The notes under the pieces were generated by a model. The model was not told where the DNA came from and made no database searches. It worked only from the letters and a program-made list of their open reading frames with translations. 64,000 bases of DNA from Algoriphagus sp. (GTDB taxonomy: Bacteria; Bacteroidota; Bacteroidia; Cytophagales; Cyclobacteriaceae), in contig NZ_JABXIN010000001.1 of assembly GCF_013373065.1 (NCBI RefSeq), forward strand, positions 1 through 64,000. The letters are read 5' to 3'. The position numbers and the translations under genes are program-made. Shown here piece after piece: positions 1 through 64,000 of this stretch; position 1 is the first letter of the stretch; every line of letters starts with the position of its first letter.

Positions 1-864
1 CATTTTCTTTTTGGAATAGTGATCTGACATTTTTCCGGTGAATAATTGCCCAATCCCCCAGATAGAAGGATAAATAGCTGCCAAAATCCCAATCTTTTCG
101 TAATCAAATCCTAAAGAGATCAAATAGACTGGTAATAATCCCCATATCATCCCATCATTCAGGTTATTTACAAGTCCAGCTTGAGTCACTGAGCTCAGTA
201 CTTTGTGCTGAAATGTTGTCTGTAAAAAAACTTGATCAAGTAGCTGAACTTTTGATGCCGCACTTTCCATCTTCACAAAGTGTCGGGTATCATTTACCCA
301 TAGCCAGGTAAATAATAAACCCATCATAGATAGTACCACTCCAATGTAAAAAGGATAAGGAGTAAGCCCATAACTATTGGCAACAACTCCAGTCAAAAAA
401 GCAATGATTCCTACTGCTAGATACCCCGCAAATTCGTTGATACCCATCGCAAGACCCCGGTCTTTTTCTCCGACTAAATCAATTTTCATGACCACTGTAC
501 TGCTCCAGGTGAAGCCTTGACTGATTCCCAATAAAATATTTGCTGCAATGACCCAAGCCCAACTAGGAGCAAATATCAAAATCCAAGGCACTGGAATGAC
601 TATCAGCCAGCCTACTACAAGAAGCCTTTTTCGCCCGTATATATTTGCCAGCCGACCTGCATAATAGTTTGAAATAGCTTTAGTAATTCCAAATGCTACA
701 ATGAATGAAAGAATGGCTGTTTTGGAGGCTATTCCAAATTCAACCTCGGCATATTGTGGAAAAATACTTCGCTCCATACCGATCATTCCGCCTACAAATG
801 CGTTGATCAAGACCAGAAGCGCGAATTGTTTCCTATTTTTCTTTAATCCGAGTTCAGCATTCAT
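1..864 (-). CDS. MFS transporter, C-terminus cut off by the window edge
   Basis: This reading frame is absent from the ORF track because it has no stop inside the window. Translating the minus strand from the ATG at 864 gives 288 uninterrupted codons. The protein begins MNAELGLKKNRKQF and continues with seven or eight hydrophobic segments. A major facilitator motif A (YAGRLANIYGRKRLL) lies between TM2 and TM3, as expected for an inner-membrane secondary transporter. Family members usually have about 400 residues and 12 TMs, so roughly the last third is missing. It lies 94 bp downstream of the Crp/Fnr gene on the same strand and may be co-transcribed with it. The substrate cannot be told from the sequence; a drug or metabolite exporter is possible. 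Confidence 0.85.
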   Translation of the reverse strand, partial: MNAELGLKKNRKQFALLVLINAFVGGMIGMERSIFPQYAEVEFGIASKTAILSFIVAFGITKAISNYYAGRLANIYGRKRLLVVGWLIVIPVPWILIFAPSWAWVIAANILLGISQGFTWSSTVVMKIDLVGEKDRGLAMGINEFAGYLAVGIIAFLTGVVANSYGLTPYPFYIGVVLSMMGLLFTWLWVNDTRHFVKMESAASKVQLLDQVFLQTTFQHKVLSSVTQAGLVNNLNDGMIWGLLPVYLISLGFDYEKIGILAAIYPSIWGIGQLFTGKMSDHYSKKKM

Positions 865-958
865 CCTTTATCCAACTTGAATACAAAACTGAGATTGTTC
901 GAATCCGAAAACTTTTACATTTGTTAAAAAAATGAGACTACCTCTTATAATCTCATAA

Positions 959-1534
959 TCATCTTTTCTGTCCTCGAATTCGACTCAAGCTTACCTGGGT
1001 GATCCCCAAAAAAGAAGCCACATGCTTCAAAGGAATCTTATGAATCAATTCAGGTTTTTCCTCCAACAGCTTCTCATATCTTTCCTCAGCTGTTAAAAAC
1101 TGGATATTCTCCAAACGCCTTAGCGTTTCTACAAAAGCATTTTGTATAAGTAGCCGAAAGAGGCGCTCCAAATCATGATGTTCATCAAATAGCCCAAACA
1201 AGGCCGCTGCTGGAATAGCAACTACCTTCGATTGCTCTAAAGCTTGAATAGCCTTATTACTAGGACTCTTGGTAAATAAGCTTTCTGCCCTTACAATTAA
1301 ATCATTGGGAAAGGCAAAATACTCCGTAACCTCGACACCTCCCTTTAGGTAAAAAATCCTCCCTATTCCTGAGACCATAAAATAAATCGTCTTACAGGTA
1401 GCCCCAATTGCCTGAATTTCTTCATTTTTATCATATTCTATTACCGTACAAAGCTCAATTAAATCAGATCTTGCTTGGGTAGAAATGGGTTGAAGTTCTT
1501 GAAAAAAGGAAAAGAGTGGTTTAAGCGAATTCAT
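959..1534 (-). CDS. Crp/Fnr family transcriptional regulator
   Basis: A 191-residue protein of the size usual for Bacteroidetes Crp/Fnr regulators. Residues ~20-115 form the cyclic-nucleotide-binding-like beta roll (IYFMVSGIGRIFYLKGG). A helical dimerisation stretch follows, and the C-terminus carries a short helix-turn-helix (LKHVASFLGITQVSLSRIR). There is no Fnr-type cysteine cluster, so oxygen sensing through an iron-sulfur cluster is unlikely. No cAMP-contacting signature was clear either, so the effector is unknown. The gene is the upstream neighbour of the MFS transporter in the same direction, so control of that transporter is a reasonable guess but only inference. Confidence 0.85.
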   Translation of the reverse strand: MNSLKPLFSFFQELQPISTQARSDLIELCTVIEYDKNEEIQAIGATCKTIYFMVSGIGRIFYLKGGVEVTEYFAFPNDLIVRAESLFTKSPSNKAIQALEQSKVVAIPAAALFGLFDEHHDLERLFRLLIQNAFVETLRRLENIQFLTAEERYEKLLEEKPELIHKIPLKHVASFLGITQVSLSRIRGQKR

Positions 1535-1882
1535 ACAAATTCAAGATAATAAATTGAGAGCTGAAAAAGTCTTGTGAAATTATGATAAGATTTACCAAGA
1601 GTAATAGAAATAAATCAATAGCGAACAAACCCTCTTTTTCAGATTTCTTATCTCATAAAAAATCCCCATAACTTTTAGTCCCAGCTGCAGCTTTTGTCAA
1701 TAGGGGGAGCATAAAAAAACAGCCCCTAGATTTAATTCTAGGGGCTGTTTTGTTTTTCTACCTCAACTTCAACCCAAAACACTCCTCTTTCTGTTTTATC
1801 TTGTCTTTTCTAGCCTTTATATTCAAAGAAAACCCAGGCTCGCCTGTTTCGTTTTACTCATCAAGTTTAACATAATCCTACT
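1535..1882. other. Intergenic region between divergent genes, with an unexplained terminator
   Basis: A 348-bp gap between divergently transcribed genes. It should hold both promoters, but no clear TAnnTTTG element was found. It contains a strong intrinsic hairpin at 1718-1756 that does not end either flanking gene, and a 29-codon ORF at 1582-1671 (+) that could be chance. Confidence 0.5.
1718..1756 (+). terminator. Intrinsic terminator hairpin without an obvious gene
   Basis: AACAGCCCCTAGA and TCTAGGGGCTGTT form a perfect 13-bp stem around a TTTAAT loop, followed by TTGTTTTT. The A-run on the left also gives a U-tract when read on the minus strand, so it could be bidirectional. Both neighbouring genes point away from it, so it probably ends a short unannotated transcript. 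Confidence 0.75.
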
Positions 1883-2362
1883 ATGAAAAAATCCATTTTT
1901 CTTACCCTGTTTTTAGTCTCAGCAATTACTCTAATCGCTCAAGCTCAAGAAACAAGTCCAAGTTCCTCTCAAGGGGAATTTAAAGTAGTGACCATAGTCG
2001 AATCCATCGTACCTATGGGTATAGGTCGTTCTAGAATCATCGACAGTCAAACCCAAGTGGATGCTTCTATTTTTACAACCGAGCGAACAGATGGGAAAAA
2101 GAGTAATCAAAAAGAAATCAGCCGATCCGATATTAAGGTTGATGAACTGGAAGAAACCAAATTGCTAAACTTCTTCAGTGCAACGGGGATTAATTTCCAA
2201 AATATTGCATCCAATGATGCTGTCATCGCCTCAAAAATCAACAGCATGCTTGCCCAAGGCTGGAAACTTACCTATGTCACTTCCGGAGTGGAAAGTGATT
2301 CAGGAAGCGAAGATGGCCAAGGGATATTTATAACTCGATTATTTTTCTACAGAGAATTGTAA
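1883..2362 (+). CDS. Secreted protein of unknown function
   Basis: 159 residues. It starts with a clear Sec signal peptide (MKKSIFLTLFLVSAITLIAQAQ) and so should be exported to the periplasm or beyond. The mature part is small and polar and contains no motif I recognise with certainty. The end, AQGWKLTYVTSG...GIFITRLFFYREL, resembles the small alpha/beta proteins annotated DUF4177, in which a GWxL turn precedes a final strand, but this is a weak resemblance. The gene stands alone, with a convergent terminator just after it. No function is proposed. Confidence 0.75.
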   Translation: MKKSIFLTLFLVSAITLIAQAQETSPSSSQGEFKVVTIVESIVPMGIGRSRIIDSQTQVDASIFTTERTDGKKSNQKEISRSDIKVDELEETKLLNFFSATGINFQNIASNDAVIASKINSMLAQGWKLTYVTSGVESDSGSEDGQGIFITRLFFYREL

Positions 2363-2380
2363 TAACTACCTATTTCCCAA

Positions 2381-2410
2381 AATAAAGAGGTCATTTTTGA
2401 CCTCTTTATT
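2381..2410. terminator. Bidirectional intrinsic terminator
   Basis: AATAAAGAGGTCA and TGACCTCTTTATT form a perfect 13-bp stem with a TTTT loop. It sits between the convergent ends of the secreted orphan and the serine dehydratase and can serve both. Confidence 0.85.
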
Positions 2411-2415
2411 ATTTT

Positions 2416-3984
2416 CTAACAACTCTTAAAAAACTGCTTCGAAGCTAATTTCCCTTCGATTTCCTTAGCAGTCTTGGTAATGGAAAGACCACCTAAATTC
2501 GTACATCTAAGTGTATTAGGGATACTTTTTCCAACCTCATACATGGTTTCGATGACCTCATCCAAGGGAATTAAATGATCATAATCTGCCAAAGCCATAT
2601 TCGCACAGGAAAGCGCATTGGATGCTGCCATCACATTTCGGTTTAAACAAGGGGCTTCCACCCGATTGCCAATCGGATCACAAATCATTCCTAGTGAACT
2701 CTGTAAGGCCATGGAGGCAGCAGATAAACTTTGGTTCAAGTTTCCACCTCCCAAATAAACCAAAGCAGCGGCAGCCATTGTTGCCCCTGAGCCACACTCT
2801 GCCTGACAGCCTCCAACTTCCGCGGCAAAAGTCGAATGGGCGGCAATAAAAACCCCAATCAACCCGGCAATCAAGAGTGCTTTTACGGTTTCCTCCTCAG
2901 AAAGTCCTAACGAATCGGCTACTCCCAAAACAGCTCCTGGCATAGCTCCACAAGAGCCTGCGGTAGGTGCCGCCACAATTACTCCCATGGAGCTTTTAAC
3001 TTCCATGATTGCAGAAACATACATAATGATCCGATTGAGTACGTCTCCATCAACCAATCGCTTTTCCTCCATCATGGATTTGAACTTTACAGATTGAGGA
3101 CCCAAAATCCGATCTTCGAAATGTGTTCCTTTTAAACCTGTCTCGACTGCATTTTTCAGAATCACCCGGATCTGTTCCATTTTCGCGAGCACCTCTTCTT
3201 CGGATATATTTCCACGCTGACTTTCATATCGAACTGCCAGTTCCCACAATGAAAGATTTTTATCCGCATTATAGGCCAACATTTCCTCTACAGTAATAAA
3301 GGGAACCTGGGTGTTTTTGGAAGAAAGAACAGGCAAGACTGGGCGAATTTCTTTGATCATATTCACCCCCTCTATTTGAGTTAATTCTTCTTTTAAAATT
3401 GAATCTATGGGTTTTTGAGCGGTCAGAAGAACCATTTTGGAAGTCCCGCTAAGCGCTTCAAGGCTATCCCAATCTCCTGCTTGTTTCAGGTAATTCATGA
3501 CTTGGTCCTGAAAATCAGCATAGACTAAAGTCATGAATCGATCTCCTGCCAAGGAAACCTTGGCCCCATCGATTTCAACCACCTCGATCATCCCCCCTCC
3601 GGTAGAAATGGCCACTACTTTATGTGTCTCCCAAGGATTTTTAAGGGAGATTTGATAGGCATTGGGATGCTTGTTTTCCAATTCAATAATTCGAATGGAA
3701 TAGGAAATTCCGGCTCCCTTTAGATGCATTTCGGAATCTACCAATCGCTCATCATGTGCCTCCCAACCCAGGAAACCTCCAAAAAGTCCCATATCCGAAC
3801 CTTGATCTTTATGAGTTGTAGCTAATGAACCCTCCGGATCAAAATCAATTTCAATGGAAGAAATCCTTCCTCCCATCAGATCATGACAAATCCGTGCAAT
3901 TCTCAGGGAAGCTGCACAGTGGGAACTGGAGGGTCCTCGCATTACTGGACCGACCACATCGTTGAAAATACTGGGATAATTCAT
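2416..3984 (-). CDS. sdaA: L-serine dehydratase, iron-sulfur type, fused beta-alpha subunits
   Basis: Deaminates L-serine to pyruvate and ammonia in the cytosol using a [4Fe-4S] cluster. The 522-residue chain has a beta-type domain first (GPVMRGPSSSHCAASLRIAR), then an ACT-like stretch at ~190-225. The alpha-type catalytic domain follows, with PTAGSCGAMPGAVLG, the cysteine-containing AECGSGATMAAAALVY and SLGMICDPIGN segments, and a C-terminal TLRCTNLGGLS. In Bacillus-type enzymes the beta (~220 aa, with ACT) and alpha (~300 aa) chains are separate, and their sum matches this length, so it looks like a fusion of a type 3 enzyme rather than the ~455-aa E. coli type. It is monocistronic and shares a terminator with its convergent neighbour. 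Confidence 0.93.
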   Translation of the reverse strand: MNYPSIFNDVVGPVMRGPSSSHCAASLRIARICHDLMGGRISSIEIDFDPEGSLATTHKDQGSDMGLFGGFLGWEAHDERLVDSEMHLKGAGISYSIRIIELENKHPNAYQISLKNPWETHKVVAISTGGGMIEVVEIDGAKVSLAGDRFMTLVYADFQDQVMNYLKQAGDWDSLEALSGTSKMVLLTAQKPIDSILKEELTQIEGVNMIKEIRPVLPVLSSKNTQVPFITVEEMLAYNADKNLSLWELAVRYESQRGNISEEEVLAKMEQIRVILKNAVETGLKGTHFEDRILGPQSVKFKSMMEEKRLVDGDVLNRIIMYVSAIMEVKSSMGVIVAAPTAGSCGAMPGAVLGVADSLGLSEEETVKALLIAGLIGVFIAAHSTFAAEVGGCQAECGSGATMAAAALVYLGGGNLNQSLSAASMALQSSLGMICDPIGNRVEAPCLNRNVMAASNALSCANMALADYDHLIPLDEVIETMYEVGKSIPNTLRCTNLGGLSITKTAKEIEGKLASKQFFKSC

Positions 3985-4066
3985 GGTATTGGCTGTTGAG
4001 ACAATCCATTGAATTTAAGAAAAAATGTAAGGAATTTAGGAATAGAAGGATTCAGGTAAAAAATGA

Positions 4067-4201
4067 GGCTATCTCATAAATACCTTCTGTCACGTTGAGC
4101 GGAGTCGAAACGTTGTTAAATCAACAAAAATAGGCTTCGATTTCCTGCCTTTGCCGGCAGGCAGTCGCTCAGCCTGACAAAAAATGACTATTGAGACAGC
4201 C
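4067..4201. repeat. Palindromic intergenic repeat element (REP/MITE-like)
   Basis: The two ends form a long imperfect inverted repeat. The left arm GGCTATCTCATAA...TGTCACGTTGAGCGGAGTCGAA pairs with the reverse complement of the right arm, GGCTGTCTCAATA...TGTCAGGCTGAGCGACT...TCGAAG. The right arm is interrupted by a nested palindrome-rich insert, CCTGCCTTTGCCGGCAGGC. Repeats containing TGAGCGGAGTCGAA with CCTGCC/GGCAGG cores are common between genes of Bacteroidetes. It lies between the serine dehydratase start and the TolQ-like gene end. Confidence 0.75.
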
Positions 4202-4212
4202 AAATTTTTATT

Positions 4213-4662
4213 TCAAATAAACCGTGGCTTCTGAATCACCCGAATAACCAGGGAAACCATAAAGATAAGGATCCCATAGATGGTCGAGATGGTACTGTAC
4301 TTTAAGCCGCCGGCAATCATCGCTTGATTCACGTTGCCTCCAAAGGATTCGATTCCTTCAAACATCCCATAGAGTCCGATTACCTGCCCGAGAATACCAG
4401 TCGCTAAGGCAAATAGTCCTAACTCCTTGGTCCATTCTGGAAACTTGAAGGCTGAAAACACTACTGCAATCAATTGGAGAGTCAAAATACTCATGATAAT
4501 GGGCCCTCCTGCAAAGAATAAATCAATCATAATTTTTTGGTTTTGGTACAGACCAAAATTACCTCGAATGGCCTCGAAAAGGTAAGTAAAAAACCCTGCT
4601 AGACAAGTCAAAAACAGGATTTGAGAAGTTCGGGATTTAGCAAAAACGGCTTCTCCAATCAA
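4213..4662 (-). CDS. MotA/TolQ/ExbB-like proton channel protein
   Basis: A 149-residue membrane protein with about four hydrophobic segments (~17-32, 48-70, 78-100, 122-142). The segment GILGQVIGLYGMFEGIESFGG followed by AGGLKYSTISTIYGILIF matches the core of MotA/TolQ/ExbB channel subunits, which use proton flow across the inner membrane to power partner proteins. No ExbD/TolR or TonB partner lies beside it, so it is an orphan. The start called in the ORF track is TTG at 4662. No in-frame ATG lies upstream before the divergent regulator gene, and the next internal ATG would delete TM1, so the TTG is kept with caution. The divergent LytTR gene starts 17 bp away. Confidence 0.7.
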   Translation of the reverse strand: MIGEAVFAKSRTSQILFLTCLAGFFTYLFEAIRGNFGLYQNQKIMIDLFFAGGPIIMSILTLQLIAVVFSAFKFPEWTKELGLFALATGILGQVIGLYGMFEGIESFGGNVNQAMIAGGLKYSTISTIYGILIFMVSLVIRVIQKPRFI

Positions 4663-4679
4663 TTTCCCTAATTTTAGGC

Positions 4680-5387
4680 ATGTCCAAAAAAATCCGACTC
4701 GAAATTACCTTCTGGTTAGTGACCGCTTTTCTAATGGGGCTACTAGTTAAGGATGCCTTTTCCAGTTCACAAGGAAGTTGGTTAGCAGGATGCCTATTAT
4801 TGATCCCAACCTTGACCTTGCAAAAAGGAATTGCCTGGGCCTGGAATTTCTCAGGAATAAAACGATTGGCCCGTCTATTTTTAGTTGGTGTTTCATCTCT
4901 TTATTTAGCTTACTTGGCCATTGCATTTGTGTATTGGTATTTTCTTGGCTTCAATTCCGACTATTTCGAGAAATCCATCATTAATCCTGTTCTCTTATGG
5001 GTAATCATGGGCTTTTTTACCGGACTGTATTTTTTCCTTTTCCGAAAAAAACAAGAATCCCAATCCTTTCCTGAAACCATCAGCTTCTACAGCAACCGAA
5101 AGTTAGTCTCCCTCAAGCCAGAAGATATTCTGTTTATTGAAAGCTTGAGTGAATACACTTCCGTCCAACTTCAAAATGGGCAATCATTAAAAAACGGGGT
5201 TAAAATCAGCGAATGGACTAATCGTTTACCGGATTTTCTAAGAGTGCATCGATCCTTTTTAATTAATCCGGAATATGCGATCTACAAAGGACAGGAGATC
5301 GAAATCAATGGTGATCACATAATCCCAATTTCCAGGTCGTATAAAGAGCTTACCAAAGAGTATTTTCTGAAAAATCAAACTTCCTAG
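4680..5387 (+). CDS. Membrane-anchored LytTR-family DNA-binding regulator
   Basis: 235 residues. The N-terminal half has four hydrophobic segments (~8-25, 30-48, 64-90, 105-122). The C-terminal ~95 residues are a LytTR DNA-binding domain (ISFYSNRKLVSLKPEDILFIESLSEYTSVQL, then LPDFLRVHRSFLINP). There is no receiver domain, so it is not a classical response regulator; signal perception probably takes place in the membrane part. Its ATG is separated by only 17 bp from the divergent TolQ-like gene, which suggests overlapping promoters and possible regulation of that neighbour. It ends 7 bp before the convergent ZIP transporter gene. Confidence 0.85.
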   Translation: MSKKIRLEITFWLVTAFLMGLLVKDAFSSSQGSWLAGCLLLIPTLTLQKGIAWAWNFSGIKRLARLFLVGVSSLYLAYLAIAFVYWYFLGFNSDYFEKSIINPVLLWVIMGFFTGLYFFLFRKKQESQSFPETISFYSNRKLVSLKPEDILFIESLSEYTSVQLQNGQSLKNGVKISEWTNRLPDFLRVHRSFLINPEYAIYKGQEIEINGDHIIPISRSYKELTKEYFLKNQTS

Positions 5388-5394
5388 GGAGTAA

Positions 5395-6231
5395 TTAGCC
5401 CAAAGCCACATCCAGCATCATCATCACCGCAAAGCCAATCATCGCTCCAATAGTCGACAAATCTGTCTCATTCCCCTGTTGGGATTCAGGAATCAGTTCT
5501 TCGATAACCACAAAAATCATTGCCCCTGCCGCAAAGGAAAGCGCATAAGGCAATAAATGAGACATGCTAATCACCATTAAGGCTCCTAAGACTCCTGCGA
5601 TGGGTTCGACAATTCCAGACAACTGACCATAGAAAAATGCTTTTCGCCTCGAAAACCCTTCCCTGCGCAAAGGCACTGAAACCGCGGTACCCTCTGGGAA
5701 ATTTTGGAGTCCAATCCCGATCGTCAAAAGAATCGCTCCCGTGAGAATTTGCGGGTCTTGGCTGACTCCATAGGCTCCAAAAGCAACACCAACAGCAAGT
5801 CCCTCGGGAATATTATGCAAAGTGATCGCTAATATCAACAATACACTTCGCTCCCAAGAGGTACGTATACCTTCGGCATTTTCAATCGGCTGCCTTCGAT
5901 GCAAATGGGGTAATAACTTGTCAATAAGCAACAAAAATACACCTCCTGCCAAAAACCCTATTGTAGCCGGAAACCAAGCAAAATCAGGATCATCTTTGGA
6001 AGCTAAATCGATAGCAGGTGCTAGTAAAGACCAGAAACTAGCCGCAATCATGACCCCTGCTGTAAATCCCAACATCAAATTCATAACCCGACGATGGATA
6101 TCCTTAAAGAAAAAAACCAAGGCAGCACCGGCCATCGTTACCCCCCAGGTAAATAAGGTTGCCAGCAAAGCAAGAAAAATAGGATCCTCAATTTTTAGCC
6201 AAGAAATATCCATGATGCCATTGTCGGTCAC
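5395..6231 (-). CDS. ZIP family divalent metal transporter
   Basis: A 278-residue inner-membrane protein with eight predicted TMs. It carries the two ZIP metal-site motifs, [13 protein letters not shown] in TM4 and [13 protein letters not shown] in TM5. The cytoplasmic loop before TM4 is His-rich ([10 protein letters not shown]). The layout is that of the GufA/ZupT-like branch, which imports zinc and sometimes iron or manganese. A second possible start is Met7 ([10 protein letters not shown]). The gene follows a small conserved gene on the same strand after 38 bp and could share its transcript. No Fur or Zur box was recognised. Confidence 0.9.
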
Positions 6232-6269
6232 TTACATGAAACCAAAAAACTTTTTAAAGAAATCAAATC

Positions 6270-6482
6270 TCAATTCATTCCATTTTCTTCAAGTTGATCC
6301 CGAAGCATTTTTTTGAGGCTTTCCAAATAGTCTTCCAAAACTTTTTGGTTGATCTCGGGATGGGATTCAGAAGGAATGGTTATGGGATTTTCATCCAATT
6401 TGCGATAGAGTTCCGGGAAATTATTCTCGATATTAGTCGTCAATTGCATGATTTCCCGAAGTAGACTTTGAAGCGTTCTCAT
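6270..6482 (-). CDS. Small conserved cytosolic protein of unknown function
   Basis: The ORF track gives 105 residues from 6587, but the first 35 look non-coding. The natural start is the ATG at 6482 (MRTLQSLLREIMQLTTNIENN), giving 70 residues. It resembles a family of ~70-residue Bacteroidetes proteins that I recognise only by pattern (TTNIENNFPELYRKLDENP, then a YLESLKKML helix). It is probably helical and soluble, with no signal peptide. No function is known to me. It lies directly upstream of the ZIP gene in the same direction. Confidence 0.65.
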   Translation of the reverse strand: MRTLQSLLREIMQLTTNIENNFPELYRKLDENPITIPSESHPEINQKVLEDYLESLKKMLRDQLEENGMN

Positions 6483-6811
6483 TACAGTACTAATTAAGGT
6501 CCTAGAATTTTTTCCTATAGATGGATTTCCATCAATTTCATATAGTTTTAGAAAGCTAGAAAGATTAACTAAGAAACTGGCTGACAAATATCAGCAAACC
6601 AGCTGATTGGAAGTGAAAACTGTCTACCCTTACTTGAAATCAAATTTTTCAAGTTCTAAAACATTTTTTTAATTCGATTTAGTTAGCTCAGAAACTTAGT
6701 GGGAAAATCTTAAAATGAAAGGATAAAACAGATGACTTGCTATTTATATACACCTCATCCAGACAAAGGCTCAGTTGATAATAATATTCCCCAGGAACCT
6801 CATCCTCAATG
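6483..6811. other. Intergenic region upstream of the small conserved gene
   Basis: About 330 bp between the last gene of the 13.6-6.8 kb operon and the small conserved gene. I see no gene in it. It contains a perfect 8-bp inverted repeat, ACTTGAAA/TTTCAAGT at 6632-6654 with a 7-nt spacer, which could be a regulator site or weak hairpin. No terminator for the long operon was found. Confidence 0.5.
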
Positions 6812-7465
6812 CTATTTTAGCAAGGCTAATCCCTCTTTTGCCGATGCATCTCCGGGATTGAAAAGCAAAACTTTCTGGAAAAGAACTGTGGCTTCTCTGT
6901 TTTTCTGAAGTTGAAGTTTGTTCCAAGCCAACAACAGTAATCCATCATAATCAAAGGGATAGAGATTCACCACCTTTTCCAAGTAGGGTTCTGCCTTTTC
7001 ATAATTCCCTCGGTTGTAGTATATCAATCCCAGGCGATAATTCACCAAGGTGTTTTGGGGATCGATTTGCAGTATTTTGAGATAAACATCTTCTACTTCC
7101 ATCCATTTCCCCTGAACAGACAGTGGCAGCACCAAACCCAGTTTAGGTTCTATGGCATAGGGCTTCAGACTTACCGCTTTCCGGTAAAATCCCAAAGATT
7201 CCTCTAGCTGTGAAGCTTGGTAATGCAACCAACCCAAGCGGAGGTTCATCTCGTACGAATCAGACTTATAAACAGTCTGAATTGATTGGATAGCCCCTTG
7301 GTAATTACCTGCATTTTCCAAGGAATAACTTTCCTGAAAGGCCTTTTCTAAATCTTCTTGGGCCCAAGCAAAGCTGGAGAATACCAGAAAAGTACCTAGG
7401 AAAAGAATCCCTATTCTAGAGGCTACAGAATGAGAAAATCGATTGAATTCGGCTAAAATTTCCAT
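6812..7465 (-). CDS. Exported TPR-repeat protein
   Basis: 217 residues with an N-terminal signal segment (GILFLGTFLVFSSFAWAQ), then about five tetratricopeptide repeats (for example YQGAIQSIQTVYKSD, YEKAEPYLEKVVNLYP). It should be periplasmic and act as a protein-protein scaffold. It is the last of six tightly linked genes and overlaps the preceding TPR/beta-barrel gene by 13 bp, so translational coupling is likely. It probably assists the outer-membrane partner, which carries its own TPRs at the N-terminus. Confidence 0.8.
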   Translation of the reverse strand: MEILAEFNRFSHSVASRIGILFLGTFLVFSSFAWAQEDLEKAFQESYSLENAGNYQGAIQSIQTVYKSDSYEMNLRLGWLHYQASQLEESLGFYRKAVSLKPYAIEPKLGLVLPLSVQGKWMEVEDVYLKILQIDPQNTLVNYRLGLIYYNRGNYEKAEPYLEKVVNLYPFDYDGLLLLAWNKLQLQKNREATVLFQKVLLFNPGDASAKEGLALLK

Positions 7466-8796
7466 GAGAGGATTGCAGTTAAGGATTGAATAGAATAGGT
7501 TTTTAAATTTTGATCAGAAATAGCAGGGTTAGCTTGGAACCGACTGCTATTTGAAAAATTAGTAAAGTCCAAGGTCAACTTCCAGGAAGGATTAGGAACA
7601 AGCAATAGGCGACCTCCCCAACGCTGATCGATTTGATCAAGTCGATTGAAAACAACAATCCCCTGCTTGCTGATGTAGTTTTGGAGTTCGCCAAAGGTGC
7701 CATAGCCTTCAAGCCAAAGAAAATGAGTGAGTTTCAGTCCAATTTCCTGATTGAAAATTATTCGATTGGTAGATGCAACTCCGTCAAAACCTTGGTTCTG
7801 ATAGCTTAGTACCGAGTAGGTGTAGAGATTTAAATTCCCCATCGGGAAAAAACTCAATTGAAAATCTGTCTGAAGCTGATTTCCTGAATTGATTTTCCCC
7901 ATGTATAAATTGACACCTAAATCAAGGTAATTCAATCGTTTTGACAGCGCCCCAAATACCAACCAATCAAAAGCCTGAACCCGATCAGTTTCCACCTGTG
8001 TTTGGGGACTATTGCCAACAGATTGAATAAATGGAACATCATAAGCGAGCTGCAAAAGATGGCCTCCAAAAGATGCGCTCCACCCTTTTCCAATATAGTA
8101 TCCCGCACTGGCTACGTATTGCCAACTCGTTGAGCCATTGGTCGGGGTTTGAAGTGAAAGTCCGTTTTCCTGAGAGTAATAGAATTGCGTAGCCTGCAGA
8201 TAACTTAACCCTTGATACAAAGTCCATCGAGGACTCAATTGCAGACCCACTCCAAAAAATCCATAATGATGAAATCGAGGAATATATTGATAACCAATTG
8301 CCTCGACATCAGCTGGTCCGGAGAATTCATTAATTATCTGGGGATCAAGAGATCCCGTGTAATTATAAGCGAAATCCAGGCCTCTCAAAGAACCTCTTCG
8401 ATAAGTTTGTGTTTTACGTTTAAGTTCGGATGAAAATACCGAAACCAAAAGTTCCGCCTCTTCCTCTTTTCCAGACCAGAGATAGGAATAATAAAGGTAC
8501 TCCTTCACATATTCCTCCTCTTGATTTACTTCCCGGGCTTTCTCAAAATGAAGGGCAGCTTCTCGATAATTTCCTTTTTCAAAAAAGGCAATTCCTACTC
8601 TCACACGGAGGTAGTAAAAATCAATCTGTCGATTCAATGCCTCTCTGCCCACTTGAATCAATCCTTCCCAATCCTTAGCTTGGAACAAGGAATAGGTTTC
8701 GGAATCAACTCGGGAAACATTCCAATTTTCCTGAGCCTGAATGGTTCCCAAACCAGTAAGGAGAACGAAAAAAAAGAGGATTATTCGCTTTTGCAT
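7453..8796 (-). CDS. Outer-membrane beta-barrel protein with N-terminal TPRs
   Basis: 447 residues. There is a signal peptide (IILFFFVLLTGLGTIQAQ), then TPR-like helices at ~30-135 (YREAALHFEKAREVNQ). From ~150 to the end, alternating aromatic strands are typical of an outer-membrane barrel, ending in ...SLTAILSWKF with a terminal Phe. The TPR-plus-porin design resembles outer-membrane components of export systems and the YaiO-type barrels, although I cannot assign it to a named family. It overlaps the urea-transporter/M23 gene upstream by 16 bp and the TPR gene downstream by 13 bp, so the three are probably made together as an envelope-spanning set. Confidence 0.75.
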   Translation of the reverse strand: MQKRIILFFFVLLTGLGTIQAQENWNVSRVDSETYSLFQAKDWEGLIQVGREALNRQIDFYYLRVRVGIAFFEKGNYREAALHFEKAREVNQEEEYVKEYLYYSYLWSGKEEEAELLVSVFSSELKRKTQTYRRGSLRGLDFAYNYTGSLDPQIINEFSGPADVEAIGYQYIPRFHHYGFFGVGLQLSPRWTLYQGLSYLQATQFYYSQENGLSLQTPTNGSTSWQYVASAGYYIGKGWSASFGGHLLQLAYDVPFIQSVGNSPQTQVETDRVQAFDWLVFGALSKRLNYLDLGVNLYMGKINSGNQLQTDFQLSFFPMGNLNLYTYSVLSYQNQGFDGVASTNRIIFNQEIGLKLTHFLWLEGYGTFGELQNYISKQGIVVFNRLDQIDQRWGGRLLLVPNPSWKLTLDFTNFSNSSRFQANPAISDQNLKTYSIQSLTAILSWKF

Positions 8797-10967
8797 AGGG
8801 CTTTGACGGTTTGTTTTCCTCTTTCAAAAGCAAATGAACGAATGCCACCTGCATCAATCACAAATTCAAACTGACTGACCTCCAGCGTTTTTCCAAAACT
8901 GGACTTCCGAATTGATCCTTTCAAGGAGATAGGGGAATTGGAGAATCCCCGTTGGGCTAGTGGATATCCCAACTCATAATCAGCACGCAAATACTCATAA
9001 AATGGCGCGATAAAATCCTGGATAAAGATTCGCTTGGGGTGAAATATCTGATGAATTGGGAATGTATCCCGCAATTTCAATCCGGGAGTAAACCCAAAGC
9101 TGACTTTGTAGGCAGAAAGAAAAAATAGATAGAGCAGGGATTTCCGCTTGCCTTCAAAATGGGTAAAATGAAGCATCAATTCATCCGTCTTAAAAAAGGC
9201 TTTTGATTTCGTTTTCTCACAATACAAATATTTGTTGAGGAAATAATCCCGCTTGACTTCCCATTCTTCCTCTCCATCGAAGGTCTCAAAACGAATGGTT
9301 TCTCCTACCACAAAGGAAAACGCCTTTTTCACTTCTGGATTAGGTGTCAAAGAAGAAACCACAGCATCTTTGGGAGGATTAGAAGTGGATTGCAACTCTT
9401 CTTTTCCTCCATATCGCATCCAAACATCTGAAATTGGGTAATCCAAAGTAGCCGAACCTATGTAGGGACTGGCTTGAATTTGAAAATGAAGATGGGGATA
9501 GGGGGAATTTCCAGAATTTCCACATTTACCAATGACCTGTCCCTTTTCCACCTCTTGGCCCGGTTTGACCGAAATAGATCCTTTTTTGAGATGGGAAAGT
9601 TTGGAGTATAAAAACTCACCATGTTTAATAATCACTGTATTTCCCCAATTCTCTTCGAGGTTTCGGGTGCCTACCACATTGTCCTCCACATCATTGACTA
9701 CTTTCTCCACAACCCCTTTGGCCGGCGCAAGGATATTTTTATCAAAACAATAATAATCTGAAGGATAATCTCCCTCATTTTTAAAGGTTCTCCCTTCTTC
9801 ATCCTTGATTTCAAAATCCCAGGCATGCTTCCAGTCACCCTTATGGGTGTATTCTCCCTGATGCCCTTGGGTAACAGCCCATTCACCGAAAAAAGGAAGA
9901 TAAATCGGGATTGGGCTATTTTTCCCAAATCTTCTCATAAAGTTCCTGAAGGTGTAGAGGTTTTTTTCAGGGGCATTTTGCTGCCAAAAAATGGTACTTA
10001 GTCCCACTCGATTATCAACCCTAAATTTCAAGGCATACAAAACCAAAAGAGTAGCTAAATTGAATGGAAAAGCATGAACAGGTAGGTAGAAAGAATCTAA
10101 AATTTGCTGCAATGAAACCGTCATCAAAACAACCAATGGAATAACTAGCGAGAGCTGCAGGTAACTGCTTCGGTTGGGAATGATAAAGAAGCCACCTATT
10201 GCGATGGCCGTCAAAATGTAATTGAAACCAATGTAACTGAAGGCAACCTCTGAAAACGGAATCCCTAGGACTCCATAAAATAAATAAGCGATGTAAAAAC
10301 CGATCAAGGAAAGAGTGAAAGCAATTCGGGAATAAACCAATAATCCAAGTGCTGCCACCATCCCCGCTAGGATAGTCTGTTGAAAAAATATAGCGCCCAA
10401 AGAAAGAAAATAGGACCGTAAAGAATCGGGAATTGCCAAGTTCTGAACCCATTCATAGAATACAATCAGGTTTTTCCCTCCCAAGGTGTACAATTCATTC
10501 AAAAAATAAACACCACGCTCACTGAGGCCTAAGGCTTCAAATTGCTTTGCTGCTAACCGAAGCATCCAAAAAATCAAAACAAAGGGAAGGCTGAGAAAAG
10601 GAAGTCCATATTTTCCGAAAACGCCCTCAAAGGCGACAGATAACAGAACTGCTAAAATCCCCGCAAGGAAAACCAGAAGAAATAAAATAATTCCCGGCTC
10701 AAAATAAATCCCCAATCCTACTCCAACCAATAAGGCATTGAAGCCATAAAAGCCCTTCCGGATCAAGCTCTCTTCAAACCCCAGCACTTTTGCTGTTAGC
10801 AATGCAGTGGAAACAGCGAGAAAGCCAGATAATCCAACATAAAGATCTATAAAGGTTACGATAAGCAAAGCGACTCCAAACCCCTTGTGATCGGAGAAAA
10901 AAACTTGGGCGTAGCTATTGGATACGGCTACCCCAAACCATTCGAGTCGCTTGATGAGCTGTTTCAA
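8781..10967 (-). CDS. Urea-transporter-like membrane domain fused to an M23 metallopeptidase
   Basis: 728 residues in three parts. Residues ~30-315 are multi-spanning and contain two copies of the urea transporter signature, GLPFLSLPFVLIFWM (~121) and YLPVHAFPFNLATLL (~294), as expected for the two-repeat UT fold. Residues ~365-500 form an M23 (LytM/lysostaphin-like) peptidase: KHAWDF (~381) as the first metal motif, SHL with the catalytic His (~459), and HLHFQI (~492) as the HxH ligand pair. The first motif is H-x2-D rather than the usual H-x3-D. The last ~225 residues are unassigned. The membrane half may pass urea or a similar small molecule; the peptidase half would cut peptide or cell-wall links. 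It sits mid-operon with 17-bp spacing upstream. Confidence 0.85.
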   Translation of the reverse strand: MKQLIKRLEWFGVAVSNSYAQVFFSDHKGFGVALLIVTFIDLYVGLSGFLAVSTALLTAKVLGFEESLIRKGFYGFNALLVGVGLGIYFEPGIILFLLVFLAGILAVLLSVAFEGVFGKYGLPFLSLPFVLIFWMLRLAAKQFEALGLSERGVYFLNELYTLGGKNLIVFYEWVQNLAIPDSLRSYFLSLGAIFFQQTILAGMVAALGLLVYSRIAFTLSLIGFYIAYLFYGVLGIPFSEVAFSYIGFNYILTAIAIGGFFIIPNRSSYLQLSLVIPLVVLMTVSLQQILDSFYLPVHAFPFNLATLLVLYALKFRVDNRVGLSTIFWQQNAPEKNLYTFRNFMRRFGKNSPIPIYLPFFGEWAVTQGHQGEYTHKGDWKHAWDFEIKDEEGRTFKNEGDYPSDYYCFDKNILAPAKGVVEKVVNDVEDNVVGTRNLEENWGNTVIIKHGEFLYSKLSHLKKGSISVKPGQEVEKGQVIGKCGNSGNSPYPHLHFQIQASPYIGSATLDYPISDVWMRYGGKEELQSTSNPPKDAVVSSLTPNPEVKKAFSFVVGETIRFETFDGEEEWEVKRDYFLNKYLYCEKTKSKAFFKTDELMLHFTHFEGKRKSLLYLFFLSAYKVSFGFTPGLKLRDTFPIHQIFHPKRIFIQDFIAPFYEYLRADYELGYPLAQRGFSNSPISLKGSIRKSSFGKTLEVSQFEFVIDAGGIRSFAFERGKQTVKALCKSE

Positions 10968-10984
10968 AGCATTGGGGATAAAAG

Positions 10985-12343
10985 TTAGAGATCAAATTTT
11001 TTCAAATGATCCGGTAATTCTTCCTGAGAATTCAGCGTTTCCAAGGTTTCTTTTTTCCGGATAATATGTGGTTTCCCTTCCCTGTCCAATAAAATCACAT
11101 TGGGTCGATACGTAATAAACTGCATCCATTGCGTCATATTGTAGGCACCCACCCGACGAATCACAAACTGATCTCCTTTTTTGAGAAGAGGGAACATCAT
11201 ATTTGAACGGATCACATCAATATTCATACATAAGGGACCATAAATAGTGGTGTCCTCCGATTGATCTGACACGGGAGCGATAGGGCGCAAATCATGCTCA
11301 TACCAAAAAGAGGTAAACATCAGGTTGACTCCGGCATCGATAATAGTTGCCCTTCGACCATCGGAAAGTCGTTTGGTAGCGAGGACTGTCCCTGCCAAGT
11401 AACCTGCCTCGTCAATCAAAGCCCTTCCTGTTTCCAATAGCAAGAGTGGCAAATGATCCGGTTTGATATCGGAGCTTATCAAAGCTGAGGTAATGGCTTC
11501 CGCAAAATCATCAAAGGAGGGAGCGGTGTCCGTTCCTGGATAATAGGCTCCTCTTAAGGTGTTTTTTGAGGCAAAACCTCCTCCTAGATCAATGTATTGC
11601 AGGATATGACCATATTTTCGTTCTAACTTAACTGCCAAGCTTGCCAATTTAGTAGCCGCTACTCGGTAAGCGTCTGTACTAAGCATGTAAGTACCTATAT
11701 GGGTGTGCAATCCTAAAAGGTCAAGCCTCTTGCTGGCCATAATTCGATTTAGAGCATCCCAAGCTTCCCCGTTTTCAAAGTTAAATCCAAAGCGATCCCA
11801 TTGAGGATAAATACCCGTATCCATATTTACCCGGATGGCGACTTTTGGGCGTTCGTCCAACTCCTTACTTAGATGAATCAATTCATAGAGTTCATCAAAA
11901 TGGTCAATATGAATAAGTGAATGATTTTGGATAGCAATTCTTAAATCCTCCTGGGATTTATCAGGACCATTAAATACGATCAGTTCACCGGGTACCCCAT
12001 TGCTTAAAGCTTTTTGATATTCAAATCCAGATACCACCTCAGCCCAAGCGCCTTCCTGATGAAAAATATTGCAAACTGCATTGAGATAATTGGTTTTATA
12101 GGACCAAGAAAACTGAACCTTTGGATAGCGGGAACTGAAAGCCCTATAGGCTTCTTTGTAGGTTTTTCGAATGGTTTGCTCTGAAATAATAAACAAAGGC
12201 GAGCCAAACTCCTCCAAAAGGGTTTGAATAGAAACCCCATCAATATGGCTGAGTGGTTCCAACCGTCTTGGCATTCCATATTTACTCGGCAATCCCGCAT
12301 TAATTCGCTGGATAATTGGCCGTTCAAAAGTTAGCTTACGCAT
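10985..12343 (-). CDS. Fold-type III PLP enzyme, diaminopimelate/ornithine decarboxylase-like
   Basis: 452 residues with the alanine-racemase-like barrel and C-terminal beta domain of group IV decarboxylases. Visible motifs are the Schiff-base lysine K83 (WSYKTN), GLHTHIGT (~211), phosphate-binding IDLGGGF (~251), LETGR (~303), the interface cysteine motif GPLCMNIDV (~369) and VGAYNM (~398). In diaminopimelate decarboxylase the cysteine motif reads C-E-S/T-x-D; here Glu is replaced by Met, so the substrate probably differs from meso-diaminopimelate. It lies 12 bp after the ATP-grasp gene and 17 bp before the UT-M23 fusion. A role in lysine synthesis is less likely than a decarboxylation or epimerisation step specific to this operon. 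Confidence 0.85.
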   Translation of the reverse strand: MRKLTFERPIIQRINAGLPSKYGMPRRLEPLSHIDGVSIQTLLEEFGSPLFIISEQTIRKTYKEAYRAFSSRYPKVQFSWSYKTNYLNAVCNIFHQEGAWAEVVSGFEYQKALSNGVPGELIVFNGPDKSQEDLRIAIQNHSLIHIDHFDELYELIHLSKELDERPKVAIRVNMDTGIYPQWDRFGFNFENGEAWDALNRIMASKRLDLLGLHTHIGTYMLSTDAYRVAATKLASLAVKLERKYGHILQYIDLGGGFASKNTLRGAYYPGTDTAPSFDDFAEAITSALISSDIKPDHLPLLLLETGRALIDEAGYLAGTVLATKRLSDGRRATIIDAGVNLMFTSFWYEHDLRPIAPVSDQSEDTTIYGPLCMNIDVIRSNMMFPLLKKGDQFVIRRVGAYNMTQWMQFITYRPNVILLDREGKPHIIRKKETLETLNSQEELPDHLKKFDL

Positions 12344-12355
12344 AATGCTTCTAGG

Positions 12356-13402
12356 TTAAAGTTCTCCTCGGGTAGAAAACTGTTCAAATGCTTTCAAATC
12401 ACAAATCATATCATAGGAATAGCGGATAAATAGCTTTCCAACCTCATAGTCCTCAAAAGGCTTCACTTCCTTCCCTAGGGCTAGCAAGACCAATACTTCG
12501 GGAAGATTCTGCCCTGCCGCTACTGCCAAATACACCCAAGCTGGTAAGCGGGGATTAATTTCGATCAAGTACAATTCCTGCTTGGCAGTACGAATCAATT
12601 CCAACTCCATTCCTCCTCGCCATTTGGTTTGGGAAATGACTTGATGTGTTAATTCAAGCATTGCTGGATCTTTCAATGTGATCCCTCCCCAAGCTTTCCC
12701 TTTGTCGGTAATGTAGGTTTTCCGCATGGGCACAGCACCAACGGTATTTCCTCTACCATCTCCCATGGCTACCACGTTAACCTCAGTACCCTTGACAAAT
12801 TCTTGGATGACAATGGGTAGCCCCCATTTTGCCGCGATCTTATTGAAAAAGATAGCTACCTGCTCCCGATCATAGGCGATGTGGGCATCATAAAACTTTC
12901 CTTTTACCACCACAGGATAATCAAACTTTTTTTCGATTTCACGCCAATCGTGCAAACTTGTAATAGGTTCGCTATACGGGACCTTCACATTATATTTTTT
13001 ACCATACTCCGGTAAATTGGATTTGTGGCGTTCCTCAAACTGTTGCAGAGGGGGTAGGAAGGTCCGAATCCCCATTTCTTGAAGGACCCGTTCGGACTTC
13101 ATCACCGTAAATAATTCAGAGTCAAAATTGGGGATCAAGACCTGAATCTGCTCCTGAAAATGGATATATCGAATCCGATCTAAAAAAGGCTCAACTCCGT
13201 CTGAAGGATAGGGAACCTTGTACGTTTTGTCCACCAAATCATGCATGTAAATTCCCGGCTCCAAGTTTTCATAGGCCAGACCTATCACTCGGACATCCAG
13301 TAACTCAGAATCCCTCAATCCTCTAATGACTGGAACGCCAGGCCCCGGACTGTCTATATTATTCAATCCGGAAAGGGCTACTGTAACCTTAATCTTCTCC
13401 AT
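12356..13402 (-). CDS. ATP-grasp ligase (carbamoyl-phosphate-synthase-like)
   Basis: 348 residues of the ATP-grasp superfamily, which activate a carboxylate as acyl phosphate and join it to an amine or thiol. The N-terminal pre-ATP-grasp domain begins VTVALSGLNNIDSPGPG. The central part carries YPVVVKGK and the ATP-contacting IVIQEFVKGTEVNVV, and the metal-binding end is YLIEINPRLPAW. It overlaps the PqqD-like gene by 14 bp and precedes the PLP enzyme by 12 bp. ATP-grasp enzymes paired with a PqqD-fold protein suggest ligation on a carrier or leader peptide, but the substrate is not evident. No biotin-carboxylase or D-Ala-D-Ala ligase signature was clear. Confidence 0.85.
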   Translation of the reverse strand: MEKIKVTVALSGLNNIDSPGPGVPVIRGLRDSELLDVRVIGLAYENLEPGIYMHDLVDKTYKVPYPSDGVEPFLDRIRYIHFQEQIQVLIPNFDSELFTVMKSERVLQEMGIRTFLPPLQQFEERHKSNLPEYGKKYNVKVPYSEPITSLHDWREIEKKFDYPVVVKGKFYDAHIAYDREQVAIFFNKIAAKWGLPIVIQEFVKGTEVNVVAMGDGRGNTVGAVPMRKTYITDKGKAWGGITLKDPAMLELTHQVISQTKWRGGMELELIRTAKQELYLIEINPRLPAWVYLAVAAGQNLPEVLVLLALGKEVKPFEDYEVGKLFIRYSYDMICDLKAFEQFSTRGEL

Positions 13403-13646
13403 CTGCTTCGATTAAGTTCATCTGTTTTAAGGTGGCTACAAAATCATAGAAGTAGCGTTCGAAACTCTCGGAATCCAATTCATATTTTTCGCTGAACTCT
13501 TCCAGAATTTCTTGAAGATCTTTTCCTAATTGAATCAATTGAACGATTTCAAGCCCGGTCGAATTCAGAGAAAAAGAATCTCCTGTCCCCGCATCGAAGA
13601 CAAAACCAGACTCGCTGATGGCGACGTTACTTTTTAGCTTAAGCAT
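13389..13646 (-). CDS. PqqD-like peptide-binding protein
   Basis: 85 residues with the PqqD/RRE pattern: an N-terminal beta region (NVAISESGFVFDAGTGDSFSLNSTG), then helices (IVQLIQLGKDLQEILEEFSEKY) and a C-terminal FVATLKQMNLIE helix. PqqD folds bind leader peptides of ribosomally made natural products and hand them to modifying enzymes. There is no PqqA, PqqC or PqqE here, so PQQ synthesis is excluded. It is the first gene of a six-gene unit and overlaps the ATP-grasp gene by 14 bp. A 26-codon ORF (13739 down to 13659) ends 12 bp before its ATG and is discussed as a possible precursor or leader ORF. Confidence 0.8.
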   Translation of the reverse strand: MLKLKSNVAISESGFVFDAGTGDSFSLNSTGLEIVQLIQLGKDLQEILEEFSEKYELDSESFERYFYDFVATLKQMNLIEADGED

Positions 13647-13816
13647 GGCTTTTGGGGTTTATTTTGCCAAAAATCTTAAGAAAGAAAGCCAATATAGCTT
13701 GGATAAACTATGATAAAAATCACGTAGGGATCTGGTCATCGATTAAAAACCATGACCTTTTTGAGCAAACCAAAAGGGTTCTTTAAGTTTTGATTCACAT
13801 TATCTTAAAAAATGAA

Positions 13817-14773
13817 TCATTGAATTCGTTGCATCACAATAGCATGTCCTTTTTGCATAACAGTAACTTGGTTGCAATGGGACAAATGAGTGAATTCATA
13901 GGGTTCGTCTATTGAAAACGAGTGAATGCTATTGTTTTCAAAAATCCCCGAACATTCCAAAACTCCTTCTGGGGAAAATCGAGAGATCCGATATCCATGG
14001 GGTTCTTCCTGCAAGTTGAACCAGGAACCAGCCACCTCACCGGCTAACCATTGGCTTTGGAACGGAATAGATTCAGGTTTGGCAGGCTGAGGTAGCGTAC
14101 CATGAACTGTATCCCAAGAATAGGCTCCTGTGCTGTGATATTTACCGGATGAAACACTCTCGTCGTAGGGAATCAGGTGCTTGTTCATGAGAAGGTCCAC
14201 ATTAGTAATGGGCATGGGCTTAAGGTGCCAAAAGTAATTCAATAGACTTTTTCTCCACCAAGGAAGCTTTGGAGCTCCTGCCAAAAGACCAGTTCTTACA
14301 AAGCGACAACAATTGGTACCATTCAGGGTAAAAGGTCCAAAGGGAATAGAGCCCATTCCCTGCATGGATTTCACTTTTTCAAAAGCAGACTCATAATTCA
14401 CCTCACAATAAGAAGCCGTCAAAGGCCCCATGCCGAATGTCCAAGGGTTCGATTGAATTTCCTGGAGAATTTCCTTGAAATTTTTCAAAGCTTTCCCGTC
14501 CCAGAGTGCGCGAGTCTGAATTTGTAAGGGAGCGTCCGTAGATTCATCACGGATTCGCCCATATTGGTAAGGCGCATGGTAACGTCCGCAATCAAAATAC
14601 CTACAAACTCCCTCCTCTTTTTGGATTAGGACCAAAGAGGCATGCCCTACCCGATAATGGAATTCCTTATTAAATCCAAGAAAGGTCATGGGCTTATCAT
14701 ACCAAGTTCCGGTCTGCTTCCCTACAAATTCCGGCCAGGCTATGGCAATTGCGATTCCAGTTTGAGAAGACAT
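13817..14773 (-). CDS. DUF6695-like protein, possible permuted papain-fold hydrolase
   Basis: 318 residues without a signal peptide. It resembles Bacteroidetes proteins annotated DUF6695. The N-terminal half has FHYRVGHASLVLIQ and RYFDCGRYH, and ~110 residues later LNGTNCCRFVRTGLL. A GH motif followed by an NC..FV motif is the order expected of a circularly permuted NlpC/P60-like cysteine hydrolase, with His before Cys; this is inference. The C-terminal ~90 residues look like a beta-rich accessory part. It follows the fatty acid hydroxylase gene by 32 bp and precedes the PqqD operon by ~170 bp, with no terminator seen between, so it may belong to the same transcript. Confidence 0.6.
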   Translation of the reverse strand: MSSQTGIAIAIAWPEFVGKQTGTWYDKPMTFLGFNKEFHYRVGHASLVLIQKEEGVCRYFDCGRYHAPYQYGRIRDESTDAPLQIQTRALWDGKALKNFKEILQEIQSNPWTFGMGPLTASYCEVNYESAFEKVKSMQGMGSIPFGPFTLNGTNCCRFVRTGLLAGAPKLPWWRKSLLNYFWHLKPMPITNVDLLMNKHLIPYDESVSSGKYHSTGAYSWDTVHGTLPQPAKPESIPFQSQWLAGEVAGSWFNLQEEPHGYRISRFSPEGVLECSGIFENNSIHSFSIDEPYEFTHLSHCNQVTVMQKGHAIVMQRIQ

Positions 14774-14805
14774 AAATTCAGGTGCTAGGGTTGTTCATCA
14801 AAACC

Positions 14806-15396
14806 TTAAGGAAGCGTACCAAATACCCAATCCCAGAAAGGAGTGGTAACACCATAGGCTTTGTCTTCTTTCAAATGGTGATGGATATGATGGTTTCTCC
14901 AAAGGATTTTCAAGTGATTTTGCGGTGGCTTACGAGTATGAATTAAAAAATGGACCAAAAGGTAAAAAGCATATCCTGAAATAAAACCAGGAAAAACCCC
15001 AAAGGCTAGATTTCCTAAAATGATTTTAAAAATGAAAAACACCAAAAACGAGGCGAATAGCGCGACTGGAAGCGGTAAGGTCAGTCGTTCCGGGTCTGTG
15101 GGAATATCATGATGGATTGCATGAATTTTGGTTTTCCAACTTTTCCCAGCCTTATAATCCCCGTCATGAAATACAAAGCGGTGGATCAAATATTCCGCTA
15201 AAGAAAATAGCACTAGTCCTACCAAAAACAGAAAAGCTAGCTTCCAGAATGAGATCCTCATTTGAAAAATCCCTAGGCAAAAAACCGCAAGAGCAACTAT
15301 AAAAAGTGAGGAAATAACCAAAGGCGCACTGGATCTGGAAAGCCATTCCAGAACTGGATTTTTAAACAATCGTTTGCCTTGATTAGGTGTCCTCAT
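14806..15396 (-). CDS. Fatty acid hydroxylase / sterol desaturase family protein
   Basis: A 196-residue integral membrane di-iron enzyme. The histidine clusters that bind the metal centre are all present: EYLIHRFVFH, HAIHHD, LVHFLIHT and NHHIHHHL. Four to five hydrophobic segments surround them. The sequence is closest in pattern to the short Scs7-like fatty acid 2-hydroxylases, which hydroxylate acyl chains of sphingolipids or ornithine lipids in Bacteroidetes membranes. The ending WDWVFGTLP is typical of the family. It is the first gene of the leftward series ending at 6.8 kb, 32 bp upstream of the DUF6695-like gene. The exact lipid substrate is unknown. Confidence 0.88.
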   Translation of the reverse strand: MRTPNQGKRLFKNPVLEWLSRSSAPLVISSLFIVALAVFCLGIFQMRISFWKLAFLFLVGLVLFSLAEYLIHRFVFHDGDYKAGKSWKTKIHAIHHDIPTDPERLTLPLPVALFASFLVFFIFKIILGNLAFGVFPGFISGYAFYLLVHFLIHTRKPPQNHLKILWRNHHIHHHLKEDKAYGVTTPFWDWVFGTLP

Positions 15397-15583
15397 GATG
15401 ACTCATCAAACTAGATATCACTGTTAATGAAATTTAAAACTAGTTTCAAAAAAATACTATCGAGTAAAATAAAATTTATCAAAAAATAAATTAACCAAAT
15501 AATCGGCAACAATTCCTCCCATTTTAACATTCCGATAAACCTCAGCTCATTTACTGATTTTCCTCATGATTTTTTAAAAGGAT

Positions 15584-15602
15584 ATGTCCTATTATCGGAC
15601 AT
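15584..15602. promoter_or_regulatory. Short inverted repeat upstream of the DoxX gene
   Basis: ATGTCC-TATTATC-GGACAT, a perfect 6-bp inverted repeat 22 bp before the DoxX start. It could be an operator or a small leader hairpin; evidence is only the symmetry and position. Confidence 0.3.
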
Positions 15603-15624
15603 TCAAATCTTAACCCCAGAAGTT

Positions 15625-16113
15625 ATGTCGCAACCTCACCCTTTATCTTCAGCCCAAACCACAGCATTGGTTTTACTGAGGCTATTTGTAGGATGGCATT
15701 TTCTTTACGAAGGTGTCATCAAGCTTTATACCCCTTCTTGGACTGCCAAGGGCTATTTACTTAGTGCCACGTACATGGAGTCCTTTTTCCATTGGTTAGC
15801 AAGTGATTCCATGATTTCCATAGTGGACACCCTAAACATCGCCACACTTATTATTGTGGGCGCTGCCTTGGTTTTGGGATTCCGAACCAAACTGGCAAGT
15901 ATCTTGGGAATTGGCCTTTTGTTGCTGTATTACCTTGCGCATCCCCCATTCCCGGGACATCCGCAAGGAATCACTGAAGGAAGTTATTGGATCGTGAATA
16001 AAAACCTGATTGAAGCTGCTGCGCTTCTGGTGGTTTACCAGTTCCCAACCTCCTTGGCCTTTGGTCTGGAAAGAATATTCCATAAAAAAGAACTCCAAAC
16101 CCAACCCCATTAA
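15625..16113 (+). CDS. DoxX family membrane protein
   Basis: 162 residues with four hydrophobic segments and the DoxX pattern: ALVLLRLFVGWHFLYEGVIKL at the start, VDTLNIATLIIVGAALVLGFRTKLA in the middle and NLIEAAALLVVYQF near the end. DoxX proteins are inner-membrane proteins associated with redox chemistry (thiosulfate:quinone oxidoreductase subunit and oxidative-stress complexes in other groups). The gene is 13 bp upstream of a Tat-exported Gfo/Idh/MocA oxidoreductase, so the two form an operon. The DoxX protein may deliver electrons or quinone access for the exported enzyme, which is inference. Confidence 0.87.
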   Translation: MSQPHPLSSAQTTALVLLRLFVGWHFLYEGVIKLYTPSWTAKGYLLSATYMESFFHWLASDSMISIVDTLNIATLIIVGAALVLGFRTKLASILGIGLLLLYYLAHPPFPGHPQGITEGSYWIVNKNLIEAAALLVVYQFPTSLAFGLERIFHKKELQTQPH

Positions 16114-16126
16114 ACCCAGCAAGCTC

Positions 16127-17755
16127 ATGTCAACAGATAAAAAATTATTTAGCGGATTTTCGAGAAGAGATTGGTTAAAAAGTCTGGCAGGCCTTCCTAT
16201 CCTAGGAACAGTTTGGGCGGCTGGATTGGACACTACCAAAAAATCCAAACTAGAAAAAGAATTACTACTTGAAAGATTAAATATAAAGGCAAGTCCTCCA
16301 CCTCCATCAGGATCCATGGAAGGAGCACCCGTGCGGGTGGGATTGATCGGGTTTGGTATTCGAGGAGAACAACTTATGCGTGCCTTAGGCTTCGCAACGA
16401 AAGAGTGGCTAGAGGCCATGGCAAAATCCAGTCAGGAAAACCCGAATGATAATCGACTGGCCGATTTTCAGGCTCAGGAGAACCTAAACATCAAGCTGAC
16501 CGGAATCTGTGATATTTTTGATTATAGAGCTGAAAAAGCACTAAACTCTTTCAATACACCAGACAACCCTGTCAAACGCTATGATACCTATCTGGATTTG
16601 ATTCATAGCGGCGATGTAGACGCGGTAGTTATTGCAACTCCCGATCATTGGCATGCTCCTATGGCGAAGGCAGCTATTGAGGCCGGAGTACATGTGTATG
16701 TAGAAAAACCCATGACCCACACGATTTCCGAAACCTACACGCTTCGGGAAGCAGTTCGCAATAATCCAGGTGCTGTTTTAGCTGTGGGGCACCAACACCG
16801 ACAAACACTTAGCTTCTTAACTGCCCAAGATGCTATTGCCAAAAATACGTTGGGACATGTTTCTTTGGTCGTTACCAATACCAATCGAAACGATGATAAT
16901 GGCGCCTGGCAATATGAAATCCATCCGGATGCTTCTCCAGAGACTATTGATTGGAATGCATTCTTAGGCAATGCCCCTTATGAACCCTTTAATAAAGAGC
17001 ATTTCTTCCGCTGGAGAAAATGGTGGGCTTATGGTTCGGGTTTATCCGGAGACCTTTTGACTCATGATTACGATCGAATCAACTGTGTGTTGAATATGGG
17101 TATTCCGAAATATGTGACTGCTTCCGGAGGAATTTACACCCACCGAGATGGCCGTAATGTACCGGATGTCATGCAAGTCAATATGGATTTCCCTGATTTC
17201 AGTACTGGCTCCAGTCAAGAACCTGGAAAAGAAAAAGGAATGTCCTTGGTTTATAGTGCGACACTTGGAAATCAATTTGACCGAGGTACCGTTCTTATGG
17301 GACATGATGCTTCTATGGAGCTAGGAAATATTCTGACCATCTACGCAGATCCTCGATCTAGCCAATACAAGGATATGATTCAGGAAGGTCGAATTGATCC
17401 ATCAGTACCAATTTACCAGTATGACCCAAGTGCAGATGGCGTGGACGCCGTGACTTCCGCAACCGCGAAGTACTTTGCCAATAAAGGACTTCTATGGACC
17501 TATCGGGATGGAAAGCGGGTTGATTCAACCTTCCTCCACTTGCGTGAATGGCTCAGCTGTATCCGAAATGGTGGTAATCCAAGTTGCGGCATTAATGAAG
17601 GCTTTGAAGAAGCCATCACCGCACATATGGCAGGACTTTCTTATAAAATTGGAAGAAGAATCGAATGGGATGCCGAAAACGAACAGGTAATCGCGCTTCC
17701 GGGAGAAGATTTAGATGCCATTTTATTGGATAATACTGTCGACTACACTACTTAA
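16127..17755 (+). CDS. Tat-exported Gfo/Idh/MocA family oxidoreductase
   Basis: The ORF track starts at 16010, inside the DoxX gene. The true start is the ATG at 16127, which gives 542 residues and places a Tat signal at the N-terminus (FSRRDWLKSLAGLPILG). The Rossmann fold begins VRVGLIGFGIRGEQLM, and the family catalytic motif EKP is present in VYVEKPMTH. The enzyme should bind NAD(P) before export and oxidise or reduce a sugar or glycoside in the periplasm. At 542 residues it is longer than simple sugar dehydrogenases (~340-400), because of extra segments in the C-terminal domain. It is co-transcribed with DoxX and ends at a strong terminator. Confidence 0.9.
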   Translation: MSTDKKLFSGFSRRDWLKSLAGLPILGTVWAAGLDTTKKSKLEKELLLERLNIKASPPPPSGSMEGAPVRVGLIGFGIRGEQLMRALGFATKEWLEAMAKSSQENPNDNRLADFQAQENLNIKLTGICDIFDYRAEKALNSFNTPDNPVKRYDTYLDLIHSGDVDAVVIATPDHWHAPMAKAAIEAGVHVYVEKPMTHTISETYTLREAVRNNPGAVLAVGHQHRQTLSFLTAQDAIAKNTLGHVSLVVTNTNRNDDNGAWQYEIHPDASPETIDWNAFLGNAPYEPFNKEHFFRWRKWWAYGSGLSGDLLTHDYDRINCVLNMGIPKYVTASGGIYTHRDGRNVPDVMQVNMDFPDFSTGSSQEPGKEKGMSLVYSATLGNQFDRGTVLMGHDASMELGNILTIYADPRSSQYKDMIQEGRIDPSVPIYQYDPSADGVDAVTSATAKYFANKGLLWTYRDGKRVDSTFLHLREWLSCIRNGGNPSCGINEGFEEAITAHMAGLSYKIGRRIEWDAENEQVIALPGEDLDAILLDNTVDYTT

Positions 17756-17777
17756 AGTCAAAATCACTCCAACCTAA

Positions 17778-17810
17778 AGAGACTCGCCATACCAGCGAGT
17801 CTCTTTTTTT
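17778..17810 (+). terminator. Intrinsic terminator of the DoxX-oxidoreductase operon
   Basis: AGAGACTCGC-CATACCA-GCGAGTCTCT followed by an uninterrupted T-run. It lies 22 bp after the oxidoreductase stop codon. Confidence 0.9.
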
Positions 17811-18006
17811 AGTTATCTTCTAATGTCAAGGTTTTTTCAACGCAATAATTCAACTGATTTTTATCAGCAAATCCAAATCTGATTTTTAATTTATTTAAAT
17901 TAATTTATTGATATTCAAATAATTAAATCATTTTACACTTGAATTCAAAAACCTCATAGAAACAATCTATTTTTTTACAGATTTAATAGGATCTAATTTC
18001 GAATAG

Positions 18007-20307
<2,301 letters not shown>

Positions 20308-20327
20308 TTTCTTTTCAAAGATTACCC

Positions 20328-20363
20328 AAAAGGGTCGGTTCAGTTTGAGCCGACCCTTTTCTA
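20328..20363 (+). terminator. Intrinsic terminator of katG
   Basis: AAAAGGGTCGG and CCGACCCTTTT form an 11-bp stem with an 11-nt loop, about 20 bp after the katG stop. The final T-run is short. Confidence 0.85.
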
Positions 20364-20468
20364 TTTTACATGATTCTATTCCCATTTCCAGCTATCAAAA
20401 AATTTCGAAAAGGCTCTATATATTAAGCCCAAAGGCATAAATTAGAGAATATTCAAGCAATCACCCTT

Positions 20469-21950
20469 ATGATCCCATTGATTGAAAGAGCCTTTCAATT
20501 TCCTTCCCGGACAGCTGTTGTTGACAGGGGAAATAAATTCAACTATCAAGATTTACTCGAGCGAAGTGCGGCAATAGCCCAGTCTCTTTTAGGTGAGCAA
20601 AAGGATTTAAACCAACAAAGAGTCGCTTTTATTGTCAACCCCTCTTATGATTATTTAGCGGTTCAGTGGGGAATTTGGAGAGCAGGTGGAATAGCAGTGC
20701 CGCTTTGTACTTCCTACCCTTTTCCTTCTTTGCAATATGTCATTGAAGATACCCAAGCCAGCTTTTTGATCGTTGCACCAGAATTTGAAGAGACTCTCTC
20801 CCCCTACCAAAAAAGTCAAACTCTAACATACCTATCAACGAGGGACCTTCAGAATTATCCAACAGGGGCATTACCGGATATTAATCCAAATCGGGGAGCG
20901 ATGATTTTGTATACGAGTGGCACCACTAGTTTGCCTAAGGGAGTTTTAAGTACGCACCAAACCATCTCCGCCCAAATCAAAAGCTTGGTAGAAGCTTGGA
21001 ATTGGTCAGAGAAAGACCACATCTTATCTATTCTCCCTTTGCACCATGTTCACGGAATTATCAATGTCAATTCCTGTGCTTTATGGTCCGGTGCAACAGT
21101 CGAGTTTTTACCACAATTTGATCCCGCCAAAGTCTTTGAAATCTTTTGCCAAGGAGAGGTAAATGTCTTTATGGCTGTTCCCACGATTTATTTCAAGTTG
21201 ATTGCTTTCTATGAAACCCTCCCAAGTTCCAAGCAGGAAGAGATCCAAAATGCGCTGAAAAAATTCAGGTTTATGGTCTCCGGCTCTGCTGCACTGCCGG
21301 TATCGGTGATGGAAAAATGGAAAAGTATTTCCGGACACACTTTATTGGAGCGTTATGGAATGACTGAAATAGGCATGGCAATTAGCAACCCCTATGACGG
21401 AGAGCGAAGACCTGGCCATATCGGACAGCCTCTTCCAGGTGTTTCGGTGAGGCTTTGTGATGAAAATGGAAAGGAAGTGCCAGCTGGCACCGCAGGAGAA
21501 ATTCAGGTTAAGGGCGAAACTGTTTTCTCTGAATATTGGGGTAAGCCGGAAGCTACTGCCAAAGCTTTTACACCTGATGGATGGTTTAAAACAGGAGACA
21601 TTGCTATCGTAGAAGAAGGCTATTATCGGATTTTGGGAAGGGATTCGGTGGACATTATCAAATCCGGCGGATACAAAATTTCAGCCTTGGAAATAGAAGA
21701 AAAAATCCGAGCCCATGAAGCTGTTAAGGATTGCGGCGTAGTAGGAATCCCTGATGAGGAATGGGGAGAAAAAGTAGTGGCTGCTTTGGTTGCCGATCCA
21801 AATGTTGACATTTCCGAATTAAAGAACTGGCTTCGGGCTCAATTACCTTCCTACAAAATTCCCAAAGAATTTCTCTTCCTGGACGAATTACCTCGCAACG
21901 CATTAGGAAAAGTGACTAAAAACGAACTCAAAAAACGATTTAACTCATGA
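20469..21950 (+). CDS. matB: Acyl-CoA synthetase, probably malonyl-CoA synthetase (MatB/ACSF3-like)
   Basis: A 493-residue AMP-forming ligase of the ANL superfamily. It has the P-loop ILYTSGTTSLPKG, LLERYGMTEIG, DGWFKTGD and the hinge motif GRDSVDIIKSGGYKISALEIE, followed by the catalytic-lysine end RNALGKVTKNEL. The hinge segment DIIKSGGYKxSALEIE is the pattern seen in malonyl-CoA synthetases such as ACSF3. The gene overlaps madL by 4 bp, and madL overlaps madM, so activation of imported malonate to malonyl-CoA is the likely job. Other short dicarboxylates cannot be excluded from sequence alone. Confidence 0.88.
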   Translation: MIPLIERAFQFPSRTAVVDRGNKFNYQDLLERSAAIAQSLLGEQKDLNQQRVAFIVNPSYDYLAVQWGIWRAGGIAVPLCTSYPFPSLQYVIEDTQASFLIVAPEFEETLSPYQKSQTLTYLSTRDLQNYPTGALPDINPNRGAMILYTSGTTSLPKGVLSTHQTISAQIKSLVEAWNWSEKDHILSILPLHHVHGIINVNSCALWSGATVEFLPQFDPAKVFEIFCQGEVNVFMAVPTIYFKLIAFYETLPSSKQEEIQNALKKFRFMVSGSAALPVSVMEKWKSISGHTLLERYGMTEIGMAISNPYDGERRPGHIGQPLPGVSVRLCDENGKEVPAGTAGEIQVKGETVFSEYWGKPEATAKAFTPDGWFKTGDIAIVEEGYYRILGRDSVDIIKSGGYKISALEIEEKIRAHEAVKDCGVVGIPDEEWGEKVVAALVADPNVDISELKNWLRAQLPSYKIPKEFLFLDELPRNALGKVTKNELKKRFNS

Positions 21951-22315
21951 CCATTTACGGCGTAGCCCTTTTGGCAATTTCTTTTCTTCTCGGCCAGTGG
22001 ATGGGCGAACTTTTGGGCGATTGGCTGGGAATCCAAGCCAATGTAGGAGGGGTTGGTTTTGCTATGATTATTTTGATGCTCGGTAAAGAATGGCTGGTTC
22101 AGAAAAAACAGATGACTCCTGAATTGACAGGAGGAATCGCTTTTTGGAGTAAAATGTATATCCCTGTAGTCATTGCCATGGCGGCCAGTCTCAACGTGAA
22201 ATCAGCTGTTTCATCCGGAAGTCTAGCTTTGTTTGCAGGTATTATCCCGGTTTTGGCAGGTTTCCTGGCTTTTCCATGGATTATGAAAAAATTCAATCCC
22301 CGACATCATGGATAA
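21947..22315 (+). CDS. madL: Malonate transporter subunit MadL
   Basis: A 122-residue membrane protein with four hydrophobic segments. It matches MadL, the small subunit of the two-component malonate:cation symporter (GVALLAISFLLGQWMGELLG, then ELTGGIAFWSKMYIPVVIAMAA). It overlaps the synthetase gene at ATGA and the madM gene by 8 bp, a translationally coupled arrangement. With MadM it would bring malonate across the inner membrane using a sodium or proton gradient. Confidence 0.92.
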   Translation: MTIYGVALLAISFLLGQWMGELLGDWLGIQANVGGVGFAMIILMLGKEWLVQKKQMTPELTGGIAFWSKMYIPVVIAMAASLNVKSAVSSGSLALFAGIIPVLAGFLAFPWIMKKFNPRHHG

Positions 22316-23066
22316 CTTGGTGAGATTGATCGAAAAGAACGGGCTAATCTTCGGTTTTTTATGTGTTGGTGTTATTTTCCTTTTGGGAGAAATTCTTTCT
22401 AAAACCATTTTCCGTTCTAAAATTCCAGGTTCAGCCATCGCAATTTTTCTAGGATTGCTCTTGGGCTATTTAGGTGGGCTCTGGTCGGACGGGGAAAAGG
22501 GCCTTGCCAGTCTATCATTATTTGCGGGAGTTGGATTGCTTGGGGGAGCCATGTTTCGGGATTTCACCATCGTAGCCACCGCCTTGGGAGCTAATTTGGA
22601 ATTAATTCGAAAGGCTGGCTGGTTGGGTTTGATTTCTCTCTTGATAGGAATTGTGTTGTTCTTTATTCTAGGTGTTTTACTTGCCTATGCTTGGGGTTTT
22701 CGGGATGCAGCCAGTCTCTGCACCATCGGCGCAGGAGCTTGTACCTATATTGTTGGCCCCATAACTGGCGCTGCTGTGGGAGCTTCTTCTGAAGTTATTG
22801 CCCTAAGTATTGCAACGGGAGTAGTCAAAACCATCGCAGTAACGATCTTTACTCCACTTGCTGCCAAGAAGATCGGGCTGAATGGTCCTGAATCAGCTAT
22901 GGCCTTCGGAGGTATGATGGGGACATCCAGTGGAGTAGCGGCAGGATTAGCTGCAACTGATCCGGCCCTCGTTCCTTATGGAGCAGTAACCGCGACCTTT
23001 TATACGGGAGTAGGTTGCTTGCTTTGTCCTTCTCTTTTCTATTTGATCCTGAACTTATTTTTTTAA
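22308..23066 (+). CDS. madM: Malonate transporter subunit MadM
   Basis: A 252-residue polytopic membrane protein with seven to eight hydrophobic segments, many of them Gly/Ala-rich (GAGACTYIVGPITGAAVGASSEV; GGMMGTSSGVAAGLAATDPA). This is the MadM subunit of the malonate symporter. Known MadLM pairs work as two separate subunits. It is the last gene of the malonate operon. No malonate decarboxylase (mdc/mad) or malonyl-CoA decarboxylase gene is present in the window, so imported malonate may feed fatty acid synthesis directly. No terminator was seen after it. Confidence 0.92.
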   Translation: MDNLVRLIEKNGLIFGFLCVGVIFLLGEILSKTIFRSKIPGSAIAIFLGLLLGYLGGLWSDGEKGLASLSLFAGVGLLGGAMFRDFTIVATALGANLELIRKAGWLGLISLLIGIVLFFILGVLLAYAWGFRDAASLCTIGAGACTYIVGPITGAAVGASSEVIALSIATGVVKTIAVTIFTPLAAKKIGLNGPESAMAFGGMMGTSSGVAAGLAATDPALVPYGAVTATFYTGVGCLLCPSLFYLILNLFF

Positions 23067-23111
23067 CCCTAACCGAAAATTCAATCTTAGAAGTTTTTAC
23101 TAGATTTCGAA

Positions 23112-23966
23112 ATGAAGCGATTTGTAATCCTTGCCATTCTATTCTTTCCACTTATTGTTCACTCCCAAACAGTGTGCACACCAGAAAGTAGAGATAGATT
23201 AGAAAAAGCCCTCGACTTTTTGAAAGATTTAGATTCTCAACAGCTCACGATCAATGAACTTGTTGTTGAAATTGGAAAGCATTTTCAAGGAACACCCTAT
23301 GTAGAAAAGACCCTAGAAATCCCTGGTCCGGAGCAATTGGTGATTGACTTGCAGGGAGTGGATTGCACGACCTACCTCGAAACGGTGGTAACCTTAGCTC
23401 GGATGGCAAAAGAAGGGAGAAATGATTTTGTTACTTTCGAAGAAGAACTGGAAAATCTCCGCTATCGGAACGGTAAAAATGAAGGCTATCCATCCCGCCT
23501 CCACTACTTCTCAGACTGGATTGCTGTCAATGAAGAAAAGGGAATTTTAAAAGATATTACCAAGCAAACCGGAGGAATCCCGTACGAAAATCATCCGACT
23601 TTTATGACTGAAAACCCACAATTCTATCCCCAACTCAGCAATCGGGAAAATGTAGAGCAGCTTCAAAATATCGAAGCCTCCATCCGTCTTCGGAAATACT
23701 TTTTCATTCCAAAAGACAAAATCGCTGCAAGTGAAAGTCAAATCCAACCTGGCGATCTCATTGCCATTACGACATCCATTTCCAATCTCGATATGGTTCA
23801 TGTAGGATTTGCCGTGGAACAAAACGGGAGAATTCACCTCATGCATGCGAGCTCGGCAAACCAAGAAGTGGAAATTTCCGAAAAGCCTTTGCATGATTAC
23901 TTGGCTGGAAATCGCAGTCAATCCGGAATTATGGTTGCCCGCCTAAATCCTCCCAGCACCAATTAA
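23112..23966 (+). CDS. DUF1460 N-acetylmuramoyl-L-alanine amidase-like secreted protein
   Basis: 284 residues with a signal peptide (FVILAILFFPLIVHSQ). The mature protein is an NlpC/P60-related DUF1460 domain: catalytic Cys in GVDCTTYLETVVTLARM, His in DMVHVGFAVEQNG, and a following HLMHASS strand. Structures of Bacteroides members have been related to N-acetylmuramoyl-L-alanine amidase activity, so it probably trims cell-wall peptides in the periplasm. It follows madM by 45 bp but has no evident functional link to malonate. Confidence 0.88.
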   Translation: MKRFVILAILFFPLIVHSQTVCTPESRDRLEKALDFLKDLDSQQLTINELVVEIGKHFQGTPYVEKTLEIPGPEQLVIDLQGVDCTTYLETVVTLARMAKEGRNDFVTFEEELENLRYRNGKNEGYPSRLHYFSDWIAVNEEKGILKDITKQTGGIPYENHPTFMTENPQFYPQLSNRENVEQLQNIEASIRLRKYFFIPKDKIAASESQIQPGDLIAITTSISNLDMVHVGFAVEQNGRIHLMHASSANQEVEISEKPLHDYLAGNRSQSGIMVARLNPPSTN

Positions 23967-24036
23967 TTTTCAATCCCATTTGAAATGAGATTCAATCTCA
24001 ATTTCAAAATCATTTGAAACAAAATGTAAATAAAAC

Positions 24037-24070
24037 TTGACATATGTAAAATCTTATTTACATTTGTAAA
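24037..24070 (+). promoter_or_regulatory. Bacteroidetes-type promoter overlapped by a palindrome
   Basis: TTG at 24037-24039 and TACATTTG at 24059-24066 match the -33 TTG and -7 TAnnTTTG consensus with a 19-bp spacer. The -7 element is embedded in TTTACATTTGTAAA (24057-24070), a TTTACA-NN-TGTAAA palindrome. Further TTTACAT and ATGTAAA half sites flank it. The HTH protein encoded two genes downstream is the natural candidate binder. Confidence 0.65.
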
Positions 24071-24091
24071 GTGAACTTTACATAACGAACT

Positions 24092-24493
24092 ATGGAAACC
24101 ATGAAATTGGAACGAACAAAACGAATTAGAAAGCTAGCAGTCTGGACATGGACTTGGGTAGCGACTATGGCAATAGCGACATTAGGACCGGAATTTATTT
24201 GGGATAATCACTCATTCTTGACTCCATTTGCAATCATAGTAAACTTGGCAAATGGGATTCTAATGATTCTCGCAAATCGGGATTTATTTAATCACTTCGA
24301 TGAATTGGAGCGAAAAATTCATCTGGAAGCGATGGGAATCACCCTTGGTCTTACGGTAGTGGTAGGCTTGACCTTTTCTCTTTTAGACCAAAAAGATTTA
24401 ATCCCTTTTGATGCGGAAATTGGCTATTTGGTGATGTTTACGGGTATCTGTTACCTCACTGCAGTACTAATTAACACGCGTCGCTTCAAATGA
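24092..24493 (+). CDS. Small four-helix membrane protein paired with an HTH regulator
   Basis: 133 residues with four predicted TMs (~15-33, 42-62, 85-104, 112-130) and a charged loop, FNHFDELERKIHLEAMG. The loop pattern DELERKIxLEA is common in a family of bacterial membrane proteins encoded next to small Xre regulators. Its function is not known. It overlaps the HTH gene at ATGA, so the two are co-translated. The promoter upstream carries palindromes that suggest autoregulation. A second start at Met4 is possible. Confidence 0.8.
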   Translation: METMKLERTKRIRKLAVWTWTWVATMAIATLGPEFIWDNHSFLTPFAIIVNLANGILMILANRDLFNHFDELERKIHLEAMGITLGLTVVVGLTFSLLDQKDLIPFDAEIGYLVMFTGICYLTAVLINTRRFK

Positions 24494-24687
24494 AAAACAA
24501 GATCCGAGACCTCCGAGAACAAAAAGGGATGACCCAAGAGGAATTAGCGGAATTCATTGGAGTATCCCGACAGACGATCAATGCGATTGAAAAGCAAAAA
24601 TTTGATCCAAGTTTGCCCACTGCCTTCAAAATGGCAAAACTCTTCGGATTGCCGATCGAGTCCATTTTCCAGTTTGAAGAAAAATAA
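24490..24687 (+). CDS. Xre-family helix-turn-helix transcriptional regulator
   Basis: 65 residues, almost entirely one HTH_3 domain (IRDLREQKGMTQEELAEFIGVSRQTINAIEKQKFDPSL), with a short C-terminal tail (LFGLPIESIFQFEEK). This compact form is the common YozG/Cro-like stand-alone regulator. It has no effector or protease domain. Because it is co-transcribed with a membrane protein behind a promoter overlapped by TTTACA-NN-TGTAAA, it probably represses its own operon; the membrane protein might sequester it or be its target. Confidence 0.92.
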   Translation: MKNKIRDLREQKGMTQEELAEFIGVSRQTINAIEKQKFDPSLPTAFKMAKLFGLPIESIFQFEEK

Positions 24688-24711
24688 TTGACAGATTTGA
24701 CAAAACAACCT

Positions 24712-26352
24712 CTAATTCATCCGAAGAAGAGATACGTAGAAATTTGGGTTTATTTCTAAAACCTGTCCTTTCAATCCGGTTTGTTCCTGCCAATCAGTGC
24801 TAGGATGAAGCCGGATTTTTTTATCTCCGATCATGACATCCACCGGCATATCAAAAGAGGGAATACAATTCATCCAACGATAGTGAAGGGTATTGTCTTT
24901 TGAAAAATAATATTCCAGAGTTGGAATACTAGTCTCACGAAGATACTGATCAAAGAAGGGTTTTAAATCAATTCCTGCCTGCTGCGAAATGAAATTTTCA
25001 ACCTGACGAGTAGAAACAGTCTGATGATAAAACTCTTGATTTAACCCTCTCAGGATAGCTCTCCACTTTTCATCATCCTGAATAATCCCCCGAAGAGTAT
25101 TGAGCATGTTTCCGCCTTTATAATACATATCCCCCGAGCCTCGTCTATTCACTCCATAGGTACCGATAATAGGTCGGTCATTTTGTATTCGGGCACGTGT
25201 ACCTCGGACATATTCCTGTCCGGCTTCTTTCCCATAGAAATACTCTAAAAAGAGACTCTCGGAATAATTCGTAAAACTCTCATGGATCCACATATCTGCC
25301 ACATCCCGGTAGGTAATGTTATTGGCAAACCACTCATGTCCTGACTCGTGAATGATAATAAAATCAAACTTCATCCCCCATCCTGTGCCGCTCAAATCTG
25401 TTCCCCGATAGCCATTTTGATAGCCATTTCCGTAGGTTACTGAACTCTGATGCTCCATTCCTAAATAGGGTGCCTCCACAAGCTTGAATCCATCCTCATA
25501 AAATGGATAAGGGCCAAACCAATGCTCAAAAGCTTTCATCATGCGAGGAGCATCTTCAAATTGTTTTTTGGCTTTCTCTAAATTTTCCCGAAGCACATAA
25601 TAATCCATGGTGAGAGGACCTTTTTCACCTTGATATTCCTCACTAAAATGCACATAGTCCCCAATACTAATATTCACCCCATAGTCATTAATGGGGTTGG
25701 CAACAAACCAATGATAGGTTTTGGTCTCCCCATGATCATCAACCTTTCGAAGTCGGCCATTGGACACATCCATCAAATCTTTAGGAACCGTCACCGAGAT
25801 CAAAAGGCTATCCACCTCATCGGCAGGATGATCTTTGGTTGGCCACCAAATACTGGACCCGATCCCTTGGTTGGAGTTAGCTATAAAATGCTTTCCATTG
25901 CTATCTTTTTGCCAAGTGATGCCTCCATCCCAAGGAGGACGAACGGCAATTTTTGGCTTTCCTCCATATTGAATCTCCAGCTCTTCAAATTCTCCCTGCT
26001 TTTGTTCTTTTTGTAAGGAAAAAAAATGTGCAGCACCTTCTCGACGGAAAGAAAGTTCAAGCCCGTCTTGTTTCACGGAAGTGATAGTGAGAGGCTCTTG
26101 CAAATCGATTTGAAGGGTTTGAGCTGGATTTTTGACTTGGTAACGAACCAAATTTGTCCCTTTGATCGATTGGGATTCAGGAAAAACTTCAACCGATAGA
26201 TGATAGTAATTCAAATCCCACCATGCACGCTCGGGAGTAATACTTCCTCTCAATGTGTCTGCCCTAGTAATGACATCCTGCGAAAATACGCTGCTTAACA
26301 ACCCAAAAAACAAGGACATACAGCCGATCAAACTCAACAAGCCTTTAGACAT
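24712..26352 (-). CDS. M1 family metallopeptidase (aminopeptidase)
   Basis: 546 residues with a signal peptide ending ...LSSVFSQ. The N-terminal beta domain (~30-230) is followed by the gluzincin catalytic domain: zinc motif IIIHESGHEWFANN (HExxH) and the third ligand Glu 18 residues on, in WIHESFTNYSE. The exopeptidase motif appears as YLGMEHQSSVTYG, a variant of GxMEN with His in place of Asn. The length is that of the short Bacteroidetes M1 form without the C-terminal HEAT-like domain. It should act outside the cytosol, releasing amino acids from peptides, in line with the DPP-IV gene just upstream. Its start lies 4 bp from a heptanucleotide repeat. Confidence 0.9.
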   Translation of the reverse strand: MSKGLLSLIGCMSLFFGLLSSVFSQDVITRADTLRGSITPERAWWDLNYYHLSVEVFPESQSIKGTNLVRYQVKNPAQTLQIDLQEPLTITSVKQDGLELSFRREGAAHFFSLQKEQKQGEFEELEIQYGGKPKIAVRPPWDGGITWQKDSNGKHFIANSNQGIGSSIWWPTKDHPADEVDSLLISVTVPKDLMDVSNGRLRKVDDHGETKTYHWFVANPINDYGVNISIGDYVHFSEEYQGEKGPLTMDYYVLRENLEKAKKQFEDAPRMMKAFEHWFGPYPFYEDGFKLVEAPYLGMEHQSSVTYGNGYQNGYRGTDLSGTGWGMKFDFIIIHESGHEWFANNITYRDVADMWIHESFTNYSESLFLEYFYGKEAGQEYVRGTRARIQNDRPIIGTYGVNRRGSGDMYYKGGNMLNTLRGIIQDDEKWRAILRGLNQEFYHQTVSTRQVENFISQQAGIDLKPFFDQYLRETSIPTLEYYFSKDNTLHYRWMNCIPSFDMPVDVMIGDKKIRLHPSTDWQEQTGLKGQVLEINPNFYVSLLRMN

Positions 26353-26356
26353 AAGC

Positions 26357-26417
26357 TAATTCCTAATTCCTAATTCCTAATTCCTAATTCCTAATTCCTA
26401 ATTCCTAATTCCTAATT
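26357..26417. repeat. Heptanucleotide tandem repeat (TAATTCC)8
   Basis: Eight perfect copies of TAATTCC plus a partial ninth. They lie between the stop of the DPP-IV-like gene and the start of the M1 peptidase gene, both on the minus strand. Read on that strand the unit is GGAATTA, so every copy carries a purine-rich GGAA just upstream of the M1 start codon. Confidence 0.95.
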
Positions 26418-26426
26418 ATAACAAAA

Positions 26427-28619
26427 TTATCTTCCTCCGGGAGGACAATGCTTTTTCAAATAATCCGTATACAATTTTCGCAGATGCATATTGGTCCCCT
26501 CACCTTCAGAGATGGAATGGGATCGATTCGGATAAGGCATAAATTGAAATAGTTTCCCATGTTTGATCAACTCATTAACCAGCATATCTGCATTGGCATA
26601 ATGCACATTGTCATCACCAGTCCCATGGATATAGAGCAGATTTCCTTGTAGGTTTTTGGCGTGGGTAATCGGAGAACCGGCTATAAAATCCTCCAGATTT
26701 TCTTGAGGCAAACCCATGTAGCGCTCTTGGTAGATATTGTCATAAGTCAACTGATAGGCCACTGCCGCAATCGAAATTCCGGTTTTATAAATCTCAGGAT
26801 ATTGAAATAGCAGATTCAAAGTAGCAGATCCTCCACCGGACCAACCCCAGACCGCTACCCGTTCCGGATCCACAAAATCCCATTCTAAAATCTGCTTAGC
26901 AGCGGCTGCCTGATCGGAAATATTCAATCTCCCAATCTTTCGGTAAATACTTTTTCGCCATGCCCTTCCTTTAGGTGCCGGTGTTCCCCGATTATCAATA
27001 GAAATGTAGATATACCCATCAGCAGCCATATCCCCTTCATAGAGCCTGTTTCGTCCTACCCCATAGGTATCTTTCACGTTGGCGCCCCAAGGTTCGGTGT
27101 AAACAAAGAAAACCACCGGGTATTTTTTGGAAGGATCAAAATCCCGGGGCTTGACCATCCAACCGTCCATTTCCGTTCCATCTGCTGTTTGAATTTGAAA
27201 AAACTCAACTTGCTTTTCCCGCTGATTGGAAGCCAAGTTAGCAGCAATGGATTTGGATTCGTTTAATGCCGAATGAGAAGGGAGTTCAATCCATTCCGAA
27301 GCGGGTCGGGTGTAATGATTTTGAAATTGGTGAAAGGCATATCGACCAGAAGGAGAAATTTCATAGGAATGCGTTCCTTTTAAACTAGCTGGAGAAACTA
27401 ACTCCTCCTCTCCTTTTCCATCCAGACGAGCGGTATACAAATATTTTTGGGTAGCATTCTCGGGAGAAGCATGAAAATAAATTCGATTCCCTTTTTCATC
27501 CACATGGAGCAAATTGATAACATCGTAGTCTCCGGTAGTGATTTCAGTAGCCGATCCATCTAAACCAATTCGATAAAGATGTCTCCAACCGTCTTTTTCA
27601 CTTAACCAAAGAAACTCCTTTCCTCCATTGATCCATTTAAACTCATGTCGGTAGGTCAAGGCATATACATTTTCCCAAGGAGAAAGTACATCAATCCAAG
27701 CTTCATCCATTTCCTCAAAAATGACCTCTGCTTCATTTTTCGGAACATCTATGGCAAAGATTTTTGAGTGATTTTGTTTTCTATTCAGTTGCTGCACTAG
27801 CAATAATTCGGAATTATTCCATTCCATTCGTGGTAAATAGTGCTGTGCAGGATCTCCAGGAATATTCAACCAAGTAGTTGCCTGATCGGCCAAGCTCACT
27901 ACTCCGATTCGGGCTGGAGAAGGAGATTGTCCAACTTTAGGATATTCTACCGGAATAATCTGCGAATAGACTGAATCAATATTATTGATCATGTAAAAAT
28001 CCCGAATCTGATTCGCATCCAACTGCCAGAAAGCAATATGCTCGCTATCCGGACTCCATTGAAAACCATCCCGACAGGCAAATTCCTCTTCATAAGCCCA
28101 ATCAAAGGTTCCATTGATCAGCTTTCGGTTGCCATCGGTAGTCAAGGCTGTGATTTCCCCTGAATCCAAATCCTCTACATAAAGATTGTATTCACTGACA
28201 TAGGCGGCTTTTTCCCCGTCGGGAGAAAGCTTGGCAAAGCGAAGGGAAGACTCGGGCAAACCTTTCCCGATTTGCTGCAGTTTTTTACTTTCCAAATCCA
28301 GCACCCAATAATCCCCTTGTGTATCCAATCGCCAAACGCGCTTGGTATTGGTGTAAATAAGAACCTTCTTTCCATCTTCAGAAAAAGAAAAATCCCGAAC
28401 AGTCAGGTATTCACCTGAAGGAAGGGACAACATTTCTTTGGATACCATTACTTGAGACTCATTCCCAGGAAGGGAATAGGATAGAATTTCACCTTCCTGA
28501 TATTGATAATAGATATCCCTGACTTTAGACCATTTGAAAGATTGAGCAAATGATTCTGAAAACAGAACCGTTAGGAAAAAGACTAAAATCCAGCGGATAG
28601 AAAACAGTTGATTTTTCAT
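26427..28619 (-). CDS. S9 family peptidase, dipeptidyl peptidase IV-like
   Basis: 730 residues with a signal peptide (WILVFFLTVLFSESFAQ). The N-terminal part is the eight-bladed DPP-IV beta-propeller (DPPIV_N), containing the substrate-amine-binding pair in FDWAYEEEF. The C-terminal alpha/beta hydrolase domain has the nucleophile in VWGWSGGGSATL, the Asp in HGTGDDNVHY and the His in PNRSHSIS. DPP-IV usually reads GWSYGG; here Tyr is Gly, a minor deviation. It should remove N-terminal X-Pro dipeptides from exogenous peptides in the periplasm. The M1 gene follows on the same strand, separated by the tandem repeat. Confidence 0.92.
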   Translation of the reverse strand: MKNQLFSIRWILVFFLTVLFSESFAQSFKWSKVRDIYYQYQEGEILSYSLPGNESQVMVSKEMLSLPSGEYLTVRDFSFSEDGKKVLIYTNTKRVWRLDTQGDYWVLDLESKKLQQIGKGLPESSLRFAKLSPDGEKAAYVSEYNLYVEDLDSGEITALTTDGNRKLINGTFDWAYEEEFACRDGFQWSPDSEHIAFWQLDANQIRDFYMINNIDSVYSQIIPVEYPKVGQSPSPARIGVVSLADQATTWLNIPGDPAQHYLPRMEWNNSELLLVQQLNRKQNHSKIFAIDVPKNEAEVIFEEMDEAWIDVLSPWENVYALTYRHEFKWINGGKEFLWLSEKDGWRHLYRIGLDGSATEITTGDYDVINLLHVDEKGNRIYFHASPENATQKYLYTARLDGKGEEELVSPASLKGTHSYEISPSGRYAFHQFQNHYTRPASEWIELPSHSALNESKSIAANLASNQREKQVEFFQIQTADGTEMDGWMVKPRDFDPSKKYPVVFFVYTEPWGANVKDTYGVGRNRLYEGDMAADGYIYISIDNRGTPAPKGRAWRKSIYRKIGRLNISDQAAAAKQILEWDFVDPERVAVWGWSGGGSATLNLLFQYPEIYKTGISIAAVAYQLTYDNIYQERYMGLPQENLEDFIAGSPITHAKNLQGNLLYIHGTGDDNVHYANADMLVNELIKHGKLFQFMPYPNRSHSISEGEGTNMHLRKLYTDYLKKHCPPGGR

Positions 28620-28849
28620 AAATGACTTTTGGCTATTTCATCAAAAAGGTAAGAACATTTTTGGTTCTAAATGAATGGATATTTTAAAAATGACATAAAG
28701 TCATCATTAATAAAGAATTAAAACATAGTGCTTTATCCCATTTATAAAATTTATTTTGGGAAAAACATTAAATACATCTAAATTATTAATGGTTATTATT
28801 TTAATACCTAATTCATTTTTAAAAATCAATACCCAAAACCCTTAATCAG

Positions 28850-30019
28850 ATGAAAAAACTTTTTGCCTTAATTTTGATAAGCTTTTTTAGTCTAAAAATC
28901 AGCTTAGCACAAGAGGCATTCTCGACCATCAATCTAGACCTTATCCAGAATCAACTTAACGGTGGTATGCCCATTCCCTCCGAGGAAAAATTTTATGTTC
29001 GTGGCGCAATCCCAAGCAAGGTTGAACTGGTCAAACTGACTATTTATCCTTCCAAGAAAAGCCCGAAAGCAGGCTATACCTATTTCTGGAAAGTGCCATT
29101 TGGCTATCAGGAACTCGCCTTTCAGGTTTTGGTAGAAGAACCGCTTCGCGCCAACCAGGATTACCACTTGGATTTTGGATTTTACCAAAAAGCCGGCTAT
29201 CAGGAAGTAGAAGAAGTCAGGGAACTCATTCATGACAATTTATCCACTTACCTGAGTACCATTACTACTATAAAAAGGGGAGGAATCAAGTTCGAGGATT
29301 CCGATGAGCAGATTTTGGCCAACTTAACCAGAATTTTAGAAGCAGGTGCTTATTATTTTGAACTTCCGCAAGCGCAGAAATTTCCGGGTTTTTCTGATCT
29401 CACCAGAAATAAATTGGTGCAGCGAAAAAAGTTAAAGATGGGTAAGGCCAAATTTAACGCTACCGGAGTGGAAGAAGGGGATAATGCGAGAGCAGTTTAC
29501 GCAAGGCAATACTTGGATGAATTAGAGCAAATTATTTTTTCAGAAGTGGATCAATACCTCTCCACTAACTTATTGGCCAGAGTAGATGAAAAGATTTTTC
29601 AAAATTATCCTACCGAGAAAAAGTCGACTTCTATCCCGCTCAATGTAGGATATGGAGCAATCTCTTTAACCCAGGGATTGAGCCAACAGGAATTTGTAAC
29701 CGGTCCCTATGCAGGCGTTTCTTTCCCATTAGGAAATCGGTCGTTTACAAAGTTTATGAGCAATTTATCCATCAGTTCTGGCTTTTTTCTTTCAGGCAAT
29801 ATGGAAAATTCGCTCAATGAACAAATCAGTGGACCATTTTTGGACCGTCCACTCTATGTAGGATTGGGATACAGTTTTTTCCAAATAGTCAGATTAAATG
29901 CAGGAGGAACCTTTATAACATCCAAGGGACAAAATGGTGGCAAAACAGACTATTTCACCCCTTTTGTGGGATTAAGTCTAGAGTTTAAATTATGGTTGGG
30001 CTTTGGTAATAAGAGATGA
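28850..30019 (+). CDS. Exported protein of unknown function
   Basis: 389 residues with a Sec signal peptide (LFALILISFFSLKISLAQ). The N-terminal half is predicted mixed alpha/beta with a repeat-like FWKVPFGYQELAFQVLV core. From about residue 265 the sequence has alternating aromatic strands, glycines and ends ...FVGLSLEFKLWLGFGNKR, which suggests a small outer-membrane barrel or a barrel-like C-terminal part. No known family was recognised. Its stop overlaps the start of the OmpA-family gene, so the two proteins are probably partners in the outer membrane. Confidence 0.75.
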   Translation: MKKLFALILISFFSLKISLAQEAFSTINLDLIQNQLNGGMPIPSEEKFYVRGAIPSKVELVKLTIYPSKKSPKAGYTYFWKVPFGYQELAFQVLVEEPLRANQDYHLDFGFYQKAGYQEVEEVRELIHDNLSTYLSTITTIKRGGIKFEDSDEQILANLTRILEAGAYYFELPQAQKFPGFSDLTRNKLVQRKKLKMGKAKFNATGVEEGDNARAVYARQYLDELEQIIFSEVDQYLSTNLLARVDEKIFQNYPTEKKSTSIPLNVGYGAISLTQGLSQQEFVTGPYAGVSFPLGNRSFTKFMSNLSISSGFFLSGNMENSLNEQISGPFLDRPLYVGLGYSFFQIVRLNAGGTFITSKGQNGGKTDYFTPFVGLSLEFKLWLGFGNKR

Positions 30020-32391
30020 TCATGAAAAAGTCCATACTTACCTTCTTTGCAATTTTCATGTTTTCAATAGCCTATCCACAGCAATATGGCTATAAATGGA
30101 GATTTGGGCTCAGCGCAGGGACAACCAATTATTTTGGTGATATCCGACCATTAGGTATTCGCAACTTCGGGGAATTTTCAAAACTCTACCGACGATACAA
30201 AACTTACTCTCCCAATTTATCCTATCAATTTTCAATTGAGTATGCTCTTGGAAAATCAGTTGGTTTAATGCTGACCGGAGGTGCCTATCAGTTTGGCTCT
30301 TCCGATCGATTTATCAAAAACGACGGAACCCTTTATACAGAAAGCCCCCGGTTTGACCGAGCACTGAACTTCCAAACGGATCTTTGGGATACGGGACTTT
30401 CCTTTGTCATTAAGCCGGATAACAATTGGTTGCTTTCCGGAAAATCCTTTTTCGCACCTTACTTGGTTCTAGGATTTGGATACCAATATTTCAATGTCTA
30501 CGGAGATTTGTTGGATGCGCAGGGGAATAGATACGATTATTCAAATCCAGATTTAATCCCTGATGGTGTTTTTGAAACATCCCTTCGGGAAGTAGAAACC
30601 GAATTACCTGGAGGTTACAATAGGTTTTCCTTATATACCCACATCGGTTTAGGATTTCGGTTTAGAATTGCAAAAGGGATTGAAATCTTTGCCCAGTCTG
30701 ATTTCAAACGTGCCGCGACCGATTATTTGGACGATGTCTCTGGACAATACAGAACGCGATATGATAATAATTTCCAAGCTTATGCAGCGCAGCCCGGCAC
30801 GAACGTGGTAACTCCTGAAAACCCATATCGGGGATTTGAAAGCGGAAGACCTGATTGGTACATTTATCATGGCATTGGGGTCAAATTCAGCTTAGGTGCC
30901 CGAAAAGAGAGCTTTAATCCTCCTGTAATAAGCCAGCGGTATACTTTTGTACCGGATGAGCTAACTAAAAAACAGCTTGAGGCCGCAGATTCAGCTAGAC
31001 TTCAAACCAGGCCTTCAAGCACCATCAATAATTATTTTACAGTCATACAGCTTCCTTCTTGGGGAAAAAATCAGGTCACACCTTCTGATAGCATGGCCCT
31101 TGACTCTGCCGCCTTGGCAAATAGAGAAATAGTCCTGGATTCTTTGGAATTACAAAGAGGCTTGATTCAACGGGAAATGCTACAGACCCAAAATAGGATA
31201 GCTGAAATTGACCAAACCATTGAATTGGCTGAACGAGACACAACTGTTTCGACGGAGGTAACCGAGGCAAGATTAAGTTCTTTACGTGAAGAAAGGACCT
31301 TGGCAAATGAATCATTGACTAGGCTGAGCTTAGAGGAGTCACTTGCAATTTATAACATGGATTCCTTGAATTCTTATTCTGCCGAACCTGAAGTTGCAAC
31401 AATGGATAGTGCAGCTCTTACTAAAGAACTCATTATCATACCAGGCCAAATCGGCAGAATTATGTATTCCGAACAAGGCCAGACAAAAGTTTACATGGAT
31501 AGCAGCGCAGTTTCTAAGTCCCGATCTGTGAGCAACGATCCAAATATGATGACTCGGGAAGAATTTGAAGAAGAAATGGAGCGTTTCAGATCTGAAATGT
31601 TACAGGCTCAAGCAAAAAGGGATTCGGCTATGATTATGGCCTTTGCATCGAAAATCCCAGAACCTTCCGAATACGAACAAACCGCCCCTGAACCACAAGA
31701 AGTACTGATCAACACAGAAGCTGTGGATGAAAAAACAGCTAAGAAGCTGGAAAAGAACAGGAAAAAGCAGGAAAAACTAGACAAAAAGAACAATGAACTC
31801 CTGAAAGATGCCTTATTGGTTGGAGGAACGGCTGCCACTACAGCTGCGATAGCAAACAGTGGTGATAAAAAAGAAGCAGCCGCCCAGGCACAGCGTGATT
31901 CATTGCTCATGGCAAAGATTCAACAGGATTCTTTAATGATAGATAGTCTTCAGCAAGTAATTCTATCTCAAAATCTGTTGGCAGATTCCTTAGCGACTGA
32001 GTCAAATCCTGATTCTGTTTTAATAACCAAATCAGTTCCTTCTCCCATTTTGGTAAATCATAGCAAGATTGAAATTTATTTTGAGGTAAATAAAACAACA
32101 CTGAGTCCATCAGAAAGAACAAAGCTAGATGAGGTGAAAACTTTCCTAGATCAGAATGAAAATATTTCAGTAGAGCTTGTCGGGTTTGCAGATAACACTG
32201 GAAGTATTTCATACAACCTTCGGCTTTCTGAAAGGCGAGTAGAAGCCGTAAAAGTAGCTCTTCAGGAAATTGGAGTACCCGAATCAAAAATCAGTACCAA
32301 TGTGGGAGGATTGATTGTAAGGGGAGGAAATAAAGGCTCAAATGGCCTAGACAGAAAGGTGGAGATTCGATTTAGTCAAATCGATAATTAA
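30016..32391 (+). CDS. Outer-membrane protein with OmpA-like peptidoglycan-binding domain
   Basis: 791 residues. The signal peptide (SILTFFAIFMFSIAYPQ) is followed by a beta-barrel of ~270 residues (YKWRFGLSAGTTNYFGDIRP). A long hydrophilic, largely helical and coiled-coil region runs from ~305 to ~660, with Lys/Glu-rich stretches such as KKLEKNRKKQEKLDKKN. The C-terminal OmpA domain has IEIYFEVNKTTLSPSE, VELVGFADNTGS and YNLRLSERRVEAVKVAL, which bind diaminopimelate in peptidoglycan. The protein would tether the outer membrane to the cell wall over an unusually long spacer. The start is at 30016 (overlapping the upstream stop) or Met3 at 30022. It ends at a strong terminator. Confidence 0.88.
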   Translation: MIMKKSILTFFAIFMFSIAYPQQYGYKWRFGLSAGTTNYFGDIRPLGIRNFGEFSKLYRRYKTYSPNLSYQFSIEYALGKSVGLMLTGGAYQFGSSDRFIKNDGTLYTESPRFDRALNFQTDLWDTGLSFVIKPDNNWLLSGKSFFAPYLVLGFGYQYFNVYGDLLDAQGNRYDYSNPDLIPDGVFETSLREVETELPGGYNRFSLYTHIGLGFRFRIAKGIEIFAQSDFKRAATDYLDDVSGQYRTRYDNNFQAYAAQPGTNVVTPENPYRGFESGRPDWYIYHGIGVKFSLGARKESFNPPVISQRYTFVPDELTKKQLEAADSARLQTRPSSTINNYFTVIQLPSWGKNQVTPSDSMALDSAALANREIVLDSLELQRGLIQREMLQTQNRIAEIDQTIELAERDTTVSTEVTEARLSSLREERTLANESLTRLSLEESLAIYNMDSLNSYSAEPEVATMDSAALTKELIIIPGQIGRIMYSEQGQTKVYMDSSAVSKSRSVSNDPNMMTREEFEEEMERFRSEMLQAQAKRDSAMIMAFASKIPEPSEYEQTAPEPQEVLINTEAVDEKTAKKLEKNRKKQEKLDKKNNELLKDALLVGGTAATTAAIANSGDKKEAAAQAQRDSLLMAKIQQDSLMIDSLQQVILSQNLLADSLATESNPDSVLITKSVPSPILVNHSKIEIYFEVNKTTLSPSERTKLDEVKTFLDQNENISVELVGFADNTGSISYNLRLSERRVEAVKVALQEIGVPESKISTNVGGLIVRGGNKGSNGLDRKVEIRFSQIDN

Positions 32392-32421
32392 AAAAGTAAA
32401 ACTTCAACAACATTGAGTTTT

Positions 32422-32466
32422 AAAAGGTAATCCAATAGCTTCTCGCTATTGGATTACCTTTTTTTA
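32422..32466. terminator. Bidirectional intrinsic terminator
   Basis: AAAAGGTAATCCAATAG and CTATTGGATTACCTTTT form a perfect 17-bp stem with a 7-nt loop and T-tail. It separates the OmpA-family gene from the convergent CotH-like gene. Confidence 0.92.
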
Positions 32467-32471
32467 TTGAC

Positions 32472-33929
32472 TTAAAGACTTCCGATTTCTGAATCCATCC
32501 ATCTGAGACGGTCGATTAAAAAAGATTTCAAATCTGAAATCGATTGATCATAATTGATCCCAATCCCCTGGTCCCATTTGTCGTAATTACGCTTAACAGC
32601 CCCATTTTGGACTAATTTATTCACACTGAAATCTATGATACCTTGAATATTCGATTCACTTAAGGGTCCTTTTCTGAAAAAAGCCCATCGCTCCTTTAGC
32701 GCATTTCTGAAAGTTTCATCCTGAAGTAATTTTGACCACCAAAAAGGAACCATCCAAGGATCTTCGCTTACATAGTTATTATAATTGACCACCCAATCGT
32801 TGGCAGGTATGCGATCTGCTTCATCAAAACCAATATTGAAATCCCAAACGGGCCCCATGGCCAGTTTACCATCCCGGTCTTTGGTCAGGAAGGTACTGAT
32901 TCTGTAGGCATCCACATTCCTACATAGCTCATTGATGATGAAGTAATCCAAGAATGAATCCAAATCCATGTATTCTAAATAAGCAGGATCCTCACCCGGC
33001 ATGTTCTCTTGAAAAAATGACTTTTCAAATTGATTTACATATTCTTGAATATATGTTTTTTGGTCGGTGGTAAGGTCCTCTGCATCGGGATATTCATAAT
33101 TGAAATATGTCTCTAAATAAAGCATAGGATGATAGGGAGCTCCAAAAGGGGAAAAGTTCAAAGGCTGGCCGGAAATATCAAAATCGCTTCGAAAAGAATT
33201 GAAAGCAGTATAGCGGGCATCATCATCCCAGTTACTCATGAAATAGGATAATGGCTTGTTGTCATGTTCAGGGCCGGCATCAGATTTATCTATCTTCAGA
33301 ATATATCCCCCGGTGAAATTTTCGGAGGAAGCATTCATGGATTTAATATCGATTCGTTCTGAATCCCGTTTCAGTTTTTCACAGAAATAATAAACTCCTA
33401 AATATTCTCCATTGAGTTCCAACTCCACAAATACCCCCCGACTAGCATATTTCCCAATTTCTAAGGAAAGTCGATAAGCTACATGGTTGTAGATTAAGGA
33501 CCGATCCCAAGCATATTTTTCTTGCAGATTCACCACATGTCCAATAAGCCGCCAATCTTCCTCCTCAGGCAATCCAAAAAAAGAAACATCCATGTCCTCA
33601 CCACTTCCATCTATAGTTTCAAAATTGAAGGACTTTTTATCCGATAATCGAAAAGAGGTCTTCCCTCTATACTCTATATCTATTCGCTGCTCCTGAATGA
33701 GTTTCTGTTGTTGATAAATTTTCATCCGGGCGGCAACTCCTGGCTCATAAGGAATTTCCCCATCGGTAGTGATCACCAAATAAGGGATTTCAGAGCCTCC
33801 CACATCGAGGGCAAACACTTGTCCATCGTCTCCCTTTGGTACGAGAACTTCAGTAGGCTCTTGACAGGAAATGAAAGAAAATAAAAGGAGGATTAAATAG
33901 GCACTTATTTTAGCTCGCTGCATCACCAA
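32472..33929 (-). CDS. CotH kinase-family lipoprotein
   Basis: 485 residues with a lipoprotein signal (LILLLFSFISCQEP), so it is anchored to a membrane and probably surface exposed. The body matches the CotH domain: IEYRGKTSFRLSDKKSFNFET, GVYYFCEKLKRDSERIDIK and the active-site-like GPVWDFNIGFDEADR. CotH in Bacillus spores is an atypical protein kinase, and bacterial homologues outside spore formers are often linked to polysaccharides or surface proteins. The first aspartate of the usual D-x-D site is present and the second position is Asn. It is a single gene, convergent with the OmpA gene. Confidence 0.85.
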   Translation of the reverse strand: MVMQRAKISAYLILLLFSFISCQEPTEVLVPKGDDGQVFALDVGGSEIPYLVITTDGEIPYEPGVAARMKIYQQQKLIQEQRIDIEYRGKTSFRLSDKKSFNFETIDGSGEDMDVSFFGLPEEEDWRLIGHVVNLQEKYAWDRSLIYNHVAYRLSLEIGKYASRGVFVELELNGEYLGVYYFCEKLKRDSERIDIKSMNASSENFTGGYILKIDKSDAGPEHDNKPLSYFMSNWDDDARYTAFNSFRSDFDISGQPLNFSPFGAPYHPMLYLETYFNYEYPDAEDLTTDQKTYIQEYVNQFEKSFFQENMPGEDPAYLEYMDLDSFLDYFIINELCRNVDAYRISTFLTKDRDGKLAMGPVWDFNIGFDEADRIPANDWVVNYNNYVSEDPWMVPFWWSKLLQDETFRNALKERWAFFRKGPLSESNIQGIIDFSVNKLVQNGAVKRNYDKWDQGIGINYDQSISDLKSFLIDRLRWMDSEIGSL

Positions 33930-34040
33930 AAATCAATTATAGAATTAAACGTCTCGAATTAAGAATTTAAATTAACCAAAAAGAATTCTGCTTTTTCTAC
34001 TCGATCCTGTAATTTCAATTTTCATCTTTTCTGAATTATC

Positions 34041-35360
34041 ATGTCTGAAAATACCTTTCTTTCCAAAAAAGGAAGTGCTGCCGCTTCTAACCCCATGCGG
34101 GTCGACTTGGAGATTTACTACGAGGCAATGGAAAACCTCTATCATCCCGAAACAAATCCAACGGGAGCTTTACCAATGAATGTGGCCGAAAACCATCTGT
34201 GTTGGGAGATGCTTCGGGATCGAATTCAACAGGTCACCCGAGAAAATGACATCCCCGACTGGGTGGCCAGCTATACGGATCCTGCAGGAGCTCCTAGCTT
34301 TCGGGAGGCAGTGGCCGGGTTTTTATCCAAATTTTTAACCGGAGTCCCAATCAGCCCCGACAGTTTGGCCTTTTCAGGAGGAGCCACTTCAGTCATTGAG
34401 ATGACCAGTTTTTTATTGGCCAACCCGGGAGATTCCGCAGTCATCCCCGCTCCAAGTTATCCGGTTTATACAGGCGATATGGGAACACTACCTGAAGTCC
34501 GGCGTGTAGACTTACAGATACCCTCCAATCCTACCGAGTCCGAATTCCACTTTGATTTAGAATTGCTAAATCAGACCAAAAAGAAAATCGAATCCGAGGG
34601 AAGTGAATTTCGGATGCTTATTCTTACGCAACCTGACAATCCTACGGGGAGGATTTGTTCGGAAGAGTCTCTTCGATCCATCGCAGATTGGTGCATTTCC
34701 AATCAAGTTCATTTGATCGTCAATGAAATCTACGGAATGTCCCAAATTGACATACAATACCCGGAACTCCAAAAAGACTATGTAAAGGCGACTCCTTTTG
34801 TTTCCTTCGGAAAAATCATGGCCGACTACCAAAGTCCATTTCTTCATTTTTGGTACTCATTTTCAAAAGATTTTGGTATTTCCGGGTTTCGAATCGGCTT
34901 GCTTCATTCCCATAATGAGGCTTTGATTCAGGCTTATCGGAATGCAGGCTTGGGACACTCTATCTCGAATTATACCCAGTGGGTAATGCAGGAGGTACTG
35001 TTGGATCATGACTTCTTGTCAAAATTTTTTGAAAGATTACAGCTAAGACTGACAGAATCCTATTTGATCGTAACCCGAGCACTTAAAAAACTGAATATCC
35101 CCTATCATCCCTCCCGAGGAAGTCTGTTCGTTTGGATGGATTTATCTGAGTTTTTGGAAGAGAAAAGCTCGGAGGCTGAAGAAAAGCTATGGCTGGAAAT
35201 CTATAAAAAATCAGGAATTCTAGTCACCCCTACCAACGGATTTGGGCATAGCGAAAAAGGTTGGTACCGGATTGTCATGACAAGCTTAAACCATTTCGAT
35301 TTGAATGTAGCCATGAATCGATTGAGTCAATTTATTGAATCGAAAAGAGCAGGGTTATGA
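34041..35360 (+). CDS. Class I/II PLP-dependent aminotransferase
   Basis: 439 residues of the fold-type I aminotransferase family, in the branch that includes ACC synthase-like enzymes (DPAGAPSFREAVAGFL; FSGGATSVIEMTSFLL). The PLP lysine is in WYSFSKDFGISGFRIG, the substrate and PLP contacts are ILTQPDNPTGRI and IVNEIYG, and the carboxylate-binding Arg is in WYRIVMTS. The protein is cytosolic. The amino acid substrate is not evident. Its stop overlaps the ATG of an exported serine hydrolase by 4 bp, so the two are co-transcribed, though no shared pathway is obvious. Confidence 0.87.
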   Translation: MSENTFLSKKGSAAASNPMRVDLEIYYEAMENLYHPETNPTGALPMNVAENHLCWEMLRDRIQQVTRENDIPDWVASYTDPAGAPSFREAVAGFLSKFLTGVPISPDSLAFSGGATSVIEMTSFLLANPGDSAVIPAPSYPVYTGDMGTLPEVRRVDLQIPSNPTESEFHFDLELLNQTKKKIESEGSEFRMLILTQPDNPTGRICSEESLRSIADWCISNQVHLIVNEIYGMSQIDIQYPELQKDYVKATPFVSFGKIMADYQSPFLHFWYSFSKDFGISGFRIGLLHSHNEALIQAYRNAGLGHSISNYTQWVMQEVLLDHDFLSKFFERLQLRLTESYLIVTRALKKLNIPYHPSRGSLFVWMDLSEFLEEKSSEAEEKLWLEIYKKSGILVTPTNGFGHSEKGWYRIVMTSLNHFDLNVAMNRLSQFIESKRAGL

Positions 35361-36433
35361 ATAGAATTTTAATTGTTTGTCTGCTCATTCTTTATTTTCC
35401 CTTTCAAGGAAAAGGACAAGAATTCCAGGATATTCTTGAGAGTGAAGTTCAAGAAAACATGCCAGGGATCTTATTTACTATTCTATCCGAAGATGGAAGA
35501 ATTTCTTGGTCTGGAGCTGCTGGAGTTTCCGAAAAAGGAAGTGGCGAGCAATTAAAAGTTAAGCAAACGTTTCGCATTGCATCCGTCACCAAAACCTTTG
35601 TAGCGGCGAGTATTTTACGATTGATGGAAATGGATTCTCTTCAATTGGAGGATTTGCTTTCAGAACATATCAGTCCGGAGCATAATAAAATCCTTTCCGA
35701 AGACTACTCCATGGATCAAATTACGATTCGACAAGTATTGAGACATTCCGCAGGTTTTTTTGATCACACCCATGCTCCTGAGTTTTTTGACACCATCTTG
35801 TCCAATCCCAAGCATGAATGGACTCGCACGGAGCAACTCCAACTGGGTGTGGAAAAAGGTGACCCCATCGGTTCTCCCGGCGATCAGTTTAGCTATTCCG
35901 ATACGGGTTATATTCTATTGGGCGAAATCATTGAAAAATACACCCAAAAAGACTTAGACGAAGGGATTAAATACCTTTTGAGGCTGGAGGATTTGGGTTT
36001 ATCACGAACTGATTTTGAAAGAAAAGATCCTGTTACCGATTCACTTCGAATACATCAATATTTTCAAGGAATGGACACCTATGGATTTAGCCCTACGCTA
36101 GATTACTACGGCGGAGGAGGGCTCCTATCTACAACAAATGAGTTGGTCTATTTCTTCAAAGCCTTATTTCAAAACCAAATTTTTGAAAAGCCGGAAACAC
36201 TTGGAATCATGCTTGAACCTGCTTCTTATGAAACGAAGGCTTCCATGGACTACCAAATGGGAATGTACCGGGTTCAAATCAAAGGAATGATGGCCTATAC
36301 CCATACCGGATTCTGGGGCACGCAAGTACTTTATATACCCGAAAGAAAACTCTTCATGGCAGCGAATTATTCTTCCGTTTGGAGGGGTAGTGCAGTGGCA
36401 CCTGTATTTTCAAAAGTTCTAGAAGCCCTTTGA
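35357..36433 (+). CDS. Serine hydrolase of the class C beta-lactamase family
   Basis: 358 residues with a signal peptide (ILIVCLLILYFPFQGKGQ). The catalytic SxxK is in RIASVTKTFVAASIL, the second motif appears as YSDTGYILLGE (Y-S-D in place of Y-x-N), and HTGFWG takes the place of the KTG motif. This pattern fits periplasmic D-aminopeptidase/esterase-like serine hydrolases better than true beta-lactamases. It is co-transcribed with the aminotransferase. Cell-wall peptide or ester hydrolysis is likely; antibiotic resistance is not implied by the sequence. Confidence 0.9.
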   Translation: MNRILIVCLLILYFPFQGKGQEFQDILESEVQENMPGILFTILSEDGRISWSGAAGVSEKGSGEQLKVKQTFRIASVTKTFVAASILRLMEMDSLQLEDLLSEHISPEHNKILSEDYSMDQITIRQVLRHSAGFFDHTHAPEFFDTILSNPKHEWTRTEQLQLGVEKGDPIGSPGDQFSYSDTGYILLGEIIEKYTQKDLDEGIKYLLRLEDLGLSRTDFERKDPVTDSLRIHQYFQGMDTYGFSPTLDYYGGGGLLSTTNELVYFFKALFQNQIFEKPETLGIMLEPASYETKASMDYQMGMYRVQIKGMMAYTHTGFWGTQVLYIPERKLFMAANYSSVWRGSAVAPVFSKVLEAL

Positions 36434-36570
36434 GTTCTGAACTTATTAGTTCCTTAAAAAACCGAGCAGATTATTGATCGGATTCGAACAAGTCTTTCTA
36501 TAAAAAATCATAAAACCCACACAAAATCAACCCCTTACAAGGATGGCATTTATCTTGTTGAGTATTTAAC

Positions 36571-36762
36571 ATGATAAATTTCCTGCTCTGGCTGATTTTG
36601 CTGGTTTTATGCTGGCCCATTGCGATCATTGCTTTGGTCCTATACCCAATCGTATGGTTGCTATTGCTTCCTTTTCGTCTTTTGGGTTTGGCTGTAGATA
36701 TTTCTTTTGACCTAGTTCGAAATATCTTTGCCTTACCTTTTAAAATGCTTGGGGTAAAATAA
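36571..36762 (+). CDS. Tiny hydrophobic membrane protein
   Basis: 63 residues, almost entirely hydrophobic (MINFLLWLILLVLCWPIAII, then YPIVWLLLLPFRLLGL). Two membrane helices or one helix plus an amphipathic segment are expected. The ending, LPFKMLGVK, is mildly basic. A terminator hairpin begins at the stop codon, which supports a real expressed gene. Similar tiny proteins occur in Bacteroidetes but I know of no function. Confidence 0.7.
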   Translation: MINFLLWLILLVLCWPIAIIALVLYPIVWLLLLPFRLLGLAVDISFDLVRNIFALPFKMLGVK

Positions 36763-36783
36763 AACCCGGCAAAACCGGGTTTT
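36761..36783. terminator. Bidirectional intrinsic terminator
   Basis: AAAACCCGG-CAAAA-CCGGGTTTT, a perfect 9-bp stem. It starts within the stop codon of the small membrane protein and lies 5 bp from the convergent end of the sulfatase gene. Confidence 0.87.
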
Positions 36784-36787
36784 ATGC

Positions 36788-38494
36788 TTATCGATTTTCC
36801 ACTTCTCTTCGTCGGGCTTTGACCGCCTGAACCTTGGCGCTATCAATTCCAAAGACTTTCCCAGCTTCGGCATCCGATAGAAGTTGATCGATATATTTTT
36901 GGCTTAAGGCTGAATTATCTTTGTACTTTACCCGAAGCTCTTCCAGGCGTCGATGCAAGTCTTCCCGGATTTCAGCATAAGCTGGATCATTGTATACATT
37001 TTTCAATTCCAGAGGGTCCTTTTTACGATCAATCAGCTCCCATTCGTCCTCCACGTAGTAGTAATGGATTAATTTGTAATCTGCTGTCACGATAGCATAA
37101 TGCCGATTGACCATATGCTCTGCAGGATATTCATAGTAATGATAATAAACCGCATCCCGAGTCCATTCCTCTTCATTGCCCGTTAGAATTGGGATCATGC
37201 TTTCTCCTTGCATGTCCGATGGAGCAGGGATTCCCGCTGCATCCAGGAATGTTTGCGCAAAATCTAAATTTTGAACCAAAGCATCGGAACGGGTTCCCGG
37301 CTCTACCTTGCTCGGCCATGCGACCAATAGCGGTGTTTTGAAAGATTCATCATACACAAATCGCTTATCAAACCACCCGTGTTCTCCCAGATAAAACCCT
37401 TGATCGGAAGTGTAGACGATAATGGTATTTTCCATCATATTATTGGCTTCCAAATAATCCAATAGGCGGCCTACATTCTCATCGACAGATTTGATGGTAC
37501 CCAAGTAATCCTGCATATAACGCTGGTATTTCCACCGCATTAAATCTTCCTCAGTCATCGTAGGATAGATTTTTTTCAATTCTTCTCCGATTTTCCCATA
37601 AACGCGCTCAAAGCTTTCTCGCTGTTCAGGAGTAAAGCGTTCGAAAGAGTAATTGTAGCGAGGCTTATCAAAACCGATTTCATCCAGTCCAATTTCATCC
37701 ATCACAATTGGAGAAATTTTGTGATCCCCTGCCCAACTCATGTGATGAAGAATACTCATTTCTGCTTCTGCAACCGGAGCGGTACGACCAGAATAGTCAT
37801 CAAACAAAGTGGGGGGCTCCGGAAAGGTTTTGTTGGTAAATTCATCCAAATGCCGCTCAGCCATCAACCAAGATCGATGGGGGGCCTTGTGTAAGTAAAA
37901 AAGCAAAAAGGGATCTTCTTTTTTCCGTTCATTTTGAAGCCAATCCAAGGTCATATCGGTAATAATATCCGTCACATAGCCTTTCACCTGGATATTCCCT
38001 TCATTTTTGGTTATAAAATCAGGATTGTAATAAGCTCCCTGACCTGGGAGTATTTTAAACTGATCAAAGCCTTTTGGATTATTCCCGAAATGCAACTTCC
38101 CAAACATTGCCGTCTGGTAACCAGCATCCTGGAATAGTTGTGGAAAGGTTACATTCGTGGTGTCAAAAGGAAAGTGATTGTCAATTTTTCCATTCATATG
38201 ACTATGCTTTCCTGTCAATATGGTAGCTCGACTTGGAGCACATATTGAATTGGTGACCGAAGCCTGCGTAAACAACATTCCCATTTTAGCTATTCGATCA
38301 ATATTCGGCGTCTCTATCAGCGAATTGTCATAAGCAGAAATCGCTTGGTAAGCATGATCATCTGACATGATAAAAATGATATTTGGGCGATCCTGAGTAG
38401 GCTTTACATCGGATTGGCAAGAACTCAAATAGGCAAGCCCAAAAATCAGGGACAGGGATAGAATGGACTTGTAGAAAGTGCTGGATTTAGGCAT
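36788..38494 (-). CDS. Sulfatase lipoprotein, first tandem copy
   Basis: A 568-residue type I sulfatase (alkaline phosphatase superfamily). The lipoprotein signal ends LAYLSSC. The metal-binding start is IIFIMSDDHAYQ, and the formylglycine site is SICAPSRATILTGK with Cys near residue 85, fitting C-x-P-x-R. The later metal site is IIVYTSDQGFYLGEHGWFDK. It would cleave sulfate esters from glycans in the periplasm or at the surface. The neighbouring gene 38528-40216 is a close paralogue that shares long identical stretches, including GKLHFGNNPKGFDQFKILPG. The two are 33 bp apart and likely one operon. The specific sulfated sugar is unknown. Confidence 0.93.
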   Translation of the reverse strand: MPKSSTFYKSILSLSLIFGLAYLSSCQSDVKPTQDRPNIIFIMSDDHAYQAISAYDNSLIETPNIDRIAKMGMLFTQASVTNSICAPSRATILTGKHSHMNGKIDNHFPFDTTNVTFPQLFQDAGYQTAMFGKLHFGNNPKGFDQFKILPGQGAYYNPDFITKNEGNIQVKGYVTDIITDMTLDWLQNERKKEDPFLLFYLHKAPHRSWLMAERHLDEFTNKTFPEPPTLFDDYSGRTAPVAEAEMSILHHMSWAGDHKISPIVMDEIGLDEIGFDKPRYNYSFERFTPEQRESFERVYGKIGEELKKIYPTMTEEDLMRWKYQRYMQDYLGTIKSVDENVGRLLDYLEANNMMENTIIVYTSDQGFYLGEHGWFDKRFVYDESFKTPLLVAWPSKVEPGTRSDALVQNLDFAQTFLDAAGIPAPSDMQGESMIPILTGNEEEWTRDAVYYHYYEYPAEHMVNRHYAIVTADYKLIHYYYVEDEWELIDRKKDPLELKNVYNDPAYAEIREDLHRRLEELRVKYKDNSALSQKYIDQLLSDAEAGKVFGIDSAKVQAVKARRREVENR

Positions 38495-38527
38495 GGGCTA
38501 ATGGAAATTGAGTATGGGTGACTTGAT

Positions 38528-40216
38528 TTATTTTTTGGAGCTAATTCTGTTTTCCAAAATCTCTTGAACTACCTCTTTGTTTGCCCCTCCAAAACGTCGG
38601 GTTTCTTCCAAGTAATCCAAATATTCATCCAAGTAGCGCTGAGAAATCTCTGAATTGTCTCCATATTTTTCCCGAAGACCCTCTAGTTTTTGATGCAATT
38701 CAGCCTTGATTTCAGCATAAGCAGGGTCATCATACACATTGGTCAATTCCTGTGGATCATTGATTCGGTCAATCAGCTCCCATTCATCCGTATCAAAATA
38801 GTAATGGGTCAACTTGTATTCCTTGGTTACAATTGCATAGTGTCGCTTGACCATATGCACAGATGGATATTCATAATAATGGTAATAAACAGCATCCCGG
38901 GTCCACTCCGCCTCATTGCCTGTAAGAAGAGGCAGCAAGCTCTCCCCTTGCATATCAGAAGGAGCAGGAATATTTGCTGCTTCTAAAAAGGTTTGGGCGA
39001 AATCCAGGTTTTGAACCATTTCATCAGATTTGCTACCGGGCTCAACTTTTCCTGGCCATGCGATCATTAAGGGAGTTTTAAATGATTCATCGTACACAAA
39101 TCGCTTGTCAAACCAACCGTGCTCTCCCAAATAAAATCCTTGATCAGAGGTATATACGATAATGGTATTTTCCATCAGATCATTCTCCTCTAAATAGTCT
39201 AATACACGACCTACGTTTTCATCCACCGCTTGGATGGTTCCCAAATAATCCTGCATGTAGCGCTGATATCTCCATCGCATCAAATCCTCTTCAGACATGG
39301 AGGCATAGTTTTTCTTGAATTCCTCATTCAAAGGCTGATAGTATTGATCCCACACAGCTCGCTGACTAGAATCCAACCGACCGACTTCCCGTTCGAAAGC
39401 CCCCTTGTCCCAACCTGAAGCATCCGGAATTCCCAATTCATCCATGACTTCCGGATAAATCTTGGAGTCCCCAGCCCAATTCATATGCTTCAATAAATTC
39501 ATCTCAGCCTCCTTGGCAGCTCGGCCTCTTCCTGAATAATCATCAAAAAGAGTAGCAGGCTCTGGAAAAGTCCGCTGGGTAAATTCTGCTAGGTGTCGCT
39601 CGGCAGGTAGCCATTCCCGATGTGGGGCTTTGTGAAGGTAAAAGAGCAAAAAGGGATCTTCTTCCTTTCGTTCATTTTCCAACCAATCCAAGGTCATATC
39701 AGTAATGATATCCGTCACATATCCCTGAACTGTAATCCTACCCTCATCTTTCGTAATAAAATCTGGATTGTAATAAGCACCTTGACCGGGAAGAATTTTG
39801 AATTGATCAAAGCCTTTCGGGTTATTCCCAAAATGAAGCTTCCCAAACATGGCTGTCTGGTATCCGGCATCCTGAAAAAGTTGTGGAAAGGTCACATTCG
39901 TAGTATCAAAAGGAAAATGATTATCAATTTTCCCATTCAAATGGGAATGCTTGCCAGTAAGAATCGTCGCTCGACTGGGTGCGCAAATGGAATTTGTAAC
40001 AGTGGCATTGGTGAATAGCATACCCATTTTTGCGACACGGTCGATGTTAGGAGTCTCAATCAAGTGATCACTATAGGCTGATATGGCCTGATAGGCATGA
40101 TCATCGGACATGATAAAGATGATATTGGGACGCTCCTGCTTTGCTTTTTTGCTTTGACAAGAAACTCCCAAAAGGAGGATAAGAATATAAAAATAAAAGG
40201 ATCTGACTAATTTCAT
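38528..40216 (-). CDS. Sulfatase lipoprotein, second tandem copy
   Basis: 562 residues with lipobox LLGVSC. Catalytic features are the same as in its neighbour: IIFIMSDDHAYQ, SICAPSRATILTGK and YTSDQGFYLGEHGW. It is the upstream member of the pair on the minus strand. The most different region from the other copy is the middle (~240-310), where substrate-contacting loops may lie, so the duplicates may act on different sulfation positions. A sulfatase maturation enzyme is needed to convert the cysteine but is not encoded in this window. Confidence 0.93.
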   Translation of the reverse strand: MKLVRSFYFYILILLLGVSCQSKKAKQERPNIIFIMSDDHAYQAISAYSDHLIETPNIDRVAKMGMLFTNATVTNSICAPSRATILTGKHSHLNGKIDNHFPFDTTNVTFPQLFQDAGYQTAMFGKLHFGNNPKGFDQFKILPGQGAYYNPDFITKDEGRITVQGYVTDIITDMTLDWLENERKEEDPFLLFYLHKAPHREWLPAERHLAEFTQRTFPEPATLFDDYSGRGRAAKEAEMNLLKHMNWAGDSKIYPEVMDELGIPDASGWDKGAFEREVGRLDSSQRAVWDQYYQPLNEEFKKNYASMSEEDLMRWRYQRYMQDYLGTIQAVDENVGRVLDYLEENDLMENTIIVYTSDQGFYLGEHGWFDKRFVYDESFKTPLMIAWPGKVEPGSKSDEMVQNLDFAQTFLEAANIPAPSDMQGESLLPLLTGNEAEWTRDAVYYHYYEYPSVHMVKRHYAIVTKEYKLTHYYFDTDEWELIDRINDPQELTNVYDDPAYAEIKAELHQKLEGLREKYGDNSEISQRYLDEYLDYLEETRRFGGANKEVVQEILENRISSKK

Positions 40217-40308
40217 AATGGGCGTATTGATGAGTTTGGATCAATTTAAAAGTAAAAAACTTCATCTCAGAAATAAACCCGTTCATAGAAATTTACCCTT
40301 AACCAACA

Positions 40309-40341
40309 AAAAAGCCATCCCGATTTAGGATGGCTTCTTTT
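40309..40341 (-). terminator. Intrinsic terminator of the TonB receptor gene
   Basis: AAAAAGCCATCC and GGATGGCTTCTTTTT form an 11-bp stem with a CGATTTA loop. Read leftward it lies just after the TonB receptor stop and ends in a U-run (GGATGGCTTTTTTG). Confidence 0.85.
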
Positions 40342-40354
40342 TGAACTATTCCTA

Positions 40355-42781
40355 TTAAAACTTCAATCCAAGGGTAAAGTAGAAGGTTCTTCCATCAGCT
40401 GGCATAATTCCAGGCCCTGGATATCCTCCTGCTCTTCTGGTGAAATAGCGCTCATCGGTGAGATTATTTACACCTGCCTTGATCGAGTGTTGTTTCCAAA
40501 CTTTCCAAGTGGCAGAAAGATCCTGCACTTGATAAGCAGGGATTAAACCTACTGTGGAAGTGGCATTGGGTTCTACACTGTTAGAAGCATCTGAAAACGC
40601 ATCTCCCACGTCACTTAGCTGCCAAGTCATGGAAAATTTACCCAGACTATAAGTTGCTCCAAATCGATTGATTTTTCTCGGTGCATTTTCTACCCGATTT
40701 CCTTCCAAATTACGAACTACTAGTTCTCCATTACTTACCGTAGTCACTTCAAAATCCCCATAAGTTGCATCAATAAATGCGAGGGAAGTAAATAGATGTA
40801 AATATCCTACCCTAGAGCTTCCAAAAAATGTGGTTATTGGATCAAATTCTATATAGCCTTCAAAACCCTGACTTATGGAATTCCCAAGATTGGTTCGGAA
40901 TTGATAGTTATTCCCAGCCTCATCAAGTTGAGCAATGGTACCAATCCGGTCCTGATAATTCAATCGGAAATAGCCTAAGTCAAATTTTAAAGTTTGGAAA
41001 AGACTTCCTCTATACCCGAAATCAATATTGTATCCTCTTGAGTCTTGGAGATTTGGGTCAATTACATCCGTCGTAGCTGGCGGAGTCAAATCCGAAATCA
41101 AAACAGGTCGATAAGCTTGAGAAAAGTTTGCATAAAACTCAGTGTTTTTACCCAAATGATACTCAGCACCCAATCCCAAAAGGACAAAATTTCGGGTTCT
41201 GGAAATTGGTTCAAGACTTTGAGGAACACCATTTGCCACATTAAACTGCCCTTGATTTTCAGATCGGATATTTTCTACCCGTAGACCTGCTGTAAGGAGA
41301 AATTGATCATTAAATCTGAACACATTTTCAGCAAAAGCCGCAAGATTTCGGTTGTTATAATCCAACTTTCTGCTGAAATCTCCATCTGCCACTGAGAAAT
41401 CCATATCCGAACCTGTCGTACCTACTCCTCGCTGATTTCGATCGATGTTGCCATTAAAATAGCGAAGACCAGTCATCAAGGTTTGCTCTTGTCCAAACAA
41501 CTCATAAGTGGAACTCATCCGTAATTCTGAACCATAGGTGGTGTAGAAATCTCGATCCACTTGACGGTTACCCAAGTCGTCTTCCTGATTAATCGGACGC
41601 ATGAAACCTACACTATTTCTTTCTGCAAAGGTTCCGAAGACTTTCCAGCTTAACTTGGTGTTTTTAGAAACCAAGTATTCAGCTGACAAAGCTGGGATAA
41701 ACCAAGGGGTGTTGAACCAGTTTCGGCTTCGGGTACTTTGCTGTGAATTTTCAGCAAACTGTGCATCGGTCAAACCGCCAGGCTGCTGCGTTTCAGTTGT
41801 CATGTAGGTCATTTCATAACCCAATTTCAATCTGTTGCTAGCCGCATAATTCACTTCTAGGTGAGCGTGATCTGTATTGAAAAACCCATTTTCCCTCCAG
41901 CCATCTCCTCTTCTTTTCTGATAATAGGCCGTGTAATTCCATTTACCTTCTGTACCGCCGATGTAGTTAAAGGAACTGAAAAGTCCATTGCTTCCAACAG
42001 TATTGATGGATTCGGCTGTGAATCGAGTGGATTTATCAGGTTTTCTTAGGACAAAATTCATCAAGCCACCAAACTGAGGACCATACTGCAAAGAAGATGC
42101 ACCGCGAATAATTTCGATTTGCTCTACTACTTCCAAAGGTGGCGTGAAGTAGGCTTCTGGATAACCCATTGGGTCTGGCGTAATGTCATATCCATTCATA
42201 CGAACATTAAATTCCCAAGAACGATTAGGACTTAAGCCTCTTGAAGCCACCCCCAACTGAATACCTGAACCGTCATTTTCCCAAATGGAAATTCCAGGAG
42301 TCCTACCGAATACCTGTCGACTATTATTCATGGCCAAATTCGCATCAATCTCAGCAATTCGAATGACCTCATTCTTTTTCCCTGCATTGATTCTGAAATC
42401 AGAGACTTCAGGAAGGCGATCCTGTCCCAAAATTCCTCTGCTGGCAGAAATACTGAATTCGGACAATAAGTATTCTTCTTCTGCTAATTGAATATTTAAC
42501 TCCTTGATTTCCCCATCTCCAATGGAAAACTCCTTGGACCAATTCTGAAAACCTACCAAACTGACAATAAGCTGATAGGAACCACTTGGGAAATCCTTCA
42601 ATTCATAATTTCCATTCAAATCAGATTGTACACCTCGAACAGTCCCTTCCAAAAGCACAGAAGCACCTTGAACGGGATTACCATTTTCGTCAGAAATCCT
42701 TCCTTTCAACACATTCTTTTGCGCAAGGACATCTGCAGAGAATAATAATGCGCAGATCAGCAAACTATAAACGAATTTCAT
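40355..42781 (-). CDS. TonB-dependent outer-membrane receptor, FecA-like
   Basis: 808 residues. The signal peptide is followed by a carboxypeptidase-regulatory-like domain (~22-105; VLKGRISDENGNPVQGASVLL), a plug domain (VFGRTPGISIWENDGSG, GIQLGVASRGL, VVEQIEIIRGASSLQYGPQFGG) and a 22-strand barrel ending DGRTFYFTLGLKF. The plug pattern SRGLSPNRSWEFNVRMNGYD is typical of the Bacteroidetes receptors annotated as iron(III)-dicitrate FecA-like. It is shorter than SusC proteins (~1000 aa) and has no SusD beside it, so siderophore, metal or small-glycan import are all possible. Its position among sulfatases hints at a link to glycan breakdown products. Confidence 0.92.
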   Translation of the reverse strand: MKFVYSLLICALLFSADVLAQKNVLKGRISDENGNPVQGASVLLEGTVRGVQSDLNGNYELKDFPSGSYQLIVSLVGFQNWSKEFSIGDGEIKELNIQLAEEEYLLSEFSISASRGILGQDRLPEVSDFRINAGKKNEVIRIAEIDANLAMNNSRQVFGRTPGISIWENDGSGIQLGVASRGLSPNRSWEFNVRMNGYDITPDPMGYPEAYFTPPLEVVEQIEIIRGASSLQYGPQFGGLMNFVLRKPDKSTRFTAESINTVGSNGLFSSFNYIGGTEGKWNYTAYYQKRRGDGWRENGFFNTDHAHLEVNYAASNRLKLGYEMTYMTTETQQPGGLTDAQFAENSQQSTRSRNWFNTPWFIPALSAEYLVSKNTKLSWKVFGTFAERNSVGFMRPINQEDDLGNRQVDRDFYTTYGSELRMSSTYELFGQEQTLMTGLRYFNGNIDRNQRGVGTTGSDMDFSVADGDFSRKLDYNNRNLAAFAENVFRFNDQFLLTAGLRVENIRSENQGQFNVANGVPQSLEPISRTRNFVLLGLGAEYHLGKNTEFYANFSQAYRPVLISDLTPPATTDVIDPNLQDSRGYNIDFGYRGSLFQTLKFDLGYFRLNYQDRIGTIAQLDEAGNNYQFRTNLGNSISQGFEGYIEFDPITTFFGSSRVGYLHLFTSLAFIDATYGDFEVTTVSNGELVVRNLEGNRVENAPRKINRFGATYSLGKFSMTWQLSDVGDAFSDASNSVEPNATSTVGLIPAYQVQDLSATWKVWKQHSIKAGVNNLTDERYFTRRAGGYPGPGIMPADGRTFYFTLGLKF

Positions 42782-42818
42782 CTATTATATTTATTTGGAT
42801 TGATTTTAAATAATGACG

Positions 42819-42849
42819 CAAACTTATATCCCAAATGAATACAAGACAA
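42819..42849 (-). promoter_or_regulatory. Candidate promoter of the TonB receptor gene
   Basis: On the minus strand TTG (42849-42847) and TAAGTTTG (42826-42819) match the Bacteroidetes -33/-7 consensus with a 20-bp spacer. The receptor ATG is about 38 bp downstream. A separate inverted repeat, AGAGTT/AACTCT, lies at 42881-42899 upstream of it. Confidence 0.55.
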
Positions 42850-42999
42850 TATTTATTTAGATAAAATCTAATTAAAATTAAGAGTTGACTTTTAACTCTC
42901 TTAAAATGAGTTCACTAGGGCCGAAAATTTATAAAGGCATGTTGGCACAAACCGGATAGGAAAAATTATTTTATCTTGATCTTCCCAACTCCGCACCTC

Positions 43000-44439
43000 A
43001 TGAAGAAAATACTTTTCTTTTTTTTGCCCCTATTAACTTTCAATGCTCCCGCTCAACAAAAGCGCCCTAATATCCTATTGATAATCGCTGATGATTTGAA
43101 CCAAACAGCTTTGGGAGCTTATGGAAATCAGGTAGTCTCCACCCCAAACATTGACCGACTCGCCTCTGAGGGTATGCTTTTCCAAAATGCCTATTCGCAA
43201 TATCCTGTTTGTGGTCCTTCGAGAGCCTCCTTCCTTTTTGGCTATTATCCTACAGCAACAGAAACTTTTGGCTATACCAGCGGAAGAGAAAATGTAGGTC
43301 AAGATCGCCATTCCTTACCCCAACATTTTAAAGAAAATGGCTATTTCACTGCTCGAGTCAGTAAAATCTTTCACATGGGAGTGCCTATTGATATTGAAAC
43401 TGGAAGTGACGGACAAGATGACCCGGATTCCTGGACAGAACGATTCAATTCACCCGGACCAGAATGGAAATCCGAAGGATTCGCAGAGTTGGTACAAAAT
43501 AATCCGGATGGAAAAATCGAGCGTAAAGGCGGTAATGTCATGACCATTGTTCAGGCAGAAGGTGGGGATCTGGGACAATCTGATGGAATTACGGGACAAA
43601 AAGCAATCGAACTCATCCAAAATCACCAACAAGAAAAACCATTTTTCCTTGCGGTTGGATTGGTGAGGCCTCACGTCCCCTTCGTTGCTCCAAAGGAATA
43701 TTTCACTTCATACCCTTGGCAAGGGATCATCCCTCCGCCAGTTGTCGAAAATGACTGGGAGGATATTCCGAAAAAAGGGATCAATTACGTGACCACCCAA
43801 AACGCAGAAATGAATTATATCCATAAACAAAAAGCCATTGCAGGGTATTATGCCTCGGTTGCATTTATGGATGCCCAAGTGGGAAAAATTCTACGAGCGC
43901 TAGAGCAATCCGGACAAAGTGAAAACACCCTCATTGTTTTCACTTCTGATCATGGATTCCACTTGGGAGAGCATGACTTTTGGATGAAGGTGTCTTTAAA
44001 GGAAGAATCCGTTCGCGTTCCGTTTATTATCAAAGCTCCCGGTTTTTCGCCGGGTAAAAGCCATTCCTTTGTAGAATTGGTGGACTTGTACCCTACTCTT
44101 TTGGACCTGTCTGGTTTTGAAATTCCGAAGAGACTTCAGGGAAAAAGTCTTGTTCCCATTCTCCAAAATCCGAGCACAGAGGTTCGGGATTTTGCTTTTT
44201 CTGTCACCCAGGGAGGCGCTACCTATTTGATCCGAACAAAGCGTTGGGCCTATATCCAATATGGTGAAAATGCCGAAGAGGGAATGGAATTATTCGATAT
44301 GGAACAAGATCCAGAACAATATCAAAACCTTGCTTTCGATGACTATTTTCAGCCCCAAGTGGAAGAAATGAGAAAGCTATTAAATCAGAAAATCAAAGAA
44401 GTCCAGACAAATGATCTGGAAAAAACATACCGACCATGA
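43000..44439 (+). CDS. Sulfatase, iduronate-2-sulfatase-like
   Basis: The ORF track begins at a TTG at 42976. The ATG at 43000 is better, because it puts the signal peptide (MKKILFFFLPLLTFNAPAQQ) at the N-terminus and gives 479 residues. The metal site LLIIADDLNQTALGAYG and the formylglycine site YPVCGPSRASFLFG (C-x-P-x-R) are intact. VGLVRPHVPFVAPKEYF and FTSDHGFHLGEHDFWMK match the iduronate-2-sulfatase branch (S1_7-like). The product would act on uronic-acid or similar sulfated polysaccharides. It overlaps the next sulfatase gene at ATGA, so a rightward three-gene operon with the sialidase is likely. Confidence 0.92.
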   Translation: MKKILFFFLPLLTFNAPAQQKRPNILLIIADDLNQTALGAYGNQVVSTPNIDRLASEGMLFQNAYSQYPVCGPSRASFLFGYYPTATETFGYTSGRENVGQDRHSLPQHFKENGYFTARVSKIFHMGVPIDIETGSDGQDDPDSWTERFNSPGPEWKSEGFAELVQNNPDGKIERKGGNVMTIVQAEGGDLGQSDGITGQKAIELIQNHQQEKPFFLAVGLVRPHVPFVAPKEYFTSYPWQGIIPPPVVENDWEDIPKKGINYVTTQNAEMNYIHKQKAIAGYYASVAFMDAQVGKILRALEQSGQSENTLIVFTSDHGFHLGEHDFWMKVSLKEESVRVPFIIKAPGFSPGKSHSFVELVDLYPTLLDLSGFEIPKRLQGKSLVPILQNPSTEVRDFAFSVTQGGATYLIRTKRWAYIQYGENAEEGMELFDMEQDPEQYQNLAFDDYFQPQVEEMRKLLNQKIKEVQTNDLEKTYRP

Positions 44440-45887
44440 AAAAACTTTTCCCAATCCTATTCCTCTTGTTGGGATGGGCCTGTACCCAAAAAGCCGAGCC
44501 CAAAAAACCAAATGTATTATTCCTTTTTGCAGATGACCAACGTGCCGAAACCCTAGGCATTGCTGGCAATCCCTATATCCAAACACCCACCTTGGATCAA
44601 TTGGCAAGAGAGGGCACCCGCTTCACCAATGCTTATGTAATGGGAGGAAATCATGGAGCCATCTGTATGGCTAGCAGAGCCATGCTTTTTAGTGGTAAAA
44701 ACCTATTTAAGGTTTATGACCGATTGAAGGGAGTAGAAACCATGACCATGGATTTTGCAAATGCAGGTTATACTACATTTGGAACGGGGAAATGGCACAA
44801 TGAGAAAGAAGCATTTGAAGCAAGTTTCCAACAAGCCAACAATGTGTATTTGGGAGGGATGGCCAACCATTATGAGATAGACTTACGGAATTATGAGGCT
44901 GATGGAAAGTTGGGAGAACCCACTAAAAAGGGGTACTCAACCGAAATTTTCGCCCAATCAGCCATTGATTTTATCCAATCCCAAAAAGACAGCGAAAATC
45001 CTTTTTTCTGCTATGTAGCTTTTACTGTTCCACATGACCCCTATTCTCCAGAAGGAAATTATATCAATTATTATCCTGATGGCACACTTCCACTTCCTGG
45101 AAATTACATGCCATACCATCCATTTGAATTTGACCAATTGACCGTTCGGGATGAAAATCTCACAGGTTGGCCACGGAGACCTGAAGTCATACAAATGATT
45201 CTTTCCGATTATTATGCCTTGATCACCCATTTAGACACCCAAGTAGCAAAAATTTTAGATGCCCTTCGGGAAAGCGGAAAATTGGACAACACCATCATTG
45301 TTTATGCCGCAGACAATGGTTTAGCCGTGGGTAGTCACGGACTTTTGGGAAAGCAAAGTCTCTATGAGCACAGCATGAAAGTGCCTCTGATCATCAAAGG
45401 CCCTGGCATTCCCTCCAATCAGGAATTGGATGCTTTTGCCTATATCCATGACTTGTATCCGACTTTGGCGGAATTAGCAGGCTTACCTCCAAAAGAAGAT
45501 GTGGATGGAAAGAGTCTTGTACCCGTCATCCATGGAGAAAAAGAATCCGTTCGAGATGCCCTTTTTACAGCCTATAGACATACAGTTCGGGCAGTCAGAA
45601 CAGACAAATGGAAACTGATTCGATACCCGGAACGGGACTACACACAATTATTTGATTTAGAACATGATCCTTTGGAGCTCAATAATTTGGCAGATAACCC
45701 TAATTTCTCCGAAGAAAAATCCCGATTGGTTTCTTTACTTCAGGAAAATCAAAAGGCGGTTGGTGATACTGTTTCCCTGACCGCGGCCATTATCAAACCC
45801 ATGGCATATGACCCCGACACGCTCCAGCGAAAACCGGATCAATGGCAACCTGCTTACACGCTAAAACGATATTTCGGGGAAAAATAA
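44436..45887 (+). CDS. Sulfatase lipoprotein with a CxAxR maturation motif
   Basis: 483 residues with lipobox LLLGWAC. The N-terminus has the metal-binding LFLFADDQRAETLG. The residue converted to formylglycine is in GAICMASRAMLFSGK, that is C-x-A-x-R rather than the common C-x-P-x-R. The radical-SAM sulfatase maturases are known to accept C/S-x-A/P-x-R, so the enzyme may still be active. The second metal site is VYAADNGLAVGSHGLLGK. The subfamily looks like the broad arylsulfatase-A-related group. It sits between another sulfatase and a sialidase in one rightward operon, 29 bp before the sialidase. Confidence 0.9.
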   Translation: MKKLFPILFLLLGWACTQKAEPKKPNVLFLFADDQRAETLGIAGNPYIQTPTLDQLAREGTRFTNAYVMGGNHGAICMASRAMLFSGKNLFKVYDRLKGVETMTMDFANAGYTTFGTGKWHNEKEAFEASFQQANNVYLGGMANHYEIDLRNYEADGKLGEPTKKGYSTEIFAQSAIDFIQSQKDSENPFFCYVAFTVPHDPYSPEGNYINYYPDGTLPLPGNYMPYHPFEFDQLTVRDENLTGWPRRPEVIQMILSDYYALITHLDTQVAKILDALRESGKLDNTIIVYAADNGLAVGSHGLLGKQSLYEHSMKVPLIIKGPGIPSNQELDAFAYIHDLYPTLAELAGLPPKEDVDGKSLVPVIHGEKESVRDALFTAYRHTVRAVRTDKWKLIRYPERDYTQLFDLEHDPLELNNLADNPNFSEEKSRLVSLLQENQKAVGDTVSLTAAIIKPMAYDPDTLQRKPDQWQPAYTLKRYFGEK

Positions 45888-45916
45888 GGCTCCATCAATA
45901 AATCCAAACAGGCCTA

Positions 45917-47077
45917 GTGAAAAAGCTATTTTCATTCTTAATCATTCTTCTACTTTCCCAGGGAATCAAAGCCCAGGAAACTTTGGTCTTCGAAGCAGGA
46001 AAAGAAGGGCATGCCATCTATCGAATCCCTGCCATTATTTCACTTCCTAATGGAGAGCTTTTGGCCTTCGCCGAAGGAAGAGTGAATGGAAGCGATGATT
46101 TTGGAGACGTCAATTTGGTCATGAAACGGAGTTTGGATGGAGGGTTTACTTGGTCACCCATCAAGACATTGGTTGATTACGGCAGCCTCCAAGCTGGGAA
46201 CCCAGCACCTGTAGTCGATCGACTGGACCCAAACTATCCCGAAGGAGTGATTTTCCTTTTTTACAATACAGGAAACAATCATGAGTATGATGTTCGAATG
46301 AACCAAGGCGTTCGTGAAGTTTGGATGATAAAGTCCTATGATTTGGGAAAGAATTGGACGGAACCGGAGAATATTACCCAAGAAGTCCACAAACCCAACA
46401 ATCCAGATTTTAATCAACTTTATAAAAATCCAGCAGATTGGAGGCACTACGCCAACACTCCAGGTCATGCCTTTCAATTCCAAGAAGGTCCTCATAAGGG
46501 TCGGATATATGTAGCTGCCAATCATTCATCAGGCGGTCCAAAAGAGGACTGGTCGGACTATCAGGCACATGGATTCTTCACGGATGACAAAGGCAAAAGC
46601 TTTGGAATATCTGAATCGGTGCAAATCCCGGGAAGTAATGAATCCATTGCCGCTGAACTCTCTAGTGGCCGGATGATTTTGAGCTCTCGCTACCAAAAAG
46701 GGACTGTTCGCCAACGGATTCTAGCCTTCTCCTCAGATGGCGGCGAAACTTGGGATGAAGCCTATTTTGAAGAGGAACTTCCAGACCCTGTTTGTCAAGG
46801 GTCCATTTTAAATATTGGAGAAAAGGATGGGAAAACCATTATTGCCCATTCTAATGCAGCCGATGAAAAGGAACGAAATTACCTAACCATCAAAATTAGC
46901 TACGATGAAGGAAAAACATGGAATCATATTATCCCTGTGGATTTTACCAGCGATTCTGAAAAGCTCCCTTGGACAGCTTATTCTGATTTGGTGAAGTTGG
47001 ATGAAAATTCATTGGGGATTCTGTATGAGCGCGCTAACTACCATGAAATCATCTTCAAAAAGGTTACCTGGAGATAA
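45917..47077 (+). CDS. Exo-alpha-sialidase (GH33-like)
   Basis: 386 residues from a GTG start, giving the signal peptide MKKLFSFLIILLLSQGIKAQ. The six-bladed sialidase propeller is shown by the FRIP-type motif in IYRIPAIISLPNGELLAFAEGR and by four Asp boxes: SLDGGFTW, SYDLGKNW, SSDGGETW and SYDEGKTW. The acid/base and nucleophile regions (VNGSDDFGDVNLV and the late LGILYERANYHEI) are in place. It should release terminal sialic acids from glycoconjugates outside the cytosol. No sialic acid catabolic genes (nanA, nanE) are in the window. It is the last gene of the sulfatase operon. Confidence 0.9.
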   Translation: MKKLFSFLIILLLSQGIKAQETLVFEAGKEGHAIYRIPAIISLPNGELLAFAEGRVNGSDDFGDVNLVMKRSLDGGFTWSPIKTLVDYGSLQAGNPAPVVDRLDPNYPEGVIFLFYNTGNNHEYDVRMNQGVREVWMIKSYDLGKNWTEPENITQEVHKPNNPDFNQLYKNPADWRHYANTPGHAFQFQEGPHKGRIYVAANHSSGGPKEDWSDYQAHGFFTDDKGKSFGISESVQIPGSNESIAAELSSGRMILSSRYQKGTVRQRILAFSSDGGETWDEAYFEEELPDPVCQGSILNIGEKDGKTIIAHSNAADEKERNYLTIKISYDEGKTWNHIIPVDFTSDSEKLPWTAYSDLVKLDENSLGILYERANYHEIIFKKVTWR

Positions 47078-47122
47078 ACACATTCTTCATCATTTTTAAA
47101 AAAGCAATCTCCCATTTTTAAA

Positions 47123-47161
47123 AGCTAATTAGCTGATGAAAGTCATTGGAAAATCCAATGA
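47123..47161. promoter_or_regulatory. Two palindromes upstream of the alpha/beta hydrolase gene
   Basis: AGCTAATTAGCT (47123-47134) is a perfect 12-bp palindrome. TCATTGGA-AAA-TCCAATGA (47143-47161) is a perfect 8-bp inverted repeat. There is no T-tail, so operator sites are more likely than a terminator. Confidence 0.35.
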
Positions 47162-47201
47162 TAATAGGTTCCTTAAGTACTAAACCTTAATCCCAAAAGC
47201 T

Positions 47202-47879
47202 ATGAAGGAAATCCTAAAAATAAGGCTGTCCGATGTAGTGTTAGAGGGAGAACTAGTAACCCCCAGTTACCCAAAGGCACTCGTTCTGTTTGCACATGGA
47301 AGCGGAAGTGGACGCTTTAGTCCACGAAATAATTTCATTGCGCAATTCTTCAATAAAAACGGACTAGCAACTTTCTTATTCGACCTTAACACCCCTTCCG
47401 AAAAAGGAACGGGTCAGTTGGAACTTCCCCTTTTCGCGAATCGCCTAAGTCAGTTGACCCAATGGCTTCAAAAAAATTCGAAGGTTGGAAAACTACCCAT
47501 TTTTTACTTTGGGGGAAGTACGGGTGCTGCCGTCGCGGTTGCAGCTGCTTTCCAACTAAAATCTGTCATTTCGGGAATCATCTCCAGGGGAGGAAGATTG
47601 GATTTTGCGGTGGATTACATCCCTGAAGTCAGCTGCCCCATGTTATGGCTAGTAGGTAGTTTGGATCATGAAGTTTTGCGATTGAATCAGGCCTGTTACA
47701 AGCATTTTCCAGAAGGAAATGAACTCCGCATAATTGCCGGTGCCAGACACTTATTCGAAGAACCTGGAAAACTCGAACAAGTAGCGGAAGAATCTACCGA
47801 TTGGATTTTTAAAGTGCTTCAGGATGCAAAAAATCCAGGCAAGAAAAAGAAAATACCAAACTCCAGCGGCCATGTTTGA
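47202..47879 (+). CDS. Alpha/beta hydrolase, dienelactone-hydrolase-like
   Basis: 225 residues without a signal peptide. The oxyanion-hole region is LVLFAHGSGSGRFSPRN, the nucleophile elbow is YFGGSTGAAVAVAAA (G-G-S-T-G), the Asp is in LVGSLDHEV and the His in AGARHLFEE. In many bacteria a hydrolase of this type is fused to, or encoded beside, a phosphoribosyltransferase-like protein, and here that partner begins 8 bp before this gene ends. The cytosolic substrate is unknown. Confidence 0.87.
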   Translation: MKEILKIRLSDVVLEGELVTPSYPKALVLFAHGSGSGRFSPRNNFIAQFFNKNGLATFLFDLNTPSEKGTGQLELPLFANRLSQLTQWLQKNSKVGKLPIFYFGGSTGAAVAVAAAFQLKSVISGIISRGGRLDFAVDYIPEVSCPMLWLVGSLDHEVLRLNQACYKHFPEGNELRIIAGARHLFEEPGKLEQVAEESTDWIFKVLQDAKNPGKKKKIPNSSGHV

Positions 47880-48513
47880 AGACCGAAAAGAAGCCGGAAT
47901 TGAATTGGGAAAAGCATTAGCCAAGTACAAAGATGAGCACCCTATCGTCATCGGGATTCCCAGAGGCGGAATTGAGACCGCCTATTATGTAGCCAAGGAG
48001 CTCAACGCTCCCTTGATCCCTGTTGTTTCAAGGAAATTAGGACATCCTCAGCAACCCGAGTATGCCATGGGAGCCATTGCTGAAGACGGTAGCTATTACT
48101 TAGCACCTTGGGCCCGCTCCGAAATCAGTCAAGAGGAACTAGAAGAAGTAAAAAACAAAGAGCAAAAAGAAATCTTCCGAAGAGTGCAATTACTTCGAAA
48201 TGGAAAAGCGCTTCCTTCTATGGAAGGGAAAGTAGTCATTGTCGTTGATGACGGAATTGCAACCGGTTCCACGCTTTTTGCAACTCTCGAACTTTGCCAA
48301 AAACAAAAACCCAAACAACTCGTGGTAGCCGCCCCGATTTCGGGAATGCACGCATGCAGGGAATTGAAACAACTCGCAGACCAAGTCCTGATTTTAGAGA
48401 CACCCGAGGATTTCAGGGCTGTATCCCAGGGATATGTCAGCTTTTCAAATTTGAGCGATGAAGAGACGCTTGAATTCTTGAAAAAATATGAACAAGAATT
48501 TAACACCCAATAA
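47872..48513 (+). CDS. Phosphoribosyltransferase family protein
   Basis: The ORF track begins at 47824, but the ATG at 47872 (MFEDRKEAGIELGKALAKY) fits the family start and gives 213 residues. The PRPP-binding loop is VVIVVDDGIATGSTLFATL (DDGIATG), and VIGIPRGGIETAYYVAKEL is the conserved N-terminal strand-loop. These stand-alone type I PRTase-like proteins are often stress-associated, and their reaction is unproven; a purine or pyrimidine base substrate is not indicated. It overlaps the alpha/beta hydrolase by 8 bp. Confidence 0.9.
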   Translation: MFEDRKEAGIELGKALAKYKDEHPIVIGIPRGGIETAYYVAKELNAPLIPVVSRKLGHPQQPEYAMGAIAEDGSYYLAPWARSEISQEELEEVKNKEQKEIFRRVQLLRNGKALPSMEGKVVIVVDDGIATGSTLFATLELCQKQKPKQLVVAAPISGMHACRELKQLADQVLILETPEDFRAVSQGYVSFSNLSDEETLEFLKKYEQEFNTQ

Positions 48514-48536
48514 AGCTTCTTAAGTCGAAGCAAAAG

Positions 48537-48998
48537 ATGGAACAATTTACAGACCCAAATACTAAAAAAATGGAAACTATAAATATGAAACAAGCAGGGA
48601 TTTGGATGGATCAAGAACATGCGATTTTGATTGGCTATTTCCCAAACAAACCCTTCGTCGTGGAACAAATTGACTCCCCTATCGAAAGTCATGTTCGCTA
48701 TGAAGGAGAAACAAGCGATAAGACCCGCTTCATGAATTCTCAAGGAGGATCATCCAACAACGAAAAGAAAAAGAATAACATTGAGGAGGCCCAGTTGAGA
48801 AAGTATTTCAAACTTCTGGAAGATAAAATCCAAGGAATTGAAGACCTCCTATTAATGGGTCCTGGAATAACAAAAGGCCAATTCTTCAAGCAAATTCGGG
48901 ATAACAAACACTTTAATGAAATGAAAATCCTCCTGAAAGATGCGGATAAGATGACCTTCAATCAGTTGCTTGCCATGATCAAAGATCATTTTCAGTAA
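48537..48998 (+). CDS. Small conserved protein, possibly eRF1-like fold
   Basis: 153 residues as tracked. Starts at 48570 (METINMKQAG) or 48585 (MKQAGIWMDQEHAIL) are equally plausible, the latter matching where homologues usually begin. The pattern QAGIWMDQEHAILIGY, then LRKYFKLLEDKIQGIEDLLLMGPGITKGQFFKQIRD, belongs to a small bacterial family whose fold has been compared with release-factor eRF1 domains, though I am not certain of this assignment. It lies 23 bp after the phosphoribosyltransferase, so a three-gene operon is likely. A stress or translation-quality role would be inference. Confidence 0.6.
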   Translation: MEQFTDPNTKKMETINMKQAGIWMDQEHAILIGYFPNKPFVVEQIDSPIESHVRYEGETSDKTRFMNSQGGSSNNEKKKNNIEEAQLRKYFKLLEDKIQGIEDLLLMGPGITKGQFFKQIRDNKHFNEMKILLKDADKMTFNQLLAMIKDHFQ

Positions 48999-49011
48999 AA
49001 ACCCGAGTCTA

Positions 49012-50754
49012 TCAGCAGGAAAAACTCTTGTCTTTGACGGTTTTTACACCGGGGTAAAGCATTTGTTCCCTTCCGGATCCCGTGCGGAAAACTGTAATCC
49101 CCTTCGCGCCTAGTTTCCAGGCTTTGAGATATATTTCTCCCACTTCTTCAGGGGTGGTAGTAGCAGGCAAATTGATGGTTTTTGAAACGGCATTATCCGT
49201 ATAGTTTTGAAAGGCAACTTGATGCTTGAGGTGCCAGATGGGATCAATTTCAGTTGCGGTCAATAGAATGGCTCTCACTTCCTCGCTCAATTCTTTACAG
49301 CCGGCACAGGATCCAGCATGAGTAATTTTTTCCAACAATTCATTGGTGAAAAGTCCTTTTTGTTTCAAATAAGTCAAAACTTGTGGCTGGACCGAAGGAA
49401 GCGTTTGCTTTCCTAATACATTTCTCCGCTCAAAGGCAAGGGCAAAAAGTGGCTCAATCGAGGACGAAGTATCAGCGATCAGCGAAATGGTACCGGTCGG
49501 TGCTATACTTGTCAATGTTGCATTTCGAATGGGAGTAGAAGGAGCAAAAACACTTTGATCCCAAGCTGGGAAACTCCCTCTTTTTTTCGCCAATTCCTGA
49601 GAAGCCTGATAGCTTCTTTCATTGATAAACTGCATCAATTCGGCCCCTAAATCCACCGCTTCCTGGCTTGCATATGGGATGCCTAATTGAATCAAAAAGT
49701 CCGCCCATCCCATTACTCCTAATCCAATTTTACGATTTGAAAGGGTTGCTTTTTTAATTTTTGCATTAGGGAAATGATTTACCTCAATTACATTATCCAA
49801 AAAGCGAATTGCCTGAGAGATAACTGCTCCCAGTTTTTCCCAGTCAGGTTGTTGGATCCCTTTTTCTTTTTTTAAGAAATGCGAGAGATTAATGGATCCC
49901 AAATTGCAAGATTCATAAGGTAATAATGGAACCTCCCCGCATGGGTTTGTGGCTTGAATCTCTCCTTGATTTGGAGTTGGATTTTTGGAATTAATTGTGT
50001 CTAAAAAAATAACTCCAGGATTTCCTGATTCCCATGCTCGAAATACCAATTCATCCCAAATTGCTTTTGGAGAAACTTGATTTAAAACCTGCCCAATGCG
50101 AGGATTTACCAAACTCCAAGGTTTGTTGGTCTCAAGATGATTCATGAAGCGATCCGAAATACCTACTGACAAGTTGAAATGCCTTACTCGGTTTTCATTG
50201 GATCCCAAGCGGATAAACTCGAAAATATCGGGATGATCGACATTTAGAATCCCCATGTTTGCCCCCAAGCGCTTCCCTCCTTGCTTGACATGATCACTGG
50301 AAAAATTAAAAAGCTCCAGAAATGAAACAGGACCTGAAGAAGTACCTCCATGCTTACTAACCCGATCTCCCTTAGGTCTAAGTTTTGAAAAATTAAAGCC
50401 GGTACCTCCACCTTTTTGCTGCACCAAAGCAGCCATTTTTAGGGTGTCAAAAATTCCACCCAAACTGTCCCGAATCGGTAAAACAAAACAGGCGCTCAAC
50501 TGTCCATATCCGGTTCCTGCATTCATCAACGTGGTTGAATTGGGTAAAAAGTCCAATTCGGACATCATTTTAAAAAATTGCTCTTCCCAATATTCTACTT
50601 CTGCTTTTCCTCCCCAGTTCAATTCGGCGCTGGCGACTTTCTTAGCAACCCGATGAAATAATTCTTCCGGAGATTCGACTACCTTTCCGGAATGATCCTG
50701 AACCAAGTATCGCTCCTCCAAAACTCTGATCGCATTTTCGCTGAGCTGCTGCAT
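49012..50754 (-). CDS. nrdJ: Class II (adenosylcobalamin-dependent) ribonucleotide reductase
   Basis: 580 residues. It reduces ribonucleotides to deoxyribonucleotides in the cytosol without oxygen, using a B12-generated radical. The finger-loop region TNPCGEVPLLPYESCNLGSINL holds the catalytic Cys and Glu (N-x-C-x-E), and QGGKRLGANMGILNVDHPDI, SACFVLPI and ASIAPTGTIS-like TSIAPTGTISLIADTSS are diagnostic of NrdJ. The C-terminal SFSC cysteine could serve as the reducing tail. Length is on the short side for the family. No cobalamin riboswitch is visible in the ~100 bp upstream. Confidence 0.92.
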   Translation of the reverse strand: MQQLSENAIRVLEERYLVQDHSGKVVESPEELFHRVAKKVASAELNWGGKAEVEYWEEQFFKMMSELDFLPNSTTLMNAGTGYGQLSACFVLPIRDSLGGIFDTLKMAALVQQKGGGTGFNFSKLRPKGDRVSKHGGTSSGPVSFLELFNFSSDHVKQGGKRLGANMGILNVDHPDIFEFIRLGSNENRVRHFNLSVGISDRFMNHLETNKPWSLVNPRIGQVLNQVSPKAIWDELVFRAWESGNPGVIFLDTINSKNPTPNQGEIQATNPCGEVPLLPYESCNLGSINLSHFLKKEKGIQQPDWEKLGAVISQAIRFLDNVIEVNHFPNAKIKKATLSNRKIGLGVMGWADFLIQLGIPYASQEAVDLGAELMQFINERSYQASQELAKKRGSFPAWDQSVFAPSTPIRNATLTSIAPTGTISLIADTSSSIEPLFALAFERRNVLGKQTLPSVQPQVLTYLKQKGLFTNELLEKITHAGSCAGCKELSEEVRAILLTATEIDPIWHLKHQVAFQNYTDNAVSKTINLPATTTPEEVGEIYLKAWKLGAKGITVFRTGSGREQMLYPGVKTVKDKSFSC

Positions 50755-50796
50755 GGGAAATAGAATTGCAATACTTGAATTTACCCATTTAGCATG

Positions 50797-50830
50797 GCTT
50801 TTCCTTTTTTGGAAAAAGAAAAAAGGAAGC
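50797..50830 (-). terminator. Possible A/T-rich terminator after the GH97 gene
   Basis: GCTTTTCCTTTTTT pairs imperfectly with AAAAAAGGAAGC around a ~10-nt loop between GH97 and nrdJ. The stem is A/T-rich and weaker than the other terminators in the window. Confidence 0.4.
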
Positions 50831-50852
50831 TTAGCTCCCCTTTCTGACCTGA

Positions 50853-52991
<2,139 letters not shown>

Positions 52992-53025
52992 TTAATAAAT
53001 TTTCAATTTCAGAAAAGCTTTTTAC

Positions 53026-53039
53026 CGGCAATGTTGCCG
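53026..53039. promoter_or_regulatory. LacI-type operator candidate
   Basis: CGGCAA-TG-TTGCCG is a perfect 14-bp palindrome 41 bp upstream of the GH97 start and 57 bp upstream of the divergent PhoPQ-related gene. Size, central dinucleotide and symmetry match LacI/GalR-family operators. No LacI-family gene is in the window. Confidence 0.5.
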
Positions 53040-53095
53040 ACCGAAATTAAAATTATTAGTTTTTACAGAATTTATTGTACGAAGAAATACAAATC

Positions 53096-54547
53096 ATGAA
53101 TCAATCAAACCCAAGATCCCTGCTCCTTTTATCAGCAATGTGGATTTTTTTGGCAGTCGGATGTCAAAACCCTGACACCAAATCCACTGAAGAAAATGTG
53201 AGCACTGCTTCCTCCGATGATTTATTAAAAGCTTATGTTCAAGCTCCCTCACCGGATTTTAGTTTTGAAATTGTTCATTCTGTCCCTGGAGAAAACTCTG
53301 ATTTTCATGTGCTGAAAATGTATTCACAGCGATGGCTTGCGGATAGTATCGTGGACGAAACCTTGTGGTGGCATTGGGTTTCGATAATCGTACCAAAAAA
53401 CAGTCCCTATCAAACAGGAATGATGTGGATAGGCGGAGGGAGCCGAGACACTGAAATGCCTGAAAAGCCATCCCCTCTACTGGAAGCCGCTGCAGCCCAG
53501 ACCAACTCCATTGTTGCTGAAATCCACAATGTTCCTTTTCAACCGTTGACCTTTGCGAATGATGAATTTGGAGAGCGCTATGAAGATGCAATCATCGCCT
53601 ATGGTTGGCGAAAATTCCTGGAAGGAGGGGCAAAGGATGAAGATGCGATTTGGTTAGCCAGATTCCCCATGACCAAAGCTGTGAAGTTGGCTATGGATGC
53701 CGTTCAGCAGGTAGCCAAAGAAAATTATAATAAAGACCTGAAGAACTTCTTTGTGGCTGGCGCTTCGAAGCGAGGTTGGACCACGTGGACTACTGCGGCT
53801 ACGGATGATCGGGTGATTGCCATGGCGCCAGTAGTAATTGATTTGTTGAATATTGAGCCGTCATTCATGCACCATTGGCGAAACTATGGCTTTTGGGCTC
53901 CAGCGGTGACTGATTATGTGCGGGAAGGTGTCATGAACTGGATGGGAACCCCTGAATTTGACAGAATGCTGGAACTTACCGAACCTTATTCCTTTGTCGA
54001 TGAACTGGATATCCCAAAACTTCTGATAAACGCCGCAGGGGATCAATTTTTCCAACCCGATAGCTGGGAGTTTTACTGGAATGACCTGAAAGGTGAAAAG
54101 CATATTCAATACGTTCCAAACTTTGGGCACGATTTAAGTGAATCCGATGCTTTACCCAATTTGATTTCCTTTTATAATTCTGTTTTGGAAAACACCGCTA
54201 GACCAGACTACAGCTGGAACGTGGAAGGAAACACAATCCATGTGAAGGTAAATCCTGAAAAAATGCCTATTTCCGTCAAATTATGGTCTGCCTACAACCC
54301 ACTTGCCCGGGACTTCAGAGTGGATGAATTTGGCCCGAATTGGGTAGCAGAAGAAATTCCTATGCCTGCCAGCGGAGAACTTTCAGTGAACATGCAAGAG
54401 CCTGAAGAAGGATTCCGAGGCTACTTTGTTGAATTGACATTTGCAGGAGAAACTCCTCTAAAAGTGACATCCGGAATAGAAATTCTACCTACCGACTATC
54501 CTTATGAGCCTTTTGAACCACAGCGGGTTGAAGCTGCAGTAAACTAA
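53096..54547 (+). CDS. PhoPQ-activated pathogenicity-related hydrolase, lipoprotein
   Basis: The tracked start at 53075 is a TTG. The ATG at 53096 gives 483 residues with a lipoprotein signal (LLLSAMWIFLAVGC). The fold is the PhoPQ_related alpha/beta hydrolase family: nucleophile in FVAGASKRGWTTWTTAA, Asp in NAAGDQFFQPDSWEF and His in PNFGHDLS. The family name comes from Salmonella regulation and does not indicate virulence here; the substrates are unknown, and an esterase or deacylase is likely. It is 11 bp upstream of a CE15-like esterase and shares its upstream palindrome with GH97, consistent with joint carbohydrate use. Confidence 0.88.
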   Translation: MNQSNPRSLLLLSAMWIFLAVGCQNPDTKSTEENVSTASSDDLLKAYVQAPSPDFSFEIVHSVPGENSDFHVLKMYSQRWLADSIVDETLWWHWVSIIVPKNSPYQTGMMWIGGGSRDTEMPEKPSPLLEAAAAQTNSIVAEIHNVPFQPLTFANDEFGERYEDAIIAYGWRKFLEGGAKDEDAIWLARFPMTKAVKLAMDAVQQVAKENYNKDLKNFFVAGASKRGWTTWTTAATDDRVIAMAPVVIDLLNIEPSFMHHWRNYGFWAPAVTDYVREGVMNWMGTPEFDRMLELTEPYSFVDELDIPKLLINAAGDQFFQPDSWEFYWNDLKGEKHIQYVPNFGHDLSESDALPNLISFYNSVLENTARPDYSWNVEGNTIHVKVNPEKMPISVKLWSAYNPLARDFRVDEFGPNWVAEEIPMPASGELSVNMQEPEEGFRGYFVELTFAGETPLKVTSGIEILPTDYPYEPFEPQRVEAAVN

Positions 54548-54558
54548 ACTCAGATGAA

Positions 54559-55758
54559 ATGAAGGCACGCTGGAAATTATTGGCACTCGGTATTTTAATT
54601 TCATTTAATACAACCATGGCCCAATCTCAGATAAACTACGACGAAAGTAAGGTTCCACCCCTACATCTGCCTTCTCTATTCATCAGTGAAAAAGGTGAAA
54701 TCATCACATCAAAAGAGGACTGGGAAAATATCCGAAAACCAGAGATTTTCAGGCTTTTCAAAGGTGAGGTTTATGGTCAAATCCCAAAAGATTTAGATGA
54801 AGTAAGTTTTGAAGTTTCCAAAATCCCAAATCATCAATTTGACTCAATCGCGTATCTAGAGGAGGTTGATATTAAAATCATGCGAGGTGAAAAAAGTCAC
54901 ACCATGAGACTGAATGTATTTTTACCCAAAAACATCAATGGACCTTTTCCCATCATTTTGCTCATCAACCATCGTCAAAAATCAGAAGACGGTTCTTTGG
55001 CAGAAAAAGGCTATTGGCCCGTGGCAGAATTGATTCAAAGAGGATTTGCAACAGCCTCTTTTCACGCAGAGACCGTAGCACCTGATGATAAAGTAAGGTT
55101 TACCGAAGGAGTCTTGACTAATCTTTACCCTGAGCAATTGGATCAAAAAGATGGACTCAAAGCCCTTGGTGCATGGGGATGGGGAGCCATGAGAGCTATG
55201 GATTATTTTGAGCAGCATAAAACTATCAATGCGGAAAAATCTGTTTTGGTAGGACATTCCCGGTCTGGAAAATCTGCCCTTTGGACATCTGCTAACGACC
55301 CTCGCTGGGCGATCACTTATGCAAACGAATCGGGTTGTGGCGGAGCAGCTCTTTCAAAAAGAAAATTTGGGGAAACAGTTGAAGTCATCAATAAAAACTT
55401 CCCACATTGGTTTGCCGAAAATTTCAAAAAATACAATGGCTCTGAAGACTCATTACCTCTCGATCAGCACATGCTTCCAGCTTTGATTGCCCCAAGAGCT
55501 GTCTATTTTGCAAGCTCCAAAGATGATCAATGGGCAGATCCCAAAGGTGAATATCTCAGCTTGCAGATAGGAAGTCAGGTATTTTCTCAAATTTATGACC
55601 AAGAGAGTCCATTTAAAACTTCATTTGAAGAACTCAAAGGCCCTATCCATTCCGAAAATCTAGGATATCACATTAGGGAAGGAGAACATGGCCTTACTTG
55701 GGAGGATTGGAGTATTTTCCTGGAGTTTGTCAAAAAAGCCTTTTACCATTTTAGATAA
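54559..55758 (+). CDS. CE15-like glucuronoyl esterase / acetylxylan esterase-like protein
   Basis: 399 residues with a signal peptide (LLALGILISFNTTMAQ). The nucleophile is in VGHSRSGKSALWTSA, close to the GCSRxGK motif of CE15 glucuronoyl esterases but with His for Cys, as seen in many bacterial relatives. Downstream are TYANESGCGGAAL, AVYFASSKDDQWADP and the catalytic His in REGEHGLTWEDW. It would cut ester bonds on uronic acids or acyl groups of plant or algal glycans in the periplasm. It is co-transcribed with the PhoPQ-related hydrolase. CE15 versus a generic esterase cannot be settled by eye. Confidence 0.8.
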   Translation: MKARWKLLALGILISFNTTMAQSQINYDESKVPPLHLPSLFISEKGEIITSKEDWENIRKPEIFRLFKGEVYGQIPKDLDEVSFEVSKIPNHQFDSIAYLEEVDIKIMRGEKSHTMRLNVFLPKNINGPFPIILLINHRQKSEDGSLAEKGYWPVAELIQRGFATASFHAETVAPDDKVRFTEGVLTNLYPEQLDQKDGLKALGAWGWGAMRAMDYFEQHKTINAEKSVLVGHSRSGKSALWTSANDPRWAITYANESGCGGAALSKRKFGETVEVINKNFPHWFAENFKKYNGSEDSLPLDQHMLPALIAPRAVYFASSKDDQWADPKGEYLSLQIGSQVFSQIYDQESPFKTSFEELKGPIHSENLGYHIREGEHGLTWEDWSIFLEFVKKAFYHFR

Positions 55759-55905
55759 CTATCACGAAAAGATCAGACCTTTTTCCCTCTCAAATTCAAA
55801 AAAGCTTTCATATACCATTTAAATTATAAAATTTTAGAATTTGAGCAGGAGCAATTATCTTAAGAATTCAATCAAAATGACTCTTAAACCCTAATAACAT
55901 TACTA

Positions 55906-57372
55906 ATGAAAAAACCCGAAAATCCCAATTCTGGACAATCCAGAAGAGAGTTCATAAAGAATGCAGCCATTGCATCTTCCTTTTTTATTGTACCACGAAA
56001 TGTCCTTGGAGGTGTAGGCTTCATAGCTCCATCTGATCAACTCGTGCTTGCAGCAATTGGCGCAGGAGGAAAAGGCGCAAGCGACATTGAGCTAGCCTCT
56101 GTAGGAGGGAGAGAGCGGGTAGCCGCACTTTGTGACGTTGATTTTTCCGGTTCAGCCAAGCGGTCTGTCGAGCGATTCCCAAGCGCCAAACTGTATGCTG
56201 ATTACCGTGAGATGTTAGACAAAGAAAAAGACATCGATGCAGTAACTATTTCAACTCCTGACCATGTCCATGGTCCTGCTGCTAAATACGCAATGGAACG
56301 AGGCAAGCACGTCTATGTCCAAAAACCAATGACCCATAATATTTGGGAAGCTCGAATGCTGACCGAAATGGCCCGTTCCCAGAAAGTAGTCACTCAAATG
56401 GGAAACCAAGGTGGTTCAAACCCGCTCTTGAAGTTGGTTCAGCAATGGATTGACGAAGATCGAATCGGCCCCGTTTCCAAAGTTCAAATCTGGACCAACC
56501 GCCCTGTATGGCCTCAAGGAGGCGCCTTCCCAAAAGCTGATCCAAGCTCCAAACCAGATGCCCTTGAGTGGGACCTTTGGTTAGGACCTGCTCCTGAAAT
56601 TCCATTTACCCCAAACCTCCACCCATTCAACTGGAGAGGATGGTGGGATTATGGAACGGGAGCTCTGGGAGATGTGGGCTGCCACTTGATTGACATCCCA
56701 TTCCGAACTTTAGGTCTTCATTATCCAAAAGATGCAGAATGTAGTGTAGGATCTGTCTTCAGTCAAATGTGGACTCCGGATTACCACCCGGAAGGTTGTC
56801 CAGCATCCTCCTTCATCACTTTGCATTTTGATGCGACTACCAAGAGCAAGTCCCCTATCGAAATGACTTGGATGGATGGCGGTATCCGACCTTCTCATCC
56901 GGACATCATTCCGGCGAATGACGATATCGGTGGAGCTAATTCTGCCAATGGAGTTTTGATCATCGGAGAAAAAGGAATTATTTCTACCAATATCAATGAC
57001 TCTTCACCGCTCATGCCAAAACTCTATCTAAATGATGGAACGAAAGAAGAAGGCCCACAAAGTGAGGAAGGATTTGAGCGTGAATACGGACATCAGCGAC
57101 TTTGGGTAGAAGCTTGCAAGGCTGGATTCAACTCACCGGAACATCAAGGTTTAACTTCCTCCTTTGATTATGCTGGCCCTATGACGGAAACGGTATTGAT
57201 GGGAAATCTTGCTATTCGAAGCTACATGCTTCGTCGTGAGAATAGCAGAGGTCAACAAGAGTTCTTTGCACGGAAAAAACTCCTTTGGGATGGTGAAAAC
57301 ATGCGAATCACCAACCTGGAAGAAGCCAACCAATTTGTAGGTAGACAATACCGACAAGGATTTGAGGTTTAG
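55906..57372 (+). CDS. Tat-exported Gfo/Idh/MocA oxidoreductase, QKP variant
   Basis: 488 residues with a Tat signal (QSRREFIKNAAIASSFFIVP). The Rossmann fold is LVLAAIGAGGKGASDIELA. The usual EKP active-site motif reads QKP in HVYVQKPMTHNIWEARML, a form I associate with the exported Bacteroidetes/Planctomycetes subfamily. WRGWWDYGTGALGDVGCHLIDIPF is another hallmark, with the His expected in the active site. It should act on a sugar or glycoside in the periplasm. It is followed by a terminator, so it is transcribed alone or with the upstream esterases. Confidence 0.92.
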   Translation: MKKPENPNSGQSRREFIKNAAIASSFFIVPRNVLGGVGFIAPSDQLVLAAIGAGGKGASDIELASVGGRERVAALCDVDFSGSAKRSVERFPSAKLYADYREMLDKEKDIDAVTISTPDHVHGPAAKYAMERGKHVYVQKPMTHNIWEARMLTEMARSQKVVTQMGNQGGSNPLLKLVQQWIDEDRIGPVSKVQIWTNRPVWPQGGAFPKADPSSKPDALEWDLWLGPAPEIPFTPNLHPFNWRGWWDYGTGALGDVGCHLIDIPFRTLGLHYPKDAECSVGSVFSQMWTPDYHPEGCPASSFITLHFDATTKSKSPIEMTWMDGGIRPSHPDIIPANDDIGGANSANGVLIIGEKGIISTNINDSSPLMPKLYLNDGTKEEGPQSEEGFEREYGHQRLWVEACKAGFNSPEHQGLTSSFDYAGPMTETVLMGNLAIRSYMLRRENSRGQQEFFARKKLLWDGENMRITNLEEANQFVGRQYRQGFEV

Positions 57373-57396
57373 GGCTATTTTGTTGAATTAAAAGTG

Positions 57397-57435
57397 GAAA
57401 TGATCATGCGATTACCGTATGATCATTTCTTTTTT
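57397..57435 (+). terminator. Intrinsic terminator after the QKP oxidoreductase
   Basis: GAAATGATCAT and ATGATCATTTC form a perfect 11-bp stem with an 11-nt loop, followed by TTTTTT, 25 bp after the stop codon. Confidence 0.88.
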
Positions 57436-57472
57436 CAGGGCTTAGGATTAATTTTCAAGAAATTAAAAATCT

Positions 57473-58510
57473 ATGAAAGCCCTTTTGGTAGAGGAGTTCA
57501 AAAAAAGCCCGAGAATCGCATCCGTTGCTGATCCAGAATGTCCGGAGGACGGCGTAATTCTAAAAGTCAAAGCGACGGGATTATGCCGTAGTGACTGGCA
57601 TGGCTGGATGGGACATGATTCAGACATTCATTTGCCCCATGTCCCCGGACATGAATTCGCAGGAGAAATCGTGGAGCTTGGGATAGCTGTGAAAAATTGG
57701 AAAATCGGTGACCGGGTGACCGTTCCTTTTGTCTGCGCTTGTGGGACCTGCCCCACTTGCCAAAGTGGAAATCAGCAAATCTGTGACAATCAATTTCAGC
57801 CGGGGTTTACCCATTGGGGTTCCTTTGCCGAATATGTGGCCGTTTTCCGGGCAGATATCAATTTGGTTGCCTTACCCGATTCCGTAGGTTTTGAAGCTGC
57901 TGCCAGTTTAGGCTGTCGATTTGCCACTTCCTTTCGTGGTATTGTTTCTCAGGGTCAAGTCAAAGGTGGGGAATGGGTTGCCATTCATGGCTGCGGTGGT
58001 GTTGGCCTTTCGGCTATTATGATTGCATCCGCTTTGGGAGCTCAGGTAATCGCCGTGGATATTTCCGAAGAAAAATTAAAACTGGCCAAAGCTGCAGGAG
58101 CAACTTTTTTGCTAAATGGGCTAACTGGTGATATTCCTTCGCAAATTCTGGAACTCGCCAAAGGTGGCGTACATGTATCAATGGATGCGCTGGGAAGTCG
58201 AGTTACTTGCTACAATTCCATTGCAAGCTTGCGAAAAAGGGGGAAACATATTCAGGTAGGATTGATGGCTGGGTCCGAAGCGAATCCTCCTATCCCCATG
58301 CATCTGGTTATTGCCAAGGAATTGGAGATTCTCGGAAGCCATGGCATGCAAGCTTTCGCATATCAAGAGTTGATGCAAATGATTTTGCAGGGTAAATTGA
58401 ATCCGGAAAAATTGATTGGGAAGAGCATAAGTCTGGAAGAGGCTGCTATTGAACTTCCTCGAATGGATGAATTTCGTGACTCAGGCATGTCTATGATTAA
58501 TCGATTTTAA
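57473..58510 (+). CDS. Zinc-dependent alcohol dehydrogenase
   Basis: A 345-residue medium-chain dehydrogenase. The catalytic zinc ligands are in GLCRSDWHGW and VPGHEFAGEIVE, and the structural zinc cysteines in CACGTCPTCQSGNQQIC. The Rossmann motif GCGGVGLSAIMIASALGAQVIAVDI ends in Asp, which points to NAD over NADP. It is cytosolic. Sugar alcohol or aldehyde oxidation would suit its position among sugar oxidoreductases, but the substrate is not determinable. It is 18 bp upstream of a small membrane protein. Confidence 0.93.
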   Translation: MKALLVEEFKKSPRIASVADPECPEDGVILKVKATGLCRSDWHGWMGHDSDIHLPHVPGHEFAGEIVELGIAVKNWKIGDRVTVPFVCACGTCPTCQSGNQQICDNQFQPGFTHWGSFAEYVAVFRADINLVALPDSVGFEAAASLGCRFATSFRGIVSQGQVKGGEWVAIHGCGGVGLSAIMIASALGAQVIAVDISEEKLKLAKAAGATFLLNGLTGDIPSQILELAKGGVHVSMDALGSRVTCYNSIASLRKRGKHIQVGLMAGSEANPPIPMHLVIAKELEILGSHGMQAFAYQELMQMILQGKLNPEKLIGKSISLEEAAIELPRMDEFRDSGMSMINRF

Positions 58511-58528
58511 CCAAAAAAGAAAAGCACA

Positions 58529-58729
58529 ATGAGCAGAAAAAAACGTTGGTTTATTCAATCAGTATCCGGTTTGCTTTTGACCGGAACCGGGCTCTCCATG
58601 TGTATTGACGCAGGATTGAACAAGCTAGCTGGAGATCCTTGGTTTTGGTACGGAACCATAGGATTAATCGTTTTTCAAGGTGGATTAAGTTTAGTAATTG
58701 ATGGGGTAAGATTTCGCTCCTCGAATTAA
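58529..58729 (+). CDS. Small two-helix membrane protein
   Basis: 66 residues with a basic start (MSRKKRWFIQS) and two hydrophobic segments (~8-24 and 40-58). It resembles uncharacterised ~65-residue Bacteroidetes membrane proteins. It lies 18 bp after the alcohol dehydrogenase gene and probably shares its mRNA. No function can be inferred. Confidence 0.7.
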   Translation: MSRKKRWFIQSVSGLLLTGTGLSMCIDAGLNKLAGDPWFWYGTIGLIVFQGGLSLVIDGVRFRSSN

Positions 58730-58793
58730 TCTTTTTTTGAAAAATTTAGTCTAACTAGCATAAAACATCTATCCCCCAGCAAATCTTAAAACT

Positions 58794-59300
58794 ATGTTGA
58801 AAAAAATCACGATCGGAATTGTTTTGGTTTTGATTGCCATTCAATTCATTCCGGCAGAAAAGAACGAGTCTAACGATCAGACCTTTGACATTAGCAAAAG
58901 CTATGACTTGCCTGATCAAGTAGCCACTATCATGAAAGGAGCTTGCAACGATTGCCATACGAATCTGACACGCTATCCATGGTATTCGAATATTCAGCCA
59001 GTAAAATATTTTTTGGCAGACCATGTGAATGATGGTAAAAGGCATTTGAACTTTTCCGAATTCACCAATCTTCCTCTTGCTGTGCAAAACCACAAGTTTG
59101 AAGAAGTAATAGAAATGGTAGAAGAGAAAGAAATGCCTTTGGAGTCCTACACTTATTTTGGACTTCATCCTGAGGCAAATCTAAGTGGGGAGGAAAGAGC
59201 GCTACTTATTAATTGGGCGAAAGAGCAAATGGCCTACATAGCGGCTACTTATCCTGCCGACAGTTTGGTGATGAAGCGAAGAACGCCTCCTAGTCAATAA
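58794..59300 (+). CDS. Haem-binding domain protein (c-type)
   Basis: 168 residues. The N-terminal hydrophobic segment (ITIGIVLVLIAIQFIPA) is a membrane anchor or signal. A single CxxCH haem c site lies in KGACNDCHTNLTRYPWYSN, and the surrounding PVKYFLADHVNDGKRHLNFSEF matches the Haem_bd family common in Bacteroidetes. Late residues EMPLESYTYFGLHPEANLS supply the Met region. It probably carries electrons or senses redox state in the periplasm. An intrinsic terminator follows. Confidence 0.88.
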   Translation: MLKKITIGIVLVLIAIQFIPAEKNESNDQTFDISKSYDLPDQVATIMKGACNDCHTNLTRYPWYSNIQPVKYFLADHVNDGKRHLNFSEFTNLPLAVQNHKFEEVIEMVEEKEMPLESYTYFGLHPEANLSGEERALLINWAKEQMAYIAATYPADSLVMKRRTPPSQ

Positions 59301-59307
59301 AAGAAGA

Positions 59308-59340
59308 AAAATGGCCCAAATCCAATGGGTCATTTTTATT
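59308..59340 (+). terminator. Intrinsic terminator after the haem-binding gene
   Basis: AAAATGGCCCA and TGGGTCATTTTT form an imperfect 11-bp stem around AATCCAA with a T-rich tail. It covers the ATG at 59325, which argues for the later start of the next gene. Confidence 0.65.
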
Positions 59341-59348
59341 TTAAGCCT

Positions 59349-60350
59349 ATGAAAAAAATTAAAGAGGATGAAGTCCGCTGGGGAATCTTGGGTGTTGGCG
59401 ATGTCTGCGAAGTCAAATCGGCACCTGCTATGAATTTGGTGCCCCACAGTCGATTGGTAGCCGTCATGCGAAGAAATGAGGAAAAAGTGAAAGACTATGC
59501 CCAACGTCATGGAATTCCCAAATGGTACACCGACGCAAAATCTTTAATTGAGGATCCCGAGGTCAATGCTATTTATATTGCTACACCTCCCTACATGCAT
59601 CTCCCCTATACAGAAATGGCAGCGCAAGCAGGAAAGCCTGTATATGTAGAAAAACCGATGGCGCGAACCTATGCAGAATGCCAGGCTATGGTTGAAGTCT
59701 GCGAGAAAGCCCAAGTTCCGCTATATGTAGCCTATTATCGAAGAGCCCTTCCCCATTTTGTTAAAATCAAAGAACTCTTAAATAAAGGTGAAATCGGAAT
59801 CATTCGATCAGTTCATATCCAAATGCGACAAGAGGCCGAGCCTGAAATAATCGCCAAACTGGAAAACAATTGGCGGGTAATTCCTGAGATCGCAGGAGGA
59901 GGGTATTTTTATGATTTGGCCTCCCATCAACTGGATTTGCTTCAATTCTTTTTTGGGAAAATTACGCAGGCTCATGGCTTTTGTACCAACCAAGCCAACT
60001 TATATCCGGCAGAAGATATGGTTGCAGGAAGTTATGTCTTCGAAAATGGTGTCTTGGGAACGGGAAATTGGTGTTTCACAAGTGCCAAAGAAACGCAAGT
60101 TGATCGGATTACCATTGAAGGCAATAAGGGACAGATTTCATTTGAAACTTTTGGAAAGGGTGAATTTACCCTGCTTCGTGACGGAGAGGAACCCAAACAT
60201 TTTCACCTTGAATTACCCAAACATATCCAACAGCCCCTGATTCAAAAAATCGTTGATGACCTATTGGGAAAAGACACCGCTCCAAGTACAGGAGTAAGTG
60301 CCGCCCGGACCAATTGGGCCTTGGAAAAACTGACTCAAGAGAAGGTTTAG
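59349..60350 (+). CDS. Gfo/Idh/MocA family oxidoreductase, cytosolic
   Basis: The tracked start at 59325 lies inside a terminator hairpin, so the ATG at 59349 (MKKIKEDEVRWGILGVGDV) is preferred, giving 333 residues. The Rossmann fold is VRWGILGVGDVCEVKSAPA, and the EKP motif is in VYVEKPMARTY. IAGGGYFYDLASHQLDLLQFFFG carries the conserved His. There is no signal peptide, unlike the two exported relatives in this window. It probably dehydrogenates a sugar or inositol derivative with NAD(P). It lies at the end of the carbohydrate block and may complete metabolism of the periplasmic products. Confidence 0.92.
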   Translation: MKKIKEDEVRWGILGVGDVCEVKSAPAMNLVPHSRLVAVMRRNEEKVKDYAQRHGIPKWYTDAKSLIEDPEVNAIYIATPPYMHLPYTEMAAQAGKPVYVEKPMARTYAECQAMVEVCEKAQVPLYVAYYRRALPHFVKIKELLNKGEIGIIRSVHIQMRQEAEPEIIAKLENNWRVIPEIAGGGYFYDLASHQLDLLQFFFGKITQAHGFCTNQANLYPAEDMVAGSYVFENGVLGTGNWCFTSAKETQVDRITIEGNKGQISFETFGKGEFTLLRDGEEPKHFHLELPKHIQQPLIQKIVDDLLGKDTAPSTGVSAARTNWALEKLTQEKV

Positions 60351-60717
60351 AAAAATTTTAAGAAAAAATTAAGAAAAATGAATACACCCAAAATCAAGGC
60401 TTTTCCGTTAAGTTTTTAGCGTAATAGATTATCCCTTTCTAGATTTTTTAGAATCGTTATTATTTAATTAATTAAATTTTTTATTAAAGTTAAGATAAAA
60501 ACAGTTTTATTTTTTATTTATAAAAACATACATCCAAACCTTTATTGATTTTTTTACGAATAAAAACTCACAATCAGATTGATTTTCATGAAGGTTTGAA
60601 AATTGGCTTGATTTTGGATTTAGTATGCATGCATCCTTTTCTAGAAAAATTGCATCTAGAAATTAGAAGCAACCACTAAACCTGCCCCAATTATTTGTCA
60701 ACCTAAACCAACACACC
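60351..60717. other. AT-rich intergenic region
   Basis: A 367-bp stretch without a gene. It is strongly AT-rich at 60460-60580 and contains TGCATGCA and paired TCTAGAAA sites near 60627-60663, about 60-90 bp upstream of the following gene. I see no confident promoter, terminator or RNA in it. Confidence 0.5.
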
Positions 60718-62109
60718 ATGAAAACTTCACTTCACATCCGATGGATCACTGGCCTGATGATGGGTATTTTCTCCCTGAGTCTTTTGGCCTCCACTCCTAG
60801 CAAAGCCGAGGTACACTACGGCGTTTCCTTTCAGGTATTTTATGATGAATTGATGCCTTATGGAGACTGGGTTCGCGATGCGCGATATGGCTTTATCTGG
60901 CTACCGGCTGTAGGTCCGGACTTCCACCCTTACGCCACCAACGGGCATTGGGCTATGACGGAGTTTGGTAATACCTGGGTTTCCTACTATGACTGGGGTT
61001 GGGCTCCTTTCCACTATGGCCGCTGGTATTACGATGACTTCTATCAAAGCTGGGCCTGGATTCCTGGCTATGATTGGGGACCAGCGTGGGTAAGTTGGAG
61101 AACAGGTGGTGGATACTATGGATGGGCTCCCTTGGGACCAAGAATCTCGATAAGCGTACGAATAGGAATTCCTAGCCTCCATTGGGTTTTCCTTCCTCAA
61201 GGAAGAATCTATGACCGTTACGCTTGGAGATATTATGCACCTCACCGAACAAAAATCAAGATTATCAATAGAACGACTGTGATTAACAATACCATTGTAT
61301 ACAACAACAATACCTACATAGCAGGACCGAGCAGTCGGGAAATCCGACGGGTAACCGGAAGAAATGTACCGGTCTATCGATTGGAAAATAGTACGAGACC
61401 AGGCCGAGTTGCTGTATCCAACAACCGAGTAAGCATGTACCGACCTGACCTGCAATCCAGCAGAAGCAGAAAAGCAGAAGCCAGACCTTCTCGAGTACTG
61501 GAATCCAATGAAGCCAGAAATAGAAGATCTGAAAGTGCTACAAGTCCAAGCAGAACTCGAAGCTTGGAAAATACCTCTAGCAATAGATCGGCTAGCCCAT
61601 CGGTAAGAAGTAATTCTCGAGTGGACCGATCCAGCCCGTCCTCTTCACGAGGTACTGGAACTAGCGGAAGGCAAGTATCTCCTAGATCGAGTCAAAGCAA
61701 GACCTTCGAAACGAGACCCTATGAAGCTCCAAAGCAAAATAACCGCAGTGGCCGGGTGGAACAAAGCTCAAGAAATCGCGAAGGAAGCGTTCGGTCAAGC
61801 AGTCCATCGCGAAGCAATGGCTCCTCTTCAGGAAGGGTTCAGGAACCTTCGCGAAGTTCAACGGTAAAAAAGGGAAGTACCCAAAGCAGAGGAAGATCTG
61901 TTCAGTCTTCTCCTAGTCGATCAAATACACGAGTTCAGGCTCCAAGCAAAAGCAAAAGCAGGGCTCAGGCTCCTTCTCGTAGCAGTTCTCGAGTACAGTC
62001 ATCGAGCAAAAGTAATTCTAGAGTAGCTACTCCTAGCCGAAGCAGCTCTAGTCAAAAAAGCAGCTCTAGATCTTCGAGTAGTTCAAGAGGAAACTCCAGA
62101 AACAATTGA
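60718..62109 (+). CDS. Exported Trp/Tyr-rich protein with Arg/Ser-rich repeat tail (DUF6600-like)
   Basis: 463 residues with a signal peptide (TGLMMGIFSLSLLASTPSKA). Residues ~35-165 are rich in Trp, Tyr and Gly (PYGDWVRDARYGFIWLP, YYDWGWAPFHYGRWYYDD, DWGPAWVSWRTGGGYYGWAP), the pattern of proteins annotated DUF6600. The rest, from ~230, is low-complexity Ser/Arg/Lys with four 10-residue units at ~404-443 (SRVQAPSKSK, SRAQAPSRSS and so on). The tail is strongly basic and should be disordered; it could bind anionic polysaccharide, DNA or the cell wall. No function is known to me. A terminator follows. Confidence 0.75.
   Translation: MKTSLHIRWITGLMMGIFSLSLLASTPSKAEVHYGVSFQVFYDELMPYGDWVRDARYGFIWLPAVGPDFHPYATNGHWAMTEFGNTWVSYYDWGWAPFHYGRWYYDDFYQSWAWIPGYDWGPAWVSWRTGGGYYGWAPLGPRISISVRIGIPSLHWVFLPQGRIYDRYAWRYYAPHRTKIKIINRTTVINNTIVYNNNTYIAGPSSREIRRVTGRNVPVYRLENSTRPGRVAVSNNRVSMYRPDLQSSRSRKAEARPSRVLESNEARNRRSESATSPSRTRSLENTSSNRSASPSVRSNSRVDRSSPSSSRGTGTSGRQVSPRSSQSKTFETRPYEAPKQNNRSGRVEQSSRNREGSVRSSSPSRSNGSSSGRVQEPSRSSTVKKGSTQSRGRSVQSSPSRSNTRVQAPSKSKSRAQAPSRSSSRVQSSSKSNSRVATPSRSSSSQKSSSRSSSSSRGNSRNN
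61927..62046 (+). repeat. Four 30-bp coding repeats in the Arg/Ser tail
   Basis: Four degenerate in-frame 30-bp units encode TRVQAPSKSK, SRAQAPSRSS, SRVQSSSKSN and SRVATPSRSS. They continue into a poly-Ser/Arg end and could vary in copy number between strains. Confidence 0.7.
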
Positions 62110-62128
62110 TACAAAAACTCAACAATAG

Positions 62129-62161
62129 AAAGCCATCTCAAATAATGAGGTGGCTTTTTTT
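62129..62161 (+). terminator. Intrinsic terminator of the DUF6600-like gene
   Basis: AAAGCCATCTCA and TGAGGTGGCTTT form a 12-bp stem (one G-T pair) with an AATAA loop and a T-run, about 20 bp after the stop. Confidence 0.9.
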
Positions 62162-62235
62162 ATGGTCTCTGAACAAAAAGGGGGATACCGAAATTTCGAT
62201 TCATTTCCCTATCTTAAAGTCAAAACCACCAAATC

Positions 62236-64000
62236 ATGAAGAAATATATCTTTTTGGTTTTGACTCTTCTAGTTTTTGAAGCTTCAGGCCAAGTCAACTT
62301 TGATCAAAATCTCCCCATTAAATACCGAAATATCGGCCCCTATCGGGGAGGCCGCTCGGTCACTGCCACCGGAGTCGTCAATGATCCTTTGACTTACTAT
62401 TTCGGAACGACCGGAGGAGGACTTTGGAAAACCGGCGATGCCGGACAGCATTGGGAAAATATTTCGGATGGATTTTTTACCACAGGTTCAGTGGGTGCGG
62501 TGGCAGTAGCCGAAAGCAATCCCAACATCGTCTATGTGGGTATGGGTGAACACGCACCACGAGGAGTCATGACCTCTTACGGCGACGGAGTTTTTAAGTC
62601 CACCGATGCCGGAAAAACCTGGAAAAAACTGGGGTTGGAGAAAACCCAGCACATTTCCAGAATCCAGATTCACCCAAGTAATCCTGACATTGTCTATGTA
62701 GCAGCACAGGGAGCTTTGTATGCTCCCAATGAAGAAAGAGGTGTCTACAAATCTACGGACGGAGGCGAGACTTGGGAAAAAGTCCTTTTTGTGGACAATA
62801 TGACTGGAGCTGTGGAGCTTAGCATGGATATGAATTTCCCTGAAATCCTTTATGCCGCCATGTGGGAACACCAGCGTTTTCCTTGGCAAGTGAAGTCAGG
62901 CGGTCCGGGTTCGGGCATGTACAAATCCACAGACTCAGGTAAGACCTGGAAGAAAATCGAGAATGGCCTTCCTAAGGAAAAAGGGAAAATGGCGGTGTCA
63001 GTTTCCCGAGCTAATTCCAATAAGGTTTATGCTCTGATCGAAAGTGATACTTACAAAGATTTGGGCGGTTTATTTGTTTCCAATGATGCGGGAAAAAGCT
63101 GGACTTTGACCAACAAAGACAATCGACTGACCCAGCGGGCTTGGTATTACATCGAAGTCTTTGCTGATCCGAATGATGAAAACACAGTATGGGTGCAAAG
63201 TGCTCCGATGCTGAAGTCCTTTGACGGAGGAAAGACTTTCGAGGCCATTGACGGAGCACATGGAGATTACCACGATCTCTGGATCAACCCAAAGAACTCC
63301 AAAAACATGATTTTGGCAGACGATGGAGGAGGCTCCATCACTTTCAACGGGGGCCAAACCTGGTCCACGCAAAACAACATGCCGACGGCCCAATTTTACC
63401 GAATCAACACCGATAATCAGTTTCCATACCGAATCTATGGAGGACAGCAGGACAATACTTCCGTCGTAATTTCCAGCATGGCTTTAGGTCGGGGCGGAAT
63501 CGGAGAAGAGCATTGGAACTACTCCGCAGGTGGGGAATCTGCCTTCTTGGCCTTTGACCCAGATGATCCGAGATATGTCTTGGGAGGAAGCTATCAGGGA
63601 ACCATCGAGGTGTTAGATATGCAGACGCAGGGCTCAACCAACATCATGGCCGCACCAATTCAATACCTCGGAATGAGCGCGAAGGACATGAAATACCGCT
63701 TCAACTGGAATGCGCCGATCATTTGGTCTCAGCACGAACCAAACACCTTTTATCATGGAGCTCAGGTTTTGTTGAAAACTCAGGACTGGGGAAAAACCTG
63801 GACAGAAGTATCTCCCGATCTCACTCGAAATGAAAAAGAAAAGCAAGGGACTCCGGGTGTACCCTTTACAAATGAAGCTGTAGGCGCTGAAAACTATGGA
63901 ACTTTAGCCTATGTGATCGAAAGCCCACATGAAGCCGGGGTGATTTGGACAGGAAGCGATGACGGTTTGGTGCATTTGACTCGGGACAATGGAAAAACCT
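62236..64000 (+). CDS. VPS10/BNR-type beta-propeller exported protein, cut at the window edge
   Basis: Missing from the ORF track because it has no stop before the window ends; 588 codons are open from the ATG at 62236. There is a signal peptide ([19 protein letters not shown]). The mature protein starts [19 protein letters not shown] and carries repeated Asp boxes ([32 protein letters not shown]) of the sortilin/VPS10-like propeller seen in large Bacteroidetes proteins annotated as BNR glycosyl hydrolases. Those usually reach ~900-1050 residues, so about 300-450 are missing. Catalytic function is doubtful; Asp boxes are structural. Antisense ORFs at 62488-63846 are shadows of this gene. Confidence 0.88.

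Follow-up and report, generated by a model that had tools for sequence, protein, structure and literature searches.

The six genes that follow one another on one strand of an Algoriphagus sp. contig raise the question of what a PqqD-like protein, an ATP-grasp ligase, a PLP decarboxylase, a channel-peptidase fusion and two TPR proteins could make together, and which partner the PqqD-like protein recognizes. The genes, here called A to F from 5' to 3', lie in a stretch of 64,000 nucleotides (the window). No report of this six-gene operon was found in the literature searched.

Organization and conservation of the cassette

The coordinates of the six open reading frames were re-read exactly from the window sequence; all of them are on the minus strand at 6812-13646 (Table 1). 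The spacings are -14 (A/B), +12 (B/C), +17 (C/D), -16 (D/E) and -13 bp (E/F). These are the values given in the first-pass annotation, and family profiles also bear out the domains that it named (PqqD, ATP-grasp, fold-type III PLP decarboxylase, UT plus M23, and TPRs).

Table 1. Coordinates of the genes, domains and motifs in the window.
Feature	Position	Strand	Length (aa)	Match or remark
A, discrete PqqD-fold RiPP recognition element (RRE)	13389..13646	-	85	PF05402, 1.2e-9
B, ATP-grasp ligase, CarB/PylC-like class	12356..13402	-	348	PF15632, 3e-10
C, fold-type III (alanine-racemase-fold) PLP decarboxylase with N-terminal leader-like tag	10985..12343	-	452	PF02784 and PF00278 (Orn/DAP/Arg decarboxylase)
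Tag island 1 of C, residues 6-11, FERPII = [YF]E[RK]Px[IVL]	12311..12328	-		candidate RRE-binding leader motif
Tag island 2 of C, residues 17-23, GLPSKYG = Gx3KxG	12275..12295	-		candidate core/acceptor with invariant Lys21
D, UT-type membrane channel, M23 metallopeptidase and C-terminal beta domain	8781..10967	-	728	UT PF03253, 5e-62; M23 PF01551, 1e-17
UT domain of D, residues 1-313	10029..10967	-		pore residues compared with dvUT
M23 domain of D, about residues 361-500	9468..9887	-		zinc-peptidase residues invariant
E, secreted TPR protein with predicted outer-membrane barrel	7453..8796	-	447	signal-peptide-like N-terminus, weak TPR matches
F, exported TPR protein	6812..7465	-	217	TPR_2, 1.7e-18
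FNR/CRP-type palindrome GTGATTTTTATCAT	13710..13723	-		78 nt 5' of A; putative operator

In a sample of 396 genomes of the phylum Bacteroidota, orthologs of B with 39-89% identity occur in 33 other genomes. None of the 33 other orthologous loci departs from the order A-B-C-D or from the shared strand, an arrangement far beyond chance, and 13 further named loci agree with it. Junctions are 40 nt or shorter in 27-32 of 35 loci, and A and B have an overlap of -4 in 19 of these 35; such an overlap is typical of translational coupling. Furthermore, the pairwise protein divergences correlate (B-C, r = 0.91; B-D, 0.93; D-F, 0.85). The first-pass annotation had treated the genes as a single system and asked whether their homologs are scattered in relatives; in the phylum sample they stay together and the idea survived. 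The six genes are one evolutionary unit. The cassette is accessory, being carried by 8 of 76 genomes of Algoriphagus, the genus of the window. It was found in about 9% of the sampled genomes of the phylum, so its product is probably common in nature.

TPR and outer-membrane-barrel genes come after A-D in nearly all loci, and hardly any locus of the 396-genome sample lacks F itself. The barrel of E is predicted from its sequence. Other lineages have, in place of E, a separate predicted barrel of ~275 aa adjoining F. Fusion of TPRs and barrel, as in the window, is thus one variant of a TPR protein plus barrel pair; the earlier description of a barrel with TPRs followed by a periplasmic TPR protein is right for the TPRs of E and F, and its fused form applies to this variant only.

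The palindrome GTGATTTTTATCAT occurs in every Cytophagales locus but one, between -74 and -83 relative to A; it was not found in locus L039 or in the loci from outside the Cytophagales. The pattern has 35 forward plus reverse matches in the genome, versus 15 for a reversed control pattern. This putative site suggests that the operon is controlled by oxygen or nutrient state. A role in anti-phage defence was rejected, as PADLOC gave no match for the cassette, and so was carriage on plasmids, where the sole match was a Streptomyces protein with 28% identity.

Relatives of the recognition protein, the enzymes and the channel

A profile of A built from 30 relatives has its best matches to the lasso RREs TbiB1 (5v1u, 4e-13) and TfuB1 (6jx3, 4.5e-10), and residues G14, F15, F17, G22 and N28 are invariant. 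By these matches A is a discrete RRE, closest to the lasso-peptide B1 proteins. It resembles these and PqqD in fold and in the recognition motif discussed below. A lasso peptide pathway was nevertheless rejected: the Asn-synthetase-like cyclase and the B2 transglutaminase-like peptidase are absent from the six genes and from the recurring locus families, there is no free precursor in the cassette, and the motif sits on an enzyme. A also scores 42.5 bits against PqqD_rel_X (TIGR04353; cut-off 35). Membership in the HPr-rel-A system was rejected, since no protein of 8 cassette genomes scores above the cut-off for the HprK-related kinase A (TIGR04352). A weak TIGR04352 match in the genome of the window adjoins a different PqqD, on contig C24. 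Nor is A a carrier of amino groups like LysW, because its C-termini vary and have no conserved acidic end in Glu.

The profile of B matches CarB, 2pn1 and PylC. Its CarB/PylC-like class and the lack of an adjacent precursor speak against a graspetide pathway.

The structure model of C has a pLDDT of 89. All 33 sequences retain the fold III signature, i.e. the PLP lysine K83, the catalytic Cys-xxx-Asp (C372/D376) and Y401, and also H215 and GGG254-256. The closest solved relative is the N-citrylornithine decarboxylase FigC/FslC (7kh2; 302 bits versus 230 for LysA). A Met follows the catalytic Cys in both proteins (C372-M373 in C, C354-M355 in FigC), so that the acid at this position is lost in C. 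Furthermore, the specificity helix lacks the Asp/Arg of ODC, ADC and DAPDC; it has T344, W347 and Y348, where FigC has T327, T330 and Y331. An assignment as diaminopimelate decarboxylase LysA fails, with 219 bits against a TIGR01048 cut-off of 297.9 and the loop CMNID in place of CESxD. C thus shares its fold, its catalytic residues, the Met after the Cys and the lack of the basic-substrate Asp and DAP-binding Arg with FigC/FslC, SbnH, AcsE, MccE and BtrK. Unlike this group it has a leader-like N-terminal tag and is paired with an ATP-grasp ligase and an RRE. The fold named in the first-pass annotation holds, and we refine it to the conjugate-decarboxylase subgroup; C is similar to enzymes that decarboxylate conjugated amino acids (FigC, SbnH, MccE, BtrK) and not to the diaminopimelate or polyamine enzymes.

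In butirosin formation BtrJ, an ATP-grasp ligase, loads the substrate of BtrK. BtrJ/BtrK/BtrI therefore likewise combine an ATP-grasp ligase with a fold-III decarboxylase that acts on a tethered amino acid. The cassette differs in having no acyl-carrier protein, with an RRE in that place. The substrates of FigC, SbnH, AcsE, MccE and BtrK are all conjugates, with a peptide in the case of MccE and a carrier protein in that of BtrK (PMC7857480).

The AF2 model of D (mean pLDDT 89.6) was compared with known structures using Foldseek. The two main parts have the folds of the dvUT/SLC14 urea channels (3k3g, TM 0.87 of target) and of LytM/M23 structures (~1e-6 to 1e-4); D differs from both in fusing them, in an altered pore filter and in an extra C-terminal beta domain. 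Of the dvUT pore pairs Q24/E187 and T130/T294, Q24 alone is mostly kept, while E187 is replaced by A/L, T130 by S and T294 by S/V/A; D was therefore rejected as a selective urea transporter. In the M23 domain the Zn ligands (His, Asp, HxH) and the catalytic His, comprising H375, D384, H459, H492 and H494, are invariant in 40/40 aligned sequences.

The best matches of this domain are murein hydrolases. Together with the barrel and TPR parts, they would suit a cell-wall system, in which the channel is a scaffold that anchors D as a murein endopeptidase in the periplasm, and A-C modify the wall or surface. Proteins of the UT family, however, have both termini in the cytosol; in D the UT part is flanked on either side by K/R-rich segments, and there is no additional TM helix before M23. 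By this topology the M23 domain would face the cytosol, and we consider the cell-wall system most improbable. Hence, although the UT and M23 folds of the claimed channel-peptidase fusion were recovered, a plain reading as a urea channel plus wall hydrolase is not safe, as the key urea-coordinating residues are missing and the topology puts M23 on the cytosolic side. In locus L086 the UT and M23 parts are split. The break falls within seven consecutive T and is likely a frameshift or sequencing error, so we rejected this split as proof of a cytosolic M23.

A leader-like tag on the decarboxylase

C carries an N-terminal tag of ~32 residues, which consists of two conserved islands with a variable spacer between them and a variable linker after them. 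In island 1, P9, Y/F6 and I/L/V11 are found in 33/33 sequences and E7 in 32/33; in island 2, K21 occurs in 33/33, G23 in 32/33 and G17 in 31/33. The mean fraction of the commonest residue is 0.80 for island 1 and 0.75 for island 2, versus 0.41 for the spacer (residues 12-16) and 0.38 for the linker (24-32). Residues 6-25 have a pLDDT <50 and are predicted to be disordered; the remainder of C has high values. The tag falls outside the alignments of C to FslC and LysA, and this genome encodes two more members of the family, both of which lack it.

RREs bind a motif [Y/W]xxPx[L/V/I/F/A] (PMC13381572), and a W/Y/LxxP motif is also described for the PqqD group (PMC12710340). Island 1 matches the former; in the Cytophagales position 6 is Phe. 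Searches with the tag against short-peptide families gave only matches below the threshold (best, PF19397, 0.0068), and there was no match to the NCBIfam lasso leaders. One marginal match of the tag profile (E 0.005), in genome G386, has a stop inside.

Of the hallmarks of an RRE-dependent RiPP pathway, the locus has a PqqD-like RRE and a leader-like segment with the RRE motif, the latter on C; no separate precursor gene was found. RREs normally serve separate precursors, and the pairing of an RRE with an ATP-grasp enzyme is normal RiPP logic. A and B could accordingly process a separate peptide, or the secreted protein with a T9SS tail that is encoded directly 5' of A in about ten loci, with C modifying the attached residue. 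The small ORFs 5' of A were compared across loci and none is conserved, which led us to reject a precursor at that site. The T9SS protein bears a signal peptide and was not found in the Cytophagales. Furthermore, the sole clear match of the tag profile in 32 genomes is the N-terminus of C. We regard a free precursor as quite unlikely; the partner of A is probably C itself. The PqqD partner is thus not simply missing, because C bears a leader motif at its N-terminus. No precedent for an enzyme-borne leader motif with a matching RRE adjacent was found in the literature searched.

The same tag bears on a small-molecule pathway, siderophore-like or for an amine conjugate, in which A is a structural subunit and the tag an ordinary extension that aids folding or dimerisation of C. 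The closest solved relative of C is indeed a siderophore enzyme, and control by oxygen or nutrients would fit. However, the extension is predicted to be disordered and carries an RRE motif beside an RRE gene, and the cassette is devoid of a citrate-type NIS synthetase and a TonB receptor, which makes this pathway highly unlikely.

A candidate pathway

The first-pass annotation had proposed a cytosol-to-envelope system with an amino-acid-derived or peptide product that is exported. This is supported in part, for example by the order kept in relatives, and we infer the chemistry. The genes form one system that extends from the cytosol into the envelope, and its product is probably derived from an amino acid or linked to a peptide. 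We tentatively propose, at a little under even confidence, that A recruits tagged C to B, that B conjugates and C decarboxylates, and that D and the barrel/TPR proteins process or export. In this scheme A would bind the tag and bring C together with B. B would use ATP to form an amide bond between an amino acid and an acceptor that A presents, with the alpha-carboxylate left free, and C would remove this carboxylate to give an amine. D, with its channel-like domain and zinc peptidase, would work at the inner membrane, trimming the product and/or releasing it; the TPR/barrel pair may carry the product across the periplasm and outer membrane. Against this scheme, an unrelated precursor may be encoded elsewhere in the genome.

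The tag could be either the acceptor itself or a docking handle only. As the acceptor, it would make C an enzyme-fused precursor: B would load an amino acid on Lys21, the PLP domain of C would decarboxylate it, and M23 would free the Gly-x-x-x-Lys-x-Gly piece beside the UT-like pore. Cutting of a cytosolic tag by M23 fits badly, since the known activities of M23 peptidases are extracytosolic, and we judge this version unlikely. With docking only, A would hold B and C together via the tag for substrate channelling; the substrate would be a small molecule and the tag would never be modified. The data on recognition of the tag by A (RRE match, motif, disorder) fit equally well here, FigC and SbnH act on small conjugates (PMC7857480), and a UT-sized pore suits a small product. 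Docking only leaves unexplained the second island, with invariant Lys21 and with Gly23 in a disordered segment, and the intact M23 domain; it is possible, if somewhat doubtful.

In LysW pathways an amino acid is built on a protein carrier and released by a peptidase. Scaffold-peptide (PEARL) pathways, e.g. for 3-thiaglutamate, build the amino acid on a peptide carrier from which a peptidase releases it (PMC9016710). The cassette differs from both in having neither a PEARL nor a LysW-like carrier. Borosins (OphMA), in which the precursor is fused to a methyltransferase, would be a precedent for a substrate peptide and an enzyme in one chain, whereas the cassette has other chemistry, an N-terminal fusion and the involvement of an RRE.

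If the proposed scheme is true, RREs can recruit enzymes besides substrates, or precursors hide inside enzymes, where they escape genome-mining tools built around small ORFs. A fused precursor would mean a new class of ribosomal natural product in the Bacteroidota, with the decarboxylase as both precursor and tailoring enzyme. An odd list of domains thereby becomes a testable pathway.

Composition and spread of the cassette

The first-pass annotation had described six closely spaced genes on one strand, encoding a PqqD-type leader-peptide-binding fold (A), an ATP-grasp ligase (B), a fold-type III PLP decarboxylase homologue (C), a UT-type membrane channel fused to an M23 peptidase (D), an outer-membrane barrel with TPRs (E) and a periplasmic TPR protein (F). 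Re-examination of the ORFs bore out the shared strand and all five spacings; Pfam and NCBIfam concur with its domain calls. When genome contigs were searched with the UT part, related cassettes turned up in Algoriphagus, Rhodonellum, Mariniradius, Lunatibacter and Bacteroidales MAGs. The proposal that the genes form one unit also held, as all six are adjacent in unchanged order in 11 of these or related loci, with variable flanking genes. Loci without the intact block are truncated at contig ends (L035, L048), have B split into two ORFs (L040) or carry a degraded E (L047).

With B as query, matches were obtained in 35 of the 396 Bacteroidota genomes sampled. One (G406, 26% identity) was dropped as a non-orthologue; orthologues (39-89% identity) occur in 34 genomes including the window's own. 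In all 33 others A, B, C and D are consecutive on one strand; strict adjacency is broken by a gene between A and B in L110 and by a 690-nt gap from C to D in L113. F comes next in nearly all of these loci, and loci that lack E, the TPR protein with a predicted barrel, usually encode a distinct barrel-like protein (about 280 aa) next to F or D. At most junctions the genes overlap or lie a short gap apart, and the protein distances of the cassette genes correlate with one another. The cassette is a real, widespread, uncharacterised system. Within the window's genus it is an accessory element, carried by 8 of 76 genomes. B of G303, a genome from another class, is 69% identical to the window's B, versus 53% for G203 from the same order; the fact that some other-class proteins are the nearer ones suggests that the whole cassette may have been transferred horizontally.

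A decarboxylase with a leader-like tag

Among solved proteins C matches FigC/FslC, an N-citrylornithine decarboxylase, best (302 bits; LysA 230), and the catalytic residues of C are invariant. Like FigC, C has Met directly after the catalytic Cys; its specificity helix carries Thr, Trp and Tyr, not the Asp or Arg of ODC/ADC and DAPDC. FigC, SbnH, AcsE, MccE and BtrK decarboxylate amino acids conjugated to citrate, a peptide-nucleotide or a carrier protein (PMC7857480). The nearest relatives of the ATP-grasp enzyme B are CarB and PylC-like ligases. Since C resembles decarboxylases of conjugates and B is ligase-like, conjugation would be expected to precede decarboxylation.

Alignments with FslC and LysA do not cover about 32 N-terminal residues of C, and this extension was not found in the other two fold-III decarboxylases of the window's genome. 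Its consensus is KK[YF]E[RK]Px[IVL]xKxxxG[LMI]xxKFG; all 33 sequences share P9 and K21, and E7, G17 and G23 are almost invariant. Conservation is 0.80 for residues 6-11, 0.41 for 12-16, 0.75 for 17-23 and 0.38 for 24-32. AlphaFold2 gives residues 6-25 a pLDDT below 50 and most of the rest above 85. Conserved and predicted to be disordered, the extension looks like a recognition tag.

The best solved relatives of the A profile are TbiB1 and TfuB1, discrete RiPP recognition elements (RREs) from lasso pathways. Such RREs bind the leader motif [Y/W]xxPx[L/V/I/F/A] (PMC13381572), and a preference for W/Y/LxxP has been reported in groups that include PqqD (PMC12710340). In 32 genomes the tag profile gave one strong match per cassette copy, invariably the N-terminus of C, and no conserved small ORF was seen upstream of A across loci. 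We infer that A binds C. The new point is a decarboxylase bearing a leader-like tag with its RRE encoded next door; the tag may be either a substrate or a handle.

The membrane protein D

The structure model of D (pLDDT 89.6) resembles dvUT (TM 0.87 of target) and LytM-type M23 domains. In the pore Q24 of dvUT is mostly retained, whereas E187 is replaced by Ala or Leu, T130 by Ser, and T294 by Ser, Val or Ala. The M23 zinc and catalytic residues are complete in 40 of 40 sequences. Both termini of UT proteins are cytosolic, K/R-rich stretches flank the UT part of D on both sides and no extra TM helix was seen in D; the M23 domain is therefore predicted to be cytosolic, which would be unusual for M23. 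In L086 D is broken between its UT and M23 parts, probably by a frameshift or sequencing error.

Upstream sites and neighbouring genes

An FNR/CRP-like palindrome lies 74-83 nt upstream of A in every Cytophagales locus except L039. Genome-wide the pattern occurs 35 times, versus 15 for the control. Intergenic copies of GTGAYNNNNRTCAT in the window's own genome (L118, L124, L132) precede Hsp20-like, thioredoxin-reductase-like and MBL-fold persulfide-dioxygenase-like genes, identities that were assigned by eye. These copies may mark an FNR/CRP-family regulon; control by oxygen or sulfur state is a guess.

Coordinates of additional features in the window and in compared loci
Feature	Location	Remarks
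Site TGATTTTTATCA	window 17855-17866	resembles the site before A; about 160 nt upstream of the catalase-peroxidase-like gene
Exported catalase-peroxidase-like gene	window 18025-20307	
TseH-like gene	window 13817-14773	DUF6695 C-terminal domain; upstream of cassette, same strand
Region with second PqqD gene	G000:C24:11397-12526	window's genome, apart from cassette; near weak HprK-related match
Divergent cassette	L110:1810-8272	FG-GAP protein between A and B; D only 532 aa
Split D	L086:12144-14398	UT and M23 parts in two ORFs; break at run of seven T
T9SS-tailed protein	L092:8217-9062	similar genes in L094-L097, L099-L103

The TseH-like gene is absent beside most loci and adjoins the cassette in L037 also. 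In about ten loci from another class, a protein of ~280 aa with a signal peptide and a T9SS type A sorting tail is encoded immediately upstream of A; this protein is possibly a pathway partner or target.

Follow-up and report, generated by a model that had tools for sequence, protein, structure and literature searches.

Urea transporter (UT) channels are passive and bidirectional, and the M23 zinc peptidases that we can name are all extracytoplasmic enzymes. The ATP-grasp enzyme BtrJ, which pairs with the decarboxylase BtrK, loads the BtrI carrier. BtrI is an 87-aa protein, and BtrK, together with FigC, SbnH, AcsE and MccE, acts on amino acids that are conjugated or bound to a carrier (PMC7857480). 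The selectivity filter of the Desulfovibrio urea transporter dvUT includes residues E187, T130 and T294 (PMC4357013), and the 3-thiaglutamate pathway is reported to follow a scaffold-peptide logic (PMC9016710). Among open-access papers none was found that joins a UT with an M23 domain or that deals with the gene set described here; the component families are known, and the location of the fusion and the gene set appear to be undescribed.

The window, a 64,000-nucleotide stretch of Algoriphagus sp. contig NZ_JABXIN010000001.1 (positions 1 to 64,000), contains such a fusion within a run of six genes transcribed leftwards. The order PqqD, ATP-grasp, decarboxylase, UT-M23, TPR-barrel and TPR protein is conserved across loci, and three of the five gene junctions in the window overlap, by 13-16 nt. 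The genes and the domains of the fusion are as follows:

13389..13646, minus strand: PqqD-family protein, 85 aa (scores above the TIGR04353 cut-off of NCBIfam)
12356..13402, minus strand: ATP-grasp ligase, 348 aa (profile matches)
10985..12343, minus strand: LysA-like PLP decarboxylase, 452 aa (closest solved relative an N-citrylornithine decarboxylase)
8781..10967, minus strand: UT-M23 fusion, 728 aa, TTG start, stop included (open reading frame list, Pfam and relatives)
10029..10928, minus strand: UT channel domain of the fusion, residues 14-313 (Pfam, model, Foldseek match to dvUT, loop charges)
9438..9899, minus strand: M23 zinc peptidase domain of the fusion, about residues 357-510 (Pfam; Foldseek matches to LytM, DipM and EnpA)
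8784..9437, minus strand: C-terminal beta-rich domain of the fusion, residues 511-728 (model; hydrophobicity)
7453..8796, minus strand: secreted protein with TPR helices and a 14-strand outer-membrane beta-barrel, 447 aa (N-terminus, model, Foldseek)
6812..7465, minus strand: secreted TPR protein, 217 aa (profile matches, N-terminus)

The UT-M23 fusion is a real single protein with a conserved architecture. Residues 14-313 align with positions 3-291 of the 292-position UT profile (Pfam PF03253, E 5e-62, 210 bits against a cut-off of 25), and residues 410-498 match the M23 profile well above its cut-off (PF01551, E 1e-17, 64 bits); residues 511-728 have neither a Pfam match nor a clear transmembrane segment. 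An AlphaFold2 model built from an input of 29 sequences has a mean pLDDT of 83.6 and in Foldseek matches dvUT (3me1; TMt 0.86, best 0.87) as well as M23/LytM-type structures. The UT part of the model consists of two inverted halves, each a re-entrant helix followed by five transmembrane helices, giving ten transmembrane and two re-entrant helices, with the signatures LSLPF (125-129) and AFPF (299-302), the second of which is SLPF in most relatives. The arrangement read earlier from the letters alone, with two UT signature segments ahead of an M23 domain in one chain, is thus borne out by Pfam, AlphaFold2 and Foldseek.

A scan of GTDB genomes recovered 33 UT-M23 relatives, of which 29 span all or nearly all of the protein. 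The source records of the relatives are nearly all labelled Bacteroidota or Chlorobiota, with one MAG labelled Alphaproteobacteria. The operon in that MAG (L056) is of the Bacteroidales type and very similar to that of L055, and the bin is possibly misassigned. A UT match is present in 45 of 396 Bacteroidota genomes, 34 of which have the fused form. An alignment search for the ATP-grasp partner in the same 396 genomes returned exactly these 34, and the partner is absent from all of the 11 genomes whose UT matches are solo or weak. Among further loci, the ATP-grasp and decarboxylase genes adjoin every fused UT and stand beside none of the solo UTs. The core set comprises the PqqD, ATP-grasp, LysA-like decarboxylase, UT-M23 and TPR proteins, with the TPR-barrel protein a usual extra, and that these form a conserved functional unit is close to certain. 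One branch has UT-M23 followed by the TPR protein and, after it, a secreted protein (270-300 aa) that no Pfam profile matches; no outer-membrane barrel was recognised in this branch.

Several loci carry additional genes. In seven Bacteroidales loci (L041, L047, L048, L050, L051, L055 and L056) a gene just upstream of PqqD on the same strand (e.g. L056:4066-4668) encodes an AraC helix-turn-helix regulator with a fused N-terminal part of CxCC type that resembles a heavy-metal domain; this hints at regulation linked to metals, the metal-domain match being weak (E 0.29). The gene directly upstream of PqqD in the window (13817-14773, same strand) encodes a TseH-like domain (136 bits) with a DUF6695 C-terminus; it is also found near the operon in L032 and not in other relatives. 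L051 and L044 have a related gene between the decarboxylase and UT-M23, which in L051 belongs to the IF-2B family (L051:7002-7955).

Conservation was assessed in an alignment of 62 fused proteins of at least 600 aa, including a few near duplicates (e.g. L032 and L094). The likely zinc ligands and the catalytic residues of the M23 domain, each conserved in 62/62 sequences, are:

9843..9845, minus strand: H375, likely first zinc ligand (H-x8-D)
9816..9818, minus strand: D384, second zinc ligand
9591..9593, minus strand: H459, catalytic His, in an SHL motif
9486..9494, minus strand: H492-L-H494, the HxH motif, with a catalytic His and the third zinc ligand

The sequence-only reading had taken H381-x2-D384 as the first metal motif and a possible sign of an altered zinc site, a suggestion that the alignment does not support: H375, D384, H459, H492 and H494 are invariant and residue 381 is variable (H in 41, Y in 15, F in 3). 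In the YAxDF motif typical of M23 enzymes, H381 falls at the Y. The spacing between the first His and a YAxDF-like motif downstream of it varies among other M23 proteins of the order, as in SHKKQYALDF (L014) and HQGAYQYGYDF (H-x8-D, L009), and H381 therefore corresponds to the usual Tyr/Phe site. With the H, D and H zinc ligands and the catalytic His residues of M23 enzymes all present across the 62 proteins, the domain looks catalytically intact.

The peptidase probably faces the cytosol. Lys and Arg residues average 10.4 per protein in the loops expected, from known UTs, on the cytosolic side against 3.3 in outer loops across the 62 fused UTs; in short loops only, the values are 4.82 and 0.26, with the inner count exceeding the outer in 62/62. 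Six solo UTs of the phylum have the same sign of loop charge. The fused proteins contain no transmembrane segment beyond residue 335, bar one borderline value in one sequence. Because the charges indicate an N-in/C-in arrangement and no transmembrane segment separates UT from M23, the M23 domain is predicted to be cytosolic, and the same placement follows from the basic stretch after the last UT helix (K314, R316) and from the lack of a clear hydrophobic segment either between UT and M23 or after M23. As a control, the K/R-rich loop rule places the M23 domains of three membrane-anchored relatives from other genomes in the periplasm. Loop charge and helix count thus predict a cytosolic domain in place of the extracytoplasmic location of M23 family members, and on these grounds we hold the cytosolic placement to be likely, with good confidence. 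It would be an exception, since all M23 enzymes known to us are extracytoplasmic. The earlier reading had argued that the cytosolic C-terminus of known UTs would put the peptidase inside the cell, which agrees with these results, and the topology and structure predictions it had proposed returned the canonical UT pattern with M23 in the cytosol. It had left a choice between an unusual topology and a cytosolic peptidase; the canonical charge pattern disfavours the former and favours the latter, with which the place of the PqqD gene in the all-or-none operon also agrees. In one relative (L099:7944-10195) UT and M23 lie in two frames, with the break at an A-run after PEK; this split was dropped as evidence for a cytosolic M23 because such a break looks like a frameshift or sequencing error.

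The channel has lost the residues of the urea filter. The position of dvUT E187 is Ala in 45 and Leu in 11 fused UTs and another residue in the remainder, with Glu or Gln in 0/62, and it is Glu or Gln in all six solo UTs. At the filter Thr positions the solo UTs keep Thr and the fused UTs have mostly Ser, or Ser/Val/Ala, and in the window protein the filter residues are A192, S126 and A299. The fused UT belongs to the UT family by full-length profile match and fold, yet it does not have the outer Glu/Gln and middle Thr pair that define a urea filter, and it scores 127.7 bits against a cut-off of 274.6 for the NCBIfam equivalog urea_trans_yut. Three of the six solo UTs lie near urease genes (L128 and L130 in urease operons, L129 near a urease alpha gene), and a genome search found no urease alpha subunit in the host of the fusion. 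Judged by its residues, the fused UT probably does not function as a urea channel, despite its fold.

The decarboxylase has its best matches with FigC (191 bits), DAPDC (154 bits) and BtrK (106 bits), and shares with FigC a CM motif where DAPDC has CE, that is, Met for Glu after the catalytic Cys. Its curated LysA score is 219 bits, against 297.9 and a Cys-Glu motif for that family, and it reaches 219.3 bits against the 500 curated for FslC. A separate LysA-like homologue is encoded elsewhere in the host genome. Since it falls below the LysA cut-off, has Met for Glu and is accompanied by a second homologue, the operon enzyme is, on sequence criteria, not the housekeeping decarboxylase.

The PqqD-family protein scores 42.5 bits against 35 for TIGR04353 and 38.8 against 23.4 for Pfam PqqD, so that the operon has the PqqD/RRE protein expected of a RiPP cluster. 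No RiPP precursor was recognised: in 68 regions, there is no conserved small open reading frame within 1.2 kb of the operon. A substrate in the form of a PqqD-bound peptide, as proposed in the earlier reading, stays a guess because the flanks lack a precursor peptide gene. A LysW-like carrier tail on PqqD was considered and rejected because the C-termini vary among PqqD proteins and are not conserved. Hydrophobic N-termini are absent from the PqqD, ATP-grasp and decarboxylase proteins and present in the TPR and barrel proteins at most loci. The TPR-barrel protein was modelled because Pfam gave only weak TPR matches; the model (pLDDT 89.2) has TPR-like helices and 14 strands, and Foldseek matches its fold to FadL, OmpG, PelB and BcsC, with low identity to FadL and OmpG.

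We tentatively propose that the operon encodes a system that makes a small molecule derived from an amino acid and exports it across the cell envelope, a reading that as a full chain has somewhat less than an even chance of being right. In the cytosol the ATP-grasp enzyme would link an amino acid with a carrier or another group, the PqqD protein may serve as holder of the substrate or of a peptide, and the LysA-like decarboxylase would, by analogy with FigC/FslC and BtrK, decarboxylate the amino acid in its conjugated form. The UT channel is predicted to tether the M23 domain to the inner membrane on its cytosolic side, where M23 could hydrolyse an amide bond and so release the product next to the channel; the product would then leave through the UT-fold pore with its changed filter and, beyond it, by way of the periplasmic TPR protein and the outer-membrane TPR-barrel protein. 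The chemistry, the sequence of reactions and the direction in which the product moves are all hypothetical. The elements to which the data speak directly are the fusion, the apparently intact active site, the cytosolic orientation predicted by the charge rule, the all-or-none core genes and the lost urea-filter residues, and a urea-sized pore, which limits the size of any product, counts against the mechanism. That the cytosolic M23 domain couples product release to membrane passage, in a trans-envelope metabolite system not described before, is a more doubtful proposal.

Other arrangements can be envisaged. The UT could be flipped in this family, so that a periplasmic M23 domain trims peptidoglycan or opens a passage for envelope components; this would accord with the extracytoplasmic action of the M23 enzymes known to us, with the predicted periplasmic location of the nearest stand-alone M23 relatives and with the secreted TPR and barrel partners. 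The C-in loop charges in 62/62 proteins, the even number of transmembrane helices in the model, the lack of an extra segment ahead of M23 and three enzyme partners without signal sequences all argue against it, and we regard it as quite improbable. A chance joining of an ordinary urea channel with an anchored housekeeping hydrolase would explain the strong Pfam matches of both domains, but hardly the changed filter residues, a host genome without urease or the strict co-occurrence with the partner families, and is very improbable.

The data are compatible with either direction of flow, and in an importing system the barrel and UT would admit a small amide or peptide, which the cytosolic M23 would cleave and the decarboxylase and ATP-grasp enzymes process further. 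UT channels are generally understood to pass solutes passively both ways, and the barrel fold resembles the porins FadL and OmpG at low identity; an ATP-consuming ligase with a PqqD partner, however, suits biosynthesis better, and PelB and BcsC likewise combine TPR helices with a barrel for export, making import unlikely. Alternatively, PqqD could bind a ribosomal peptide encoded elsewhere, which the ATP-grasp enzyme and decarboxylase modify and from which M23 cuts a fragment that exits by the UT pore. The PqqD score above the NCBIfam cut-off fits such a RiPP-type route, as does the scaffold-peptide logic reported for the 3-thiaglutamate pathway (PMC9016710), but none of the 68 regions has a conserved small open reading frame beside the operon and a larger product would be too big for the pore, so that this route is distinctly unlikely.

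If the export reading is right, the gene set, carried by about 9% of the sampled Bacteroidota genomes, would mark a product not described before, and the fusion would be the first known case both of a cytosolic M23 enzyme and of a UT-fold channel coupled to a hydrolase. The annotation 'urea transporter' in Bacteroidota often names another protein, since the fused form accounts for 34 of the 45 UT-positive genomes.

Set against known systems, the fused UT shares with dvUT and SLC14 channels (PF03253) the complete two-fold inverted-repeat fold, the LxxPF-type signatures and the N-in/C-in charges, and differs in having Ala or Leu for the outer Glu/Gln, mostly Ser or Ser/Val for the filter Thr, an attached M23 domain and no urease partner. 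The peptidase has the H...D...HxH zinc site and second catalytic His of M23/LytM enzymes (PF01551), but it is predicted to be cytosolic, is borne by a channel and is followed by an extra C-terminal beta domain. The secreted TPR helices followed by a barrel resemble PelB and BcsC, to which Foldseek also matches them, although here the barrel has 14 strands, the TPR part is short and the operon has no polysaccharide synthase. The closest solved relative of the decarboxylase is the FigC/FslC N-citrylornithine decarboxylase, and the combination of an ATP-grasp ligase, an alanine-racemase-fold decarboxylase and a small protein of ~85 aa parallels the BtrK/BtrJ pairing. Compared with the BtrK and FigC systems, the operon has a PqqD-family protein in place of an acyl carrier, lacks siderophore synthetase and aminoglycoside genes, and adds membrane and outer-membrane parts.
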